NCBI GenBank assembly: GCA_951813395.1
Contig: OX638356.1
Coordinates: forward strand, 723,340 to 787,339
Origin: Longimicrobiales bacterium
GTDB taxonomy: Bacteria > Gemmatimonadota > Gemmatimonadetes > Longimicrobiales > Gaopeijiaceae
Direction: 5' to 3'
DNA: 64,000 nucleotides
The translations under genes were made by a program, and so were the position numbers. Below the pieces are notes generated by a model. It was not told where the DNA came from and made no database searches. It was given only the letters and a program-made list of their open reading frames with translations. Positions 1 to 64,000 of this stretch are shown piece after piece (within the stretch, counting starts at the first letter, position 1; the number at the start of each line of letters is the position of its first letter).

Positions 1-209
1 TGGGAATCGATGAACCGGGCCAGCTTGCGCAGCGTGGTGAAGCACTCGGGGGGAATCGAGACACCGAACTCCTTCTCGACGACCTTCTTGAAGGCGACGG
101 CGTCCAGGGAGGAGACACCGGAGTCGGCGAGGCCACCATCCCACATGGGTTCACGGCCCAGGTTCAGGTGCTCATCGACCAGTTCTGCCAGGCGAGCTTC
201 AGCGGCCAT
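1..209 (-). CDS. Acyl carrier protein, 3'-truncated by the window edge
   Basis: Reading leftward from the ATG at 209, the frame stays open to base 1 and gives about 69 residues of a carrier-protein fold. The segment DSGVSSLDAVAF followed by EKEFGVSIPPE matches the helix-2 region of acyl and peptidyl carrier proteins; the second Ser of SSL should carry the 4'-phosphopantetheine arm. The usual DSL is SSL here. GAAGGG lies about 9 bases upstream of the ATG as a ribosome site. The product would shuttle acyl or aminoacyl thioesters in the cytoplasm, but its partner enzymes lie outside the window. The C-terminus is missing only because the window ends. It could belong to a fatty-acid-like or a specialised-metabolite cluster. 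Confidence 0.75.
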   Translation of the reverse strand, partial: MAAEARLAELVDEHLNLGREPMWDGGLADSGVSSLDAVAFKKVVEKEFGVSIPPECFTTLRKLARFIDS

Positions 210-314
210 CGTTGCAACCCTTCGTGCAGAGGATATGGAACAGGTACGCCACAGGAACGCGCGAGCGCGCGTTCGCCCGTGGCACAACGATGCTTCACTA
301 TCCGGCCAGGATTG

Positions 315-1544
315 TCAAGCCACGGCCTTACATCTGTACAGCAGGCTCACCATTTCCTGCAGTCCAATCGCCTCCGCACCGCCCTGAAGCGGGAAGCGCT
401 CAGTGCCGCCGTAAACGACGAAGGCCCGCTCGGGGGCGATGTCGCCGAGCGCAATCCGCAAGTGTCGTGTCGGTGAGACCGCAAGCCCCCGCTTGACCTC
501 AATCGCCCAGACCGTGCCCCCCGGGAGTTCCAGAACAAGATCCATTTCGACGCCCGTGGCCGTCCGGTAGAAGCTGGCCCGCGCGCCGTCGGGGACCGCG
601 CGGACGAGCGTCTCGAGCACGAATCCCTCCCAGCTGGTCCCCGCCACCGGATGGCCCAGTACGGCGTCCAGATCGTCCAGTCCCAGGAGTGTGTGTACGA
701 TGCCGCTGTCGCGCAGGTATACCTTCGGTGACTTCACCAGCCGCTTGCGCACGCTGGCGTGGAACGGAGGGAGCCGGCGTGCCAGTAGCAGATCGACCAG
801 CAGGTCGAGGTAGCGCATGACGGTCTTGCCGTCCACGCCCAGGCTCCGGGCGAGCGCCGACGCGTTCCAAAGGCCTCCCTGCGAATGGGCCAGCATGGTC
901 CAGAAGCGGCGCAGCGTCTCGGCCGGGATGCGTGGTCCCAGCATGGGAATGTCGCGTTCCAGGTAGGTGCGGATGAAGTTCCGGCGCCAAAGCGCGCTGG
1001 CGGCATCGTCGGGGGCCAGGAAGCTCCGGGGGAATCCTCCGCGTATCCACAGGCTCGTCGATTGCTCGGCCGGCACTTCGCGGATATCCAGAGGATCGAG
1101 GGCCAGGTAGCCGATCCGCCCTGCGAGGCTCTCTCCGGATTGCCGCATCAGGTCCATGGAGGCCGATCCCAGGATCAGAAAGTGGCCGGCCGGCTCGCCT
1201 TCACGGATGCGGTCGTCGATGACTCCGCGGAGGACCTGAAACATCTCCGGAACCCGGTGGATCTCGTCGAGCACCACAAGCCGGTCCCGAACCGAGCCGA
1301 GGTACCCGCGTGCATCCGACAGACGTTGGAGATGGGCAGGGTTCTCGAGGTCGAGGTAGAGTCCGGGCCTCGGCGCGCCGGGTTCGGCCAGGCGTGTCCG
1401 CGTTTCGGTTGACGCGTCGACGATGGCGCGCGCCAGCGTGGTCTTCCCCACCTGGCGCGGGCCCAGCAGGGCAACCGCCGGAAACAGGGCAAGGTGGTCC
1501 TCGATGGTCGATCGCAGGGTGCGGGGGATGGCCGGGGTGTTCAT
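315..1544 (-). CDS. AAA family ATPase with DUF4143 C-terminal domain
   Basis: A 409-residue protein from the ATG at 1544. The N-terminal AAA_14-type ATPase domain shows Walker A GPRQVGKTT and Walker B-like LVVLDEIH. The C-terminal half has DUF4143 features: an ARSLGVDGKTVMRYLDLL helix-turn-helix-like stretch and a GFVLETLV / VEMDLVLE / VWAIEVKRG nuclease-fold-like end. Members are widespread single-gene ATPases of unproven function, sometimes proposed to act in DNA transactions or stress. Upstream in-frame starts (ATG 1562, TTG 1580) fall inside an inverted repeat that looks like an operator, so the 1544 start is preferred. No partner gene is adjacent. Confidence 0.85.
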   Translation of the reverse strand: MNTPAIPRTLRSTIEDHLALFPAVALLGPRQVGKTTLARAIVDASTETRTRLAEPGAPRPGLYLDLENPAHLQRLSDARGYLGSVRDRLVVLDEIHRVPEMFQVLRGVIDDRIREGEPAGHFLILGSASMDLMRQSGESLAGRIGYLALDPLDIREVPAEQSTSLWIRGGFPRSFLAPDDAASALWRRNFIRTYLERDIPMLGPRIPAETLRRFWTMLAHSQGGLWNASALARSLGVDGKTVMRYLDLLVDLLLARRLPPFHASVRKRLVKSPKVYLRDSGIVHTLLGLDDLDAVLGHPVAGTSWEGFVLETLVRAVPDGARASFYRTATGVEMDLVLELPGGTVWAIEVKRGLAVSPTRHLRIALGDIAPERAFVVYGGTERFPLQGGAEAIGLQEMVSLLYRCKAVA

Positions 1545-1547
1545 ATC

Positions 1548-1580
1548 TTGCAATATCGGCATAGGATACCGAAATTGCAA
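1548..1580. promoter_or_regulatory. Inverted repeat upstream of the DUF4143 ATPase gene (candidate operator)
   Basis: TTGCAATATCGG (1548-1559) faces CCGAAATTGCAA (1569-1580) across a 9-base spacer; 11 of 12 positions pair. It lies directly upstream of the preferred start at 1544. The size and symmetry fit a dimeric regulator site, possibly autoregulation; the binding protein is unknown. Confidence 0.55.
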
Positions 1581-1592
1581 ACTACAAACCCG

Positions 1593-3310
<1,718 letters not shown>

Positions 3311-3314
<4 letters not shown>

Positions 3315-3964
3315 CGGCCGGCCTCCGCCGCGGTGAGCGGCGCGCAGCCCTCGAACGTGCGGAAGGTCGTGCGGTAGCCGAGCGCGTCCAGCCCCACATC
3401 CGACGTGAAGTAGGCGGTCAGGGTGAACCGTTTGACGTCGTGGAAGAAGTATTGAGACTCGTCCGCGGCGCGGTCCTCGCGCAGCCGGGTCAGTTCTTCG
3501 TCGAGGCCGCGGACGAAGGCCGCCTGCTCACCCGGCGCGCACTCGGCGAACGGTGTGCCGAAGCGCGCGCGGCAGGCCGGGTCCACCGCGTCGAGCCCGG
3601 CGAGAAACCGGTCCCGGTCGTCGTCGTCGAGCCACCCGTCCACGAGCGCGGCCACGAACCCGCTCACCCCGGCTTCCGAGGCCCCCGGCGTGTCCGTCGC
3701 GGGGATGATGACCTCGGCGAGGGCCTCCATGACGCGGGCGCGCGCCGGCGTGAGAAACGACGCGGCCTGCATGGCGGCGCCCTCGGCAGTGTCATCGCCA
3801 GCGGGCGCACCGTTCCCGCTGCCCGCCCCGCCCGCCTCCGCCGGCCCGACCGCCGCCAGCACCTGCTCGCGCCAGGCCAGCATTCGCCGCAACTCGTCGA
3901 GTGGCATGAGCAACGGGCCGCCCGCGACCCCGCCCAGCACGCCGATGGCCGTTCGTCGCTTCAT
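3311..3964 (-). CDS. Gluconate 2-dehydrogenase subunit 3 family protein
   Basis: A 217-residue protein. MKRRTAIGVLGGVAGG at the N-terminus looks like a Tat signal or membrane anchor with a twin Arg. A Gly/Ala-rich linker (about 40-65) precedes the conserved subunit-3 region (ARVMEALAEVIIPATDTPG, later YFFHDVKRFTLTAYFTS). In this family the small subunit exports or anchors the GMC catalytic subunit, and the genes are normally adjacent, as here with a 4-base overlap. It diverges from the isomerase gene at 4039 across a 74-base gap that must hold both promoters. Confidence 0.85.
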
Positions 3965-4006
3965 GCGTTACCGTTTCCGCCGCCTTGACGCGGTCGTGCT
4001 TCAGTG

Positions 4007-4038
4007 AAAGGAGTGTCAACCGAGATGAGCGCCCCGAC

Positions 4039-4042
<4 letters not shown>
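4007..4042 (+). promoter_or_regulatory. Strong ribosome site and 5-codon leader ORF before the isomerase
   Basis: AAAGGAGTG (4007-4015) sits well spaced from an ATG at 4025 that opens a 5-codon frame (M-S-A-P-T, stop 4040-4042). The stop overlaps the ATG of the isomerase at 4039 (ATGA). The arrangement suggests ribosome loading at the leader and re-initiation at the real gene. An alternative is the in-frame TTG at 3985, which lacks a ribosome site. Confidence 0.35.
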
Positions 4043-4968
<926 letters not shown>

Positions 4969-4982
4969 ACGAAAGGAACCCC

Positions 4983-5894
4983 ATGCTGGAAATCCGAGAT
5001 CTCGTCAAAGTCTACCCCGGACCCGTCGCGGCGCTGCAGGGCGTCTCGCTCGACGTCTCGAAGGGAATGTTCGGCCTGCTCGGGCCCAATGGCGCGGGGA
5101 AGACCACGCTGATGCGCATCGTCGCGGGCCTGCTGGAGCCCACCTCCGGGGCGGTCCGATTCAACGACGAGGACATCGTCGCCGACCCCCGCCGCATACG
5201 CCGCCAGCTCGGCTACCTGCCCCAGGACTTCGGCTTCTATCCCCACCTGAGCGGCGAGGCCATGCTGCGCTTCCTGCTTGTGCTCAAGGGTGTGCAGGCT
5301 CCGCAGGGGCTGAAGAGGCTTGCGGCCGAGTTGCTGGAGCGAGTCAACATGTCCCACGCCGCCAAGCGGAAGGTGAAGGGGTACTCCGGCGGGATGAAGC
5401 AGCGGCTGGGGATCGCGCAGGCGCTGGCAGGTGACCCGCGGCTGATCATCGTCGACGAGCCCACGGCCGGCCTCGACCCCGAGGAGCGGATCCGGTTCTA
5501 CCGGTTGCTGGCCGAACTTGCCGAAGACCGCACGGTGCTGCTGTCCACGCATATCGTCGAGGACATCTCGGTGCTGTGCCCGCGCGTGGCGATCATGTAC
5601 GACGGGCGCTTCGTGGCGGACACGACGCCGGGCGAAGCTCGCGATCGGCTTGCAGGGACGATCTACCAGGGCGAGGTCGCCAAGGAGGATCTGCCCGAGA
5701 TCGAGCGCCGCTACCGGATCACCCAGGCGATCCTGATCGAGGGACGCAACCAGGTGCGCGTCCACATGCCTCCGGAGGAAACGGCACGGGGTGCGGTGCC
5801 CGACGGGTTCGAATCGGTAGCGCCGACGCTGGAGGACGCGTATCTGCTGCTGGCGCAGGCGAACGGGGCAGGCGGGAACGGGGCAGCCTCGTGA
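4983..5894 (+). CDS. ABC transporter ATP-binding protein
   Basis: A 303-residue ATPase. Walker A is GPNGAGKTT (about 34-42), the signature is YSGGMKQRLG, and Walker B is LIIVDEPTAGLDP, followed by an H-loop LLSTHIVED. The ATG at 4983 has GAAAGGA 8 bases upstream; an in-frame ATG at 4965 overlaps the previous stop and is a weaker alternative. Its stop overlaps the GTG start of the permease/M1 gene (GTGA), so the two proteins are made together and very probably form one exporter-type complex at the inner membrane. Confidence 0.92.
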   Translation: MLEIRDLVKVYPGPVAALQGVSLDVSKGMFGLLGPNGAGKTTLMRIVAGLLEPTSGAVRFNDEDIVADPRRIRRQLGYLPQDFGFYPHLSGEAMLRFLLVLKGVQAPQGLKRLAAELLERVNMSHAAKRKVKGYSGGMKQRLGIAQALAGDPRLIIVDEPTAGLDPEERIRFYRLLAELAEDRTVLLSTHIVEDISVLCPRVAIMYDGRFVADTTPGEARDRLAGTIYQGEVAKEDLPEIERRYRITQAILIEGRNQVRVHMPPEETARGAVPDGFESVAPTLEDAYLLLAQANGAGGNGAAS

Positions 5895-8800
5895 ACGCCT
5901 TCGCGCGCTGGTGGGAGATCACCCGCCGGGAGTTGATTTCGGGACTGCGCCGGCCCGCGTACTGGGTCCTCTTCGTGGTCCTGTTCTTCATGGCCTGGGG
6001 TTGGTCCGAAGGGGCGGTGACAATCTCGTCGGGCGACTCGACCGTGGGCGGCGAACGGTCCCACGTGACTTCCGTTTTCGCCCAGAGCATGATTCAGTGC
6101 GTGGTGGTGATGGGTATCGGGGCTTGGTTCTTGGCCATCGCGGCCGGCCTGGTCGTGATCCGCGACCTCGAGCTTCAGGTCACCGAGGTCTTCCATTCGA
6201 CCCGCCTCACCCCGCGCGAGTACGTGTGGGGCAAGTTCGCTGGTGCGCTCGGCGTTTTCCTCGTCATCTGGCTCCTCTACCTGTGCATCGGCGCGGCGTT
6301 CAACCACATCGTTGCGGTGGGCGAGGATGCCAGGCACATCGGTGAGTTCTCGCTGGGGAATTACCTGTTCCCGACCATTCTCTTCGGACTTCCCCAGATT
6401 CTGCTCTTCGCGGGAGTGCCGTTTTTTCTGGGCACCTGGACGCGCCGGCCCATCATCGTCTTCTTCTTCCCCATCGCGGTGCTCCTGGTCACGCTCATCT
6501 TCCTGACCACCTGGTCGCCCGACTGGCTGTCCCCCGAGGTGAACCGGGCGCTGATGCTTGTGGACCCGTCCGGTTACCGCTGGCTCAACGAGACGTTTCT
6601 GAAGGTGGACCGCGGAGTCGAGTTCTATAACACCGCGGCCCTGCAGCCCGACGCGGGATTCCTGCTGAGCCGCGTCGTTTTCGGTCTGATCGGATTGACC
6701 GCCGTGAGTGGCGCGGCGATGAGCTACTCCGCGAGGTTGCGCCGGGGCGGAAGCGGATCACGGTGGTTCCGCCGCCGCGCCGCCGCGCCGCCACCCGCCG
6801 TGCCCTCTTCCGCCGATGCAACCCTGCGGGACCTCGACATGGCTACCGAGCCGCTCGGCTTCTGGAAGGCGGCCCGGGTCATCGGCAGGGAAGAGGTGCG
6901 GGAACTGGTCAAGCGGCCGGGGATGTACCTCTTCGTGCCGCTGATCCTGTACCAGTCGATCGTCGCCACGGTGATCGCCGTCGGTCCCTTCAACTCGAGG
7001 CTGCTCCTCACTTCGGGCGCGGTGGCTGTGCGGCAGCTCAACACGCTGAGTCTCCTGATCTGCCTGCTGCTCCTCTTCTACACGGTCGAGTCGCTGCACA
7101 AGGAGCGCAGCCGCCGACTGGCCGGGATCTTCCACGCGACGCCAATCGGGACGGGCTCGATTCTACTCGGGAAGACCATGGGCAACAGCGTGGTGGCGGG
7201 GCTGATCCTTGCCATCGGCGTCGTCGGCAGCTGGGGCGTAATCGCGTACTACCAGATCTTTCAAGGCAGCCCGGTGAGCTTCGATGTTGTTCCCTTCGTT
7301 CTGACCTGGGGCGGCGTGCTCATACCCACGTTCGTCTTCTGGACCGCGTTGGTGACGGCGCTCTTCGCATTGTTCCGGAACCGCTATGCGGTGTACGGCG
7401 TAGGCATGGCGCTGATTGCCTACACCATCTACCGCATGGTATTCAACGACCCGTTCGGCTGGGTGTTCAACTGGATCGCCTGGAGCGCCGTGCAATGGAG
7501 CGACCTGGGTGCGTTCTCGCTGAACGGGCGCGAGTTGTTGCTCAACCGCATCCTCTACCTCAGCCTCGTGCTGCCCCTCGTTGCGCTGTCGGTGAAGTGG
7601 TTCGGCCGGCGGGACGTCGACGCGACGAGGCTTGTACATCGGATCCGGCCGAAGCCCCTGCTTGTGGGCGCGCTGCGCGTGCTCCCGTTCGCGGCGCCGG
7701 CGATCGTGCTCGCCATGGTGCTCCACTTCGGGGGCAGGGCGGGCCGGCAGGGGGAGGCCGCCGAGGAGGCGGGCAAGGACTACTGGCGCGAGAATGTCCA
7801 GACCTGGACCGATTTCGACATGCCGTCGGTGTCCAACGTCGACGTGGAACTGGACTTCGAGCCGGGCGAGCGCTCGGCTGCGGTGAAGGGCGTGTACACC
7901 TTCCACAACCACCGCGACTATCCGTACGAACGGATACCGGTGACGGCCGGTCAGTGGGATCCTATCGAATGGACGCTGAACGGAGAGGCCCACGAGCCGG
8001 ACGACAGGTCCAATCTCTTCGTGTTCACGCTCGAAGATGCGCTGGCACCCGGCGATTCACTCACGATCGGCTTCAGCTACGACCTCGAGTTCCCGCGGGG
8101 CATGAGCAGGCGCGCTGGCGGCGAGGGGCAGTTCATCCTCGAATCCGGGATCGTGCTGACCGCGTTCACGCCCACGTTCGTGCCGACTCCCGGCTACCTC
8201 GAGGGCATCGGCGTGGACGGCGACAACTCTTCCGAGCCGACTGACTACGCGGACGACTTTTTCGAAGGCGAAACCGAGCCGCTCTTCGGCTGGGGCGGCG
8301 AGCCCTTCACCGTGCGCACGCAAATCACGCTGCCGGAGGAGTACACGGCAAACGGCGTGGGACAGAAGGTGAGCGACGAGGTTGTGGACGGCAGACGGAC
8401 GGTGGTCTGGGAGACCGACCACCCCGTGGTCCTGTTCAACGTCGTGGCGGGGAAGTACGCGGTAAAGCAGGGTGACGGCACCGCGATCTACTACCACCCG
8501 GAGCACGACTACAACATCGAGGAGATGTCCGCCGCGCTCGACGCTGCGCGCAGATACTACTCCGAGTGGTTCTATCCCTTCCCGTGGGACCTGCTCAAGA
8601 TCTCCGAGTTCGCGGCGTACGCGACGTACGCGCAGGGGTTCCCTACGAACATCACCTTCAGCGAAGGGATCGGCTTCCTCGCGAAGAGCGACCCCAGGTC
8701 GCACATCGCCTTTCTGGTGGTCGCGCACGAGGCCGCGCACCAGTGGTGGGGCAACCTGCTCACGCCTGGCCAGGGACCCGGCGGCAACATCCTCTCGGAA

Positions 8801-9505
8801 GGGATGTCCCACTATTCGACGATGCTCCTGCACGAACAGGTCTACGGCGACCGCTACCGGATCGAGTTCGCCAAGCGGCTGGAGCAGATGTACGGGGACC
8901 AGCGCTTCGTGGACTCCGAGCGTCCGATGGTCAAGATCGACGGGACCCGGTCCGGGGACGGAACCGTCACCTACAACAAGGGCGGCTGGGTGCCGTGGAT
9001 GCTGCAGCAGGAGATGGGGCGGGAGAACTTGCTCGCCGGGCTGCAGGCGTTCATCGCGAAGTACAACCCGGACTCGGACTTCCCCGTGATCCAGGACATG
9101 CTGGCGGTGCTGCGGGACTTTGCGCCCGACACGGCGGCGTTCGATGCGTTCACCGAGCAGTGGTTCTTCGACGTGGTGGTGCCCGAGTACAGGTTCTCCG
9201 ACGTGACCAGGGTGCAGGAAGGCGGCGAGTGGGTGGTGCGGGGGACGGTCGAGAACGCGGGGACCGGGCGGATGCGCGTGCAGGTGGGCGCGGTCGCGGG
9301 CGAGCGGTGGTCGGATGAGGGGGATGACGGGAGCCGCACCGTGGTGAACGAGGACTACCGCGACGCGCGCACCGAGGTGGAACTGGGTGCGGGGGAGTCG
9401 GCCGAGTTCGTGATTCGCGCGGCCTTCGAGCCCGAGCGCGTGGTGATCGACCCGGATGTGCTGGTGCTGCAGTTGAACCGGGATGCGGCGGTGTTCGAGT
9501 GGTGA
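5891..9505 (+). CDS. ABC-2 permease fused to M1-family aminopeptidase domain
   Basis: A 1204-residue fusion starting at the GTG 5891, which overlaps the ATPase stop. Residues about 15-260 and 330-640 carry two sets of hydrophobic segments of ABC-2 permease type. After about residue 650 comes a soluble M1-like part. The zinc site is HEAAH (946-950) with a third ligand Glu at 970 in SEGMSHYS; the spacing is 19 residues instead of the usual 18. The substrate-anchoring GXMEN motif of classical M1 enzymes is absent; the matching region reads YAQGFPTNITFSE. Such permease/M1 fusions are known in Bacteroidota and Gemmatimonadota, but their substrate is not established. The topology (peptidase on the outside) is an inference. 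Confidence 0.88.
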   Translation: MNAFARWWEITRRELISGLRRPAYWVLFVVLFFMAWGWSEGAVTISSGDSTVGGERSHVTSVFAQSMIQCVVVMGIGAWFLAIAAGLVVIRDLELQVTEVFHSTRLTPREYVWGKFAGALGVFLVIWLLYLCIGAAFNHIVAVGEDARHIGEFSLGNYLFPTILFGLPQILLFAGVPFFLGTWTRRPIIVFFFPIAVLLVTLIFLTTWSPDWLSPEVNRALMLVDPSGYRWLNETFLKVDRGVEFYNTAALQPDAGFLLSRVVFGLIGLTAVSGAAMSYSARLRRGGSGSRWFRRRAAAPPPAVPSSADATLRDLDMATEPLGFWKAARVIGREEVRELVKRPGMYLFVPLILYQSIVATVIAVGPFNSRLLLTSGAVAVRQLNTLSLLICLLLLFYTVESLHKERSRRLAGIFHATPIGTGSILLGKTMGNSVVAGLILAIGVVGSWGVIAYYQIFQGSPVSFDVVPFVLTWGGVLIPTFVFWTALVTALFALFRNRYAVYGVGMALIAYTIYRMVFNDPFGWVFNWIAWSAVQWSDLGAFSLNGRELLLNRILYLSLVLPLVALSVKWFGRRDVDATRLVHRIRPKPLLVGALRVLPFAAPAIVLAMVLHFGGRAGRQGEAAEEAGKDYWRENVQTWTDFDMPSVSNVDVELDFEPGERSAAVKGVYTFHNHRDYPYERIPVTAGQWDPIEWTLNGEAHEPDDRSNLFVFTLEDALAPGDSLTIGFSYDLEFPRGMSRRAGGEGQFILESGIVLTAFTPTFVPTPGYLEGIGVDGDNSSEPTDYADDFFEGETEPLFGWGGEPFTVRTQITLPEEYTANGVGQKVSDEVVDGRRTVVWETDHPVVLFNVVAGKYAVKQGDGTAIYYHPEHDYNIEEMSAALDAARRYYSEWFYPFPWDLLKISEFAAYATYAQGFPTNITFSEGIGFLAKSDPRSHIAFLVVAHEAAHQWWGNLLTPGQGPGGNILSEGMSHYSTMLLHEQVYGDRYRIEFAKRLEQMYGDQRFVDSERPMVKIDGTRSGDGTVTYNKGGWVPWMLQQEMGRENLLAGLQAFIAKYNPDSDFPVIQDMLAVLRDFAPDTAAFDAFTEQWFFDVVVPEYRFSDVTRVQEGGEWVVRGTVENAGTGRMRVQVGAVAGERWSDEGDDGSRTVVNEDYRDARTEVELGAGESAEFVIRAAFEPERVVIDPDVLVLQLNRDAAVFEW

Positions 9506-9527
9506 CGGGCAGGAAGGGGCGGACCGC

Positions 9528-10352
9528 TCAGACCGGCGCCTCCCCCCGGATCGTCACACGGTACCCCGACCGCGTCGCCGGCCAGTAGTCCCAGATCGCG
9601 TGGTGCTGCGCGCATCGGTTGTCCCAGAACGCGATCGAGTTCCTCCGCCAGCGGAAGCGGCACTGGAAGTCCGGGCGCGCGACATGCTCGTACAGCAAGG
9701 TCAGAACTCCGCGGCTCTCCGCCGGAGGCAGGCCCACGATGTACTGCGTGAACATCGGGTTCACGAAGAGTGCCCTGCGGCCTGTGACCGGGTGGGTGCG
9801 CACCACCGGGTGCTCCGCCGACGGATAGCTGCGCCCTCCGTCGTCGCGGCCGATAATCCGGTTCGTCTCCCGATAGTACGGCCCGCCGTCGTGCACCGCG
9901 GTCAGCCCGTCCAGAAACGCCCGCATCCGCTCCGAAAGCGCCTCGTAGGCCGCGTACATGTTCGCAAAGAGCGTGTCGCCCCCCGTCTCGGGCACCGTGT
10001 GGAGCCGGAGGATCGACCCCATTGGCGGCAGCGGATCGCACGAGACGTCGGAGTGCCATTGCTCGCCGGCGACACGGCGCGAGTTTTCGTCCGCGTGAAT
10101 CGGCATCACCTCGGGGTGGCCGTCGACGCCGGGGTCGTTGGGGTGCGCGACCAGCTCGCCAAAGCGCGCCCCGAGCTCTTTCTGGCTCTCGATCGAGATG
10201 TCCTGGTCGCGGAAGAAGATGACGCAGTGCTCCATCAGGGCGTCGTGAACCAGCCGGAAGTCGGAATCGCTGACGTCGTCGAGGTCCAGCCCGCAGATCT
10301 CGGCGCCGATCACGGGGGTGACGGGTTTGACTTGAGGGGGTGTTGTGCTCAT
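9528..10352 (-). CDS. TauD/TfdA-family Fe(II)/2-oxoglutarate dioxygenase
   Basis: A 274-residue protein from the ATG at 10352, about the usual family length. The metal site is H100-x-D102 in EQWHSDVSCDP, with a distal His in AQHHAIWDY (about 250) and an Arg in the RSGYRVTIRG tail to bind 2-oxoglutarate. The fold start VIGAEICGLDLDDV is typical of the family. It should hydroxylate a small organic acid, sulfonate or similar compound with O2; the substrate is unknown. It converges with the ABC/M1 operon (22-base gap), with no other gene in its unit. An upstream extension to 10571 lacks family similarity. Confidence 0.9.
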   Translation of the reverse strand: MSTTPPQVKPVTPVIGAEICGLDLDDVSDSDFRLVHDALMEHCVIFFRDQDISIESQKELGARFGELVAHPNDPGVDGHPEVMPIHADENSRRVAGEQWHSDVSCDPLPPMGSILRLHTVPETGGDTLFANMYAAYEALSERMRAFLDGLTAVHDGGPYYRETNRIIGRDDGGRSYPSAEHPVVRTHPVTGRRALFVNPMFTQYIVGLPPAESRGVLTLLYEHVARPDFQCRFRWRRNSIAFWDNRCAQHHAIWDYWPATRSGYRVTIRGEAPV

Positions 10353-10713
10353 GTGTCCCGAACCTAGCATGGCTTCAGCCGTGTGGAAATCCCCGGCTTG
10401 GAGCCTCTCCGGCGGCCGCTTCACGGGCGGCTCTTGCCAGACGAACGCAACCCATTTCAGGAGCATGGAGGAGCAGTGACCGGATATCTGTTCGTGGCGC
10501 TCGCGGTGCTCGTGGCCGTGGTCGGCTGGAGGGTCCGATGCGGACTCGCTCCGGACGGCAACGATCGTCATTCTGCTGGAAATCGCACCGGCACCCGGCT
10601 AGCATTGTGAAACGTGCCCCACCCAACGGGCCCCGGTCCTTTGCCGCAGACGCCTGTCCCGGTTGCCGCCGGCCAGATCCCTGTGGCCACTGCAGAGGAG
10701 AGGTGTCGGGCTG
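10353..10713. other. Intergenic region between the dioxygenase and the CocE-type hydrolase
   Basis: These 361 bases separate two divergently read genes and should hold both promoters; no strong -35/-10 pair stands out. The only coding candidate is the small membrane ORF at 10476-10610. A ribosome site, GAGGAGAGG, lies at the right end just before the hydrolase ATG. Confidence 0.5.
10476..10610 (+). CDS. Possible 44-residue single-span membrane peptide
   Basis: The GTG at 10476 has a near-ideal GGAGGAG 4-5 bases upstream. It opens a 44-codon frame whose first third is one hydrophobic helix (YLFVALAVLVAVVGW) followed by positive residues (RVR), as in small inner-membrane proteins. The same ribosome site also contains the 4-codon frame ATG-GAG-GAG-CAG-TGA. 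No homologue is recognised. It could equally be untranslated leader of the downstream hydrolase gene. Confidence 0.35.
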   Translation: MTGYLFVALAVLVAVVGWRVRCGLAPDGNDRHSAGNRTGTRLAL

Positions 10714-12627
10714 ATGAGAACCAGGGTCGCTTTCCTGCTGGTCCTCGGCGCCGGGGCCTGCGATTCATCCGGTGCGCCTGCGGGAGATCCGGGCTGGGAG
10801 CGCACCCGCGAGGCCGCGAACGGTGGCGACCTGGCACACCTGGCCTGGCTCGAGGACAACTACGACAAGAGTGAGCACATGGTCCCCATGCGGGACGGGA
10901 TCGAGCTGTACACGATCGTCTACACGCCGCGCTTCGCGACCGAACCCGTGCCGGTCATGCTGTTCCGTACGCCGTACTCGATCGCGCCGTACGGGCCCGG
11001 CGAGTACCGCAACCCGCTCGGGCCGACCGCCGAGTTCGACCGGGCGGGGTACGTGTTCGTCTTCCAGGACGTGCGCGGCAAGTTCCGTTCGGAGGGCGAA
11101 TTCGAGGTCATCCGCCCGCTCGCGCCGGAGCCCAAGGGGCCGGCCACGGTCGACGAGAGCACCGACAACCACGACGCGATCGAGTGGGCGCTCGCGAACC
11201 TCGGTGGCCACAACGGCAGGGTGGGGCAGTGGGGGATCTCGTACCCGGGCTGGCAGACCGTGATGGGGATGGTGGATGCGCATCCGGCGCTCGCAGCGTC
11301 GTCTCCTCAAGCCTCCCCTTCCGACATGTTCATAGGGGACGACTGGCACCACAACGGCGCCTTCAGGGTCATGTACGCCTTCTCCTGGCTCGCCAGAAAC
11401 GCACGCAGGCGAGATGCGCCCACCGACGCGCGGGAGGGTGCCTTCGACTACGGCACCGACTCCGGCTACGACTTCTTTCTGGCTGCGGGATCGGCCGCCA
11501 ACATCGACGACCTGTACTTCCATGGCGATGTCCCGGCCTGGAACGATTTCATTGAGCACGACACCTACGACGAGTACTGGCAGCGGCAGAACGCGCTTCC
11601 GCACCTGCGCGGCATCGGGCACCCGATCCTTAACGTCGCGGGGTGGTTCGACACCGAGGACTTCTATGGTCCCATGTCGATCTACCGCACGATCGAGGCG
11701 GAGAATCCGGGCATCGAGAACGTGCTGGCGGCGGGTCCCTGGCTGCATGGCGGGTGGTCACGCATGCTCGGCGACCACCTGGGATGCGTCGAGTTCACGG
11801 ACCGGACCTCGGTGACCTTCCAGCGCGAGATGCAGTTCCCCTTCTTCGAGCATCATCTGCGGGGTGCGGAGGGCTGGGATCCTCCCGAGGCGTTCGTATT
11901 CGAGACCGGGTCGAATGAGTGGCGCACGCACGAGACCTGGCCTCCGGCGGGCGTCGAGCCGTTGTCGGTGTATCTGGGGGGCGAGCGGACGCTGTCCTTC
12001 GATCGGCCGTCGGGCCCGGGTGGGTCGGACAGCTATGTCAGCGACCCCGCCAACCCCGTTCCATTCTCGGCGGAGGAGCGCACGACGCTGGGGCACCTCT
12101 GGAAGGTCGAGGACCAGCGCTTCGCCTCGGCGCGGCGGGACGTGCTGGTGTATCGGTCGGAGCCGCTCGCAGAGGACCTCACGATCGCGGGTCCGATCCT
12201 GGCCGACATCTTCGTGTCGACGACCGGCACCGATTCGGACTGGATCGTGAAGGTGATCGACGTCTACCCCGACGACGCCCCGGGTTCGCGCTTCTGCGAC
12301 GTGCCGATGGGCGGCTACCAGATGCATCTGGCCGGCGAGATCATGCGCGGCCGCTTCCGCAACAGCCTGGAACACCCGGAGGCGATGGTGCCCGGCGAGG
12401 TCACTCCGGTCCACATCGACCTGCGGGACCGGTATCACACCTTCCGTGCGGGTCACCGGATCATGGTGCACGTGCAGAGTACGTGGTTCCCGGCGTACGA
12501 CCGCAATCCGCAGCAGTTCGTCAACACGTACACGGCGAGCCCGGAGGACTACGTGGTTGCGTCGCAGACCGTGCACCGCGGTCCGAACTATCCGTCGCGG
12601 GTAACGTTTGGGGTTCCGAGAGACTGA
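10714..12627 (+). CDS. CocE/NonD-family alpha/beta hydrolase, predicted lipoprotein
   Basis: A 637-residue protein from the ATG 10714, with AGGAGAGG upstream. The N-terminus RVAFLLVLGAGACDSS looks like a lipoprotein signal with Cys about 16. The hydrolase core has VFQDVRGKFRSEGEF and the nucleophile Ser176 in GQWGISYPGWQ, both typical of X-Pro dipeptidyl-peptidase/cocaine-esterase-like enzymes. The C-terminal jelly-roll domain (about 400-637) includes FVSTTGTDSDWIVKVIDVYPDD. It probably cleaves esters, amides or acyl-peptides at the cell surface; the real substrate is unknown. It is followed by a short stem-loop. Confidence 0.9.
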   Translation: MRTRVAFLLVLGAGACDSSGAPAGDPGWERTREAANGGDLAHLAWLEDNYDKSEHMVPMRDGIELYTIVYTPRFATEPVPVMLFRTPYSIAPYGPGEYRNPLGPTAEFDRAGYVFVFQDVRGKFRSEGEFEVIRPLAPEPKGPATVDESTDNHDAIEWALANLGGHNGRVGQWGISYPGWQTVMGMVDAHPALAASSPQASPSDMFIGDDWHHNGAFRVMYAFSWLARNARRRDAPTDAREGAFDYGTDSGYDFFLAAGSAANIDDLYFHGDVPAWNDFIEHDTYDEYWQRQNALPHLRGIGHPILNVAGWFDTEDFYGPMSIYRTIEAENPGIENVLAAGPWLHGGWSRMLGDHLGCVEFTDRTSVTFQREMQFPFFEHHLRGAEGWDPPEAFVFETGSNEWRTHETWPPAGVEPLSVYLGGERTLSFDRPSGPGGSDSYVSDPANPVPFSAEERTTLGHLWKVEDQRFASARRDVLVYRSEPLAEDLTIAGPILADIFVSTTGTDSDWIVKVIDVYPDDAPGSRFCDVPMGGYQMHLAGEIMRGRFRNSLEHPEAMVPGEVTPVHIDLRDRYHTFRAGHRIMVHVQSTWFPAYDRNPQQFVNTYTASPEDYVVASQTVHRGPNYPSRVTFGVPRD

Positions 12628-12632
12628 AGGCT

Positions 12633-12648
12633 GTCAACTCTGGTTGAC
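12633..12648 (+). terminator. Short stem-loop after the CocE-type gene
   Basis: GTCAAC-TCTG-GTTGAC forms a perfect 6-bp stem 5 bases after the hydrolase stop codon. There is no U-run after it, so it is a weak candidate for transcript-end formation or mRNA protection rather than a classical terminator. Confidence 0.25.
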
Positions 12649-12871
12649 ATTGCAGGTTGCAGGCCCCGCAAATCCCGGCAGGAAATCTTCTCGGCGGCTA
12701 CCGCAATGCGTACCGCCCTTGGACTCACCGGCGGGCGAGCCATGAGCCCAATCCCGGCCACCAAGGGGGCACTTCTTCGTCCGGTCAAGAGTCGGACACG
12801 AGTCCAACAACTGCGGAAAGCGATGAACCGGGATGGGCGTTGATGCCCGGAGTAGAAGGCGATTGCGGCCG

Positions 12872-13645
12872 ATGGCGAGGGAAGAGTCCGAAGGATTCGT
12901 GACGGCGGCGGCGGGACCGTGCGTGCCTTCATGCCCCGGCCCCTCCCACCGACCCCGCGAATCCGCTTCCGGCAGAGCCTCGGAAAGCTGCTCGAAGAGG
13001 CGGCCACCGCCCTCGGTCGCCTCGACGCGGTCACCGAGCTGCTGCCCGAACCCGACGTCTTCGTCTACGGCTGCGTTCGCAAGGAAGCGGTGCTGGCCTC
13101 CCAGATCGAAGGCATCCGGTCCTCGCTGGCGGACCCAGCTGTCGGCGAGCGGTCGCGCGAAGGTTGTGACGCCCGGCGAATTCCGGCGGTCACAGAACTG
13201 GATCGGAGGATCGCGTCCCGGCACCACGGCTTTCGTCCCCCCGCCGCCCCGGTGCTCGGGCGGATTCATCCACGGACTGCTAAGCGCAATCGGAGCACCT
13301 ACTACCGGCTTCTCAACGACATCCGGCACACGGGTGATTGGGAAGCCTGGCTGCGGTTCTTCCTGGGGGGTGTGCGCGACGTTGCGGAAGAGGCTTTCGC
13401 CGCGGCAAGGCTCGCCAGCGATACGATCCAGGACGACTGTGCCCGAATCGCCCGCCTCGGACGAGCGGGTGCGCTACATGGCACCGAGCCCGTTCTGACC
13501 ATCGGCGAGGTCGTGGGCAATCTTCAACTACATGTTCGAAGGGGTCTCGCAACGTTTCGCATGGACGACGGGACACTCGTCGTGGTCGACCGCCTCGCGA
13601 GCGAAGTCAGCCTCTTCGACGACGCCGGCGCGGTCTGGCTTGCAG
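12872..13645 (+). pseudogene. Decayed Fic/DOC-family gene
   Basis: Pieces of a Fic protein appear in the right order but in two alternating frames. From the ATG 12872 comes EGFVTAAAG. After a slip in a GGC run comes the other frame with VRAFMPRPLPPTPRIRF and KEAVLASQIEGIRSSLAD (the Fic_N domain). Back in the first frame comes TPGEFRRSQNWIGGSRPG and FVPPPP. Then the second frame gives GDWEAWLRFFLGGV and EEAFAAAR from the C-terminal helices. The catalytic core HPFxxGNGRxGR is missing. At least three frame changes and an internal deletion make AMPylation impossible. The remnant runs into the 3' end of the convergent kinase gene. Confidence 0.85.
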
Positions 13646-15997
13646 TCAGGGTGCGGGCATGCGGTATCCGAGCCCGCGCTCGTTCAGGATCCAGGCCGCC
13701 CGGGACCCGTCCTCGCCCAGCTTGCGGCGGAGCGTCTGCACGACGGCGTGCACCAGCTTCGGGTTGCCGTGTCCGGGGTGCTTGTTCCATGCCTGGCGTA
13801 GCAGCGAGCGATAGGTCGAGACCCGCCCCGCGTTCCTCGACAGCACCCGCAGCACCTCGTACTCGGTGGTCGTCAACTTGACGGGGCGGCCGGCCACGGT
13901 CACGCGGCGCGCGTCGTAGTCGATGGACAGCGCCTCCAGCTCGAACCGCGCGGGCTCGGCACGGCTCCGCAGGGCCGCCCGGACCCTCGCCGTCAGCTCC
14001 GTGGGCGAGAACGGCTTGACGATGTAGTCGGCGGCTCCGGCCTCGAGCGCGCTGGCGATGGTCTCGTCGCGCCCGTAGGCCGAGATGAAGATGACCGGCA
14101 GATCGGCCAACTCGGGAACCTGCTCCATCAGCTTGATGCCGTCCGTCCCGGGCAGCATCAGGTCGAGCACAACGAGGTGGGGCTTCTCGGCGCGGATCAG
14201 GCCGGACAACTCCCGGTGATCGCCCGTGGACAGCGTCGTGTAGCCGGCTGCGCGGAGTACGTCGCGGACGTAGCGGAGCACCTCGGGCTCGTCGTCCAAC
14301 ACAAGGATCGTCGCCGGCTCACGCCCCCGATGGAGCTCCACCCCCCGACCCCGGGCCGGAGGCGCCGCACCGGCGGGCGGAGCTCCCTCTTCCGCCACCA
14401 GGACCGTGAAGGTGAAACGGGCGCCCCGGCCCACCCCCGCGCTCTCGGCGCGGATGCGCCCGCCGTGGGCCTCGATGAGCCCCTTGCAGATGGCCAGGCC
14501 GAGGCCGCTGCCGAGACCGCGGGCCGAGTCATCGCCGACGGCGTGTTTCTGGAACAGGTGAGGGAGCTGCTCCGGCGCAATGCCCCGGCCCGCGTCGGTG
14601 ACCGAAATCGCCACGTGGGCGCCGTCGCACCGGGCGGCGACAGCGATGGGCGACGACTCGGCGGAGTGGCGGGCCGCGTTCGAGAACAGGTTGCTCAGGA
14701 CCTGAACGACGCGCTCCCGGTCGGCCATCACACGGGGCAGGTCCGCGGGCAGGTCGGCGGCGATCGCGTGGCGGCTGCCGCCGCTCAGGAAACTCGTCCG
14801 CGCCGAGTCCACCAGCACCGCCACGTCCGAGGGCTCGAGCGAGACCGACAGCGTGCCCGTCGCAATGCGCCCCGCGTCCAGCAGGTCCCGGATCAGACCG
14901 CCCATCCGGGCCGCCTGCTCGTCGATGATGCGGAAGAACTGCATCATTTCGGCCCGGGCGAATCCCGGCTCGGCGGAGAGCACCGCGCCCGTGGAGCCCT
15001 GGATCGAGGTGAGTGGCGTGCGCAACTCGTGACTCACGATCGCGAGGAACTCGGTGCGCATCCGCTCGAGTTCCTCGAACGGCGCCAGATCGTGCATCGT
15101 GACTACGACCGACTCGACTTCGCCGTCCGGCGCATGAATCGGCGTCGTGTTGATCAGCGTCCTCACGCTCCGGCCATCGGGCACAGAGAGCTCGATCTCC
15201 TCGGCGCGAACCGTCTCGGCGCGGCGCAGTTGCCGCTCCAGCGGGAAGTCCGTCAGGGCGACCTCGCTTCCGTCGGCCCGCCGGCACGTGACGAGTTCGG
15301 CCAACTGCTCGACCGGGCGGTCCGCGACCCGCAGGCCTTCGACGATCCGCTTCGCCTCGCGGTTCAGCGACACGACACCCCCGGTCCCGGCGTCCAGGAC
15401 TACCACGCCGACCGGCGAGGTGGAGACCAGGGCCTCCACCCTGTCCCGCGCCCGCCGTTCGTCCCGGAAGGCGCGCGCGTTGGCGATCGCCGTCCCCGCG
15501 TGCGAAGCGAACAGCGGGAGCACGTTCTCGTCTCCGTCCGTGAAGTCCCCACCGCCCTGCTTGTCGGCGACGAAGAGATAGCCGACGCGCAAGGCGCCGC
15601 AATCGATCGGCTCGCCCAGCGCGGTGCCGTAGGGCAGCACGCCCGCGCGGAATCCGTGGCGCCGGAGGTGTTCGGGCGCGTCCTCGAACCTCAGCGGGCC
15701 GGGAAGCCGCGTCAGATGCTCGAACAGCCGCGGCCCGTCGGCCCAGTCCTGCAACCGTCGGTGCTCGGCCGCCGTGATGCCGGAGCCGACGAAACGCTGG
15801 GGCCGACCGGCCTCGTCGACAGTCGTGATCAGGCCGTAGCGCGCGCCGGTAAGTGAGCGGGCGCTATCGACGACCTCCTGCAGCACGGCGTCGGGATCGA
15901 GAATCGCGCTGATGCGCACCGCGGCGCGGCTCAGCTCGGAGACGCACCGCTCCAGCGCCTCGACCCTCTCCCGCAACGACGCTGAGTCGTCTGTCAC
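13646..15997 (-). CDS. One-chain sensor kinase / response regulator with OmpR-type DNA-binding domain
   Basis: A 783-residue protein, start GTG 15997 with GGGGAG upstream. Domains in order: a coiled start; GAF (about 30-175); PAS-like (190-310); HisKA with H323 in SHELRTPLTS; HATPase with N-box LSNLFSNAARH, DAGRGI and GLGSGLGLAICKGL (420-535); REC (562-675) with D612 in LVVLDLMLPG and K661; and a C-terminal winged helix (690-783) with LTTTEYEVLRVLSRN and ERGLGYRMP. Sensor, phosphoacceptor and promoter-binding parts are therefore one polypeptide, and no transmembrane segment is seen, so the signal is probably cytoplasmic. It diverges from the lipoprotein array at 16276 across a 278-base gap and may regulate it; that is only an inference from position. 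Confidence 0.88.
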   Translation of the reverse strand: MTDDSASLRERVEALERCVSELSRAAVRISAILDPDAVLQEVVDSARSLTGARYGLITTVDEAGRPQRFVGSGITAAEHRRLQDWADGPRLFEHLTRLPGPLRFEDAPEHLRRHGFRAGVLPYGTALGEPIDCGALRVGYLFVADKQGGGDFTDGDENVLPLFASHAGTAIANARAFRDERRARDRVEALVSTSPVGVVVLDAGTGGVVSLNREAKRIVEGLRVADRPVEQLAELVTCRRADGSEVALTDFPLERQLRRAETVRAEEIELSVPDGRSVRTLINTTPIHAPDGEVESVVVTMHDLAPFEELERMRTEFLAIVSHELRTPLTSIQGSTGAVLSAEPGFARAEMMQFFRIIDEQAARMGGLIRDLLDAGRIATGTLSVSLEPSDVAVLVDSARTSFLSGGSRHAIAADLPADLPRVMADRERVVQVLSNLFSNAARHSAESSPIAVAARCDGAHVAISVTDAGRGIAPEQLPHLFQKHAVGDDSARGLGSGLGLAICKGLIEAHGGRIRAESAGVGRGARFTFTVLVAEEGAPPAGAAPPARGRGVELHRGREPATILVLDDEPEVLRYVRDVLRAAGYTTLSTGDHRELSGLIRAEKPHLVVLDLMLPGTDGIKLMEQVPELADLPVIFISAYGRDETIASALEAGAADYIVKPFSPTELTARVRAALRSRAEPARFELEALSIDYDARRVTVAGRPVKLTTTEYEVLRVLSRNAGRVSTYRSLLRQAWNKHPGHGNPKLVHAVVQTLRRKLGEDGSRAAWILNERGLGYRMPAP

Positions 15998-16275
15998 CGC
16001 TCATCGCTCCCCGGGCTCCGCGACGCTGGCGCGGGGTCCGCGCGGAATCATCGCCAAACACTCGCCGAAATGGGCCGATTTCTCGCCCCCGGATCGGATT
16101 TCAAGCTGTATTATGCAGGTTTGTACCGTAGATGCCAGATCGGTCCTTGTCCAGCGGGGGAAGTCGATCATGAACGCGGTGGGGCCTCCGGTCGCGTGTG
16201 CGACGGCGAGGCAGTCAGGGCAATCACGGCGTTCAACGACCTCGTAAAACCAGACATGCCGCTGGAGCCCCGCCG

Positions 16276-19200
16276 ATGAAGCATCGAATCACTCTTTTCC
16301 GAACCATCCTCCGGGTGTTCGCGGTAGTGGCGGGAGGCGCGTGGATATCGGCCTGCGGCGACGCGACCACCGAGCCGCCGCCCGATCCTCCCAGGCCGAC
16401 CGCCGTCACGGTAACCCCGGCCACGGCGGAACTGGCCGCGCTGGGCTCGACCGTGCAGCTGAGCGCCGAGGTGAGGGATCAGAACGGCAACGTGATGGCG
16501 GGCGCGACCGTGACGTGGACGAGCAGCGCTGCCGCGGTGGCGGCCGTGGACGCGGCAGGTCTCGTAGCGGCACATGACAACGGGGTTGCGACGGTGACCG
16601 CGACGGCGGGGTCGGCGTCCGGCACGGCCGCCGTGACGGTGGCCCAGCAGGTGAGCGGGATCGCGGTGTCTCCCGCAACGCATACGCTGGTTGTGGGCGA
16701 CACGCTGCGGCTGGCGGCAGCGGCAACCGACGCGAACGGTCAGCCTGTGGCGGGGACCACGTTCGTGTGGGCGTCGGGCGACACGGCGGTTGCGACGGTG
16801 GACGATGCGGGCTTTGTAACCGGGGTCGGCGCGGGCGAGGTGGAGATCACGGCCGCGGCCGTGGGGGTTGCGGGTGCAGCGCAGCTCGCGATCGTGGCTC
16901 CGGCGCCGACGGCCATCGCGGTGGCCCCGGACACGGTGGCGTTCGCGGCGGTGGGCGACACCGCGCGGCTCATGGCCGATGTGAGGGATCAGGTTGGCAA
17001 CGTGATGGCGGACCAGGCGGTCGCGTGGGCCAGCAGCGATACGCTGGTGGCCATGGTGGATTCGGACGGGTTGGTGACGGCAACCGGCAACGGAGCTACA
17101 GCGATCATGGCCGCTGCGGGACCGGCCGCGGACACTGCCATCGTTACCGTGATGCAAGTGGTCGGCGTCGTCGTTTCGCCCGCCGCTGACACGATCGCGC
17201 CCGGCGACACGTTGCGGCTTGCGGCCGAGCTGTTCGACGAGAACGGGCGCCTCGTGAGCGGTGCGGCCTTCAGCTGGTCGACGAGCGACATGTCGGTGGC
17301 CGACGTGGACGGCGCGGGGCTGGTTCGCGGAGTCGGCGAAGGCGCCGCCACGATCACCGCGACGGCTGGCGAAGCCTTCGGCGTCTCCGAGATCACGGTG
17401 GCAACCCTCGAACGGGTGGCTCTGGTGGCCCTCTACGAGGCGACGGACGGCCCCAACTGGGCCAATTCCGACAACTGGCTCACAGACGCGCCGCTCGGGG
17501 ACTGGTACGGGGTACGGACCGACGGGTCGGGGCGCGTCGTGTCGCTGAATCTTTCAGGCCAGTGGGACCGCGAGAGCCGCGAGTGGATACGCCACGGGCT
17601 GAGCGGCCCGATCCCGCCCGACCTTGTCAACCTGGTCAACCTGGAATGGCTCTCCCTGGGCGCAAACAACCTCAACGGTCCGATTCCGTCCGAACTCGGG
17701 GACCTTATCAAACTGAAGGGGCTCTTTCTGGGCGACAACAACCTCACTGGCCCGATCCCGGTCGAACTCGTAAACCTCGCCAAGCTGCAGAACTTGAATC
17801 TGTACGGCAATGCGCTGGAAGGCTCAATCCCAGCCGAGCTCGGCAGACTGGCCAATCTGGAATGGCTTTACCTGGGCGGTAACGACATCACCGGTCCGAT
17901 TCCGTCCGAATTTGGCAATCTCGCCCAACTGCGGGTTCTAGCGTTGAACCACGGCGCGCTGGAGGGCCCGATCCCGCCCGAACTCGGCAACCTGGTCAGC
18001 CTGGAAAGGCTCGAGCTGTACGACAATGCGCTGGAGGGCCCAATCCCGTCCGAACTCGGCAACCTGGTGAACCTTGACTGGCTCCAACTGGCCTTTAACA
18101 AACTCACCGGCCCAATCCCGCAGAGCTTCCTGCAACTTGACAAGCTTCAGACCTTCCAAATCCGGAGAAACGAAGGTCTTTGCGTGCCCGGCGTTTCCGC
18201 ATTTGTGACATGGCTGGAGGGCATCGAACGCCGGGACGATTCGGACGTTTTCTGCAACGAGTCCGACCGGAAGGTGCTCGCGTCGTTGTTCGAGCGAGCG
18301 GGCGGTCCCCGCTGGACAGGAGCCGATGGGTGGGTAGGCGGCCCGGCCTTGGACGAGTGGTATGGGGTCAGCGCCGACTCGCTGGGTCGCGTGGCGGCGC
18401 TTGACCTGGAGCGAAACGGGCTCTCGGGACGACTCCCCGTGGATCTAGGGAGTTTGGCTCAGATGACGGAGTTGAGGATCGGTGGCAACACGGCCTTGTC
18501 CGGCCCGCTTCCGCTGTCCCTGGTGGCGCTGTCATTGCGCGCACTTCACTACGAGGGCACCGGCGTTTGCGCACCGTCTCAGGCGCGGTTCCGAGAATGG
18601 TTGAACGCGATACCGTCCCACGAGGGCACGGGCGCCGAGTGCCCGCCGATGTCGGACCGCGAGATCCTGGAAATCGTATACGAGACACTTGGCGGATCCG
18701 AGTGGTTGAACAGCGACAACTGGCTGACGGATCGGCCGCTTCGGGACTGGTATGGCGTGGAGGAGGTGGACGCCCAGGGCCGCGTAATCACCCTGCGACT
18801 GACCTACAATGGCATCTCGGGATGGATCCCCCGCGAGCTCGGAAGCCTGAAGCATCTGGTGTGGCTCCACCTCGGTGGTGTGAATTCCGACTTGGCGGGC
18901 ACGATTCCGGCCGAACTCGGCAACCTCGCCAATCTGCGGTTGCTGAATCTTTTCGGCACGAACATTGGGGGCACGATTCCGGCCGAACTCGGCAACCTCG
19001 CCAATCTGAGTTGGCTCGCCCTTGCGGAGAACAATCTCGAAGGCGCCATTCCGGCCGAACTCGGGCGTCTCCGCAACCTGAGGTCGCTCAACCTCATAGA
19101 TAACCAATTGTCGGGGACGGTTCCGGTTCAACTTGGAAGGCTTGCCGAACTACGGCAGTTGTCCCTAAGCGGCAACGAACTGACAGGGCCGATCCCGGCC

Positions 19201-21039
19201 CAGTTCGGCAACCTGTCCCACCTCCAAGTGCTTTCTCTCAGCCGGAACGGGCTATCGGGTCCGCTGCCCGCCGGACTCGGCGGGCTTGCCGGGCTCGAAG
19301 AGCTGCATGTCGGCCACAACGAGCTTGAAGGCACGGTGCCGGTGGAGTTCCGAGGTCTGACGAGCCTCCGACAGTTCTCCCTGGTGAGCAACGCGGACAT
19401 GTCCGGCCCTCTTCCAGGGGAGTTGGCCGCTCTGGATTCGCTGGAAACGCTCGTGGCCGACGGCACAGGGCTCTGCGCGCCGTCCGACGCCCACTTCCTG
19501 AACTGGCTGGACGGCCTGCCGAACGCGCGCGTTGCTCGCTGCGGAAGCAGGCCCGCGACGGCCTATCTCGTGCAGACGGTGCAGTCGCGGGAGTTCCCGG
19601 TCCCGCTCGTGGCGGGCGAGGAGGCGCTGCTGCGGACGTTCGTCACGGCAACACAGGCGAACCAGGAGCCCCGGCCCCGCGTCCGCGCCTCGTTCCATGT
19701 AGGCGGGGCGCGCGTCCATGTGGCCGAGATTCCGGCAAGCGCCGGTCCGATTCCGGCCGAAGTGGAGCAGGGATCGCTGGCCGCGTCCGCCAACGCCTTG
19801 ATCCCCGCCGATGTGATCCGCCCCGGCCTGGAAATGGTCATCGAGATCGACCCGGCCGGGACCCTGGACCCGGGGCTGGGCGTCGCGAGACGAATCCCCG
19901 AAACGGGCCGTCTCCCGGTCGACGTGCGCCAAATGCCCGATCTCGACCTCACGTTGATTCCCTTCCTGTGGAGCGCCGACCCGGACTCGGCGATCCTGGG
20001 CCAAACGGTCGGCATGGCGGCCGATCCCCATGGTCACGAACTGCTTGCCGAAACCCGAACCCTGCTGCCGGTCCGCGGTCTCGACGTAACGGCGCACGCA
20101 CCCGTGTACTCGTCGAGCAACAACATGTTCGACCTCCTTCGCGAAACTCGCGCGATCCGTGCGCTCGAAGCGGGTAGCGGCCACTGGATGGGCATGATGT
20201 CGGGACCGCTCGAGGGAAATGTTGGTGGTCTGGGTCCCCTGGGCCGGGTCAGCACCTCAATACCACGCGCCACAGTTATCGCGCACGAACTGGGCCACAA
20301 CATGAGCTTGGCGCATGCGCCGTGCGGGGGGGCCGTCACGCCGGATCCGGCGTTTCCGTACCGCGATGGATCGAGCGGTGTCTGGGGCTACGACTTCGAC
20401 CGCGCGGGACTGGTGCATCCGTCCACGCCGGACGTCATGTCGTACTGTTCGAATCCCCACTGGATCAGCGACTACCATTTCAGCAAGGTGCTCCGCTTCC
20501 GCCTTGCCGACGAGGGGAGCGGCAGCCCCGCCATGGTTGCCGAACCGGCAGCTTCCATCATGCTGTGGGGCGGCGTCGACGCGGATGGAGCGCCGTTTCT
20601 GGAACCCGCATTCGCGGTCGACGCACCGCCGTTGCTGCCCGACTCCGCCGGTGATTATCGGATCGTCGGAACTGCTGCCGGCGGTGAGACGCTCTTCTCG
20701 ATCAGCTTCACAATGCCAGTATTGGCAGACGCCGATGGAGAATCGTCGTTTCTCTTCGTCGTGCCCGCCCGGGCTGCCTGGCAGGCTGCGCTCGCCGCCA
20801 TCACGCTGACCGGGCCCGGCGGGACCGCCGCGCTCAACGGCGACAGCAACCGCCCCATGGCCATCCTGCGTGATCCACGCACGGGGCAGGTCCGCGGCAT
20901 CCTTCGCGACCTGCCGGCTGCGGCTCAGGTTGCCGGGGACCTCGCGGAGCGCACCGTGGGGCCGGGGCTGGACATGCTCTTCAGCCGCGGGATCCCGGAT
21001 GCCGCCGCCTGGAGTCGGGCCGGGGAGGGAAAGCAGTGA
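16276..21039 (+). CDS. Giant lipoprotein copy 1: Big_2 repeats - leucine-rich repeats - metzincin protease
   Basis: A 1587-residue protein from the ATG 16276. The signal ends in lipobox ISAC (Cys27). Residues about 38-376 are four Ig-like Big_2 domains of about 83 residues, each with a GDT(L/A)RL-type start and a VATVD-type core. From 377 a cap (ATDGPNWANSDNWLTD, GDWYGV) opens a leucine-rich block with the repeat style NxLxGPIPxELGNLxxLxxLxL. Two more caps open further LRR blocks at about 663 and 793. From 1094 comes a conserved sandwich region and a metzincin-type zinc site HELGHNMSLAH (H1337, H1341, H1347), with a Met-turn candidate DVMSYC. The tail (about 1450-1587) is beta-rich. It should sit on the outer surface as a binding-plus-cleaving protein; its target is unknown. 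Its stop overlaps the GTG of copy 2. Confidence 0.88.
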   Translation: MKHRITLFRTILRVFAVVAGGAWISACGDATTEPPPDPPRPTAVTVTPATAELAALGSTVQLSAEVRDQNGNVMAGATVTWTSSAAAVAAVDAAGLVAAHDNGVATVTATAGSASGTAAVTVAQQVSGIAVSPATHTLVVGDTLRLAAAATDANGQPVAGTTFVWASGDTAVATVDDAGFVTGVGAGEVEITAAAVGVAGAAQLAIVAPAPTAIAVAPDTVAFAAVGDTARLMADVRDQVGNVMADQAVAWASSDTLVAMVDSDGLVTATGNGATAIMAAAGPAADTAIVTVMQVVGVVVSPAADTIAPGDTLRLAAELFDENGRLVSGAAFSWSTSDMSVADVDGAGLVRGVGEGAATITATAGEAFGVSEITVATLERVALVALYEATDGPNWANSDNWLTDAPLGDWYGVRTDGSGRVVSLNLSGQWDRESREWIRHGLSGPIPPDLVNLVNLEWLSLGANNLNGPIPSELGDLIKLKGLFLGDNNLTGPIPVELVNLAKLQNLNLYGNALEGSIPAELGRLANLEWLYLGGNDITGPIPSEFGNLAQLRVLALNHGALEGPIPPELGNLVSLERLELYDNALEGPIPSELGNLVNLDWLQLAFNKLTGPIPQSFLQLDKLQTFQIRRNEGLCVPGVSAFVTWLEGIERRDDSDVFCNESDRKVLASLFERAGGPRWTGADGWVGGPALDEWYGVSADSLGRVAALDLERNGLSGRLPVDLGSLAQMTELRIGGNTALSGPLPLSLVALSLRALHYEGTGVCAPSQARFREWLNAIPSHEGTGAECPPMSDREILEIVYETLGGSEWLNSDNWLTDRPLRDWYGVEEVDAQGRVITLRLTYNGISGWIPRELGSLKHLVWLHLGGVNSDLAGTIPAELGNLANLRLLNLFGTNIGGTIPAELGNLANLSWLALAENNLEGAIPAELGRLRNLRSLNLIDNQLSGTVPVQLGRLAELRQLSLSGNELTGPIPAQFGNLSHLQVLSLSRNGLSGPLPAGLGGLAGLEELHVGHNELEGTVPVEFRGLTSLRQFSLVSNADMSGPLPGELAALDSLETLVADGTGLCAPSDAHFLNWLDGLPNARVARCGSRPATAYLVQTVQSREFPVPLVAGEEALLRTFVTATQANQEPRPRVRASFHVGGARVHVAEIPASAGPIPAEVEQGSLAASANALIPADVIRPGLEMVIEIDPAGTLDPGLGVARRIPETGRLPVDVRQMPDLDLTLIPFLWSADPDSAILGQTVGMAADPHGHELLAETRTLLPVRGLDVTAHAPVYSSSNNMFDLLRETRAIRALEAGSGHWMGMMSGPLEGNVGGLGPLGRVSTSIPRATVIAHELGHNMSLAHAPCGGAVTPDPAFPYRDGSSGVWGYDFDRAGLVHPSTPDVMSYCSNPHWISDYHFSKVLRFRLADEGSGSPAMVAEPAASIMLWGGVDADGAPFLEPAFAVDAPPLLPDSAGDYRIVGTAAGGETLFSISFTMPVLADADGESSFLFVVPARAAWQAALAAITLTGPGGTAALNGDSNRPMAILRDPRTGQVRGILRDLPAAAQVAGDLAERTVGPGLDMLFSRGIPDAAAWSRAGEGKQ
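16633..18215 (+). repeat. Near-identical block shared with 27377-28959 (copy 1 / copy 3)
   Basis: The block aligns without gaps at an offset of 10744 bases. By eye only one mismatch was found (GACCAG against GATCAG near 17011/27755), although both flanks differ clearly. Copy 2 differs at many sites in the same block. This is the pattern left by recent gene conversion or unequal exchange. Confidence 0.8.
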
Positions 21040-24000
21040 ACCGGCCGCGCACCCTGATTCCGGTGCTCGTCCTGCTGGCCGGGGCCGCTTGGGCCACCGC
21101 TTGCGGCGACGGCGCCACGGAACCGCCGGCTGTCGATCCTCCCCGCGCGACGGCGGTGGTGGTGACGCCCGCGGAGATCGAACTGAACGCGCTCGGCGAA
21201 ACCTTGCGGCTAATCGCTCAGGTCCGGGACCAGAACGGGCAGGCGATGGCGGGCGCGCCGGTCGTGTGGTCGAGCGGGGACGCGTCGGTCGCGACGGTGG
21301 ACGCGACGGGCCTGGCGACGGCCGCGGGCAATGGGACGGCGACGATCACGGCGACGTCGGGCGCCGCGTCGGGGAACGCGTCGGTGACGGTGGCGCAGGC
21401 GGTGAGCGCGGTGGCGGTCTCACCGGTCGCCGACACGCTGGTGGCTCGGGGCGACACGGTGCGCGTGACAGCCGAGGCGTCCGACGCGAACGGACACGCC
21501 GTGGAGGGGGCCGAGTTCACGTGGACGTCCGGCGACACGACGGTTGCGACGGTGGACGCGACGGGGCTGGCGACGAGCGTTGGGTCCGGAGAGGCCGAAA
21601 TCACCGCCTCGTCGTCCGGGGTGGCGGGCCGGGCGTCACTCACGGTCGTGGACCCGGTGCCGACGGCCGTTGCGGTGACTCCCGACACGTTGGCCCTGAC
21701 CACGCTCGGACAGACCGCGCAGCTCGCCGCGGAGGTGCGGGACCAGATCGGGCGGGTCATGGATGGCGCGACGGTCTCCTGGTCGAGTTCGGACACGACC
21801 GTCGCGACGGTGGATGCATCCGGGCTCGCGACGACAGCGGGCAACGGGACAGCAACGATCACGGCGGCCTCGGGGTCGGCCTCGGACAGCGCGGTGGTGA
21901 CGGTGGCCCAGCAGGTGAGCGGGATCGCGGTGTCTCCCGCAACGCATACGCTGGTTGTGGGCGACACGCTGCGGCTGGCGGCAGCGGCGACCGACGCGAA
22001 CGGTCAGCCTGTGGCGGGGACCACGTTCGTGTGGGCGTCGGGCGACACGGCGGTTGCGACGGTGGACGATGCGGGCCTTGTAACCGGGGTCGGCGCGGGC
22101 GAGGTGGAGATCACGGCCACGGCCGTGGGGGTCGCGGGGGCCGCGCAGCTCGCGGTCGTGGCTCCGGCGCCGACGGCCATCGCGGTCGCCCCGGACACGG
22201 TGGCGTTCGCGGCGGTGGGCGACACCGCGCGGCTCATGGCCGACGTGAGGGATCAGGTTGGCCGCCCGATGACGGATCAGGCGGTCGCGTGGGCCAGCAG
22301 CGATACGCTGGTGGCCGTGGTGGATTCGGCCGGATTGGTGACCGCAACCGGCAACGGAGCTACAGCGATCACGGCCGCTGCGGGATCGGCCGCGGACACT
22401 GCGATCGTTACGGTGATGCAAGTGGTCGGCGTCGTCGTTTCGCCCGCCGCCGACACGATCGCGCCCGGCGACACGTTGCGGCTTGCGGCAGAGCTGTTCG
22501 ACGAGAACGGGCACCGCGTGAGCGGTGCGGCCTTCAACTGGTCGACGAGTGACAAGTCGGTGGCCAGCGTGGACGGCGCGGGCCTGGTTCGCGGCGTCAG
22601 CGAAGGGGCCGTGACGATCACCGCGATGGCGGGCGATGCCTTCGGCGTCTCCGAGATCACGGTGGCAACCCTCGAACGGACCGCTCTGGTGGCCCTTTAC
22701 GAGGCGACGGACGGCCCCAACTGGTCCAATTCCGACAACTGGCTTACCGATGCGCCGCTCGGGGACTGGTACGGGGTGCGTACCGACGGGTCGGGGCGCG
22801 TCGTCTCGTTGAATCTTTCAGGCGAGTGGGACAGCGAGAACCCCGGGTGGATAGTTCACGGGCTGAGCGGGCCGATCCCGCCCGATCTTGCCAACCTCGC
22901 CCAACTACGGAGCCTGAACCTGTGGGGCAACGCGCTGAGCGGCCCGATCCCGGTCGAGCTCGGCAGCCTGGTCAACCTGGAATGGCTCAACCTGGGCGCC
23001 AACAACCTCAACGGTCCGATTCCGTCCGAACTTGGGGATCTGGTCAAACTGAAGGAGCTCAATCTGGGCCGTAACAACCTCACAGGCCCGATCCCGGTCG
23101 AACTCGTAAACCTCGCCAAGCTGAGGCACTTTAATCTGTTCGACAATGCGCTGGAAGGCGCAATCCCGGCCGAGCTCGGTGGTCTGGTCAACCTGGAAGG
23201 CCTCTCCCTGGGCGCTAACAACCTCGTCGGTCAGATTCCGTCCGAACTTGCCAATCTCCCCCAACTACGGACCCTGGACCTGTGGAGCAATGCGCTCACC
23301 GGTCCGATTCCGTCCGAGCTTGCCAACCTCGCCCAACTACGGACCCTGGAGCTGTCCGAGAACGCGCTTTCCGGTCCGATTCCGTCCGAACTTGCCAACC
23401 TCGCCCAACTACGGACCCTGAGGCTGTACGACAACAACCTCGCTGGCCCGATCCCGCCCGAACTCGGGGACTTGGTCAGCCTGAAGGTGCTCAATCTGTA
23501 CTCGAACAAGCTGGAGGGCCCAATCCCGGCCGAGCTCGGCAACCTGGTAAACCTTAACTGGCTCGAGCTGAGCGTTAACAACCTCTCCGGCCCGATCCCG
23601 CAAAGCTTCCTGCAACTTGACAAGCTTCAGACCTTCTACATCGGGGGCAACGAAAGTCTTTGCGTGCCCGGCATTTCCGCATTTGTGGAATGGCTGGAGG
23701 GCATCGAACGCCGGGACGAGTCGGGCACTCTCTGCAACGAGTCCGACCGGAAGGTGCTCGCGTCGTTGTTCGAGCGAGCGGGCGGATCCGGCTGGACAAA
23801 TGCCGATGGGTGGGTCGGCGGCCCAGCCCTGGACGAGTGGCACGGGGTCCGCGCCGACTCGCTGGGTCGCGTGGCGGCGCTCGACCTGGAGCGAAACGGA
23901 CTCTCGGGACGACTCCCCTTGGATCTCGGGAGTTTGGCTCAGATGACGGAGCTGAGGATCGGTGGCAACACGGCCCTTTCCGGCCCGCTTCCGCTGTCAT

Positions 24001-26519
24001 TGGTGGCGCTGTCATTGCGCGCACTTCACTACGAGGGCACCGGCGTTTGCGCACCGTCTCAGGCGCGATTCCAGGAATGGTTGAATGCGATACCGTCCCA
24101 CGAGGGCACGGGCGCGGCGTGCGTGCCGCTGGCGGACCGGGAGATCCTGGAGGCTGTATACGAGACACTTGGCGGATCCGACTGGACCAACAGCGACAAC
24201 TGGCTGACGGATCGACCGCTGGGGGATTGGTATGGCGTGGAGGTGGATGACCAGGGCCGCGTAATCACCCTGCGACTGCACTACAACGGCATCTCGGGAT
24301 GGATCCCCCGCGAACTCGGAAGCCTGAAGCATCTGGTGTGGCTGATCCTCGCAGGCAGCCCTTCCGGCTTGGCGGGCGCGATCCCGGCCGAACTCGGCGA
24401 CCTCGCCAATCTGCGGTTGCTGGATCTTTTCGCCACGAACATCGGGGGCACGATTCCGGCCGAACTCGGCAACCTCGCCAATCTGGAATGGCTCGACCTT
24501 GCGGAGAACAACCTGGAAGGCGCCATTCCAGCCGAACTCGGGCATCTCCGCAACCTGAGGTCGCTCAAGCTTATCGGCAATCACTTGGCGGGGACGGTTC
24601 CGGTCCAACTTGGAGTCCTTTTCGAGTTGCGGGAGTTGTCCCTCAGCGGCAACGAGCTGACGGGGCCGATCCCGGCCCAGTTCGGCAACCTGTCCCACCT
24701 CCAAGTGCTTTCTCTCAGCCGGAACGGGCTATCGGGTCCGCTGCCCGCCGGACTCGGCGGGCTTGCCGGGCTCGAAGAACTGCATGTCGGCCACAACGAG
24801 CTTCACGGCACGGTGCCGGTGGAGTTTCGAGGCCTGACGAGCCTGCGAGAGTTTTCCCTGTCGGGCAACGCGGACATGTCCGGTCCGCTCCCGGCCGAGT
24901 TGGCCGCTCTGGATTCGCTGGAAACGCTCGTGGCCGACGGCACCGGGCTCTGCGCGCCGCCCGACCCCGGCTTCCTGAACTGGCTGGACGGCCTGCCGAA
25001 CGGGCGCGTTGCTCGCTGCGGAATCAGTCCCGCGACGGCCTATCTCGTGCAGACGGTGCAGTCGCGGGAGTTCCCGGTCCCGCTCGTGGCGGGCGAGGAG
25101 GCGCTGCTACGGACGTTCGTCACGGCAACACAGGCGAACCAGGAGCCCCGGCCACGCGTCCGCGCCTCGTTCCATGTAGGCGGGGCGCTCGTTCACGCGG
25201 CCGAGATTCCGGCAAGCGCCGGTCCGATTCCGACCGAAGCGGAGCAGGGATCGCTGGCCGCGTCCGCCAACGCCGTGATCCCCGCCAGTGTGATCCGCCC
25301 CGGCCTGGAAATGGTCATCGAGATCGACCCGGACGGGACGCTGGACCCGGGGCTGGGCGTCGCGAGACGAATTCCCGAAAGAGGCCGTCTCCCGGTCGAC
25401 GTGCGCCAAATGCCCGTCCTCGACCTCACGGTGATCCCCTTCCTGTGGAGCGCCGATCCGGACTCGGCGATCCTGGGCCAAACGGCCGGCATGGCGGCCG
25501 ATCCCCATGGTCACGAACTGCTCTACGAAACCCGAACCCTGCTGCCGGTCCGCGGTCTCGACGTAACGGCGCACGCACCCGTGCTCTCGTCGAGCAACAA
25601 CATGTTCGACCTCCTTCGCGAAACCCGCGCGATCCGTGCGCTCGAAGCGGGTAGCGGCCACTGGATGGGCATGATGTCGGGAATGGGGGAATCAGACCCT
25701 GGTGTGGCCTACCTTTCGGGTCGGGTCAGCTTCTCGGTACCGAACGCCAGAGTTATGGTGCATGAACTGGGCCACAACATGAGCCTGTCGCATGCTCCGT
25801 GCGGTGCGGCCGGCCGACCTGATCCGGCGTTCCCATACGGCGATGGATCGAGCGGTGTCTGGGGCTACGATTCTCGCGATCCGGGCAGCCTGGTTCATCC
25901 GTCCACGCCGGACGTGATGTCGTACTGCTTCTATCCCCACTGGATCAGCGACTACCATTTCAGCAAGGCGCTCCACTTCCGCCTTGCCGACGAGGGGAGC
26001 GGCAGCGACGCCATGGTTGCCGAACCGGCAGCTTCCCTCATGCTGTGGGGCGGTGTCGACGCGGATGGAGCGCCGTTTCTGGAACCCGCATTCGCGGTCG
26101 ACGCACTGCCGCTGCTGCCCGACTCCGCCGGTGATTATCGGATCGTCGGAACTGCTGCCGGCGGTGAGACGCTCTTCTCGATCAGCTTCACAATGCCTCA
26201 TGTAGCGGACGCCGATGGGGCATCTTCGTTCGTCTTCGTCGTGCCAGCCCGGGCTGCCTGGCAGGGTACGCTCGCTGCCATCACGCTGACCGGACCAAGC
26301 GGGACCGCCGCCCTCAACGGCGACAGCGACCGCCCCATGGCCATCCTGCGCGATCCGCGCACGGGGCAGGTCCGCGGCATCCTTCGCGACCTGCCGGCTG
26401 CGGCTCAGGTTGCCGCAGACCTGGCGGAACGCACCGTGGGGCCGGGGCTGGACATGCTCTTCAGCCGCGGGATCCCGGATGCCGCCGCTTGGAGTCGGGC
26501 CGGGGAGGGAAAGCAGTGA
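21036..26519 (+). CDS. Giant lipoprotein copy 2: six Big_2 domains - LRR - metzincin protease
   Basis: An 1827-residue protein, the longest of the three. The GTG start at 21036 overlaps the copy-1 stop (GTGA), with GGGGAGGG upstream, so it is translationally coupled. The lipoprotein signal has Cys23 (ATAC). Six Big_2 domains fill about 32-543; the first three match copy 3 and are partly missing from copy 1. LRR blocks start at about 544 (the longest, with repeated LANLAQLRTL units), 902 and 1033. The protease region starts near 1333 with the zinc site HELGHNMSLSH (H1576) and Met-turn DVMSYC. Between zinc site and Met-turn the sequence differs from copy 1 (SRDPGSLVHPSTP), which may alter specificity. 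It was probably produced by tandem duplication. Confidence 0.88.
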   Translation: MNRPRTLIPVLVLLAGAAWATACGDGATEPPAVDPPRATAVVVTPAEIELNALGETLRLIAQVRDQNGQAMAGAPVVWSSGDASVATVDATGLATAAGNGTATITATSGAASGNASVTVAQAVSAVAVSPVADTLVARGDTVRVTAEASDANGHAVEGAEFTWTSGDTTVATVDATGLATSVGSGEAEITASSSGVAGRASLTVVDPVPTAVAVTPDTLALTTLGQTAQLAAEVRDQIGRVMDGATVSWSSSDTTVATVDASGLATTAGNGTATITAASGSASDSAVVTVAQQVSGIAVSPATHTLVVGDTLRLAAAATDANGQPVAGTTFVWASGDTAVATVDDAGLVTGVGAGEVEITATAVGVAGAAQLAVVAPAPTAIAVAPDTVAFAAVGDTARLMADVRDQVGRPMTDQAVAWASSDTLVAVVDSAGLVTATGNGATAITAAAGSAADTAIVTVMQVVGVVVSPAADTIAPGDTLRLAAELFDENGHRVSGAAFNWSTSDKSVASVDGAGLVRGVSEGAVTITAMAGDAFGVSEITVATLERTALVALYEATDGPNWSNSDNWLTDAPLGDWYGVRTDGSGRVVSLNLSGEWDSENPGWIVHGLSGPIPPDLANLAQLRSLNLWGNALSGPIPVELGSLVNLEWLNLGANNLNGPIPSELGDLVKLKELNLGRNNLTGPIPVELVNLAKLRHFNLFDNALEGAIPAELGGLVNLEGLSLGANNLVGQIPSELANLPQLRTLDLWSNALTGPIPSELANLAQLRTLELSENALSGPIPSELANLAQLRTLRLYDNNLAGPIPPELGDLVSLKVLNLYSNKLEGPIPAELGNLVNLNWLELSVNNLSGPIPQSFLQLDKLQTFYIGGNESLCVPGISAFVEWLEGIERRDESGTLCNESDRKVLASLFERAGGSGWTNADGWVGGPALDEWHGVRADSLGRVAALDLERNGLSGRLPLDLGSLAQMTELRIGGNTALSGPLPLSLVALSLRALHYEGTGVCAPSQARFQEWLNAIPSHEGTGAACVPLADREILEAVYETLGGSDWTNSDNWLTDRPLGDWYGVEVDDQGRVITLRLHYNGISGWIPRELGSLKHLVWLILAGSPSGLAGAIPAELGDLANLRLLDLFATNIGGTIPAELGNLANLEWLDLAENNLEGAIPAELGHLRNLRSLKLIGNHLAGTVPVQLGVLFELRELSLSGNELTGPIPAQFGNLSHLQVLSLSRNGLSGPLPAGLGGLAGLEELHVGHNELHGTVPVEFRGLTSLREFSLSGNADMSGPLPAELAALDSLETLVADGTGLCAPPDPGFLNWLDGLPNGRVARCGISPATAYLVQTVQSREFPVPLVAGEEALLRTFVTATQANQEPRPRVRASFHVGGALVHAAEIPASAGPIPTEAEQGSLAASANAVIPASVIRPGLEMVIEIDPDGTLDPGLGVARRIPERGRLPVDVRQMPVLDLTVIPFLWSADPDSAILGQTAGMAADPHGHELLYETRTLLPVRGLDVTAHAPVLSSSNNMFDLLRETRAIRALEAGSGHWMGMMSGMGESDPGVAYLSGRVSFSVPNARVMVHELGHNMSLSHAPCGAAGRPDPAFPYGDGSSGVWGYDSRDPGSLVHPSTPDVMSYCFYPHWISDYHFSKALHFRLADEGSGSDAMVAEPAASLMLWGGVDADGAPFLEPAFAVDALPLLPDSAGDYRIVGTAAGGETLFSISFTMPHVADADGASSFVFVVPARAAWQGTLAAITLTGPSGTAALNGDSDRPMAILRDPRTGQVRGILRDLPAAAQVAADLAERTVGPGLDMLFSRGIPDAAAWSRAGEGKQ

Positions 26520-29500
26520 ACCGGCCGCGCACCCTGATTCCGGTGCTCGTCCTGCTGGCCGGGACCGCTTGGGCCACCGCTTGCGGCGACGGCGCCACGG
26601 AGCCGCCGCCTATCGATCCCCCACGCGCGACGACGGTGGCGGTGACTCCCGCGGAGGCGGAACTGACCGCGCTCGGCGAACCCTTGCGGTTAATCGCTCA
26701 GGTCCGGGACCAGAACGGCCAGGCGATGGCGGGCGCGCCGGTCGTGTGGTCGAGCGGGGACGCGTCGGTCGCGACGGTGGACGCGACGGGACTGGTGACG
26801 GCCGCAGGCAATGGGACGGCGACGATCACAGCGATGTCGGGCGCCGCGTCGGGGAACGCGTCGGTGACGGTGGCGCAGGCGGTGAGCGCGGTGGCGGTCT
26901 CACCGGTCGCCGACACGCTGGTGGCGCTGGGCGACACGGTGCGCCTGACAGCCGAGGCGTCCGACACGAACGGACACGTCGTGGAGGGGGCGGAGTTCAC
27001 GTGGACGTCCGGCGACACAGCGGTTGCGACGGTGGACACGACGGGGCTGGCGACGAGCGTCGGGTCCGGAGAGGCCGAGATCACCGCCTCGTCGTCCGGG
27101 GTGGCGGGCCGGGCGTCCCTCACGGTCGTGGCTCCGGTGCCGACGGCCGTTGCGGTGACTCCCGACACGTTGGCCCTGACCACGCTCGGACAGACCGCGC
27201 AACTCGCCGCGGAGGTGCGGGACCAGATCGGGCGGGTCATGGAGGGCGCGACGGTCTCCTGGTCGAGTTCGGACACGACCGTCGCGACGGTGGATGCATC
27301 CGGGCTCGCGACGACAGCGGGCAACGGGACAGCAACGATCACGGCGGCCTCGGGGTCGGCCTCGGACAGCGCGGTGGTGACGGTGGCCCAGCAGGTGAGC
27401 GGGATCGCGGTGTCTCCCGCAACGCATACGCTGGTTGTGGGCGACACGCTGCGGCTGGCGGCAGCGGCAACCGACGCGAACGGTCAGCCTGTGGCGGGGA
27501 CCACGTTCGTGTGGGCGTCGGGCGACACGGCGGTTGCGACGGTGGACGATGCGGGCTTTGTAACCGGGGTCGGCGCGGGCGAGGTGGAGATCACGGCCGC
27601 GGCCGTGGGGGTTGCGGGTGCAGCGCAGCTCGCGATCGTGGCTCCGGCGCCGACGGCCATCGCGGTGGCCCCGGACACGGTGGCGTTCGCGGCGGTGGGC
27701 GACACCGCGCGGCTCATGGCCGATGTGAGGGATCAGGTTGGCAACGTGATGGCGGATCAGGCGGTCGCGTGGGCCAGCAGCGATACGCTGGTGGCCATGG
27801 TGGATTCGGACGGGTTGGTGACGGCAACCGGCAACGGAGCTACAGCGATCATGGCCGCTGCGGGACCGGCCGCGGACACTGCCATCGTTACCGTGATGCA
27901 AGTGGTCGGCGTCGTCGTTTCGCCCGCCGCTGACACGATCGCGCCCGGCGACACGTTGCGGCTTGCGGCCGAGCTGTTCGACGAGAACGGGCGCCTCGTG
28001 AGCGGTGCGGCCTTCAGCTGGTCGACGAGCGACATGTCGGTGGCCGACGTGGACGGCGCGGGGCTGGTTCGCGGAGTCGGCGAAGGCGCCGCCACGATCA
28101 CCGCGACGGCTGGCGAAGCCTTCGGCGTCTCCGAGATCACGGTGGCAACCCTCGAACGGGTGGCTCTGGTGGCCCTCTACGAGGCGACGGACGGCCCCAA
28201 CTGGGCCAATTCCGACAACTGGCTCACAGACGCGCCGCTCGGGGACTGGTACGGGGTACGGACCGACGGGTCGGGGCGCGTCGTGTCGCTGAATCTTTCA
28301 GGCCAGTGGGACCGCGAGAGCCGCGAGTGGATACGCCACGGGCTGAGCGGCCCGATCCCGCCCGACCTTGTCAACCTGGTCAACCTGGAATGGCTCTCCC
28401 TGGGCGCAAACAACCTCAACGGTCCGATTCCGTCCGAACTCGGGGACCTTATCAAACTGAAGGGGCTCTTTCTGGGCGACAACAACCTCACTGGCCCGAT
28501 CCCGGTCGAACTCGTAAACCTCGCCAAGCTGCAGAACTTGAATCTGTACGGCAATGCGCTGGAAGGCTCAATCCCAGCCGAGCTCGGCAGACTGGCCAAT
28601 CTGGAATGGCTTTACCTGGGCGGTAACGACATCACCGGTCCGATTCCGTCCGAATTTGGCAATCTCGCCCAACTGCGGGTTCTAGCGTTGAACCACGGCG
28701 CGCTGGAGGGCCCGATCCCGCCCGAACTCGGCAACCTGGTCAGCCTGGAAAGGCTCGAGCTGTACGACAATGCGCTGGAGGGCCCAATCCCGTCCGAACT
28801 CGGCAACCTGGTGAACCTTGACTGGCTCCAACTGGCCTTTAACAAACTCACCGGCCCAATCCCGCAGAGCTTCCTGCAACTTGACAAGCTTCAGACCTTC
28901 CAAATCCGGAGAAACGAAGGTCTTTGCGTGCCCGGCGTTTCCGCATTTGTGACATGGCTGCAGGGCATCGAACGCCGGGACGATTCGGACGCTTTCTGCA
29001 ACGAGTCCGACCGGAAGGTGCTCGCGTCGTTGTTCGAGCGAGCGGGCGGTTCCCGCTGGACAAATGCCGATGGGTGGGTCGGCGGCCCAGCCCTGGACGA
29101 GTGGCACGGGGTCCGCGCCGACTCGCTGGGTCGCGTGGCGGCGCTCGACCTGGAGCGAAACGGGCTCTCGGGACGACTCCCTGTGAGTCTCGGGACGCTG
29201 GCTCAGATGACGGAGTTGAGCATCGGTGGCAACACGTCCTTGTCCGGCCCGCTTCCGCTGTCGCTGGCGGCGCTGTCCTTGCGCGCACTTCACTACGAGG
29301 GCACCGGCGTTTGCGCACCGGCTCAGGCGCGGTTCCAAAATTGGCTGAACACCATCCCGTCCCACGAGGGCACGGGAGCCACGTGCGCGCCGCTGGCGGA
29401 CCGGGAGATCCTGGAGGTCGTATACGAGACACTTGGCGGATCCGACTGGACCAGCAGCGGCAACTGGCTGACGAATCGACCGCTGGGCGACTGGTATGGA

Positions 29501-31696
29501 GTGGAGGTGGATGACCAGGGGCGCGTGACCGGCCTGTCACTGACCTACAACCGTATCTCGGGGTGGATCCCCCCCGAGCTCGGAAGCCTGGAGCAACTGG
29601 TGTGGCTCCACCTCGGTGGTGTGAATTCCGACTTGGCGGGCACGATCCCGGCCGAACTCGGCGACCTCGCCAATCTGGGATCGCTCAGCCTGTGGGGGAG
29701 CAAACTGGAAGGCGCGATTCCCGCCGAACTCGGGCGACTCCGCAACCTGACGTGGCTCGACCTCTCGGACAATCAATTGTCGGGGACGGTGCCGGAGCAA
29801 CTTGCAAGTCTCTCCAATCTGCGGGGTCTGTCCCTCAGCGGCAACGCACTGACAGGGCCGATCCCGGCCCAGTTGGGCATCCTGCACCGCCTGCAACGGC
29901 TGGCTCTCGACCGGAACGGGCTTGTCGGCTCGCTGCCAGCCGAGCTCGGCAGACTTTCCGGACTCCGAGAGCTGCATGTTGGGCACAACGAGCTGCACGG
30001 CACGGTGCCGGTGGAGTTCCGAGGCCTGACGAGCCTCCGAGAGCTTTCCCTGTCGGGCAACGCGGACATGTCCGGCGCTCTTCCGGCGGAGCTGGCCGCG
30101 TTGAATTCGATGGAAACGCTCGTGGCCGATGGCACCGGGCTCTGCGCGCCTCCCGACCCCGGCTTCCTGAACTGGCTGGACCGCCTGCCGAACGGGCGCG
30201 TTGCTCGCTGCGGAAGCAGTCCCGCGCTGGCGTATCTCGTGCAGACGGTGCAGTCGCGCGAGTTCCCGGTCCCGCTGGTGGCAGGCGAGAAGGCGCTGCT
30301 GCGGACGTTTGTCACGGCGTCGCGGGCCAACCAGGAGCCCCGGCCACGCGTCCGCGCCTCGTTCCATGTAGGCGGGGCGCTCGTCCACGTGGCCGAGATT
30401 CCGGCAAGCACCGGTCCGATTCCGACCGAAGTGGAGGAGGGATCGCTGGCCGCGTCCGCCAACGCCGTGATCCCCGCCGGTGTGATCCGCCCCGGACTGG
30501 AAATGGTCGTCGAGATCGACCCTGACGGGACGCTGGACCCGGGGCTGGGCGTCGCGAGACGGATCCCCGAAACGGGCCGTCTCCCGGTCGACGTGCGCGA
30601 AATGCCCGTCCTCGACCTCACGGTGATTCCCTTCCTGTGGAGAGCCGATCCGGACTCGGCGGTCCTGGGCCATACGGCCGGCATGGCGGCCGATCCCCAG
30701 GGTCACGAACTGCTCTCCGAAACCCGAACCCTGCTGCCGGTCGGCGGTCTCGACGTAACGGCGCACGCACCCGTGCTCTCGTCGAGCAACGACATGACGA
30801 TTCTCATTCACGAAACCGAGGTGATCCGGACGCTCGAAGCGGGTAGCGGCCACTGGATGGGCATGATATCGGGACCGCTCTCCGGATTCGCCGGTGGCGT
30901 GGCTTACCGGCCGGGCCGGGTCAGCGTCGTGGTACCTGTCCCCGGCCTCGCGCACGAACTGGGGCACAACATGAACCTGTTGCATGCGCCGTGCGGGGGG
31001 CCCGGGCAGCTGGATCCGGCGTTCCCGTACCCCGATGGATCGAGCGGGGTCTGGGGCTACGACTTCGACCACGGCAGCCTGGTGCAGCCGAGCACGCCGG
31101 ACCACATGTCCTATTGCACGGATCCCCATAGGGTCAGCGACTACCATTTCACCAAGGCGCTTCGCTTCCGCCTTGCCGACGAGGGGAGCGGTAGCGGCGC
31201 CATGGTTGCCGAACCGGCAGCTTCCCTCATGCTGTGGGGCGGTGTCGACGCGGATGGAGCGCCGTTTCTGGAACCCGCATTCGCGGTCGACGCACCGCCG
31301 CTGCTGCCCGACTCCGCCGGTGATTATCGGATCGTCGGAACTGCCGCCGATGGCGAGACGCTCTTCTCGATCAGCTTCCCGATGCCTCATGTAGCGGACG
31401 CCGATGGGGCATCGTCGTTCGTCTTCGTCGTGCCCGCCCGGGCTGCCTGGCAGGCTGCGCTCGCCGCCATCGTGCTGACCGGGCCCGGCGGGACCGCCGC
31501 GCTCAACGGCGACAGCAACCGCCCCATGGCCATCCTGCGTGATCCACGCACGGGGCAGGTCCGCGGCATCCTTCGCGACCTGCCGGCTGCGGCTCAGGTT
31601 GCCGGGGACCTGGCGGAGCGCACCGTGGGGCCGGGGCTGGACATGCTCTTCAGCCGCGGGATCCCGGATGCCGCCGCCTGGAGTCGCTTTCGTTGA
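26516..31696 (+). CDS. Giant lipoprotein copy 3: six Big_2 domains - LRR - metzincin protease
   Basis: A 1726-residue protein. The GTG start at 26516 overlaps the copy-2 stop exactly as at the 1/2 junction, with the same GGGGAGGG ribosome site. The lipoprotein signal and first three Big_2 domains follow copy 2, but the block 27377-28959 (later Big_2 domains and first LRR block) is almost identical to copy 1. LRR blocks start near 545, 831 and 961; the last is shorter and diverged. The protease site reads HELGHNMNLLH (H1480), with Asn where many metzincins have Gly, and Met-turn DHMSYC. The end is abnormal: after AAAWSR it reads FR-stop instead of the AGEGKQ tail and restart seen in copies 1 and 2, because foreign recombinase DNA joins there. 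Confidence 0.88.
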   Translation: MNRPRTLIPVLVLLAGTAWATACGDGATEPPPIDPPRATTVAVTPAEAELTALGEPLRLIAQVRDQNGQAMAGAPVVWSSGDASVATVDATGLVTAAGNGTATITAMSGAASGNASVTVAQAVSAVAVSPVADTLVALGDTVRLTAEASDTNGHVVEGAEFTWTSGDTAVATVDTTGLATSVGSGEAEITASSSGVAGRASLTVVAPVPTAVAVTPDTLALTTLGQTAQLAAEVRDQIGRVMEGATVSWSSSDTTVATVDASGLATTAGNGTATITAASGSASDSAVVTVAQQVSGIAVSPATHTLVVGDTLRLAAAATDANGQPVAGTTFVWASGDTAVATVDDAGFVTGVGAGEVEITAAAVGVAGAAQLAIVAPAPTAIAVAPDTVAFAAVGDTARLMADVRDQVGNVMADQAVAWASSDTLVAMVDSDGLVTATGNGATAIMAAAGPAADTAIVTVMQVVGVVVSPAADTIAPGDTLRLAAELFDENGRLVSGAAFSWSTSDMSVADVDGAGLVRGVGEGAATITATAGEAFGVSEITVATLERVALVALYEATDGPNWANSDNWLTDAPLGDWYGVRTDGSGRVVSLNLSGQWDRESREWIRHGLSGPIPPDLVNLVNLEWLSLGANNLNGPIPSELGDLIKLKGLFLGDNNLTGPIPVELVNLAKLQNLNLYGNALEGSIPAELGRLANLEWLYLGGNDITGPIPSEFGNLAQLRVLALNHGALEGPIPPELGNLVSLERLELYDNALEGPIPSELGNLVNLDWLQLAFNKLTGPIPQSFLQLDKLQTFQIRRNEGLCVPGVSAFVTWLQGIERRDDSDAFCNESDRKVLASLFERAGGSRWTNADGWVGGPALDEWHGVRADSLGRVAALDLERNGLSGRLPVSLGTLAQMTELSIGGNTSLSGPLPLSLAALSLRALHYEGTGVCAPAQARFQNWLNTIPSHEGTGATCAPLADREILEVVYETLGGSDWTSSGNWLTNRPLGDWYGVEVDDQGRVTGLSLTYNRISGWIPPELGSLEQLVWLHLGGVNSDLAGTIPAELGDLANLGSLSLWGSKLEGAIPAELGRLRNLTWLDLSDNQLSGTVPEQLASLSNLRGLSLSGNALTGPIPAQLGILHRLQRLALDRNGLVGSLPAELGRLSGLRELHVGHNELHGTVPVEFRGLTSLRELSLSGNADMSGALPAELAALNSMETLVADGTGLCAPPDPGFLNWLDRLPNGRVARCGSSPALAYLVQTVQSREFPVPLVAGEKALLRTFVTASRANQEPRPRVRASFHVGGALVHVAEIPASTGPIPTEVEEGSLAASANAVIPAGVIRPGLEMVVEIDPDGTLDPGLGVARRIPETGRLPVDVREMPVLDLTVIPFLWRADPDSAVLGHTAGMAADPQGHELLSETRTLLPVGGLDVTAHAPVLSSSNDMTILIHETEVIRTLEAGSGHWMGMISGPLSGFAGGVAYRPGRVSVVVPVPGLAHELGHNMNLLHAPCGGPGQLDPAFPYPDGSSGVWGYDFDHGSLVQPSTPDHMSYCTDPHRVSDYHFTKALRFRLADEGSGSGAMVAEPAASLMLWGGVDADGAPFLEPAFAVDAPPLLPDSAGDYRIVGTAADGETLFSISFPMPHVADADGASSFVFVVPARAAWQAALAAIVLTGPGGTAALNGDSNRPMAILRDPRTGQVRGILRDLPAAAQVAGDLAERTVGPGLDMLFSRGIPDAAAWSRFR
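27377..28959 (+). repeat. Near-identical block shared with 16633-18215 (copy 3 partner)
   Basis: Partner of the copy-1 block. It spans the last three Big_2 domains and the whole first leucine-rich block, ending where copy 3 reads TWLQGIERR and copy 1 reads TWLEGIERR. Confidence 0.8.
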
Positions 31697-31863
31697 GGCG
31701 CAAGTTTGCCTCCGACCTCATGGACCAGCCTCTCAAGGTCCTCTGCGAACTGGGAGGCTGGAGGACGGCCCAGACGGTGCTCCAGTGTTACCAGAGGCCC
31801 GACGAGGACCGGCTTAAGAAGGCGCTTAGTGAGCGGCGACGCGTCAGCTCCTCCCCAGATTAG
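31690..31863 (+). pseudogene. C-terminal remnant of a tyrosine recombinase/integrase
   Basis: In the frame containing the ATG at 31720, about 57 codons read SLRRKFASDLMD, then VLCELGGWRTAQTVLQCYQRPDEDRLKKAL and end at a TAG. This is the end of a phage-type integrase: the (H)xLRRKxA box, the GGW segment and the nucleophile Tyr in LQCYQRP. The His before LRR is lost at the junction with the lipoprotein array and everything N-terminal is absent, so it is inactive. It marks a recombination breakpoint at about 31683-31690 and replaces the normal end of copy 3. Confidence 0.75.
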
Positions 31864-31918
31864 CGGGAGTCAATCGGCGGGCCGAGCCGGGTTTGATCCG
31901 GCCGGTGCCTATTCCCGC
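31863..31918. terminator. Nested inverted repeats between the array and the toxin gene
   Basis: GCGGGA (31863-31868) can pair with TCCCGC (31913-31918), and inside it GCCGG-GTTTGAT-CCGGC (31886-31902) forms a second stem. It sits between two converging transcripts and may end either one; there is no clear U-run. Confidence 0.3.
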
Positions 31919-32331
31919 CGGAGTCGTCCGAGAAAGGTTGCCGGGTTCACAATCGGGATGCCGCTGAACGAAGACATCTGAAGTAGATCCCGGTCTCCGG
32001 TTACCAGGCAATCGGCGTCACCCATGAGGGCGGTCTCAAGGATCTTGTCGTCCTCGGGATCGCGACAGCCCAACTTTGCACCCGCAATCGAAACCCATTC
32101 CGAGACGGCCTTGAGCTGCGCCAGGTACACCAACCGACCCTTTCGTCCGACGTATGGATCGAAGTTGGGCCGGAGAAGACGGCTTTGCAGTTCGTCGAAG
32201 GACTCGTCGGAGAAGAGCAGGACGCCGTTGGCAGCGCGGACGCCATCGATCGCCGCGCGAGGCGGACTGCCTGGCCCGAGCGCGGCGCTGATCAGGACGT
32301 TCGTGTCGAGAACGACCCGGTCAGCTTTCAT
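31909..32331 (-). CDS. PIN-domain toxin of a type II toxin-antitoxin pair
   Basis: A 140-residue protein from the ATG 32331. PIN-nuclease acidic residues are visible in VVLDTNVLISA near the N-terminus, in the Glu of DESFDELQ, and in CRDPEDDKILETAL and DADCLVTGDRDLL. The family cleaves RNA in the cytoplasm and is held inactive by the antitoxin. Its start overlaps the end of the antitoxin gene by 11 bases, the usual antitoxin-first layout. It lies right beside the integrase remnant, which fits cargo left from an integrated element. Confidence 0.88.
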   Translation of the reverse strand: MKADRVVLDTNVLISAALGPGSPPRAAIDGVRAANGVLLFSDESFDELQSRLLRPNFDPYVGRKGRLVYLAQLKAVSEWVSIAGAKLGCRDPEDDKILETALMGDADCLVTGDRDLLQMSSFSGIPIVNPATFLGRLRRE

Positions 32332-32572
32332 CGGCCAGAAGCGCCTCCAGCTTTGCGTCGGTGAGGCCACCGGCGGATGCTTCTCGGCCAAGAGCATCCA
32401 TCGTGGCGCTCAGCCGCTCCCAGGCAGCGCCCCGGAGCCGTTCGAACTGTTGCATCGACATCATCACTCCAACGGGTCTTCCGTTCCGGGTGACCCGTAT
32501 CGGTGCTCGCTGGGCGGATTCGAGGAGGCGGCCGAAGCGGTTCTTGGCGTCCTTGGCGGTGATCTCTTTCAT
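32321..32572 (-). CDS. Phd/YefM-family antitoxin
   Basis: An 83-residue protein. MKEITAKDAKNRFGRLLESA and PIRVTRNGRPVGVMMS are the N-terminal DNA-binding half of the Phd/YefM family; the acidic C-terminus (LTDAKLEALLADES) should wrap the PIN toxin. Eleven bases upstream lies a TAGCTA-TTT-TAGCTA operator, so autoregulation together with the toxin is likely. Confidence 0.88.
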   Translation of the reverse strand: MKEITAKDAKNRFGRLLESAQRAPIRVTRNGRPVGVMMSMQQFERLRGAAWERLSATMDALGREASAGGLTDAKLEALLADES

Positions 32573-32582
32573 GGAGCCATAG

Positions 32583-32597
32583 TAGCTATTTTAGCTA
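32583..32597. promoter_or_regulatory. TAGCTA-N3-TAGCTA operator of the toxin-antitoxin operon
   Basis: Two copies of the self-palindromic hexamer TAGCTA separated by TTT make a 15-base symmetrical, AT-rich site in GC-rich DNA, just before the antitoxin start. Position and symmetry fit the binding site of a Phd-type antitoxin. Confidence 0.6.
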
Positions 32598-32653
32598 TAT
32601 CGTGCAAACCGGAAGTCCGGCTCGTGGCCCCGGCGACCGGTGCGGGAGCCAAC

Positions 32654-34027
32654 CTACCACTCCAACGCCGGCAGCACGTCCTCCTGCAGCCGGCACATTT
32701 CATTGATCAGGTTGACCGCTTGCCGGTAGGACTCGGTCGTGGGATCCAGAAGCAGGGCCTGAAGCAGGGGTTGGCGCGAGCCTGAATCGAACGCGTCCAC
32801 GAGCAGCCGGTTGATGCTGGTCTGGGTGCGCAGCAGGGCGAGCACGCCTTCGGGGAGGCGCTTCATTTGCATGGGGTGGAGGCCGGACTGGTCGGCCGTT
32901 GCGGGGACCTCTACGACCGCGCCTCGTGGCAGCCCCGGGACGCAGCCGGTGTTGGGAACATTGACCGCGTCGAGATGGCGTTGTTCACCGCACAGGACGC
33001 CTTCGAGGAGGGGGGCCGCGAGTTCGCCGGAGGGGACAAGGGGCGGCCGCTCGACCTCGCCCGCCCGCTCCTCCCGACTTCCGCGCGCCCGCTCGCGGCG
33101 CTTGTCCGGAAACAGCGGCGCCTCGGTGGGGTTGTCCCCGAGGTTGTAGATCCAGGTGGGGACCTGGGCCGTCTCCCAGGGGTGGCCCTCCGCCGGGTCG
33201 TAGAAGAACTGCAGCGTGCTGCTGGCGAGAAAGTCACCCGCCCAGCGGATGTATTCGCCGATGTGGTTGGCGCCGGGGCTGGGGAAGCGCCCGAAAACCC
33301 GGAAGAGCGTGCGGCTGAGCGCGATTTCATCCCATTCGTGCAGCCAGTCGGCCGCCCGTTCGCGTTCGGTGAGGCGCGGGTAGAGGTCCTCGCCCGTCTC
33401 CCGATCCCGGACGGATTCGAACCATGAGAAGTGGTTCAGTCCGCTGGCGCGCGCGTTGAGGCGGTCGGGCGGCAGTTCCAGGAGACGCGCCATCTGCTCG
33501 ACGCCGTGAAAGACGCCGTGGCAGAGGCCGACCGTACGAATGTCGGTCAGGCGCGTGGCGGCGTCACAGAGCTTGGTGAGCGGGTTCGTGTAGTTGACGA
33601 GCCACGCGTCGGGGCAGTGGGTCTCCATCGCGCGCGCGACATCGATGGTCGGACCCATGTTCCGGAGCGCATGGAAGAGACCGCCGGGACCGCCGTTTTC
33701 GCCGTAGATCTGGCGGAAGCCGAAGTTCCGGGGGAGGTGGAAGTCCTGCGCCCAGTAGAAGTAGCGTTTGATCTCGATGGAGAGGATGACGGCGTCCGTG
33801 CCGGGAAGGGCGTCGGCCAGGCGGGTCGAGGCGGACACGGTGGCGGAGCGGCCCAGGCGTTCCGCGACGGCTTCGGCGTAGGTCTGCGCGCGGGGCAGAC
33901 CGGACGGGTCGATGTCGACGAGGGCGATCTCGACGCCGCCGTTGCAGAGGGGGTCGCTGAGGAGGATGTCGCGAATGGACGCGGGGCCGAACTCGCGGCT
34001 GCCGGCGCCGACGAGGACGATCTTCAT
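32654..34027 (-). CDS. Glycoside hydrolase family 4 protein (alpha-glucosidase/galacturonase type)
   Basis: A 457-residue protein from the ATG 34027. The N-terminal NAD-binding motif is KIVLVGAGSREFGP. Then come IEIKRYFYW, NYTNPL, the metal-ligand pair of family 4 in VGLCHGVFHG, and GLNHFSW. Family 4 enzymes use NAD+ and a divalent metal to cleave glycosides by a redox-elimination route in the cytoplasm. The gene overlaps the Na+/solute symporter stop by 4 bases, so uptake and cleavage are coupled. The sugar is unknown. The much longer open frame upstream (to 35068) belongs to the wrong frame of the symporter gene. Confidence 0.88.
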   Translation of the reverse strand: MKIVLVGAGSREFGPASIRDILLSDPLCNGGVEIALVDIDPSGLPRAQTYAEAVAERLGRSATVSASTRLADALPGTDAVILSIEIKRYFYWAQDFHLPRNFGFRQIYGENGGPGGLFHALRNMGPTIDVARAMETHCPDAWLVNYTNPLTKLCDAATRLTDIRTVGLCHGVFHGVEQMARLLELPPDRLNARASGLNHFSWFESVRDRETGEDLYPRLTERERAADWLHEWDEIALSRTLFRVFGRFPSPGANHIGEYIRWAGDFLASSTLQFFYDPAEGHPWETAQVPTWIYNLGDNPTEAPLFPDKRRERARGSREERAGEVERPPLVPSGELAAPLLEGVLCGEQRHLDAVNVPNTGCVPGLPRGAVVEVPATADQSGLHPMQMKRLPEGVLALLRTQTSINRLLVDAFDSGSRQPLLQALLLDPTTESYRQAVNLINEMCRLQEDVLPALEW

Positions 34028-35823
34028 GGGTTGGGGGAGGGGTTGTCCGCGTCCGCGAGGCGCACGGTCGCGACCGCTGCGGCCATGGACACGCCCAGCA
34101 GCAGCAGGCCGACTCCGGCTCGGCCGGTGAGCATGCATCCGATCCCGAGCAGACTGCCGTACACGAACAGCCCGCCGAGGACGAAGCCCGTCCACATGCG
34201 CGAGGCGGGGGGATCGGCCGACACCACGCCCGTTCGCGCGGCCACCGGTGCCCACCACCCGCCGGGGCGCACGCGGCGGTGGAAGCGATCGAGAACGGCG
34301 TCCCTTTCGGGGCTTGTGAAACGAATCACAAGCAACCAGAGCAGCGTGCAGGTGATGAGGATGACCACCGCGCGAACGAGGTCCATCTCGGGGGCGTAGA
34401 ATCTGGCCGCCATGTCCAGCAGCGGCGCGGGCAAGGGAATGGCGGCTTGCGCCGCGCCGAGCAACGCGCGCCCGTTCGCGAGCACCACCGAGCCCGCCAT
34501 GGCGGCAATCTCCGCCCAGGCATTCACCCGCCACCAATACCACCTGAGCAGCCACACCACAGCGACGCCCGCGGTCAACTCTATGATATAGATCCATCCC
34601 CGCTGGATCGACTCCATCTGCCAGGCGACAAGGGCGGCCAGCACGGCGAGTCCGGCCACCGCCACCCGCGACGCGGTCACGTAATGGCGCTCGGTCGCGT
34701 CGCGCCTCACGAAGCGGCGGTACACGTCGTTCACCATGTACGACGCACCCCAGCACAGGTGCGTGTCCATCGTGCTCATGAAGGCGGCGAGGAAGGTCGC
34801 GACCATGAGGCCGCGCAGGCCGGTGGGCATGAGTTCGCGGATCATCATGGGATAGGCGAGCTCGGGGTCGGCCATGAGCGCCGGGTCGGCACCGGGCCCC
34901 GCGGGGAAGACCAGCAGCGAGCCGAGTCCGGCCACGATCCACGGCCACGTGAGCAGCACCGTTCCCGCGAACGCGAACCAGAGCGATGCCATCACCGACT
35001 GCCGTTCGTCGCGGGTGGCGAAGAGACGTTGCGCCACGTACCCGTCGCCCTGTCCGCTCCTCATCCACAGGATCAGGATCAGGCAGAGGAACGACAGCAC
35101 TTCGAGCGAGGACGCGTTCGCCGCGCCTGGCACCAGATCGAGCGCACCCGGGGGCGCTGTCGGGGCCTCACGGACGGCGGTTGCCATCGCGGCCGGACCG
35201 CCGAAACGCGCCAGCACGATGCCGGCCAGGGTGATCGACCCCAGCATTCCCGCCACAAACTGCAGCATGTCGGTAACCACGACGCCCCAGAGACCGGACG
35301 CGACGGTATACACAAGGGCGAGGCCGACGCACACCGAGAGGGTCAGCGCGGCGTCCCATCCGAGCAGGACGTTGGCGAACTTGACCATTGCCAGCATCAC
35401 CCAACCCATGACCACCGCGTTCTTGACCAGACCCTGGTACACCGCCGAAAACCCGCGCAGGATCCGGGCGGGGGCGCCGCCGTAACGAAGCTCGATCATC
35501 TCGGCGTCGGTCAGGATCCCCGCGCGCCGCCACAGCCGGGCATAGAAGAAGGTCAGCATCAGGATGCCGGCCGCCTCGTACCACCAAAGCCAGTTGCCGA
35601 AGACCCCCTGGCGTCGCACGAGAGCAGCGGTGGCGAGTGGCGCGTCGCTGGCGAACCAGGTGGCCGCGATCGACGTGCCGGCAATCCACCAGGGAAGGGA
35701 CCGGCCGGCCACGAAGAAGTCCTCGACGCTGCGTCCCGCCCGTCGTGCAAGGCGCAGGCCGATGGCGAGCGTCAGCGTGCCGTATGCGGCGACGACGATC
35801 CAGTCAATGGCTGTAAGGGTCAC
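34024..35823 (-). CDS. Sodium:solute symporter (SSS family)
   Basis: A 599-residue, very hydrophobic protein with about 13-14 membrane spans. It opens with IDWIVVAAYGTLTLAIGLRLARR and has the family features VEDFFVAGRSLPWW, ASDAPLATAALV and FLAAFMSTMDTHLCWGASYMVNDVYRRF. It should bring a small solute, most likely the sugar handled by the overlapping family 4 glycosidase, into the cell with Na+. It lies in a leftward unit after HIT and PIG-L genes (49-base gap). Confidence 0.9.
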   Translation of the reverse strand: MTLTAIDWIVVAAYGTLTLAIGLRLARRAGRSVEDFFVAGRSLPWWIAGTSIAATWFASDAPLATAALVRRQGVFGNWLWWYEAAGILMLTFFYARLWRRAGILTDAEMIELRYGGAPARILRGFSAVYQGLVKNAVVMGWVMLAMVKFANVLLGWDAALTLSVCVGLALVYTVASGLWGVVVTDMLQFVAGMLGSITLAGIVLARFGGPAAMATAVREAPTAPPGALDLVPGAANASSLEVLSFLCLILILWMRSGQGDGYVAQRLFATRDERQSVMASLWFAFAGTVLLTWPWIVAGLGSLLVFPAGPGADPALMADPELAYPMMIRELMPTGLRGLMVATFLAAFMSTMDTHLCWGASYMVNDVYRRFVRRDATERHYVTASRVAVAGLAVLAALVAWQMESIQRGWIYIIELTAGVAVVWLLRWYWWRVNAWAEIAAMAGSVVLANGRALLGAAQAAIPLPAPLLDMAARFYAPEMDLVRAVVILITCTLLWLLVIRFTSPERDAVLDRFHRRVRPGGWWAPVAARTGVVSADPPASRMWTGFVLGGLFVYGSLLGIGCMLTGRAGVGLLLLGVSMAAAVATVRLADADNPSPNP

Positions 35824-35872
35824 GGGGCGGGATCAGCCAGGGAGGAAGAGCGCTGCGGCCATCGCGGCGGAT

Positions 35873-38641
35873 TCATCGACCGGCCGGTCGCGGGGACAGC
35901 ACGTTGGACAGGATGCGGTAGGCGCCGGGCACGCCGTAAGGCAATTGCCGGTGCAGGGCCAGCGCCACGTAGCTGTAGTGTCCCTCTCCGACCGAAGCCG
36001 TCAGCCATACACCGCGCTGCGGCTCCTGGCCGGTGTCGCGCGTCTCGACGAGCGGTATGTACGCCGGATCCCACTCGGCGAAGAACTTCGAGCCGCGTTG
36101 CTCCAGCCAGCCGTCGAAGTCGTCTTCCGAGATGCGGTTCGGGGCCGAGAGCAGCGTGTGGGATGGGGCCAGCAGCCGCACGGGAGCGTCTTCCTCGGAG
36201 ACCTCCTCGGCGCTGCGGGGCAGGGAGGCCGGGTACGGCGCCATCTCGGACGGCACGAACTCCTGGGTCTGGTAGAGAACGACCAGGTTGCCGCCGCGGC
36301 GGGCGTAGTCGAGCAGGCGACGGTTGTTCTCGACCAGATCCCGGCGCACGGCGTATGCGCGCGTGCCCACGACGATCGCGTCAAACGCGTCGAGATCGCC
36401 GCCCGTCAGGGCCGCCTCGTCGAGCAGCGTCACCGTTGCGCCGAGGGCCTCGATCGCGGCTGGCACCTCGTCCCCCACGCCCATTGCATAGCCCACCGAA
36501 ATGCCATCCAGAGAAGCGACGTCGATGGAACGGACCAGGGTGCGGGCCGGGACCCCGAGCCGTGCAAGCGGCAGGTCGCGGTGGTCGATGAGCTGGTAGG
36601 CGGAGCGGTACTCCCGTGGGGCGCCGGTTTGCCGGTCGGGGCCCGCGGTTTCGGCATCACCAGCCACGATCCGCGCAACCGCTACGATTGCCGCGTCGCC
36701 GCTCCAGCCAGGCGGAGGGCGGATTGTGAGGGAAGCCTCGAACACCTCCCCGCGGCTTCGGAAGTCGTGCCGAATCGACGATGGCATCGCCGTCCAGCCT
36801 GCGGGAAGCTCAAGTTCGGCTTCGGCGGAGACATCCGGCGCATTGGCCTCCAGGCGGACGAGAACTTCGATCGGTTCGCCCCGCGGCCCGCCTTCGTCTC
36901 CACCCTCCGTCACAATCCGCACGGCCGGGGTCACGCCCACAGACAGCGGCGGCACCACGTCCACGCGCCGCGCGACGGACCCGTACGGCAAACGCGGCAC
37001 CGATCCCGTCACGGGCACGGTCGCGACGAGGCCCTCCAGGTCCGTAACGATCACCGCGCGGAGCGCCGCGCCGCGCCACGGCAGGTGCAGGTCCGCCGAG
37101 TCCTTGACCACATAGTGGTTTTCAGCCAGACCGGACCGTGTGAAATAGGGACCGGCGACGGCGGCCTCGGACGGGATGCGGAACCCGAGCCGGTCCTCGA
37201 ACACGTGCGCGGTTCGAGTCGGCTGCTCCGCTGCTCCGGGTGCCGTGTCGCCCCGGTCGGGGCCCCCGACCCGCTCCCAGCGGTGGGTCGTCCAGACCAG
37301 AGTATCCTGACCCAGCACGATCCCGGTGTCGTGGGGTCTCTCCCGGTACGGCAGCACGCTCTCGATGCGGATGGCCACGTCCGCCTCCTCACCCGGCGCC
37401 ACCACGGCGCCCTCGGTGTCGCTCTCCCGATTCCCGCCCCCGCTCTCCAGCACCGCCTGCACCTTCACGCCCGCCGCGGCGAGGATCGCCTCTTCGAGCT
37501 GCCGCTGCTTGACCGCCAGGTGGAAGCTCACCTCCGGGGTCACCGGCGCCCGCCCGACCCAGGCGCTCAGCAGCTCGCGTCCACGCAGCAGTTCCGGCAC
37601 CGATCGTTCCGGCGCGTTGAAGTCGAAGTCCCGAACAACGCCGTCGATGATTGCCTGAAGATCCGTGAGTGCCCCGGCGACCCCGTCCCCCGCCTCCTCA
37701 CCCAGCAGCCGTTGCAGGCCCGGCAGGCTCGTGTCCAGGCCCGCGAAAAAGTCCGTGGCAACCTCATCCGGGTCGCCGGTTCCCAGCCTCTCGTATCGGT
37801 ACACGCGTCCGCCACCGGCCCGAACCCGGCCGGACGTCTGCGACCGCTGCAGACTCAGGCCCAGGCTCGCCCACTGCTGGTACGACATGCCCAGCAGGGG
37901 GCTGTACGCGTCCTCCACCTCCACATGATGCGGCTCGTCCACACGCACGCCGCCCCGGAACACCCGGAGCACGCGCCACGGCCTCAGACCCTCCCGCCCG
38001 ATCTGCTCGGGAAAACGCGCAGCGTCGGCCGCCGCGGCGACGGCTTCGGGCGTGAGCAGACCGGCCGCATGATGATGACCATGGCCGTCGCGCCGGGACC
38101 CGTGGAAGCGCGACACGACCACAAGCGGCCGGTTCAGCCGGATCACCCGCACCATGTCCTCCAGCACGGCTTCCCGGTCCCAGCTCCGGAACGCTTCCTC
38201 GACCGACTTCGAATAGCCATAGTCGACCGCGGTGGTGAAGTAGAGGTCGTCCAGGCCGTAGTAGCGCCCCGAAAGAACCAGTTCGCGGGTGCGGATCAGC
38301 CCGAGGGCGTCAAAGAGCTCGGGCCCGATCGCGTTGGCGCCGGCTTCGCCGCGGTTCAGGCTGAGGAGCGCGGTCCGGGCGCCCCAGCCCCGGCTGGCGA
38401 GGGCGAGCATGCCGGAGTGCTCGTCGTCGGGATGAGCCGTGACGTGCAGGATGCTTGCGGTGGTCGTCAGCTTCCGGATCCGGTGCCACACGCCGGCCGC
38501 GCCCCGGTCGGCCTGCAACTCTTCGCCGGCGATCGGTGCCGGAAACGCCAGGACACGGTCAAGGGCGCGCGGGGACTGTGCAGAAGCCGGCGCGGCTGCG
38601 GACGACAGGAGCACCAGTACGAGAGCGGTCCGGCCACGCAT
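35873..38641 (-). CDS. Exported PIG-L family deacetylase with long C-terminal extension
   Basis: A 922-residue protein. A signal peptide (RTALVLVLLSSAAAPASAQS) is followed by the PIG-L domain with the zinc motif AHPDDEHSG (about 72-80) and SLNRGEAGAN. HHHAAGLL supplies a later His. The family removes N-acetyl or similar groups from amino sugars. The C-terminal 500 residues hold beta-sandwich segments and a late ThuA/glutamine-amidotransferase-like stretch (DAIVVGTRAYAVRRDLVENN, YARRGGNLVVLYQ). Most PIG-L proteins are about 230-300 aa, so the extension is the notable part. Linkage to sugar uptake genes suggests processing of an amino-sugar or glycan. Confidence 0.85.
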   Translation of the reverse strand: MRGRTALVLVLLSSAAAPASAQSPRALDRVLAFPAPIAGEELQADRGAAGVWHRIRKLTTTASILHVTAHPDDEHSGMLALASRGWGARTALLSLNRGEAGANAIGPELFDALGLIRTRELVLSGRYYGLDDLYFTTAVDYGYSKSVEEAFRSWDREAVLEDMVRVIRLNRPLVVVSRFHGSRRDGHGHHHAAGLLTPEAVAAAADAARFPEQIGREGLRPWRVLRVFRGGVRVDEPHHVEVEDAYSPLLGMSYQQWASLGLSLQRSQTSGRVRAGGGRVYRYERLGTGDPDEVATDFFAGLDTSLPGLQRLLGEEAGDGVAGALTDLQAIIDGVVRDFDFNAPERSVPELLRGRELLSAWVGRAPVTPEVSFHLAVKQRQLEEAILAAAGVKVQAVLESGGGNRESDTEGAVVAPGEEADVAIRIESVLPYRERPHDTGIVLGQDTLVWTTHRWERVGGPDRGDTAPGAAEQPTRTAHVFEDRLGFRIPSEAAVAGPYFTRSGLAENHYVVKDSADLHLPWRGAALRAVIVTDLEGLVATVPVTGSVPRLPYGSVARRVDVVPPLSVGVTPAVRIVTEGGDEGGPRGEPIEVLVRLEANAPDVSAEAELELPAGWTAMPSSIRHDFRSRGEVFEASLTIRPPPGWSGDAAIVAVARIVAGDAETAGPDRQTGAPREYRSAYQLIDHRDLPLARLGVPARTLVRSIDVASLDGISVGYAMGVGDEVPAAIEALGATVTLLDEAALTGGDLDAFDAIVVGTRAYAVRRDLVENNRRLLDYARRGGNLVVLYQTQEFVPSEMAPYPASLPRSAEEVSEEDAPVRLLAPSHTLLSAPNRISEDDFDGWLEQRGSKFFAEWDPAYIPLVETRDTGQEPQRGVWLTASVGEGHYSYVALALHRQLPYGVPGAYRILSNVLSPRPAGR

Positions 38642-38645
38642 TGTG

Positions 38646-38996
38646 CTATCGCCGCAGCATGCCGCCCAGCGGCCGCCCTCCCAGAAGGTGCAGGTGAAGG
38701 TGGTAGACTTCCTGCCCCCCGTGGTCCCGGCAGTTGATCATGACCCGGTAGCCGCCGTCGGCGATTCCCTCGTTTGCGGCGATGTCGGCGGCCACGCGCA
38801 GCATGCGGCCCAGCACCGCCTCGTCGTCGCCGGTGACGTCCGCGAGCGTGGGGATCGTCTCGTTCGGCACGATCAGGACGTGGGTGGGCGTAAGGGGACG
38901 GATGTCCCGGAAAGCGGTCACCAGGTCGTCCCGGTAGACGATGTCCGCGGGGATCTCACCCCGCACGATCTTCGCGAAAAGTGTGTCTTCGGCCAT
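38646..38996 (-). CDS. HIT (histidine triad) family nucleotide hydrolase
   Basis: A 116-residue cytoplasmic protein of full family length. It opens with [18 protein letters not shown] and ends with the triad motif HLHLHLLGG (His 99, 101, 103). Members hydrolyse nucleoside phosphoramidates and related adducts such as AMP-NH2 or acyl-AMP. It starts the leftward unit HIT - PIG-L - symporter - GH4 and lies 4 bases from the PIG-L gene. Confidence 0.93.
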
Positions 38997-39066
38997 GTCC
39001 GCTGGCGGTTCGAGGGAGGGCAGCTATCGTAGCATTCTGCGGAATCGGAGCAAGGGGATCTAGATT

Positions 39067-40350
39067 ATGTCCACTGTGATTGACCATCCGAATGCTTCCG
39101 TAGATCGCCCGGTGTTGTTTCCAGGCCGCAGGACCCTGCCCTTCTCGCTCGTCGCGGCGCTCGGGCTTGCCGCCTGCGACTTCGACCGCGCCGTCCAAAT
39201 GGACGCGGCCGACCCCTGGCACACGGAGCCCGAGTACGAAATCGGCGGTCTGGTTGAGGGGAACGCGGCCTTCGGGCGCGTGACCGGACTGCGCATCGGG
39301 GGCGACGGGGCGCGCGTCCATGTGCTGGACCCGGGCCGCGAGCGGCTCACCGTCTGGTCCCCGGAGGGCGCTCTGCTGCATGAGGTGGGATGGGAGGAAG
39401 AGGACAGCGAGCTCGGTTCCCCGGACCGGATCGAGTTGCACGACGGCGGATTCCAGCTCCGTGACGGCAACGCCTTCGCGGTCTTTGGCGAGGACGGACA
39501 GCATCGGCATACGGTGTCCCTGCCCGCAGCGGTCGGCTTCAACCGCTTCCGGCTGCGACCGGAGCTAATGTTGCCGGACGGGGCGTTCGTCGTGTCCCTC
39601 CGGATTCCCAACGGAGTGCGTGCGGGCTGGTTCGGCGAGGATCCGATCCGGGAGACTCCAGTCCTGCGGCTTGAGCAGGCGGAGGACGGGTGGGACTTTG
39701 ACTCGCTGGCCGTGCTCGACATCGGGAACCGGGATCTGGACATCCGGCCGAGCGAGAGCGGTTTCGGTTGGTCACTGCACGCGAACCAGCCCTTCGGGAA
39801 TGCGGACCAGCTCGATCCCCGGGCAGGCGCGAACACCCTGCTGGTCACGCACGAGAGCCGGACCGATCCGGGACTGATCGAACTGAGCGAGATATCGCCC
39901 GACGGCGACACGATCTGGTCGGGGCGCCTTCGCTTCGAGCCGATCCCGCTGCTGCCCGGCGATGTCGACGCGGCGCTCGAGGCGGAGGCGCGGGCCGTGT
40001 CGGGAACCGTCGGGGCGCTGTCCCTCGACGAAGCCCGGATTCTGGTGGAGGAAGCCCTGTACGTGCCCGACCACCATCCGGCCGTCATGGACACGGAAGT
40101 CATGTCCAACGGGGAGTTGTGGATCAGGAATCACGAGGAACCGGGCGACACGCTGGACGTCTGGTACGCCGTGCGAGTTGGTGAGGACAATACTGCGCCC
40201 CGGCGAATCCTGGTTCCGAGGTCCTTCTACCCCTTCGATGCGACCGACACACACGTGTGGGGTATTCGGTTCGATCCCGAGGCGGGGCAGTACGTGGTGG
40301 GCAGGAGGCTGGTTCGGGGCGGGATTCCCGGCGCGGGCTCCGATCGGTAA
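39067..40350 (+). CDS. 6-bladed beta-propeller lipoprotein (type A)
   Basis: A 427-residue protein. AAGGGG precedes the ATG 39067. The hydrophobic segment LPFSLVAALGLAACDFD has a lipobox-like end, although it lies about 37 residues in, so a later start is possible. Blade-like repeats include VLDPGRERLTVWSPEGALLHEVGW and AFAVFGEDGQHRHTVSLP. The C-terminus (ATDTHVWGIRFDPEAG, VVGRRLV) closely resembles that of the protein encoded at 53248-54483. Such propellers bind ligands or partners at the cell surface; no catalytic residues are recognised. It diverges from the HIT gene. Confidence 0.75.
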   Translation: MSTVIDHPNASVDRPVLFPGRRTLPFSLVAALGLAACDFDRAVQMDAADPWHTEPEYEIGGLVEGNAAFGRVTGLRIGGDGARVHVLDPGRERLTVWSPEGALLHEVGWEEEDSELGSPDRIELHDGGFQLRDGNAFAVFGEDGQHRHTVSLPAAVGFNRFRLRPELMLPDGAFVVSLRIPNGVRAGWFGEDPIRETPVLRLEQAEDGWDFDSLAVLDIGNRDLDIRPSESGFGWSLHANQPFGNADQLDPRAGANTLLVTHESRTDPGLIELSEISPDGDTIWSGRLRFEPIPLLPGDVDAALEAEARAVSGTVGALSLDEARILVEEALYVPDHHPAVMDTEVMSNGELWIRNHEEPGDTLDVWYAVRVGEDNTAPRRILVPRSFYPFDATDTHVWGIRFDPEAGQYVVGRRLVRGGIPGAGSDR

Positions 40351-40370
40351 CTCGCGCCTCGCGGTCGCGC

Positions 40371-41156
40371 CTACCGTCCGCTGAATTCCGGCTCCCGCTT
40401 TTCCACGAAAGCCCGGGGTCCTTCCTCGTGATCCTCCGATGCGAGCATCCGCTCGTAGGTCGGGAACTCGCGCGCGTGCAGGGCGCGAAAGGCGTTCCGG
40501 ACCGACATCCCCTCCGTCCCGCGCACCACCTCCTTGATCGCCCACAGGGAAAGCGGCGCGCTGCGCGCCAGGCCCTCGGCGACCTCGCGAGCCCTGGCCA
40601 GCACGTCGGCACGCGGCACGACCCAGTTCACCAGTCCCCGGCGATGCGCCTCGTCGGCCGACATCCGCCGCCCGGTCATAAGCATCTCCATCGCCACGTT
40701 CACCGGGATCCTGCGCGGAAGGCGCTGCACGCCGCCCGCGTCCGCCATGTTGCCCAGGCGAGCCTCCGGATACCAGAACTCGGCCTCTTCGCTGGCCACC
40801 ACCAGGTCCGCAGCCAGCATCAGCTCGCATCCCCCGCCGACCGCGAGCCCGTTCACCGCCGCGATGACCGGCTTGTGAAGGTCCCAGAGTTCGGTGATTC
40901 CGCCGAAACCGCCGGGCCCGTAGTCCATGCGTTCGTGCTCGCCTTCGGTCGCGGCCTTGAGGTCCCAGCCCGCCGAGAAGATCCGGTCGCCGGCGCCGGT
41001 AAGGATCGCGACCCATAGGCTGTCGTCGTCGCGAAAGTCGCAGAACACCTCGCCCATGAGGATGCTCGTCGCGGCGTCTATGGCGTTTGCTTTGGGCCGG
41101 TCGAGCGTGATCTCCAGCACGCGGCCGCGGCGCTCAAGCTTGAGAGGTTGGGACAT
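40371..41156 (-). CDS. Enoyl-CoA hydratase/isomerase (crotonase family, carnitinyl-CoA dehydratase-like)
   Basis: A 261-residue protein from the ATG 41156 with GGAAAGGA upstream. Crotonase features: ITLDRPKANAIDAATS, the CoA/oxyanion loop IFSAGWDLKAA, AVNGLAVGGGCELMLAADLV and EARLGNMADAGGVQRLPRRI. Length and start resemble the CaiD-type branch. It acts on acyl-CoA thioesters in the cytoplasm; the acyl-CoA ligase at 45605 is a plausible partner although it is on the other strand. Longer frames upstream are antisense to the amidohydrolase gene. Confidence 0.9.
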   Translation of the reverse strand: MSQPLKLERRGRVLEITLDRPKANAIDAATSILMGEVFCDFRDDDSLWVAILTGAGDRIFSAGWDLKAATEGEHERMDYGPGGFGGITELWDLHKPVIAAVNGLAVGGGCELMLAADLVVASEEAEFWYPEARLGNMADAGGVQRLPRRIPVNVAMEMLMTGRRMSADEAHRRGLVNWVVPRADVLARAREVAEGLARSAPLSLWAIKEVVRGTEGMSVRNAFRALHAREFPTYERMLASEDHEEGPRAFVEKREPEFSGR

Positions 41157-41216
41157 GCGCAGTATTCCTTTCCGTGGTGGAAGCGTACACGCAGCAACAA
41201 CAATGGGAGGGATTTC

Positions 41217-44204
41217 GTGAGGGCGACACTCTGCACAATCGGGTTCGCGGCCGTCATGGTGACGGGCGCCGGAGCCCAGCAAGCGAGCCGGACGCAGCCC
41301 GTCCAGGGCATGCGCGACAACGGCACCGGGTACCACGCCCTGGTGGGAGCCAGGGTCGTTACGGGGCCCGGTCAGGTCCTGGACGACGCCACAATCGTGA
41401 TACGCGACGGCCTGGTCCAGGCGGTGGGACGGGGCATGGAGGCGCCGGCGGGTGCCCGGGTGTGGGACCTCGACGGGCTCACCGTCTACCCTGGCTTCAT
41501 CGACGCCCACGCCGATCTCGAGATGGACGCGGTGCCGGAAGGCGGTGACATCGGGCCCACGCACTGGAATCCGCAGGTGAGGGCGTGGTTTTCCACCACC
41601 CGGAACCTGGCTGACGACGAAGACCGGCGCGCCGCGCTTCGCTCGCAGGGGTTCGGCACGGCGCTGGCGGTTCCCAAGGAAGGGATCTTCAGGGGCACGG
41701 CCTCGGTGGTCAATCTCGGGGATGAAGGCGTGCGTGAGCGGGTGCTCCGGCCGGATGTCGCCCAGGCGATAGGGTTCCAGCGCTCCCTCGAACTGGGCGG
41801 ATCGTACCCGAACTCCGCGATGGGTACGATCGCGCTCATGAAGCAGACCCTCATGGACGCCGACTGGTACATGCGCGCCTGGGATGCGTACGAGTCGAGC
41901 GGCCGGGCCTTCCTCCCTCCGGAGACGAGTGAAGCCCTCGCGGCGCTTGGAGACGCCGTGCAGGGCGCTCAGCCGGTCATCTTCGAGACCGGTGGCGAGG
42001 AGGAATACCTCCGGGCCAACCGCCTGGCGTCGGAGTTCGGGCTCCAGGCGTGGTACCGCGGAAACGGTCATGAGTACCGGATCATCGACGTGCTGCGGGG
42101 ACGGAACGAGCCGCTGATCGTGCCCCTGGACTTTCCGGACGCCCCTGATGTCGACGATCCCGAGGCCGCGCTCAACGCGTCGCTCGCGGATCTGCGCGAC
42201 TGGTATCTCGCTCCCACCGGTCCGGCCCAGCTGGCGGACGCCGGGGTGCGATTCGCCATCACCACGGACGGGATGTCCTCCCTGAACGACTTCCTGCCGA
42301 ACCTGCGCGTCGCCGTGGCGCGTGGCCTCTCGCCCGAAGACGCGCTCGCGGCGCTCACCACGACGCCCGCGGAGTGGCTCGGGGTGGACCGCACGCACGG
42401 CATGATCGAGGAGGGCAAGGTTGCGAACCTGGTCGTCACCGAGGGCGACCTCTTCACCGAAGAGGCGACGGTGCGCGATGTGTGGGTCCGGGGCAGGGTG
42501 TACGGCGTGACCCGGCCCGCCCAGATCGATCCGCGCGGCACGTGGCGGATCGCCTCCACCGACGAATGGGGCTTCGAAGCGATCCTGACGCTCGAGGGGA
42601 CGGTCAACCGGTTGCGGGGCCACATCGACCTCGCGGTTGAGCCGGGAGCCGCCGAAGGAGTGCGAATCCCACTTGCGTCGGCCAGCGTCGTGACCGAGAC
42701 GGGTCGCATCGAGGCTCGCTTCGACGGCGAAGAGCTGGGCTACGAAGGCACGGCGCTGCTGTCCGGTTCCGTCCGCGGCGACGAATTCTACGGATGGACT
42801 TCGCTCCCGAACGGGGCGGACCCATCCTTCCGCGGAACCCGCACGGAGGGCTTCGAGGGTCCGGCGCGCGGCACCGTGGCGATGGACGTGCCCGAGATCG
42901 ACCTCCCGTTCATCCGGCCGATGATGGATTACGGCCGATCCTCGATTCCCGAGCAGCCGGCCGCGGTGGTGGTGCGCAACGCGACCGTCTGGACGCAGGG
43001 TCCGCAGGGCATGCTTGAAGGCGCCGACCTGCTGATTCGCGCCGGCAGGGTCGAGGCGGTCGGCATGGATCTCGACGCGCCGGGCGGCGCGGTCGAGATC
43101 GACGCTACAGACAAGCATGTCACGCCGGGGCTGATCGATCCGCACATCCACTCGGGCGTCAGCGCCGTCAACGAGAGCGGCTTCGCGATCGTCCCCGAGG
43201 TGCGCATGGGCGACGTCGTCACCCACAACAACATCTGGATGTACCGGCAGGTGGCGGGCGGGCTCACCACCGCGCACATCAAGCACGGCTCGGCGAATCC
43301 CATCGGGGGCGAGAACGTCTTCGTGAAGATGCGCTGGGGCTCGCTGCCCGAGGACCTCAAGCTGGAGAACGCGCCCCGCACGGTGAAGTTCGCGCTGGGC
43401 GAGAACCCGAAACGGCGCCAGGGCCGCTACCCCGACACCCGCATGGGCACGCAGGAGATCATCCGCGACCACTTCATGGCCGCGCGCGACTACGAGCGGG
43501 AGTGGCAGCGGTGGGAGGAGACCGGGGAGGGACTGCCCCCGCGGCGCGACCTCCGCATGGAGGCGATCCTGGACATCCTCGACCAGGAGCTGCTCATATC
43601 GTCCCACGGATACCGCGCGGACGAGTTCCTTGCGCTGGTCCGGCTGGCGGAGGAGTTCGGCTTCCGGGTCCAGACGCTGCAGCACGGTGTCGAGGCCTAC
43701 AAGATCGCGCCCGAACTCGCCGCGTCCGGCGTCGCCGCGGTCGTCTGGAGCGACTGGGGCGCCTTCAAGATGGAGGCCTATGACGCGACGATCTACAACG
43801 CCCGCATCCTGATCGAGGCCGGCGTCGTGACCTCGCTCCACTCAGACAACAGCGAGATTGCCAGCCGCATGAACTGGGAAGCCGGCAAACTGCTGCGCAC
43901 GGGACTCACGCCCGAACAGGCGCTCTCGACGGTGACCAACGGGTCGGCCCGGGCGATGGCGATCGAGGACCGGGTGGGTTCGCTGGAGCCCGGCAAGGAC
44001 GGGGACTTCGTGATCTGGAGCGGCAACCCGCTGTCGCAGTTCACACGGGCCGAACAGACGTGGATCGACGGCCGACGGTACTTCTCGCTCGAGGAGGACG
44101 CGGCCATGAGGGACCGGATCGCACAGGAACGCACACAACTCATCCAGGCCATCCTGTCCGCAGAGGGCAACGGCGGCCGGAACGTCGATACGGAGAGAAA
44201 CTGA
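41217..44204 (+). CDS. Exported double-domain amidohydrolase (about 995 aa)
   Basis: The start is the GTG 41217 with GGGAGGG just upstream; it gives a signal peptide (LCTIGFAAVMVTGAGAQQ). Residues about 30-440 form one amidohydrolase-like domain whose metal loop reads IDAHADLE, where HxH would be expected. A beta domain (about 445-590) links to a second amidohydrolase domain (about 600-990) with a proper loop IDPHIHSG and late SLHSDNSE and GSLEPGKDGDFVIW. The family hydrolyses C-N bonds of peptides, hydantoins or similar compounds. The gene is coupled to the next amidohydrolase by TGATG. Confidence 0.88.
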   Translation: MRATLCTIGFAAVMVTGAGAQQASRTQPVQGMRDNGTGYHALVGARVVTGPGQVLDDATIVIRDGLVQAVGRGMEAPAGARVWDLDGLTVYPGFIDAHADLEMDAVPEGGDIGPTHWNPQVRAWFSTTRNLADDEDRRAALRSQGFGTALAVPKEGIFRGTASVVNLGDEGVRERVLRPDVAQAIGFQRSLELGGSYPNSAMGTIALMKQTLMDADWYMRAWDAYESSGRAFLPPETSEALAALGDAVQGAQPVIFETGGEEEYLRANRLASEFGLQAWYRGNGHEYRIIDVLRGRNEPLIVPLDFPDAPDVDDPEAALNASLADLRDWYLAPTGPAQLADAGVRFAITTDGMSSLNDFLPNLRVAVARGLSPEDALAALTTTPAEWLGVDRTHGMIEEGKVANLVVTEGDLFTEEATVRDVWVRGRVYGVTRPAQIDPRGTWRIASTDEWGFEAILTLEGTVNRLRGHIDLAVEPGAAEGVRIPLASASVVTETGRIEARFDGEELGYEGTALLSGSVRGDEFYGWTSLPNGADPSFRGTRTEGFEGPARGTVAMDVPEIDLPFIRPMMDYGRSSIPEQPAAVVVRNATVWTQGPQGMLEGADLLIRAGRVEAVGMDLDAPGGAVEIDATDKHVTPGLIDPHIHSGVSAVNESGFAIVPEVRMGDVVTHNNIWMYRQVAGGLTTAHIKHGSANPIGGENVFVKMRWGSLPEDLKLENAPRTVKFALGENPKRRQGRYPDTRMGTQEIIRDHFMAARDYEREWQRWEETGEGLPPRRDLRMEAILDILDQELLISSHGYRADEFLALVRLAEEFGFRVQTLQHGVEAYKIAPELAASGVAAVVWSDWGAFKMEAYDATIYNARILIEAGVVTSLHSDNSEIASRMNWEAGKLLRTGLTPEQALSTVTNGSARAMAIEDRVGSLEPGKDGDFVIWSGNPLSQFTRAEQTWIDGRRYFSLEEDAAMRDRIAQERTQLIQAILSAEGNGGRNVDTERN

Positions 44205-45589
44205 TGACCAGGATGCAACAACCAGCGATTACGGGCACCCGGTCACGGGTGTTGGGAATGGCCGGCATGGCGGGCGTGGCCGTGGCGGTCCTGTGGGCGA
44301 TGGCGCCGGCGACACTGGGGGCGCAGGTACGGATGACGGTGCCGCCGCAGTCCGAGCCCGTGGCCCTGCAGGGCGCGACCATCCACACCGTCACCAGCGG
44401 TGTGATCGAGAACGGGACGATCCTGCTGGAGAACGGGCTGATCACCGCGATCGGCGCCGACGTGGACATCCCGGCAGGCACCCGCGTAATCGACGCAACG
44501 GGCAAGCACATCTATCCCGGGCTCATCGACGCCTACAGCACGGTGGGAATCGCCGAGATCGGCGCGGTCGGCGTCTCCAACGACGTCAACGAACTGGGCG
44601 ACTTCAATCCGAACGTGCGCGCCGACGTGGCCGTCAACGCCGAGAGCCGTCATATCGGCACGACGCGCTCGGCCGGTGTCCTCACGACGCTCACGACACC
44701 GGGTGGCGGACTCGTCTCCGGCATGTCGTCGGCGCTCGCGCTGGAGGGGTGGAGCTGGGAGGAGATGTCGATTCAGTCGGCCGCGGCGCTCAACGTGAAC
44801 TGGCCGAACCCCAACCCCCGCAGGTTCCGCGGGTTCGGCGGCTTCAGGTTCGGCCAGCAGGGCGCGGACCGGCCGAGCTACGAGGAACAGGTCCAGCAGC
44901 TCAAGGACTTCTTCGCCGAAGCCCGGGCCTATCGCGACGCGGTTGCCGCCGGTGAGGAGGTGCGCAGCGACTCCCGCTACGCGGCGATGATCCCGGTCAT
45001 CGACGGGGTCGTTCCCGTCGTGGTCGCGGCCGACGGCGCGGCACAGATCAACGATGCCATCACCTGGGCGCAGGAGGAGGACCTCCGCATCGTCATCCGC
45101 GGCGGGCAGGACGCCATCCACGTGGCCGACCGCCTGGTCGCCGAGGACATCCCGGTGATCCTGACTTCGACGATGGCCGCTCCCGGGCGGCAATACGAGG
45201 GCTACGACGGCGCCTACACGATGCCGGCGCGGCTGCACGAGGCAGGGGTCCGCTTCGCGATTTCGGGCGGCTCGGGGTCGCTGTACTCGAACCGGCTGCC
45301 CTTCGAGGCGGGCGTGGCGGTCGCCTTCGGGCTGTCCGAGGAGGAGGCGCTGAAGGCGGTGACGATCAACCCCGCGGAGTTCCTGGGGCTCGACGACCGA
45401 GTCGGCTCGCTGGAGCCGGGCAAGCAGGCGACCTTCCTGATCACGACCGGAACGCCGCTCGACATGACCACCGATATCGAGCAGGCCTACATCCAGGGCC
45501 GCGAGCTCGACATGAACGACATCCAGAAGCACTTCTTCGAGAAGTACATGGAGAAGGTCCGGCAGTATATGCGGCGAGTGATCATGTAG
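44204..45589 (+). CDS. Second exported amidohydrolase-like protein, lacking the HxH metal motif
   Basis: A 461-residue protein. The ATG at 44204 overlaps the previous stop (TGATG), with GGAGAG upstream. A hydrophobic signal (VAVAVLWAMAPATLGAQ) is followed by the amidohydrolase frame (VIDATGKHIYPGLIDAYSTVG) and the usual end GSLEPGKQATFLITTG. Where active enzymes read DxHxH this protein reads DAYST, so the first metal ligands are absent. It may be a non-catalytic partner of the larger upstream protein or use altered chemistry. Its coupling to that protein argues for a complex. Confidence 0.85.
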   Translation: MTRMQQPAITGTRSRVLGMAGMAGVAVAVLWAMAPATLGAQVRMTVPPQSEPVALQGATIHTVTSGVIENGTILLENGLITAIGADVDIPAGTRVIDATGKHIYPGLIDAYSTVGIAEIGAVGVSNDVNELGDFNPNVRADVAVNAESRHIGTTRSAGVLTTLTTPGGGLVSGMSSALALEGWSWEEMSIQSAAALNVNWPNPNPRRFRGFGGFRFGQQGADRPSYEEQVQQLKDFFAEARAYRDAVAAGEEVRSDSRYAAMIPVIDGVVPVVVAADGAAQINDAITWAQEEDLRIVIRGGQDAIHVADRLVAEDIPVILTSTMAAPGRQYEGYDGAYTMPARLHEAGVRFAISGGSGSLYSNRLPFEAGVAVAFGLSEEEALKAVTINPAEFLGLDDRVGSLEPGKQATFLITTGTPLDMTTDIEQAYIQGRELDMNDIQKHFFEKYMEKVRQYMRRVIM

Positions 45590-45604
45590 TTGCGCCGGGG
45601 CACC

Positions 45605-47233
45605 ATGCCCGCCGCGATCCCGGGAACCGGACGGCTCGAGGATCTCACGGGAGCGAGGAACGCGAGCACGCCGCAGGTGTTCCGGGCGCGGGCGGAACGC
45701 AGCGGCGACCGCACGTTTGTGAAGTGGGCGGGCGCGCCGGGGCCGAAGGGCGCGCCCGGACCGGAGAGCCGGACATGGAGCTACGCCGAGGCGTGGGGAG
45801 CGATCCGGCGCTGGGCGGGGTTCCTGCGTGGTTTGGGGGCAGGGACGGGTCCGGACGGCTCGTGCGTGGCCGGGTACCTGCACAACCGCCCCGAGACGCT
45901 GTGGGCGCTGCTCGGCACCCACGCGGCCGGGTCGATCCACGTGGCCCTCAATCGCAGGCACAAGGGGGCGATCCTCGCGGATCATCTGCGCCGTTCTCGC
46001 GCCCGCATACTGATCACCGAGGCTTCCGCACTCGATTCAATCCCCGACCTGGCCGACACGGGTGTTCGCGCACTCGTCGTCGTGGACCGCCCCACGGGAC
46101 CCGACTGGATCGGCGGTGGCGAGGCCCTGCGGTCGCCTCCCTGGACGGGCCCCGACCCCGGCCCTGGCGATCCCGCGACCATCATGTTCACCTCGGGCAC
46201 GACCGGCCGCTCCAAGGCGGCGGTGATCCCGCACAACCAGCTGTGCCGCGGCGCAGCCAATCTCGCGGAAGCGGTCGGGATGACGCCCGACGATGTCTTC
46301 CACGCGTGGCTGCCCCTCTTTCACATCGCCGGACAGCTGCACACGACGATGTGCACCGCGGTCGCCGGCGGAACGCTCGGACTCGTCCCCCGCTTCTCGG
46401 CGTCGCGCTTCTGGACCGAGGTCCGGCGCTGCCGCGCGACGGTGATCACCGGGCTCCCCGCCATCGCGCGCATCCTCTGGGAGAAGCCGGTGACCGCCGA
46501 CGAACGCGCGGCCACCGAGCACCTGCGACTCGGCGTCTTCGGCCCGATGACGCCGGAGCTGCACCGTCCGCTGGAGGAGCGGCTCGGCATCCGAATCGCG
46601 GACACCTACGGAATGACCGAGGCCGAGCCCCTCACCGTGCCCGTTCCGGGCGTCACGCAGCCCGTCAGGTCGTGCGGCGTGCCAGCGCCCGATTTCGAGA
46701 TCCGGATCGCGGCGGAGGACGGCGCGGCCCTGCCGCCCGGCGAGAGGGGCGAGATCGTTGCGCGCCCGCGTCGGTCCGACGTGCTGTTTCTGGGCTACGA
46801 GGGCGACGAGGAGGCGACCCGCGCGGCCTGGCAAAACGGCTGGTTCAGAACCGGCGACCTCGCCCACCAGGACGAACAAGGCTGGGTGTACTACGTCGAC
46901 CGCCTGGCGCACTTCATTCGCCGGCGCGGCGAGAACGTGAGCGCGTGGGAACTCCAGCGCCTGATCGAGGCACATCCGGATGTGGCGGAGGCGTTCGTGC
47001 TCGGCGTGCCGTCGCCGATGGGCGAAGAGGACGTCAAGGCGGTCGTGGTCCCGAGCCGCGGAGCCCGGCTGGACCCCGCGGCGTTGCATGCATGGTGCCG
47101 TGGCCGCATGGCGGCGTTCATGGTGCCGCGGTTCATCGAGGTGCGCGACGAGATGCCGCACATTTCGGTGGGCAAGGTGGACAAGGACAGGCTGCGCGGC
47201 GTGGGCACCGGCGTCTGGGAGGCCCCCGGGTAG
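45605..47233 (+). CDS. AMP-dependent acyl-CoA synthetase/ligase
   Basis: A 542-residue protein; the ATG 45605 lies 15 bases after the amidohydrolase stop. Adenylation motifs: IMFTSGTTGRSKAA (P-loop), DTYGMTEAEP and RTGDLAHQDEQGWVYYVDRL, with a C-terminal GKVDKDRL Lys. The overall look (HVALNRRHKG, FIRRRGENVSAWELQ) resembles the carnitine/crotonobetaine or medium-chain acid ligase branch. It should activate a carboxylic acid with ATP and CoA. Co-direction with the amidohydrolases suggests activation of an acid they release; that link is an inference. Confidence 0.88.
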   Translation: MPAAIPGTGRLEDLTGARNASTPQVFRARAERSGDRTFVKWAGAPGPKGAPGPESRTWSYAEAWGAIRRWAGFLRGLGAGTGPDGSCVAGYLHNRPETLWALLGTHAAGSIHVALNRRHKGAILADHLRRSRARILITEASALDSIPDLADTGVRALVVVDRPTGPDWIGGGEALRSPPWTGPDPGPGDPATIMFTSGTTGRSKAAVIPHNQLCRGAANLAEAVGMTPDDVFHAWLPLFHIAGQLHTTMCTAVAGGTLGLVPRFSASRFWTEVRRCRATVITGLPAIARILWEKPVTADERAATEHLRLGVFGPMTPELHRPLEERLGIRIADTYGMTEAEPLTVPVPGVTQPVRSCGVPAPDFEIRIAAEDGAALPPGERGEIVARPRRSDVLFLGYEGDEEATRAAWQNGWFRTGDLAHQDEQGWVYYVDRLAHFIRRRGENVSAWELQRLIEAHPDVAEAFVLGVPSPMGEEDVKAVVVPSRGARLDPAALHAWCRGRMAAFMVPRFIEVRDEMPHISVGKVDKDRLRGVGTGVWEAPG

Positions 47234-47296
47234 CGTCTTGCCGGCCCGGCCCCCTCGCCGCCGTCGCCCACGCACGCGGCGTCTGCCCACCGGCCG

Positions 47297-48313
47297 CTAT
47301 TCGGCGTACCGCCGCCGCAACGACGCCCGCCGCTGCCGGTAGCTCGCGTGGGGCTGACCGCTCGGCCTGTCCGCAGGGTGCTTGCTCCGGTCACGCGCGG
47401 GCTCCGCGAACGCGGCCAGGTGGACGACGGTGTCATCGGCTACAAGTCCGCCCGCCACCAGACCGTTGCCGACGATTCCGACGTCCCGGCCGAGGCCCAC
47501 CGCCGGGTGGTCATCGAAGGCGCCGTTCACGATGCGGTCCAGAAACGCCCCCGCATCGGAGGCCGACGCGCGCGACCCCCGAGCCCGTCGCCCCACCGCG
47601 TCGATCGCGTAGCTGCGCACCAGCTTCGGCAGGAAGGCCGCGAAAGTCCCGGGCCGGTCGAACAGGTCCAGCCCGTAGCGCTCCCCCCGCACCACGAACA
47701 CCGCGCCGACCTGGTCGTCCGCCCCCTCGACGCCCGCCACGTAGTCATCGAGCGCCTCGCGGTGTTCGTCGAACATCGCGCTCATCGCCTGAGTGGGGGA
47801 CGGCGCATCCAGCCTCTCGGACTCCTCGGCGATCGAGTCCCACACCTGTCCCTGATCGGAGTGCCTGCTTCCGTGCGCACGCAGCGAATGCCGCACGCTC
47901 GCCACCTTTTCCGCCCGGCCGCGCACGTTCTGCATCCGGTCGGTCACTCCGAAGTCCCGCTTGCTGTACGACCAGCGGCCCGCCTCCACGCACGACACCG
48001 GGATCACGGTCGTCTTCCTGGCCGCGATCAGCATCGTCAGGTTGGCGACGCGATTCTGCTTGGCGCCCACGAGCTCCTCCCCGTCGACGATGAGCACCGG
48101 CCTGTCGGCACGGTTCTCCACTGTGAGTTCGGGCACGCTGCCCCCCTCCGACACCTCCCGTATGGTGACGAGGTCCTCCCGCAGCCCGTCCTCCAGAAGA
48201 AGGTACGAGAGCGGACTGGGCCGGTCCGACGTCAGCGGAAACACGGTGAGTCCGCCGTGGTTCACCGGCTCCGACAGCGTCAGGCCGGCCAGCGTGGTCT
48301 TGACGAGGTCCAT
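47297..48313 (-). CDS. ARPP-1-like domain protein (DUF6569 type)
   Basis: A 338-residue cytoplasmic protein from the ATG 48313 with AAGGAGAG upstream. The start resembles the ARPP-1 family (LSEPVNHGGLTVFPL, LIVDGEELVGAKQNRVANLTMLIAA, VIPVSCVEAGRWSY), a beta-rich domain reported in predicted prokaryotic conflict and signalling gene sets. The C-terminal 60 residues are basic and low-complexity. No enzyme residues are obvious. It diverges from a MerR regulator across a 106-base region with overlapping promoters, so its expression is very probably controlled by that regulator. Confidence 0.7.
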   Translation of the reverse strand: MDLVKTTLAGLTLSEPVNHGGLTVFPLTSDRPSPLSYLLLEDGLREDLVTIREVSEGGSVPELTVENRADRPVLIVDGEELVGAKQNRVANLTMLIAARKTTVIPVSCVEAGRWSYSKRDFGVTDRMQNVRGRAEKVASVRHSLRAHGSRHSDQGQVWDSIAEESERLDAPSPTQAMSAMFDEHREALDDYVAGVEGADDQVGAVFVVRGERYGLDLFDRPGTFAAFLPKLVRSYAIDAVGRRARGSRASASDAGAFLDRIVNGAFDDHPAVGLGRDVGIVGNGLVAGGLVADDTVVHLAAFAEPARDRSKHPADRPSGQPHASYRQRRASLRRRYAE

Positions 48314-48336
48314 GGGGCTCTCCTTATGTTGGCAGT

Positions 48337-48389
48337 ATTGACCAGTTACTTGACAGTAACCGGAAGTCATCAGTATGTCAACAGTCAAT
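48337..48389. promoter_or_regulatory. Overlapping divergent promoters and operator between ARPP-1-like and MerR genes
   Basis: On the minus strand TTGACA (48381-48376) and TACTGT (48358-48353) are separated by exactly 17 bases. On the plus strand TTGACA (48350-48355) has GTATGT 17 bases on (48373-48378). The -35 of one overlaps the -10 of the other. Symmetry elements are ATTGAC (48337-48342) facing GTCAAT (48384-48389), and GTTAC-N6-GTAAC (48345-48360). A regulator bound here would touch both promoters at once. Confidence 0.6.
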
Positions 48390-48419
48390 AACAGCGAATA
48401 ACAGAAGAGAGGCGGAACG

Positions 48420-49241
48420 ATGCCCAGCTACACGGCCAGGGAGCTGGAGCGCGAGACGGGCGTCGACCGCAGAACCATCGCGTACTACGTGCAGGAGGGG
48501 CTTCTGCCCAGGGTCGGGCGTCGGGGCCGCCGGACCCGCTACCCGAAGCTGTTCCGCGACCGGCTGCTCTTCATCCAGCGAGTGAGAGAGGCCGAGGGGG
48601 AGGGCGAGGTGTCCGCCGTGACCCTGAACGACATCCGCAAGGTGTTCGAGCGCGTCCCGCCGGCGCTGATCGCGGGTGTCGCGGACCGCAAGATCGCAGT
48701 GACCCCGGACCTGGTGTCGGAGCCATCGACGGCTTTTCGCGCGCCGGAGATGAGGCAGGCGATCCTGAGGGAGAGATGGGTTGGGGAAGAGAGGGCGCTG
48801 TTTCCTGTGCGGGAGCCGGCATCACCCGCCGCCCCGCGTTTCTCGCCCGGCGCGCCTGCGGAAGACGAGGAGCCGTGCGAGGGGCCCCCGGAACCGGACG
48901 AGGGAGGCACGGTGGCGCGGGAGGAGGGGCCGGAGTCGTTCGTGCAGCGCGAGACGGACGTGCCGCCGGTGTACTCGCGGCTGCCGGAGCACGAGGAGGA
49001 CGCGGCCGAGCGTTACGGGAGCGGCACTGCGGAGGAAAAGGCCCTCGCCGGGGCTCTGCGGAGGCTCGAGGAGGTCGCGCGCCGCCGCAACGAGGAGTCG
49101 CCCCGATCGCGCAATACCTGGACGCGGATCGATGTCTCGCCGGACCTTGTGCTATCCGCGCGCGGCGTCGGAGAGGAAGACGCGGCCGTTGTGGAACGGG
49201 TGCGGCGGGCGATGCGGAGGGTGGTCAGGCGGGGGCGGTGA
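48420..49241 (+). CDS. MerR-family transcriptional regulator
   Basis: A 273-residue protein. The N-terminal winged helix is typical of MerR (SYTARELERETGVDRRTIAYYVQEGLLP, RTRYPKLFRDRLLFIQRV, LNDIRKVFE). The middle (about 115-190) is acidic and low-complexity; the C-terminal third is charged and helical, with no recognised effector domain. It probably binds the symmetrical site between its own promoter and that of the ARPP-1-like gene. The IS256 element has inserted 83 bases after its stop. Confidence 0.82.
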   Translation: MPSYTARELERETGVDRRTIAYYVQEGLLPRVGRRGRRTRYPKLFRDRLLFIQRVREAEGEGEVSAVTLNDIRKVFERVPPALIAGVADRKIAVTPDLVSEPSTAFRAPEMRQAILRERWVGEERALFPVREPASPAAPRFSPGAPAEDEEPCEGPPEPDEGGTVAREEGPESFVQRETDVPPVYSRLPEHEEDAAERYGSGTAEEKALAGALRRLEEVARRRNEESPRSRNTWTRIDVSPDLVLSARGVGEEDAAVVERVRRAMRRVVRRGR

Positions 49242-49343
49242 CTGTCATCGCTGGATGTCTCTCACCTCAACGAACTCGACATCCAGTTCATTCTTTACAA
49301 CTCCGGCTACACGGGAGGTAGGATCAAAAGGTGTGTAAGAGGA

Positions 49344-49419
49344 GAGACGGCGTGCCTTTCAATCGGTGACATCACTCACGCGAGCCGGGGAAGAGACCCC
49401 GGGAAAGGCACGCCGTCTC
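49344..49419 (+). promoter_or_regulatory. 17-bp perfect inverted repeat directly before the IS256 transposase start
   Basis: GAGACGGCGTGCCTTTC (49344-49360) and its exact complement (49403-49419) flank a 42-base loop that itself holds CCGGGG/CCCCGG (49385-49402). The stem ends on the base before the ATG at 49420. In RNA it would lock up the start region, as leader hairpins do in some insertion sequences to block translation of read-through transcripts. Confidence 0.65.
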
Positions 49420-50665
49420 ATGAGGGAAGCTACGCAGGGGAGCAGGTGGAAGTCCAGTGATCTGTGGGAGACGCTGGAGCAGATGGTGCGGGGGAGGGTC
49501 CAGGAGTTCATCCAGGAGATCCTGGAAGACGAGGTCACGGAGTTCCTGGGCGGCCGGGCGAAGTCGCAGCGCAGGGCGACGGTCGAGGGCGGGCGGAGGG
49601 GATACCGCAACGGGTACGGGAAGCCGCGGAACCTGACGTTGGCCTCGGGGACCGTGGAGGTGTGCCGGCCTCGGGTCCGCGATGTGGAGGAACGGTTCGA
49701 GAGCCGGGTGCTGCCGCTGTTCGCGCGGCGGACGAAGGAGGCGGCCGAGCTGGTGGTGCAGCTGTACCTGCACGGCCTGGCCGAGGGGGACTTCGAGTTG
49801 GCCCTGCGGGGTCTGCTGGGCGACGGTGCGCCGCTGTCGAAGTCCACGGTGCGCCGCCTGCGGGAGCGGTGGGTCGCGGAGCACGCCGAATGGGAGCGGC
49901 GTTCGCTCGCGGGCCGGGAGCTGGTCTACGCCTGGGCGGACGGGATCTACGTGAAGGCGGGCCTCGAGAAGGACAAGGCGGCCCTCCTGGTCGTGATCGG
50001 AGCGATGGCCGACGGCACCAAGGAAGTCCTCGCCGTGGCGCCGGGCTTCCGCGAGTCGGCCGAGTCGTGGGCCGCGGTGCTGCGGGGCCTCAAGGCCCGG
50101 GGGGCTCGGCGTGCCGAAGCTGCTGGTGGCCGACGGCAACCTGGGCATCTGGGCGGCGGCCCGGCAGGTGTGGCCGGAGGCCGGGGAGCAGCGGTGCTGG
50201 AACCACAAGATGGCCAACGTGCTCGATCGTCTGCCGAAGCGCGAGCAGACGGAAGCGAAGCGGCTGCTGCGGGAGGTCGTGTACGCGGAGTCGAGGGCCG
50301 GAGCCGAGAAGGCTCGCGACGCCTTCGCGGACCGCTACGCCGACACGTACCCCAAGGCGGTCGAGATCCTGGCCGGCGACTGGGGCCGGATGACCGCGTT
50401 CTTCGACTTCCCCGCCGGGCACTGGAGGCACCTGCGCACGACGAACGTGGTCGAAAGCCCGTTCGCGGCGGTGCGGCTGCGCACATCGGCCGCCAAGCGG
50501 TTCAGGAAGGTCGACGGGGCCACGGCGCTGATCTGGAAGCTCCTCATGGTCGCGGAGAAGCGGTTCCGGAAGCTCAACTCCCCCCACCTGCTGCCCGGGG
50601 TGCTCGCGGGCAGGCGGTACGCCGACGGCAAGCCCGTTCCTGCGGAGGAACGGCGCGCGGCCTGA
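49420..50665 (+). pseudogene. IS256-family transposase (mutator type) with a frameshift
   Basis: Joined, the two frames give about 415 residues, the normal size. The first part (from the ATG 49420) has EFLGGRAKSQRR, RNGYGKPR and the first catalytic Asp in YAWADGIYVKAG. At a run of six G (50099-50104) the frame is lost. One base fewer restores GLGVPKLLVADGNLG (second Asp), WNHKMANVLDRLPKR and NVVESPFAAVRLRT (Glu region), ending at 50665. Because only one G is in question, this could be a real mutation, a programmed slip or an assembly error in a homopolymer. Confidence 0.8.
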
Positions 50666-50906
50666 CGACCGTTTGCGAACTCCGGTCCGTCCAGCGCGGG
50701 CGGCCGAAGGACGGGGCGCACCAGACCCGCCCGGGGGGCCCGCCGCGGCAAGGCTCCGGGCTGCCAACATCGCCTGACCCCCGGCGAATGGCCCGGTTCC
50801 CGGCGAATCCGGGCCCCGGAGCCCCGAGAATCCGTCCGCAGAGGCCGCCCCCACCCTTCGGCCTACCCCTACCCCGCGGCAAATCCGGTCTCTTGCATCC
50901 CGCTCT
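50666..50906. other. Non-coding right part of the IS256 element before the IS3 insertion
   Basis: These 241 bases follow the IS256 transposase stop and stop at the IS3-family left end. No gene, ribosome site or repeat is evident beyond G/C runs. Confidence 0.4.
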
Positions 50907-50990
50907 CTGCCAACACGCGCGAGACACGAGAGGAGAGAGAGATTAGAGTAGGGCGAGGCAGAGAGATGCAGAATGGAACGAGGAGAAGGA

Positions 50991-51422
50991 ATGAAGGTGA
51001 ACGGAACGCCCCTCTCTTCGGGGGAGGGCAAGCGAAGCGCGGCAGCCCGGCCGGATCCGGAGGTGTCGGCAAAGGCGACGCGGCGGCGGTTCACGGCGGC
51101 GTACAAGCTTTCGATCGTGGAGAAGGCGGACGCCTGCGATACGCCGGGAGAGATCGGAGAGCTGCTTCGGCGCGAGGGATTGTACAGCTCGCACCTGTCG
51201 TCGTGGCGGAAGGCGGCGCGGGAGGGGTCGCTGCGGAGGCTGGCGAAGAAGCGCGGCCCGAGGCCGTCGGGCGGGAAGCGTGAGGCGAAGAAGGTGCGGA
51301 AGCTGGAGCGGGAGAACGCGCGGTTGCGCGAGGAACTCCGCAAGGCGTGCATCATCATCGATGTCCAGGGAAAAGTTGCGGGGCTGCTGGGCGTGAGCCC
51401 CGGGGACGGGAAGCGCTCTTGA
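50991..51422 (+). CDS. IS3-family OrfA (transposase N-terminal helix-turn-helix subunit)
   Basis: A 143-residue protein from the ATG 50991, chosen because GGAGAAGGA lies just upstream; an ATG at 50973 is in frame but lacks a ribosome site. The helix-turn-helix region reads FTAAYKLSIVEKADACDTPGE, then LLRREGLYSSHLSSWRKAAREG, followed by a leucine-zipper-like ERENARLREELRKA. It binds the element ends. A G-GGA-AAA slip site at 51368 lies near its end. Confidence 0.88.
   Translation: MKVNGTPLSSGEGKRSAAARPDPEVSAKATRRRFTAAYKLSIVEKADACDTPGEIGELLRREGLYSSHLSSWRKAAREGSLRRLAKKRGPRPSGGKREAKKVRKLERENARLREELRKACIIIDVQGKVAGLLGVSPGDGKRS
51368..51374 (+). promoter_or_regulatory. Candidate -1 frameshift heptamer in the inner IS3-family element
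   Basis: G GGA AAA sits in the right phase (codons GGA and AAA of OrfA). OrfB is in the -1 frame and is open from before this site, so a slip here would make an OrfAB fusion, the active transposase in IS3 elements. Confidence 0.55.
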
Positions 51423-52456
51423 GCGCGGCCGGAGGCTTGGCCGGGCACGTGGGCGTACGCGCGGCATGCAAGGCCCTCGGGGTTGCGCGCGCCACCTTCT
51501 ACCGTCGCCGGAGGCCGAAGACCGGGCAGCGGCAGCCCCGGCCGGCTCCTGCCCGGGCCCTGGACGCGACGGAGCGGGCGGAGGTCTTTCGTGCGCTGTG
51601 CTCGCCGCGCTTCGCGGATCGTGCTCCGGCGGAAGTGTACGCGACGCTGCTGGACGAGGGCGTCTATCTGTGTTCGGAGCGGACGATGTACCGCGTCCTG
51701 GCCGAGAAGGAGGCGGTCCGCGAGCGCCGGGCTCAGCGCAGCCATCCCAACCACCCGAAGCCCGAGGTGGTGGCCAGGGCACCCAACGAGGTGTGGTCCT
51801 GGGACATCACCCGGCTGCTGGGGCCGCAGAAGTGGCAGTACTTCTACCTGTACGTGATCCTGGACATCTACAGCCGCTACGCCACCGGATGGATGGTGGC
51901 GGAGCGCGAGACCGCCGGCCTGGCCGGACACCTGGTTGGCGAGACGTGCCTCAAGCACGGTGTGCAGCCCCGGGTGCTCACGCTGCACTCGGACCGGGGA
52001 GCTCCCATGACGGCCAAGTGCACGGCGCAGCTCCTGGCCGACCTGGGCGTCACGCAGTCGCTGAGCCGCCCCAGGGTCTCCAACGACAACCCCTACTCGG
52101 AGGCGCACTTCAAGACTCTCAAGTACCACCCGGGCTTCCCGGGCCGGTTCGGCAGCATTGAGGAGGCGAAGGACTTCTGCCGGGAGTTCTTCCAGTGGTA
52201 CAACACCCAACACCGGCACGGCGGCATCGGCCTGCTCACCCCCGAGCAGGTCCACCTCGGCCGCGCCCTCGAGGTGATCGAGCACCGGCAGAATGTGCTG
52301 GCCGCGGCCTACGCCGCCCACCCCGACCGCTTCGTGGGAGGCCCGCCGAGGGCTGTGAAACTCCCGGAGGAGGTCTGGATCAACCCCGCACTCCCCGTCA
52401 CGGCGGTCGATGGCGCAGAGTCGGCCAACGGGGGAAAGGAGGGCTCGCTAAACTGA
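51419..52456 (+). CDS. IS3-family OrfB (DDE integrase-type transposase)
   Basis: 345 residues if read from the TTG at 51419, which overlaps the OrfA stop (TTGA); in vivo it is probably made mainly as an OrfAB fusion. The DDE residues lie in WSWDITRL, LHSDRGAPM and NPYSEAHFKTLKY. A helix-turn-helix-like start (AACKALGVARATFYRRRR) precedes the core. The reading frame is intact, so this element may still move. Confidence 0.88.
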   Translation: MSAAGGLAGHVGVRAACKALGVARATFYRRRRPKTGQRQPRPAPARALDATERAEVFRALCSPRFADRAPAEVYATLLDEGVYLCSERTMYRVLAEKEAVRERRAQRSHPNHPKPEVVARAPNEVWSWDITRLLGPQKWQYFYLYVILDIYSRYATGWMVAERETAGLAGHLVGETCLKHGVQPRVLTLHSDRGAPMTAKCTAQLLADLGVTQSLSRPRVSNDNPYSEAHFKTLKYHPGFPGRFGSIEEAKDFCREFFQWYNTQHRHGGIGLLTPEQVHLGRALEVIEHRQNVLAAAYAAHPDRFVGGPPRAVKLPEEVWINPALPVTAVDGAESANGGKEGSLN

Positions 52457-52485
52457 ATCGGAAAGTGTCTCACAGTCGTTGGCAG

Positions 52486-52765
52486 GTTCCGCCCTCGCAT
52501 GCCGTCGCAACTCGCCACAACGAAGAAGAACGGCTATTCTGAACAGACTACCCGAACGTCACTGAACGGACTGAACGGGGTCACGCCCACCCGACGTTTA
52601 CACACTTTTTGCCCCAACCCCGAGAGAGAAGGTTGAAATAGGACAGACAAGCCTGAACGGGATTGACTCTGTTCGAAAAGGCCGCCAACTTTCCAGAGCC
52701 TTACGAGAGGCGAGGGGGTGCGTGCCCGGCCCTCGAAAATCATTTCTTCTGCCAGGAGTATCTCC
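52486..52765. other. Right remnant of the IS256 element and upstream region of the exported-protein gene
   Basis: 52486-52611 is the IS256 right part with its terminal repeat. 52612-52765 is host-side DNA leading to an AGGAG ribosome site. TTGACT (52663-52668) could be a -35, but no good -10 is visible. Confidence 0.4.
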
Positions 52766-53251
52766 ATGACCAATCTCAACGTGACGCCCCGCTCGCTGTC
52801 CTCCCCCATTGCTATGGTGCCTCTGCTCGTTGGCACACTCCTAGCCGTGCTGCCCGCCGTGGGCAGCGCCCAGGGGCCGCCACCGCCACCCGACGGCGAC
52901 GGGTGTTGGGTGTGTGGATGGAGTGACGAGAAACCGTGGCCAAGCCAGAAGTGCTACGAAGGTTCGCGGGGCGGCACCACGAATTGCGAGACTTGGGGCG
53001 GCCCCGTTACCACGTGTCATCGTAGTGGGGGGGACTGCGAGGATACCATGGCCGATGCAGCAACCGATCAGCAAGCGATCGAAATGATCAAGAGAGGTGA
53101 GATGCTGCCACCGGACGGCGGCTACTTCTTCGTTACAGAGGAAGAGATGACACTTGTCGTGAGAAAGTGTGATCTTTCGCTTGTTGCTAGGATTCCGGCA
53201 TGGGCGGTTGGGCGCGCTGAGGGTCGCGTGGCTCGGGTGGGGGGAGAGTGA
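52766..53251 (+). CDS. Small Cys-rich exported protein of unknown function
   Basis: A 161-residue protein from the ATG 52766, with AGGAG 8 bases upstream. A signal peptide (PLLVGTLLAVLPAVGSAQG) and a proline stretch (PPPPP) precede a Cys-rich segment: CWVCGW, then single Cys in QKCYEG, TNCETW, TTCHRS and GDCEDT. Spacing suggests disulfides outside the cytoplasm. The C-terminal half (YFFVTEEEMTLVVRKCD) has no recognised fold. Its last bases overlap the GTG of the beta-propeller gene, so the two are coupled and probably work together. No family is recognised. Confidence 0.7.
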   Translation: MTNLNVTPRSLSSPIAMVPLLVGTLLAVLPAVGSAQGPPPPPDGDGCWVCGWSDEKPWPSQKCYEGSRGGTTNCETWGGPVTTCHRSGGDCEDTMADAATDQQAIEMIKRGEMLPPDGGYFFVTEEEMTLVVRKCDLSLVARIPAWAVGRAEGRVARVGGE

Positions 53252-54483
53252 CGTACACGAGAGGAAGGTGGTGGGGGGTGGTAGCCAGCCAAATTCTTTG
53301 GCTTCTGTCCCCGTGCGCCGCGGGAGGCAGCGACCGCGCGGCCGTTGACCTGGAGCAGTTGGTCTGGGTCACGGAGGCCGAGTACCAGTTTGGCGACGCT
53401 CCCGAGAAAGATGTGTTCTTTTCTTGGCCATATGTAGTGGCCGATCCGGAGCGGAACCGTGTCTTCGCCGTGGATGCAGCAAACTCACGGGTCAGCGTGT
53501 GGACTCCCGAGGGCTCCCTGCTCTTCGCCGTGGGCCGAAAAGGAGAGGGCCCTGGGGAGTTCGTTAGCCCCGGAAGCTTATTCGTCGACACGGAAGGCTC
53601 CTTTTTGGTGCAAGAAGCCGCCAGGTTCCGGTTCACATACTTCACTGCCGAAGGGGAGTTGCTAAGAGCTGTACAGGGTCCGGGAAGGGGGCTCAGCTAT
53701 CAGGGCTTTGGTCTCCAACTCCACGCGCCCAGCGATGACGGAGTTTACTTGGGCGTTCCGCGATTCCCTGCGAATCTTGAAGTCGGAACGACTGGTGTTC
53801 AGCACCTTGACCGGCAACCCATCCTGCGAGTCCGTACTTCCGGCACCGACGAATGGGTTGATCCCGAGCCGTTGCTGTGGCTAAACCGTCGCAACAGGAC
53901 ACATGTCATCCGATTTCCGGACGGCGGGGAAGTGTATGGCGCCCAACCCTTTGGTGATCCGGATCAGGTGCAGTTTGAGCCAGGTAGGGCGGTGGTGATG
54001 CGGCAGAAGGGGGTGCCCGGTGCCGTTGAATTGATCGAAATGAGCGCAGAGGGGGACACGGTATGGCACCGGGAACTACGATTCGGGCCTCGGAGGTTGA
54101 CTCCAATAATGGTGACAGAGGCAGCCCAAGTAATGCTCGACATGCTGGCTCAGAGAATGCCTGACGCGCCCAAAATGGGGCTTCGGGACATATACGAGGA
54201 AGGTCTCTACAGGCCCGAATATGTACCACCGGTGGAAGGACCACCGGTTCTTACGTCGTCTGGCGAAGTCTGGCTCAGGACCGCCGAGCGTTCGGACACG
54301 CTCAGGGTGCATTACGCGGTGCGTAGAGGTGACCTGAGTGGGGACCCGCGTCGCGTTCTGCTGCCCGAATGGCTGTGGATCAGCGACGTAACCGCGACAC
54401 ACGTCTGGGGGGTCATGCTGGATTCTATGAGTGTGCCCCACATCGTTGGACGGAGGTTGGTTTCACGACCCTCGGAGGGGTAG
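53248..54483 (+). CDS. 6-bladed beta-propeller protein (type B), exported
   Basis: A 411-residue protein, start GTG 53248 overlapping the previous stop (GTGA), with GGGGGGAGA upstream. A short N-terminal hydrophobic stretch (VVASQILWLLSPCAAGG) may be a signal. Propeller blades are visible in RVFAVDAANSRVSVWTPEG, FAVGRKGEGPGEFVSPGSLF and RFTYFTAEGELLRAVQG. The end (TATHVWGVMLDSMS, IVGRRLVS) matches that of the protein at 39067-40350, so the two are paralogues. Base composition is less GC-rich than its neighbours outside this patch, which suggests transfer. Confidence 0.78.
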   Translation: MTYTRGRWWGVVASQILWLLSPCAAGGSDRAAVDLEQLVWVTEAEYQFGDAPEKDVFFSWPYVVADPERNRVFAVDAANSRVSVWTPEGSLLFAVGRKGEGPGEFVSPGSLFVDTEGSFLVQEAARFRFTYFTAEGELLRAVQGPGRGLSYQGFGLQLHAPSDDGVYLGVPRFPANLEVGTTGVQHLDRQPILRVRTSGTDEWVDPEPLLWLNRRNRTHVIRFPDGGEVYGAQPFGDPDQVQFEPGRAVVMRQKGVPGAVELIEMSAEGDTVWHRELRFGPRRLTPIMVTEAAQVMLDMLAQRMPDAPKMGLRDIYEEGLYRPEYVPPVEGPPVLTSSGEVWLRTAERSDTLRVHYAVRRGDLSGDPRRVLLPEWLWISDVTATHVWGVMLDSMSVPHIVGRRLVSRPSEG

Positions 54484-54704
54484 GGGAAACTCCTGAGAAC
54501 TCGGGTTCGAGGCCCCCATCAGCGTTCCGTTATCGAGGTGTCGCCGTATGTCCGGATGAGGCCCGCACGGACGGCACCGACCGGGAGCGACCCTCCGCGA
54601 TGCACGCACTGGGCATCGAAAGAGGGGGGTCGCTTGTCTGTTAGCGTCACGCCCGGGCCACAGGGAAAAACCCGGCCGTACCAACCACGGTCGTGCCAAG
54701 CTAG

Positions 54705-55049
54705 CTAGCTAGACAGGCTCGTATTGTTTGACGGCTTCTGGCGGAGCGCTTGGGTCAACTCAAGATTACCTTCGTCAGTCAGCCGGAACGCCTTGTCCTC
54801 GGCGTCCTCTGGGTCCACCGCCCCGACTCCGCGCGGATCCCCGTACAGGAACCGCATGCGCCCGATACGGTCGAGCTGGTCGCGGAGGTCACCGTAGCCG
54901 TAGATCGTGAAGTAGGCGGACACGACCGAGAGGAGGCTGTCGGGTACGGAGTGATCGGCTAGGAACGCACCGACCATGCGCGCGCGGTTGTCGACTATGG
55001 CGGTGGTGGTGTCGTCGGGTATGGCATGTGGCGAGGCCTGTCGTATCAT
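54705..55049 (-). pseudogene. N-terminal stub of a PLD/helicase-type gene
   Basis: 114 residues from the ATG 55049 resemble the start of the long (usually over 900 aa) helicases that open with a phospholipase-D-like domain: LLSVVSAYFTIYGYGDLRDQLD, MRFLYGDPRG and KAFRLTDEGNLELTQALRQK. Similarity ends at about 54740, where an unrelated tail (PSNNTSLSS) and a stop in a CTAG repeat follow. The helicase motifs are absent, so the gene is a broken remnant. Such genes often sit in defence islands, but that role is not proven here. Confidence 0.6.
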
Positions 55050-55549
55050 CGGGGGCCCGAAATGGTTGGCAGTGTGCGGATCATCGAATGATCAGGGTTC
55101 GGTGGACAAGGTTGTCCGGGGGAGCGGTCGAATGATGGGTGCGCTTCGTCGTCGAGGCAACCTGGATGGCAGGTGCCTAGTGGCTCACCGATCGGTCATT
55201 GGCCCAACGACTACCGTTGCTTCACCGCTGGAAACCACGGCTTCTGACTCATGCCACAAAGTGGCTGAGTGAGTGTAGCGACCCTCGATGGTTGCGATCG
55301 CAGCGTGCTGGAAGAGGATCAACGGGGGAGCTTGCGGATCCGTTTCCGTTTCGCCGACAGCGGCATCCACGAGGTTAGACTGTCAGCTATTTTTTACATT
55401 ATGTCAAGTAAAGTTGACTTTCCGTGCGCCTATCATACACGTTGTTGCATCATCTGAGTCCTTCCGTTATCGGTCCGTACCGGTCCGTTGGATGTAGGAT
55501 CTTGCGCGTTGGATGTCGGCGCTGTAATTTGGACGAAGGAAATGAAAGA
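55050..55549. other. 500-base gap with an AT-rich patch
   Basis: No coding region is supported. Around 55385-55440 the DNA becomes AT-rich (TTTTTTACATTATG) and holds GTCAA-N6-TTGAC, which could be a regulator site or promoter for the structured sequence at 55550-55707. Nothing else is clear. Confidence 0.35.
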
Positions 55550-55593
55550 CGGGTCAGATGCTCTCGGAAAGAGGATCTGGAGCATCCGACCCG
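55550..55593 (+). ncRNA. Strong hairpin, possibly part of a small RNA
   Basis: CGGGTC (55550-55555) and GATGCTC (55557-55563) pair with GAGCATC (55580-55586) and GACCCG (55588-55593), giving 13 pairs interrupted by one A-C mismatch around a 16-base loop. It lies 20 bases before the tRNA-like sequence and may be part of the same transcript. Confidence 0.35.
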
Positions 55594-55613
55594 CCCAACG
55601 GAAAGGCCGGAAA

Positions 55614-55707
55614 GGAGCAGACCCGAAGGCTGGGCCGATAACGGGGCTTTACATCCCTAGGGACAGCAGCTCATACCTGCTGCGGGGTTCGATTCCCCCC
55701 TGCTCCG
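55614..55707 (+). tRNA. tRNA-like sequence with aberrant cloverleaf
   Basis: GGAGCAG (55614-55620) pairs perfectly with CTGCTCC (55700-55706). A T-arm with loop TTCGATT (55688-55694) precedes it and discriminator G plus CC follow. CAGCAG/CTGCTG (55664-55682) makes a 6-bp hairpin with loop CTCATAC. If that is a long variable arm, G73 fits serine-type identity, but the remaining anticodon loop CTTTACA would show TTA, which reads the stop codon UAA. If it is the anticodon arm, the triplet is CAT, but the variable loop is missing and the D region is too long. It may be a decayed tRNA or an unusual one. Confidence 0.45.
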
Positions 55708-55813
55708 CCTTTCCTCAAGAAAGGTAACGCGACTTCCCGTATCATTGCAACGGGATGGAGTTGCCCCGCTATGACGGACACCTTTCCATTTGGGCCAACC
55801 AAGGAGGTGTGCC

Positions 55814-56131
55814 ATGGCGGGAAGAGGACGAGGGCGGTATCCGCCCGAGTACAAGGAGCAGATCGTCGAGCTTGTGAGATCCGGGCGTAGTCCGGGATCG
55901 CTCGCGCGGGAGTTCGAGCCCACGGAGCAGACGATCCGGAACTGGGTCAAGCAGGCGGACCTGGACGAGGGCCGCCGCAGCGACGGGCTGACGACCGAGG
56001 CGCGCCTCGAGCTGCTGCGTCTGAAGCGGGAAGTCAAGCGGCTGCGGATGGAGCGGGACATCCTAAAAAAAGCCGCGGCCTGGTTCGCGAGGGAGAGCGA
56101 CTCGATCCCCAGCGGGGGTACGCGTTCATGA
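55814..56131 (+). CDS. IS3-family OrfA (transposase helix-turn-helix subunit)
   Basis: A 105-residue protein from the ATG 55814 with an ideal AAGGAGGTG. It has the HTH_Tnp_1 pattern YPPEYKEQIVELVRSG and SLAREFEPTEQTIRNWVKQ, then the coiled LKREVKRLRMERDILKKAA. Its stop overlaps the OrfB ATG (ATGA). A run of seven A (56065-56071) inside ILKKA is a standard -1 slip site for OrfAB production. Confidence 0.93.
   Translation: MAGRGRGRYPPEYKEQIVELVRSGRSPGSLAREFEPTEQTIRNWVKQADLDEGRRSDGLTTEARLELLRLKREVKRLRMERDILKKAAAWFARESDSIPSGGTRS
56065..56071 (+). promoter_or_regulatory. -1 frameshift site (A7) in the IS3-family orfA
   Basis: The heptamer A AAA AAA is in phase with the OrfA codons AAA AAA, and OrfB lies in the -1 frame, as in classical IS3 elements. 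Confidence 0.65.
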
Positions 56132-56979
56132 AGGCGTACCGGGCCACGTTTCCGCTTGCGGCCATGTGCCGGGTGCTGGGTCTCTCCACCAGCGGGTACT
56201 ACGGCTGGCTGACGCGTCCTCCCTCGGCACGGACACGGCGCGACATCGAGCTTCAGGGCAAGATCCTGTTGATCTGGGGCGGCAGCGGGGAGACCTATGG
56301 CTGCCCTCGGATCCACGCGGAACTGCAAGCGGCGGGCGAGCGGGTGAGCCGGAAGCGCGTGGCACGCCTGATGAGGGATTTGGGCATTCAGGGCGTGACG
56401 CGGAGGCGCTTCAAGACGGCGACGACCAAGAAAGACGCGAAGGCCCGGCCTGCGCCGGACCTGGTGAACCGCAACTTTTCGGCCGACGGGCCCGACCAGC
56501 TGTGGGTCGCCGACATCACGCAGGTGAGCACTTGGTATGGCTGGCTGTACCTCGCGGTCGTGCTCGATGCCTGGAGCCGCCGCATCGTCGGCTGGGCGAT
56601 GTCGCCGCACATGCGGGCCGAACTGGTGGAGGGTGCGCTGGCGATGGCGATCTCGAACCGGAAACCCAAGGGGCGGGTGGTGCATCACTCGGATCAAGGC
56701 TCGCAGTATACGTCGCTGGCCTTCGGGAAGCGCTGCCGCGAGGCCGGCGTGGTGCAGTCGATGGGCTCGGTGGGCGACGCCTACGATAACGCGATGTGCG
56801 AGAGCTTCTTCGCCACGCTGGAGTGCGAGCTCCTCGACCGAAGTCGCTTTCCGACACCCGCCGACGCGCGGCGTGAAGTCTTCGGCTTCATCGAGGGCTT
56901 CTACAACACCCGCAGGATCCATTCGGCGCTCGGCTACAAGTCGCCGACGAACTTCGAGAGACTCAACCATGCGGCCTGA
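56128..56979 (+). CDS. IS3-family OrfB (DDE transposase)
   Basis: A 283-residue protein. The HTH_21-like start CRVLGLSTSGYYGWLTRPPS precedes YGCPRIHAEL. The catalytic Asp, Asp and Glu lie in LWVADITQV, VHHSDQGSQYTS and DAYDNAMCESFFATLECE. It ends with the usual FYNTRRIHSALGYKSPTNFE. It is intact and catalytically complete by eye. Confidence 0.94.
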   Translation: MKAYRATFPLAAMCRVLGLSTSGYYGWLTRPPSARTRRDIELQGKILLIWGGSGETYGCPRIHAELQAAGERVSRKRVARLMRDLGIQGVTRRRFKTATTKKDAKARPAPDLVNRNFSADGPDQLWVADITQVSTWYGWLYLAVVLDAWSRRIVGWAMSPHMRAELVEGALAMAISNRKPKGRVVHHSDQGSQYTSLAFGKRCREAGVVQSMGSVGDAYDNAMCESFFATLECELLDRSRFPTPADARREVFGFIEGFYNTRRIHSALGYKSPTNFERLNHAA

Positions 56980-57165
56980 AGCGAAGGTGCAGCGCCGGGG
57001 CGACCGAAGCGCTCCGGACTTCTCCTGGCTGTTCGCCTCGTCCGCGATGTACCTTGCCTCTCTCCGTGAAATGACGAGGGAGAAAAGAAACCACATCAGA
57101 CACCATCAACCCCAGAAACCAACCGTCCGTGAAAGCGGGGTAGGTCCAGGATAGGAGGTAAGGCG

Positions 57166-57870
57166 ATGAAAGACAATCAGATACCTCGAGAGGCCGAGAC
57201 GCTCTTAGAATATTTGGATCGGGTAAGGGAGGCATACCGGATCGTGCGGCAGTTCGAGGTTTGGCGAGCTAGCGTACCGTCGATTCCAGGGATACCCGAT
57301 GGGCCATTGGTGCCTCCAACTGGAGGGAAGAAGGGTGCGGAGAAGTATCATGGAGCCAAGCTGAGTGAGGCTGTGTTAGGCGTCTTGGAGGAGCACCCAG
57401 ACGAGGTATATCGCGCCAAGGAGATTATGACCATTCTGATTGATGGGGGGATGACGTTCACGGCTACCAGGCCGGATTTGTCGGTTTCTAGGTGCCTATC
57501 TAGGGCCATGAAGGACGACAGGGTCGTCAAGCGCGGACGTGGCCGATGGCAATGGAAGCCAGCTAATCCGACCGAGGAAATGAACTGCGGGATGTGCAAC
57601 AGAATGGCTTGGGGCGAGATGATGGAAGGGGGAGTGTGGATGGTCAGCTGTAACGGCTGCGGCCCGTACAAAATCACGCCCCAAGCACTAGCCATCATTG
57701 AGGAAGGAATGGGCCAGGAGGCATTGGCTAGCGTCCGCAGCACGGTGAGATCATTGGCCGAAGAAGGGAAGAAACCTCTCGTGACGATCAAGTCCTTGAA
57801 GGAATGGGCTGGTTCTCCTAAGGCTCCAAGGCGACCGATCACCGAACCGGATGACGACCTTCCATTCTAA
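57166..57870 (+). CDS. Unknown protein with winged-helix-like and zinc-ribbon-like parts
   Basis: A 234-residue protein; TAGGAGGTAAGG lies just before the ATG 57166. The start is helical (AETLLEYLDRVREAYRIVRQFEVW). Residues about 63-130 (KLSEAVLGVLEEHPDEVYRA, then ARTRP-like and LSRAMKDDRVVKRGRGRWQW pieces) have the look of a HARE-HTH-type winged helix. Residues about 137-170 show CGMC and CNGC, a four-Cys zinc-binding pattern. The tail is Pro/acidic. It begins 17 bases after the right end of the IS3 element, so its promoter may lie in the element or have been lost. GC is lower than average, suggesting transfer. Confidence 0.65.
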   Translation: MKDNQIPREAETLLEYLDRVREAYRIVRQFEVWRASVPSIPGIPDGPLVPPTGGKKGAEKYHGAKLSEAVLGVLEEHPDEVYRAKEIMTILIDGGMTFTATRPDLSVSRCLSRAMKDDRVVKRGRGRWQWKPANPTEEMNCGMCNRMAWGEMMEGGVWMVSCNGCGPYKITPQALAIIEEGMGQEALASVRSTVRSLAEEGKKPLVTIKSLKEWAGSPKAPRRPITEPDDDLPF

Positions 57871-57919
57871 ACGCTGGATGTACAAGTACCGTAATCGCCC
57901 GACAGTAGGCCTACAGAAA

Positions 57920-58146
57920 GAACGGTGGCCAGACCGGCCTTGCCGGGGCCCGTCCGGCACCACCACGAACCGCTCGCCCTTGATCTCGTGGAACACGAGC
58001 CCCCAGGTGTCCTTCTCCAGCTGCGCCAGCGTCCGCCGGGCGTCCTCGATGTCCCGGCCCAGTCCGGTGACCGTCTCGATCCGAGTCTGATGCTCCTCGA
58101 CAACCACCGCATCGTCGCCCAGCTTCCGCCGAAGCAACCGATCCAA
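57920..58146 (-). pseudogene. Unrecognised coding remnant downstream of the M14 gene
   Basis: From a TTG at 58146, 4 bases after the M14 stop and without a ribosome site, the frame reads LGDDAVVVEEHQTRIETVTG, then RRTLAQLEKDTWGLVFHEIKG and RFVVVPDG. Its composition looks like true coding sequence, but after about 57950 the frame turns into unrelated, AT-richer sequence of the accessory patch. It is probably a gene cut by the rearrangement. I do not recognise the family. Confidence 0.35.
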
Positions 58147-58150
58147 AGGC

Positions 58151-61100
58151 TCAGGCCGGCGGCCGCTCCCGATTCATCCTCAGCGTCACGCCGCCCCGGA
58201 ACCGCGATCCGCTCCGCTCCACCTCGTGGTTGCCGTCGTACAGGTAGTCCAGGATCGCCTGGTCCCATGACAGTCCCGCCTTCGCCACCAGCTCCATCCA
58301 GGGGCCGTAGGCGGTCTCGTCGGGGGCCTCGGTGGTGCCGCTCCAGATCGTGATCCGGGGGTTGAAGCCGCCGCCGCCCCCTCCGCGCGAACCTTTCAGC
58401 GGCATCTCGATCAGCACGCTGTCGGTCATCGGCAGGCGGAAGACCTCCGGGTCGAAGTCGGCCCCGTAGCGGCGGTAGCGGTCGTAGGTGCGCTGGTTCA
58501 TGTCGAAGACGTCGCGGTTGGAATTGATGCCCGCCGTGATGTAGTCCCGGATCCTGAACGCGGCGTCCTTGTGGCGCGGGAACTCGGGGTCGTCGATGTA
58601 CCCGAAACCCGGCATGAACCAGCCCTTGTTGAATCCCCAGTTGCGCTCCGTCACGCGGCCGCGGCGCACCAGGCCGGTGTATTCCGAGAACAGCTGCACG
58701 ACCTGGTGGCTCGGATAGCCGTGCGGATTGAGAAAGATGTCGGGCAGCCAGCGTTCCCAGAGCTGGCCGCGGACCTTCGACTCGGGGTAAATGGGCAAGT
58801 CCTGGCTGCCGCCAGACGTGGCGTCCATGCCCAGCGACGCGAGATACCCCGCGTGGAGGATGTAGTCGGGCGTGATCCGGTACAGGTCGTAGGCGAGCTG
58901 GGCGCCGTCGGGATTGGTGAAGGGGTGGATGACGACGTTGACCCTGTCCAGCCTGGCACGCTGCTCCGGATCGGTGAGCAGCAGTTCGGCGTGACGGAGG
59001 ACGTGGCTTGTGGACGAGACCTCGTTGGCGTGTTGCCGGGCCGAATAGATCACGGTCGGCTTGAACGTGGTGGCCTTGGCGCGCGACCAGTGGGTGGCGT
59101 TGATCGGCGGCATCAGGTCCATCGCCCAGGTGGTCCTCCCCAGGTAGCTCTCGCCGACCCTGTACATGGTGGCCTCGTCGAAGGCGTGGCTCAACTTGGC
59201 CGCCATCTCGTGGCCCTCGGGCGGGGGGATGGGGGTGTCCCACTGGACGATGCGCTCGCCGTCGTAGCTCCAGCCTTCCGGGACGAGGTCGGTCCACACC
59301 GGCAGCGGGGCAGGGGAGCCGTTTGCCGGCAGGGTCGCGGTGACGCGCGCCGTGTCGTTCTGTTCGTGCGTCCACTCGGCCCACACCCCGATTTCGCCGA
59401 CATCGTCCCAGGCGAGGGCGTCGGCGTATGGCCCGGCGTCGCGGAGGGCGCCCAGGTTGGCGAGCGTGGCCGCGACCTGCTCGGCCGAGATCATGCGGGC
59501 GTCGACCTGCTCCGGTCTGGCCTGAACGAGCAGTGCTTCGCGCTCGTCCGCCTCCGAGTCCACGCGCACCCGGAGGTCGAGCCGGGGAAGGGCCGGGGCG
59601 CTTGCCGCGATCACCGCGCGCCGCAGACTCGGGCGCTCCATCGTGACCTTCGGAATGTCGAGCCGCTCTTCGCCCTCGCGCCCGTCCCGCGTCTCGTAGC
59701 GCACCACCACGGCCGGCCGATCCGTCGCGAACCCGGTGAGGCTGACGCGGCCGCGTCCCGCCGCGCCGTCGCCCTTCGGACGCATGACGGGGATGATGCG
59801 TCCCGGATACGTCAAGTCCTGCCCGCGCGCGTTGCGGCCGATCAGGTGGAAGAACTCGATTGTGCCGAAGTAGATCTCCTCGTGCAGCGCGTCCATCGTC
59901 GAGATGATCTCGTTGTCGACGCCCAGGCGGTAGTCGGGCTCGCTGAGCTCCAGTTCGACCTCCAGCGTGCCGAAGAAGGGGGCGTCCGCGCCGCCGCCGC
60001 GCGGGTTCCCGTCGTGGCGGTCCATCACGTAGTCGTAGACCGCGGGCAGCGTGCGTTCCTGGTAGCGATCCCAGATCCACTCCGGGTCGGTGACGATGCG
60101 TCCGTGCGCGAGCGTGTCCCCTTCGGCTATTGCGGTGACCCAGCCGGTCGTGACGCGAACGTGTTCGTAGTCCTGGAAACGGTCGAAGTAGGGACGCAGC
60201 ACCCAGACCGGATCGAACGTGTCCTCGACGATGGTGCTCCCGTCCGGCGCTGTGGCCCGGACCCGGTAGATGGGCCCGGCGTCCACCATTTCGAAGCGAA
60301 TGCGGTCGACGGGCAGCCCCGGATCTTGAGCCAGGACCTCGTCGATGGGGAAGATCTCGTGCAGCCACCTCAGCGGCGTGTGAATGGCCTGCTGCGGCCA
60401 GTCGACGGGCGGGTCGTTCCTGAGAAACTCGATCACGATCTCGCCGATCTCCTGCCCGGCGAGGCGGGGAGCGATCCGCTCGGTCAGCCAGAAGAAGCCC
60501 TGCTTGAAGGCGGACAGCACCTCGACCTCGGTGGCGTCGGGGTCGGCGCCGGCCGCGACCAGGCGCCGCCGGGCCTCCTCCTCGATCGCCCGGCGGACGT
60601 CGGGGGGCTCGGAGAGGCGCGCGTGGAGCCGGACGGTCTGCGTCGGAGCCACCCCGGGCAGCACCTGGTCCTCGAAGACCGTCCAGAAACGGTCCACCTC
60701 CGACGGCACCGTGAAGGTCTCGTCGAAGATGGTGTCGGCGTGCTGCACGTCGCGGTCGTCGATCGTGACGGAGATGTCGTCGGCGCCCAGCGCGGCGACC
60801 CTCGCGCGCACGAGATCGGCGAGCCCGGCGGCGGGCTTCTCGAGTGATATCAGGATGTCCGCCGTCGCGACATCATCGTCCGCGAGCCCCGCGACAATCC
60901 GGTCGAGCTTGTAGAGCCCGATCGCGGCCTGGCCGGCGGGAGTGCGACCCGAAAGCGTGCCCCAGAGCTCGTACTCGATGTCGTCGAGGGTCGGGGTGTC
61001 GTCGCCCCGGACGCTGACGTTGGGGAAGACCTCGGCGAGGCGGCTGGTCGCGAGCGTCGCGCCGTCGTGGTCCGCGCCGGTAACGACCAGGGCGGACTTG

Positions 61101-62362
61101 CCGCCGAAGGCGTCCGGCACGAGCTCTATCAGGCCCTGACCGGGGCCGAGGCCGGCGGTCGAGATCCTGCCGGAGTCCGCGAGCTCGTCGACGAGCGGGT
61201 GGTCGCTACCCACGAGGACGGCGGTCGGCTCGCTCCCGGCCGACTCGATTTCGTCCAGGCGGCGGACCAGTGGGACGGTCAGCCCGGTGGCCTCGAGACC
61301 CATGCGGGCGGTGAGATCGGCCACGCCCTCTGCGCCGTTGCCCGGCACGACGACCACGCCGATGCCGGTGGGGATGTCGCTTCCCGTGAGAAATCCATCG
61401 GTGGTGTAGACGTTGGACAGATCGAGGTCGCTGCTGCCGCCGCCGGGACGGGTGGAGCCGGGGCCGGAGGATCGGGGTTCGGCCAGCGTCGGGAGGATGA
61501 CCTGGCGGCTACCCGCGGCGACGCCGAGCGAGGCCAGGCCGGGGAAGCGGAGGTCGGCCGAGTCGGGGCCGATTGCCGCATCGCCGAGGCGATCCCAGGC
61601 GAGGATCTGGAGGCGGTCGAGGGCGTCGGCCGCGCGGTCGGGATCGGGGCCGGACTCGAACCCAAGGTCGGCGAGGAGGTGGACGCCGTCGCCGGCCGTC
61701 TCCAGCGTGGCGCGCGAGAAGTGGAGCGTGGCGGCGGCAGCCGTGGTGTCGTCGGCGTTCAGCCAGGTGGAGAGTTCGTCGGTGACGTCGGTGAGCGAGG
61801 GGCCCGAGAGGGTGGTGACGTGCGGCAGAGCGCCGGCGAGGAGGCGGGCCGCGCCGAGGAGGGCGTCGTCGCCTGTGCCCAGGACGGCCAGCCAGCGGTC
61901 GCCGGAGGGGGTGGTGTGGGCGGCGACGGTGGGCGGGAGGGTGGCGCCCACGCCGAAGTCCGCGCCGGAAAGCCCCGCGGCCTCGACGGCGCGGTGGCCG
62001 ATCAGGATGCCGACCTGGCCGGGCCGGGGACCGCGCCGGATGGGGAGGTCGAGGGCCATCGTCTCGAATCCCAGCCGCGCGGTGATCTCGGCGGCGGCGG
62101 CCCGCTCGGCGTCGGTGGGGTCGGGCGCGGAAACCAGCGCCGCGCCGAGGCGGTCAGGCACGCCGTCGCCGTTTTCGTCAAGGAGGAGATGACCGAAATC
62201 GAACAGCGTGGCCAGGTGGAAGGGGGGCGGGGTGGGGGGTTGCTGGGCGGCGGCGGGGGGCGGGGGGAGGAGTGTGGCCAGTGTGACTGCGGTCGCCAGG
62301 CAGCGGGTGAGTCTCATGAGTCGGTGTCCGATTTTGGCACGAGAGTGTCCGGTCTTGTCCAT
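58151..62362 (-). CDS. Exported M14-family zinc carboxypeptidase, very long (about 1403 aa)
   Basis: The start is the ATG 62362, which overlaps the penicillin-acylase stop (TAATG) and has GAGGAGG upstream; an ATG at 62317 is an alternative. A signal (CLATAVTLATLLPPPPAAAQQ) is followed by about 950 residues of mixed beta domains of unknown role. The M14 zinc motif then appears: H1111-x-x-E1114 in SARQHANEVSS and H1146 in VVIHPFTNPDG. It should trim C-terminal residues from peptides outside the cytoplasm. Most M14 enzymes are 300-500 aa, so the long N-terminal region is unusual. The open frame continuing to 63445 is antiparallel-frame noise inside the acylase gene. Confidence 0.87.
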   Translation of the reverse strand: MDKTGHSRAKIGHRLMRLTRCLATAVTLATLLPPPPAAAQQPPTPPPFHLATLFDFGHLLLDENGDGVPDRLGAALVSAPDPTDAERAAAAEITARLGFETMALDLPIRRGPRPGQVGILIGHRAVEAAGLSGADFGVGATLPPTVAAHTTPSGDRWLAVLGTGDDALLGAARLLAGALPHVTTLSGPSLTDVTDELSTWLNADDTTAAAATLHFSRATLETAGDGVHLLADLGFESGPDPDRAADALDRLQILAWDRLGDAAIGPDSADLRFPGLASLGVAAGSRQVILPTLAEPRSSGPGSTRPGGGSSDLDLSNVYTTDGFLTGSDIPTGIGVVVVPGNGAEGVADLTARMGLEATGLTVPLVRRLDEIESAGSEPTAVLVGSDHPLVDELADSGRISTAGLGPGQGLIELVPDAFGGKSALVVTGADHDGATLATSRLAEVFPNVSVRGDDTPTLDDIEYELWGTLSGRTPAGQAAIGLYKLDRIVAGLADDDVATADILISLEKPAAGLADLVRARVAALGADDISVTIDDRDVQHADTIFDETFTVPSEVDRFWTVFEDQVLPGVAPTQTVRLHARLSEPPDVRRAIEEEARRRLVAAGADPDATEVEVLSAFKQGFFWLTERIAPRLAGQEIGEIVIEFLRNDPPVDWPQQAIHTPLRWLHEIFPIDEVLAQDPGLPVDRIRFEMVDAGPIYRVRATAPDGSTIVEDTFDPVWVLRPYFDRFQDYEHVRVTTGWVTAIAEGDTLAHGRIVTDPEWIWDRYQERTLPAVYDYVMDRHDGNPRGGGADAPFFGTLEVELELSEPDYRLGVDNEIISTMDALHEEIYFGTIEFFHLIGRNARGQDLTYPGRIIPVMRPKGDGAAGRGRVSLTGFATDRPAVVVRYETRDGREGEERLDIPKVTMERPSLRRAVIAASAPALPRLDLRVRVDSEADEREALLVQARPEQVDARMISAEQVAATLANLGALRDAGPYADALAWDDVGEIGVWAEWTHEQNDTARVTATLPANGSPAPLPVWTDLVPEGWSYDGERIVQWDTPIPPPEGHEMAAKLSHAFDEATMYRVGESYLGRTTWAMDLMPPINATHWSRAKATTFKPTVIYSARQHANEVSSTSHVLRHAELLLTDPEQRARLDRVNVVIHPFTNPDGAQLAYDLYRITPDYILHAGYLASLGMDATSGGSQDLPIYPESKVRGQLWERWLPDIFLNPHGYPSHQVVQLFSEYTGLVRRGRVTERNWGFNKGWFMPGFGYIDDPEFPRHKDAAFRIRDYITAGINSNRDVFDMNQRTYDRYRRYGADFDPEVFRLPMTDSVLIEMPLKGSRGGGGGGFNPRITIWSGTTEAPDETAYGPWMELVAKAGLSWDQAILDYLYDGNHEVERSGSRFRGGVTLRMNRERPPA

Positions 62363-64000
62363 TACCGCCGAACCTCCTCGCCCGGCCGGTAGCTCTCGAC
62401 CGTCGTACGGCGGATATCGTCGTCCGTCCACGCCACTTCCTTGGTCTCGCCGCGCGCGAACATGGCAGCCTGGTCCGCGTGGTGTGGAGCGCCTGGGCGC
62501 GCCGTCTGACCGTAGGCGAGGACCGTGCGGGCCCGGGGGACATCGCCGAACTCCACCACGAAGACCCAGGAGTCGCCCCGGTTTGCCGCGAGCCTCCCGT
62601 CTTCCGTCGGCGCAAACGACAGCACGCGGAAGCACCCCAGCGTTGGCGGGCAGCCCGACACCGGCTCGTCCACGTCGCCGCGGATCACACGGTGCACCTC
62701 GCCCCAGCCGGCGTTCAGGGCGATGCCCTCGGCCCGTAGCGACTCGGCGGCACGCCGAAGCGCGTCGACCGCCGCGTCGGGGTCGCTCAAGCCCTGCGGC
62801 GTCGTTGCCGGACGCATGGGATCCCACGGCTCGCGCCAGCGAAGCGATTCGCCGGTTCCGTCGAAGTCCCCATCGAAGTATTGACTCGCCCAGCGCGCGA
62901 AAAGCACGCCGCCCCGGCTGTCGGCGTCCGCGGTCAGGTCCCAGTCGGACAGTACCTCCACGGCCTCCCGAACCGCGGGATCCCGGGCGGCCCGCGCCGC
63001 TGCCAGCAGATCGTCGATGACCCGGTCCGCCAGGAGCATGCGCGGCGTGTGTTTCAGTTCGACGACGTCTTCGACGGTGAGCGCGCCCGCCGCCCCCGCC
63101 GCCAGCTCCAGGGACAGCTGGCTCCTCAGGCGCAGCCTCGGCTCCGGCAGGTTGGCGGGAACCGTGTCCCGGTTCATCGGCACGTTGAGGTTCGTGTAGT
63201 CCGGGGTGTCGTTCGCCTGTTGCACGTACCCGCCGGGCGGGTTGATGTACAGCGGCAGACTCTCCCAGGGGACCAGTTCCGACCAGATGTCGGCGGACGT
63301 GGCCGCGAACGCCGCGGTGTCGCCGGTCACGGCGTGGGGCAGTAGCGGCAGGCGCGCATTGTAGTAGTGCACGATGTTCCCGTCCCGGTCGGCATACGTG
63401 AAGTTCGACGTCGGATGCGCACGCATCTTCATCACGTCCAGCCATTCGTCGAGATCCCGCGCCATCATCATGCGAAGGAACTGCTCGCCGCGCCGGAACT
63501 CGCCGTCACGGGGGTCCTTGAGCAGGTACACGTACTCGTCCGTGCGGTGGATGACCGGTCCGTGCGGCGTCTGCCAGGCAACCCGGGTCTCCACTGCGCT
63601 GCCGCCACCGGGTGTCCGGTAGTCGATGGCCGTTTCGCGCCGTTCAAGGGCCAGCGGCCGGCCGTCGAGCAGCGCGTGGTCGTCCAGTTCCGGATGCATC
63701 CGAAGCCTGTACACCTGCGAGAGCGTCGGATAGTTGTTCGTCGTGGCCCAGCCCAGGCGGGGGTTGAAGCCGCCGATGATCCCGAACGCGGTCCCGATCC
63801 GCAGGTCACCGTAGAAGTCGATCACGCCCGGTACGCGGACGTGCCCCTCGTAGTAGGTCAGGCCGGATGGCCGTTCCAGCAGGTCGTGTCGACCCTCCCA
63901 GGGAAGGTGGGGGTTGCGAAGCAGGATGGGGTTTCCGGACGCGGTGCGCGTGCCATGAAACGCCCAGGCGTTGGACCCGTCGAGTGCGAATGACGAAGAC
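62362..64000 (-). CDS. Penicillin acylase family protein (Ntn hydrolase), 5' end beyond the window
   Basis: The frame is open from base 64000 down to the TAA at 62362-62364 (about 545 residues present). Near the window edge it reads DGSNAWAFHGTRTASG, where the Ser is the autoprocessed nucleophile at the start of the beta chain, then NPILLRNPHLPW. Later motifs include GGFNPRLGWATTNN and YADRDGNIVHYYN. The alpha chain and signal peptide lie outside. It cleaves amide bonds of acylated amines, beta-lactams or acyl-homoserine lactones in the periplasm. It is coupled to the M14 peptidase. Confidence 0.9.
   Translation of the reverse strand, partial: SSSFALDGSNAWAFHGTRTASGNPILLRNPHLPWEGRHDLLERPSGLTYYEGHVRVPGVIDFYGDLRIGTAFGIIGGFNPRLGWATTNNYPTLSQVYRLRMHPELDDHALLDGRPLALERRETAIDYRTPGGGSAVETRVAWQTPHGPVIHRTDEYVYLLKDPRDGEFRRGEQFLRMMMARDLDEWLDVMKMRAHPTSNFTYADRDGNIVHYYNARLPLLPHAVTGDTAAFAATSADIWSELVPWESLPLYINPPGGYVQQANDTPDYTNLNVPMNRDTVPANLPEPRLRLRSQLSLELAAGAAGALTVEDVVELKHTPRMLLADRVIDDLLAAARAARDPAVREAVEVLSDWDLTADADSRGGVLFARWASQYFDGDFDGTGESLRWREPWDPMRPATTPQGLSDPDAAVDALRRAAESLRAEGIALNAGWGEVHRVIRGDVDEPVSGCPPTLGCFRVLSFAPTEDGRLAANRGDSWVFVVEFGDVPRARTVLAYGQTARPGAPHHADQAAMFARGETKEVAWTDDDIRRTTVESYRPGEEVRR

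What the first reader, a model, noticed from the sequence alone, without database searches (positions are those of the whole stretch)
55614..55707. Serine-type-looking tRNA with a stop-reading or Met-like triplet
The perfect acceptor stem, T-arm, G73 and a 6-bp extra hairpin point to a tRNA, yet the middle does not form a standard cloverleaf. One reading gives anticodon TTA (UAA suppressor, reminiscent of allo-tRNAs); another gives CAT without a variable loop.
Basis: partly seen in the sequence, partly recalled or inferred. Interest (0 to 1): 0.56.

Follow-up and report, generated by a model that had tools for sequence, protein, structure and literature searches.

The report
Degenerate serine-tRNA-like relic in island
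A short stretch keeps the two outer arms and the extra hairpin of a serine transfer RNA but has no working centre, has no detectable relative in the other genomes searched, and sits in mobile-DNA debris, so it is most likely a dead tRNA-like remnant rather than a stop-codon-reading tRNA.

Summary
The sequence is there as described, apart from one mismatch: acceptor stem 7/7 pairs (GGAGCAG/CTGCTCC), T-arm 4 of 5 pairs with a canonical TTCGATT loop, G73, and a 6-bp extra hairpin. It resembles a type II tRNA more than chance allows. An acceptor-independent type II tRNA covariance model scores it 25.2 bits, top in the window and the best unexplained hit reported in its genome (E 0.018 genome-wide), while real host tRNAs score 38-94. 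The same acceptor stem is ordinary in tRNA-Ser of other bacteria. The centre fails: no standard cloverleaf exists under tRNA spacing rules, whereas 5 of 5 host type II tRNAs tested pass. ARAGORN (default) and Rfam (gathering) find nothing. The UUA reading needs an 8-nt D-anticodon linker and a 4-bp anticodon stem with a G·U. The allo-tRNA 8/4 or 9/3 geometry is not met. It is single-copy, absent from 22 congeners, and lies in an 8.9-kb variable insert full of IS elements, 48 bp from a recent IS3-family insertion. Best reading: a degenerate tRNA-Ser-like relic carried or stranded by mobile DNA. Expression, charging and stop-codon reading are untested. Interest low.

The parts
55614..55620 (+). 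acceptor stem 5' strand GGAGCAG
   Evidence: pairs 7/7 with 55700-55706
55622..55634 (+). D-like hairpin CCCG-AAGGC-TGGG (3 G-C pairs plus a G·U), only with relaxed spacing
   Evidence: not found under strict rules; relaxed rules
55643..55657 (+). possible 4-bp anticodon-like arm GGGG-CTTTACA-TCCC, loop triplet TTA after T33; weak
   Evidence: the covariance models do not align a well-paired 5-bp anticodon arm here
55664..55682 (+). extra (variable-arm-like) hairpin CAGCAG-CTCATAC-CTGCTG
   Evidence: as strong a hairpin next to the T-stem in 24 of 2000 shuffles
55683..55699 (+). T-arm C-GGGG-TTCGATT-CCCC-C; 4 pairs plus C·C mismatch
   Evidence: T-loop segment matches the tmRNA model
55700..55707 (+). 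acceptor stem 3' strand CTGCTCC and discriminator G73 (no encoded CCA)
55600..55607 (+). GGAAAGGC, can extend the acceptor stem by pairing with 55708-55715 GCCTTTCC
55756..57148 (+). IS3-family insertion sequence (orfA 55790-56131, orfB 56128-56979); 4 further copies at 100% identity in the same genome
54705..55049 (-). truncated N-terminal piece of a helicase gene (1121 aa in a congener)
57949..58161 (.). fragment of the relaxase region of an integrative mobilizable element family

Best explanation
A degenerate tRNA-Ser-like sequence (tRNA pseudogene or tRNA-derived relic) in a mobile-DNA insert. Shown: it keeps the acceptor stem, G73, most of the T-arm and an extra hairpin, and lacks a foldable D/anticodon core; it is unique in its genome, absent from the relatives searched, and surrounded by IS and element debris. 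Inferred: it arrived as, or decayed from, a serine-type tRNA gene on mobile DNA, and it is not used as a translating tRNA. If transcribed, the stem could still be trimmed by tRNA-processing enzymes, but no step of translation is expected.
For: R2 25.2 bits, best in the window and best unexplained hit reported in the genome. Every genuine host tRNA that R2 reported in the control loci scored at least 38 bits. Acceptor used by ordinary tRNA-Ser (44 of 46). No strict cloverleaf. Single copy. No convincing match in 59 genomes of genus/family/order, 295 genomes of the class (2 short matches at E <= 0.005 that ARAGORN does not call tRNA), 395 of the phylum by pattern (own genome only), plasmids or phages (T-arm-sized matches only). 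Island context: MerR-like gene and M14 gene are 1.1 kb apart in congener G003 but 8.9 kb apart here. IS 48 bp away, with 4 other copies at 100% identity. Truncated helicase. Ordinary tRNA-Ser genes with four anticodons (GCT, CGA, GGA, TGA) are present elsewhere. No promoter-like site was found just upstream.
Against: No source tRNA gene or intermediate was found, so descent is inferred from resemblance only. The acceptor differs from those of the host tRNA-Ser, so a donor must be foreign. Relaxed-spacing arms (D-like plus anticodon-like with T33) are reached in only 17 of 3000 shuffles, slightly more order than random decay would leave, although those limits were chosen after seeing the sequence. 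Whole-element fold z = -2.6.
Confidence: 0.6

Rival explanations
1. Chance: a GC-rich palindrome cluster that happens to carry a T-arm-like hairpin and a matching 7-mer.
For: T-arm motifs alone are common (3 on + and 2 on - in the window; 116 in 120 Markov windows). Acceptor plus T-arm arises about once in 120 such windows. Neighbouring unrelated hairpins occur at 55549-55594 and 55735-55757.
Against: R2 E 2.9e-4 in the window and 0.018 genome-wide. In four congeners the only R2 hits between 21 and 36 bits are one probable tmRNA (27.9, judged by position) and one irregular tRNA (26.1).
Confidence: 0.2
2. A functional irregular tRNA-like RNA of the allo-tRNA sort (serine identity, UUA anticodon, five-way-junction type) travelling with mobile DNA.
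For: G73, extra arm and transposon-rich setting resemble the irregular allo-tRNA-like genes described in PMC7609411 section 7, which also mentions ochre-reading 9/3 forms. Relaxed arms with T33 reached in 17 of 3000 shuffles.
Against: 8/4 and 9/3 geometry not met (A8·C65, C49·C65). 8-nt and 6-nt linkers and a 4-bp anticodon stem with G·U. No relatives. No promoter-like site just upstream.
Confidence: 0.12
3. Attachment-site scar: the 3' part of a tRNA gene left by a tRNA-targeting integrative element.
For: A relaxase-region fragment of such an element family lies 2.2 kb away. In 6 of 17 examined copies of that fragment a tRNA-Pro(TGG) or tRNA-Arg(CCT) gene lies about 1.7 kb away, and a Phage_integrase gene lies between the two in the copy tested with Pfam. 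The Clostridia locus L169 shows a tRNA-Ser 3' end inside element-like DNA.
Against: A scar need not carry a matching 5' acceptor strand, which is present here. No integrase gene was found next to the element among the neighbours tested. A profile of that family's att flank finds nothing at 55500-55900, although it does hit at 31881-31844.
Confidence: 0.08

Closest known systems
bacterial tRNA-Ser (type II)
   Same: acceptor GGAGCAG/CTGCTCC, G73, T-loop, extra arm with a 7-nt loop as in some tRNA-Ser
   Different: no D/anticodon core under tRNA spacing; T-stem mismatch; 25 bits against 72-94 for host tRNA-Ser
allo-tRNA and irregular allo-tRNA-like genes (review PMC7609411, section 7, read)
   Same: serine-type G73, extra arm, mobile-DNA neighbourhood, destabilised core
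   Different: acceptor branch is 7 + mismatch + 4, neither 8/4 nor 9/3; no related copies found
tRNA-Sec (RF01852)
   Same: type II tRNA with G73
   Different: not reported for the element at E up to 10, where only the best hit per clan is printed; the genome has its own tRNA-Sec at 2480346
tmRNA (RF00023)
   Same: 15-nt T-arm segment, 13.3 bits
   Different: no tag region or tmRNA core; the genome has a full tmRNA at 2510622

Membership tests
functional tRNA (type II) | 7-bp acceptor stem | tested here: met
   7/7 pairs
functional tRNA (type II) | 5-bp T-stem with T-loop consensus | tested here: inconclusive
   loop met, stem 4 of 5 (C49·C65)
functional tRNA (type II) | D-arm, 5-bp anticodon arm with 7-nt loop and normal linkers | tested here: not met
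   no solution; 5 of 5 host type II tRNAs pass
functional tRNA (type II) | score in the range of real tRNAs | tested here: not met
   25.2 bits; genuine tRNAs in the control set 38-94; ARAGORN default 0
functional tRNA (type II) | transcribed, processed and charged | not testable with these tools
   no RNA data
tRNA-Ser identity | G73 and long extra arm | tested here: met
   6-bp arm
allo-tRNA | 12-bp acceptor branch as 8/4 or 9/3 | tested here: not met
   position 8 A opposite C65, position 9 C opposite C64
allo-tRNA | sequence relatives among known allo-tRNAs | not tested
   no allo-tRNA sequences at hand; original paper not held
tmRNA | match to the tmRNA model over its length | tested here: not met
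   T-arm only, 15 of 374 positions

The most novel reading that the evidence does not exclude
A mobile-element-borne serine-type tRNA with a UUA anticodon and a distorted core (extended D-anticodon linker, 4-bp anticodon stem) that inserts serine at UAA or acts as a decoy RNA for the element.
Probability: 0.05. Interest if true: 0.7.

Novelty: new member of a known kind. Interest (0 to 1): 0.17.

Why it matters
If it is a relic, it is one more example of tRNA-derived debris in a bacterial integration hot spot and a warning that lowered-threshold tRNA callers yield suppressor-looking hits in GC-rich DNA. If it were functional, it would be an irregular ochre-reading tRNA outside the known geometries, which would bear on how far the cloverleaf can be distorted.

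Tried and rejected
tmRNA or permuted tmRNA fragment: only the T-arm matches, and the genome has a full tmRNA. Part of the adjacent IS: rejected, because IS copies elsewhere begin at window 55756. Phage or plasmid tRNA: no full match; one 20-mer in a viral contig (L256) has no further similarity. Attachment site of the integrative mobilizable element family: the profile of its att flank gave no hit at the element. A tRNA-Ser(cga) call at the same chromosomal slot in congener G013 (L240) lies inside a 379-aa ORF with no Pfam match, and R2 does not support it, so it was dropped. ARAGORN with introns or lowered thresholds: many false calls. R1 (33.8 bits) is not used as evidence, because its sequences were chosen by the element's own acceptor; R2 was built instead. 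One row of A2 (L110) is shifted by one base and was left in. In one search the script kept loci L106-L189 only, so 38 of the 118 genome stretches were not counted. One search used a wrong gap for the tRNA-His pattern and was redone. Papers: PMC7609411 (passages; section 7), PMC7590224 (term search, no hits); others seen only as search listings.

Full report
Observation. At 55614-55707 (+) the sequence has a perfect 7-bp acceptor stem, G73, a canonical T-loop on a 4-of-5-pair stem, and a 6-bp hairpin just 5' of the T-arm. ARAGORN at default finds no tRNA or tmRNA in the window, and no Rfam family reaches its gathering score. The best weak Rfam hit by E-value is 15 nt of the tmRNA T-arm at 13.3 bits. 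The 94-nt stretch folds better than most shuffles (z -2.6, 3 of 200 as good), and its acceptor stem can be extended by GGAAAGGC/GCCTTTCC.

More than chance? In first-order Markov sequence a T-arm with a matching 7-bp acceptor at tRNA distance appeared once in 120 windows. Of 46 distinct sequences taken from 84 of these 122, 44 are called tRNA-Ser, 1 tRNA-Phe and 1 nothing. The one not called, L169, is a tRNA-Ser 3' end in DNA that encodes ParA/ParB/RadC-like proteins (names from reading the translations, not from a family search). A first covariance model, R1, scored the element 33.8 bits but is circular, because most of its members share the acceptor by selection. Model R2, from 44 Ser, Leu and Tyr tRNAs with other acceptors, gives 25.2 bits, E 2.9e-4 in the window, next best 16.3. 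In the same setting genuine host tRNAs score 38-94, the tmRNA tRNA-like domain 21.8 and L169 15.4. Over the whole genome the element is the best unexplained hit (E 0.018, 150 of 2666 candidates scored). In four congeners the hits between 21 and 36 bits are one at 27.9, which by position is probably the tmRNA, and one at 26.1, an irregular tRNA-like gene with a four-base anticodon. So it is a tRNA-like sequence, at moderate statistical strength.

Is it a tRNA? An enumeration of cloverleaves with tRNA spacing finds none for the element, with or without T33, while 5 of 5 host type II tRNAs tested give scores of 11.5-12.5. The extra hairpin is matched by 24 of 2000 shuffles. If linkers are relaxed to 9 and 6 nt (limits chosen after seeing the sequence), a D-like arm and a 4-bp arm with loop CTTTACA appear; 17 of 3000 shuffles do as well. 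ARAGORN prints tRNA-Stop(tta) only at thresholds of 80% or less, where the window gives 157 to 814 calls. The CAU reading leaves about 44 nt between acceptor and anticodon stem and no variable loop. A serine-charged ochre-reading tRNA or a Met-type tRNA is therefore not supported.

Surroundings. The window lies at 723340-787339 of a 4.09-Mb single-contig genome. In congener G003 the MerR-like gene (ending at 49241 here; name read from its translation) and the M14 peptidase gene (from 58157) are 1.1 kb apart; here 8.9 kb separates them. The insert holds a mutator-family transposase, two IS3-like elements, a six-bladed propeller gene, a truncated N-terminus of a helicase that is 1121 aa in G011, and a relaxase-region fragment at 57949-58161. 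The IS next to the element runs 55756-57148, with 4 more copies at 100% identity in the genome, so it is recent and does not contain the element. The relaxase fragment belongs to an element family with Phage_integrase and Relaxase genes (tested in one copy, L268). In 6 of 17 copies examined a tRNA-Pro or tRNA-Arg gene lies about 1.7 kb away. An att-flank profile of that family does not match at the element, so a direct link is not shown.

Distribution. One copy in the genome. Apart from T-arm or other short matches, nothing in 59 relatives. Among 295 class genomes at E <= 0.005 there are the own copy and 2 short matches, neither called a tRNA. Among 395 phylum genomes by pattern, only the own genome. 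Nothing in plasmids and only T-arm-sized matches in phages.

Known kinds. The nearest description in print that I saw is the allo-tRNA section of PMC7609411: serine-type tRNAs with 8/4 or 9/3 acceptor branches, some with ochre anticodons, plus irregular five-stem forms and a pseudogene overlapping a transposon-related gene in Edaphobacter. The element shares the style but fails the geometry (A8·C65). I therefore file it as a degenerate tRNA-Ser-like relic, with chance, a functional irregular tRNA-like RNA, and an attachment scar as rivals in that order.

Noticed in passing
host genome C1:2461890-2461976 (-), locus L072:190-278: A second tRNA-Sec-like gene (RF01852 44.7 bits, just under the cut-off of 47; ARAGORN reads a two-base anticodon), besides a canonical tRNA-Sec at 2480346 (79.7 bits). 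No 87-nt equivalent appears among the R2 hits of four congeners.
   Followed up: partly
host genome, tRNA set: No tRNA-His(GTG) among the 47 RF00005 matches over the cut-off as typed by ARAGORN, and a pattern for its anticodon and T-arm gave no convincing hit. It may be masked or divergent.
   Followed up: partly
G005 C51:163194-163267 (L019:1451-1525): Irregular tRNA-like gene with a four-base anticodon in a congener; its acceptor looks tRNA-Ala-like to my eye.
   Followed up: no
window 57949-58161 and L264-L280: Fragment of an integrative mobilizable element family (Phage_integrase plus Relaxase); 6 of 17 copies lie about 1.7 kb from tRNA-Pro(TGG) or tRNA-Arg(CCT).
   Followed up: partly
window 31844-31881 (-): Match to the att-flank/integrase-end profile of that element family (18.6 bits, E 5.8e-5), suggesting another copy or remnant in the window.
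   Followed up: no
window 55549-55594: Strong hairpin CGGGTCAGATGCTC...GAGCATCCGACCCG just upstream of the tRNA-like element.
   Followed up: no
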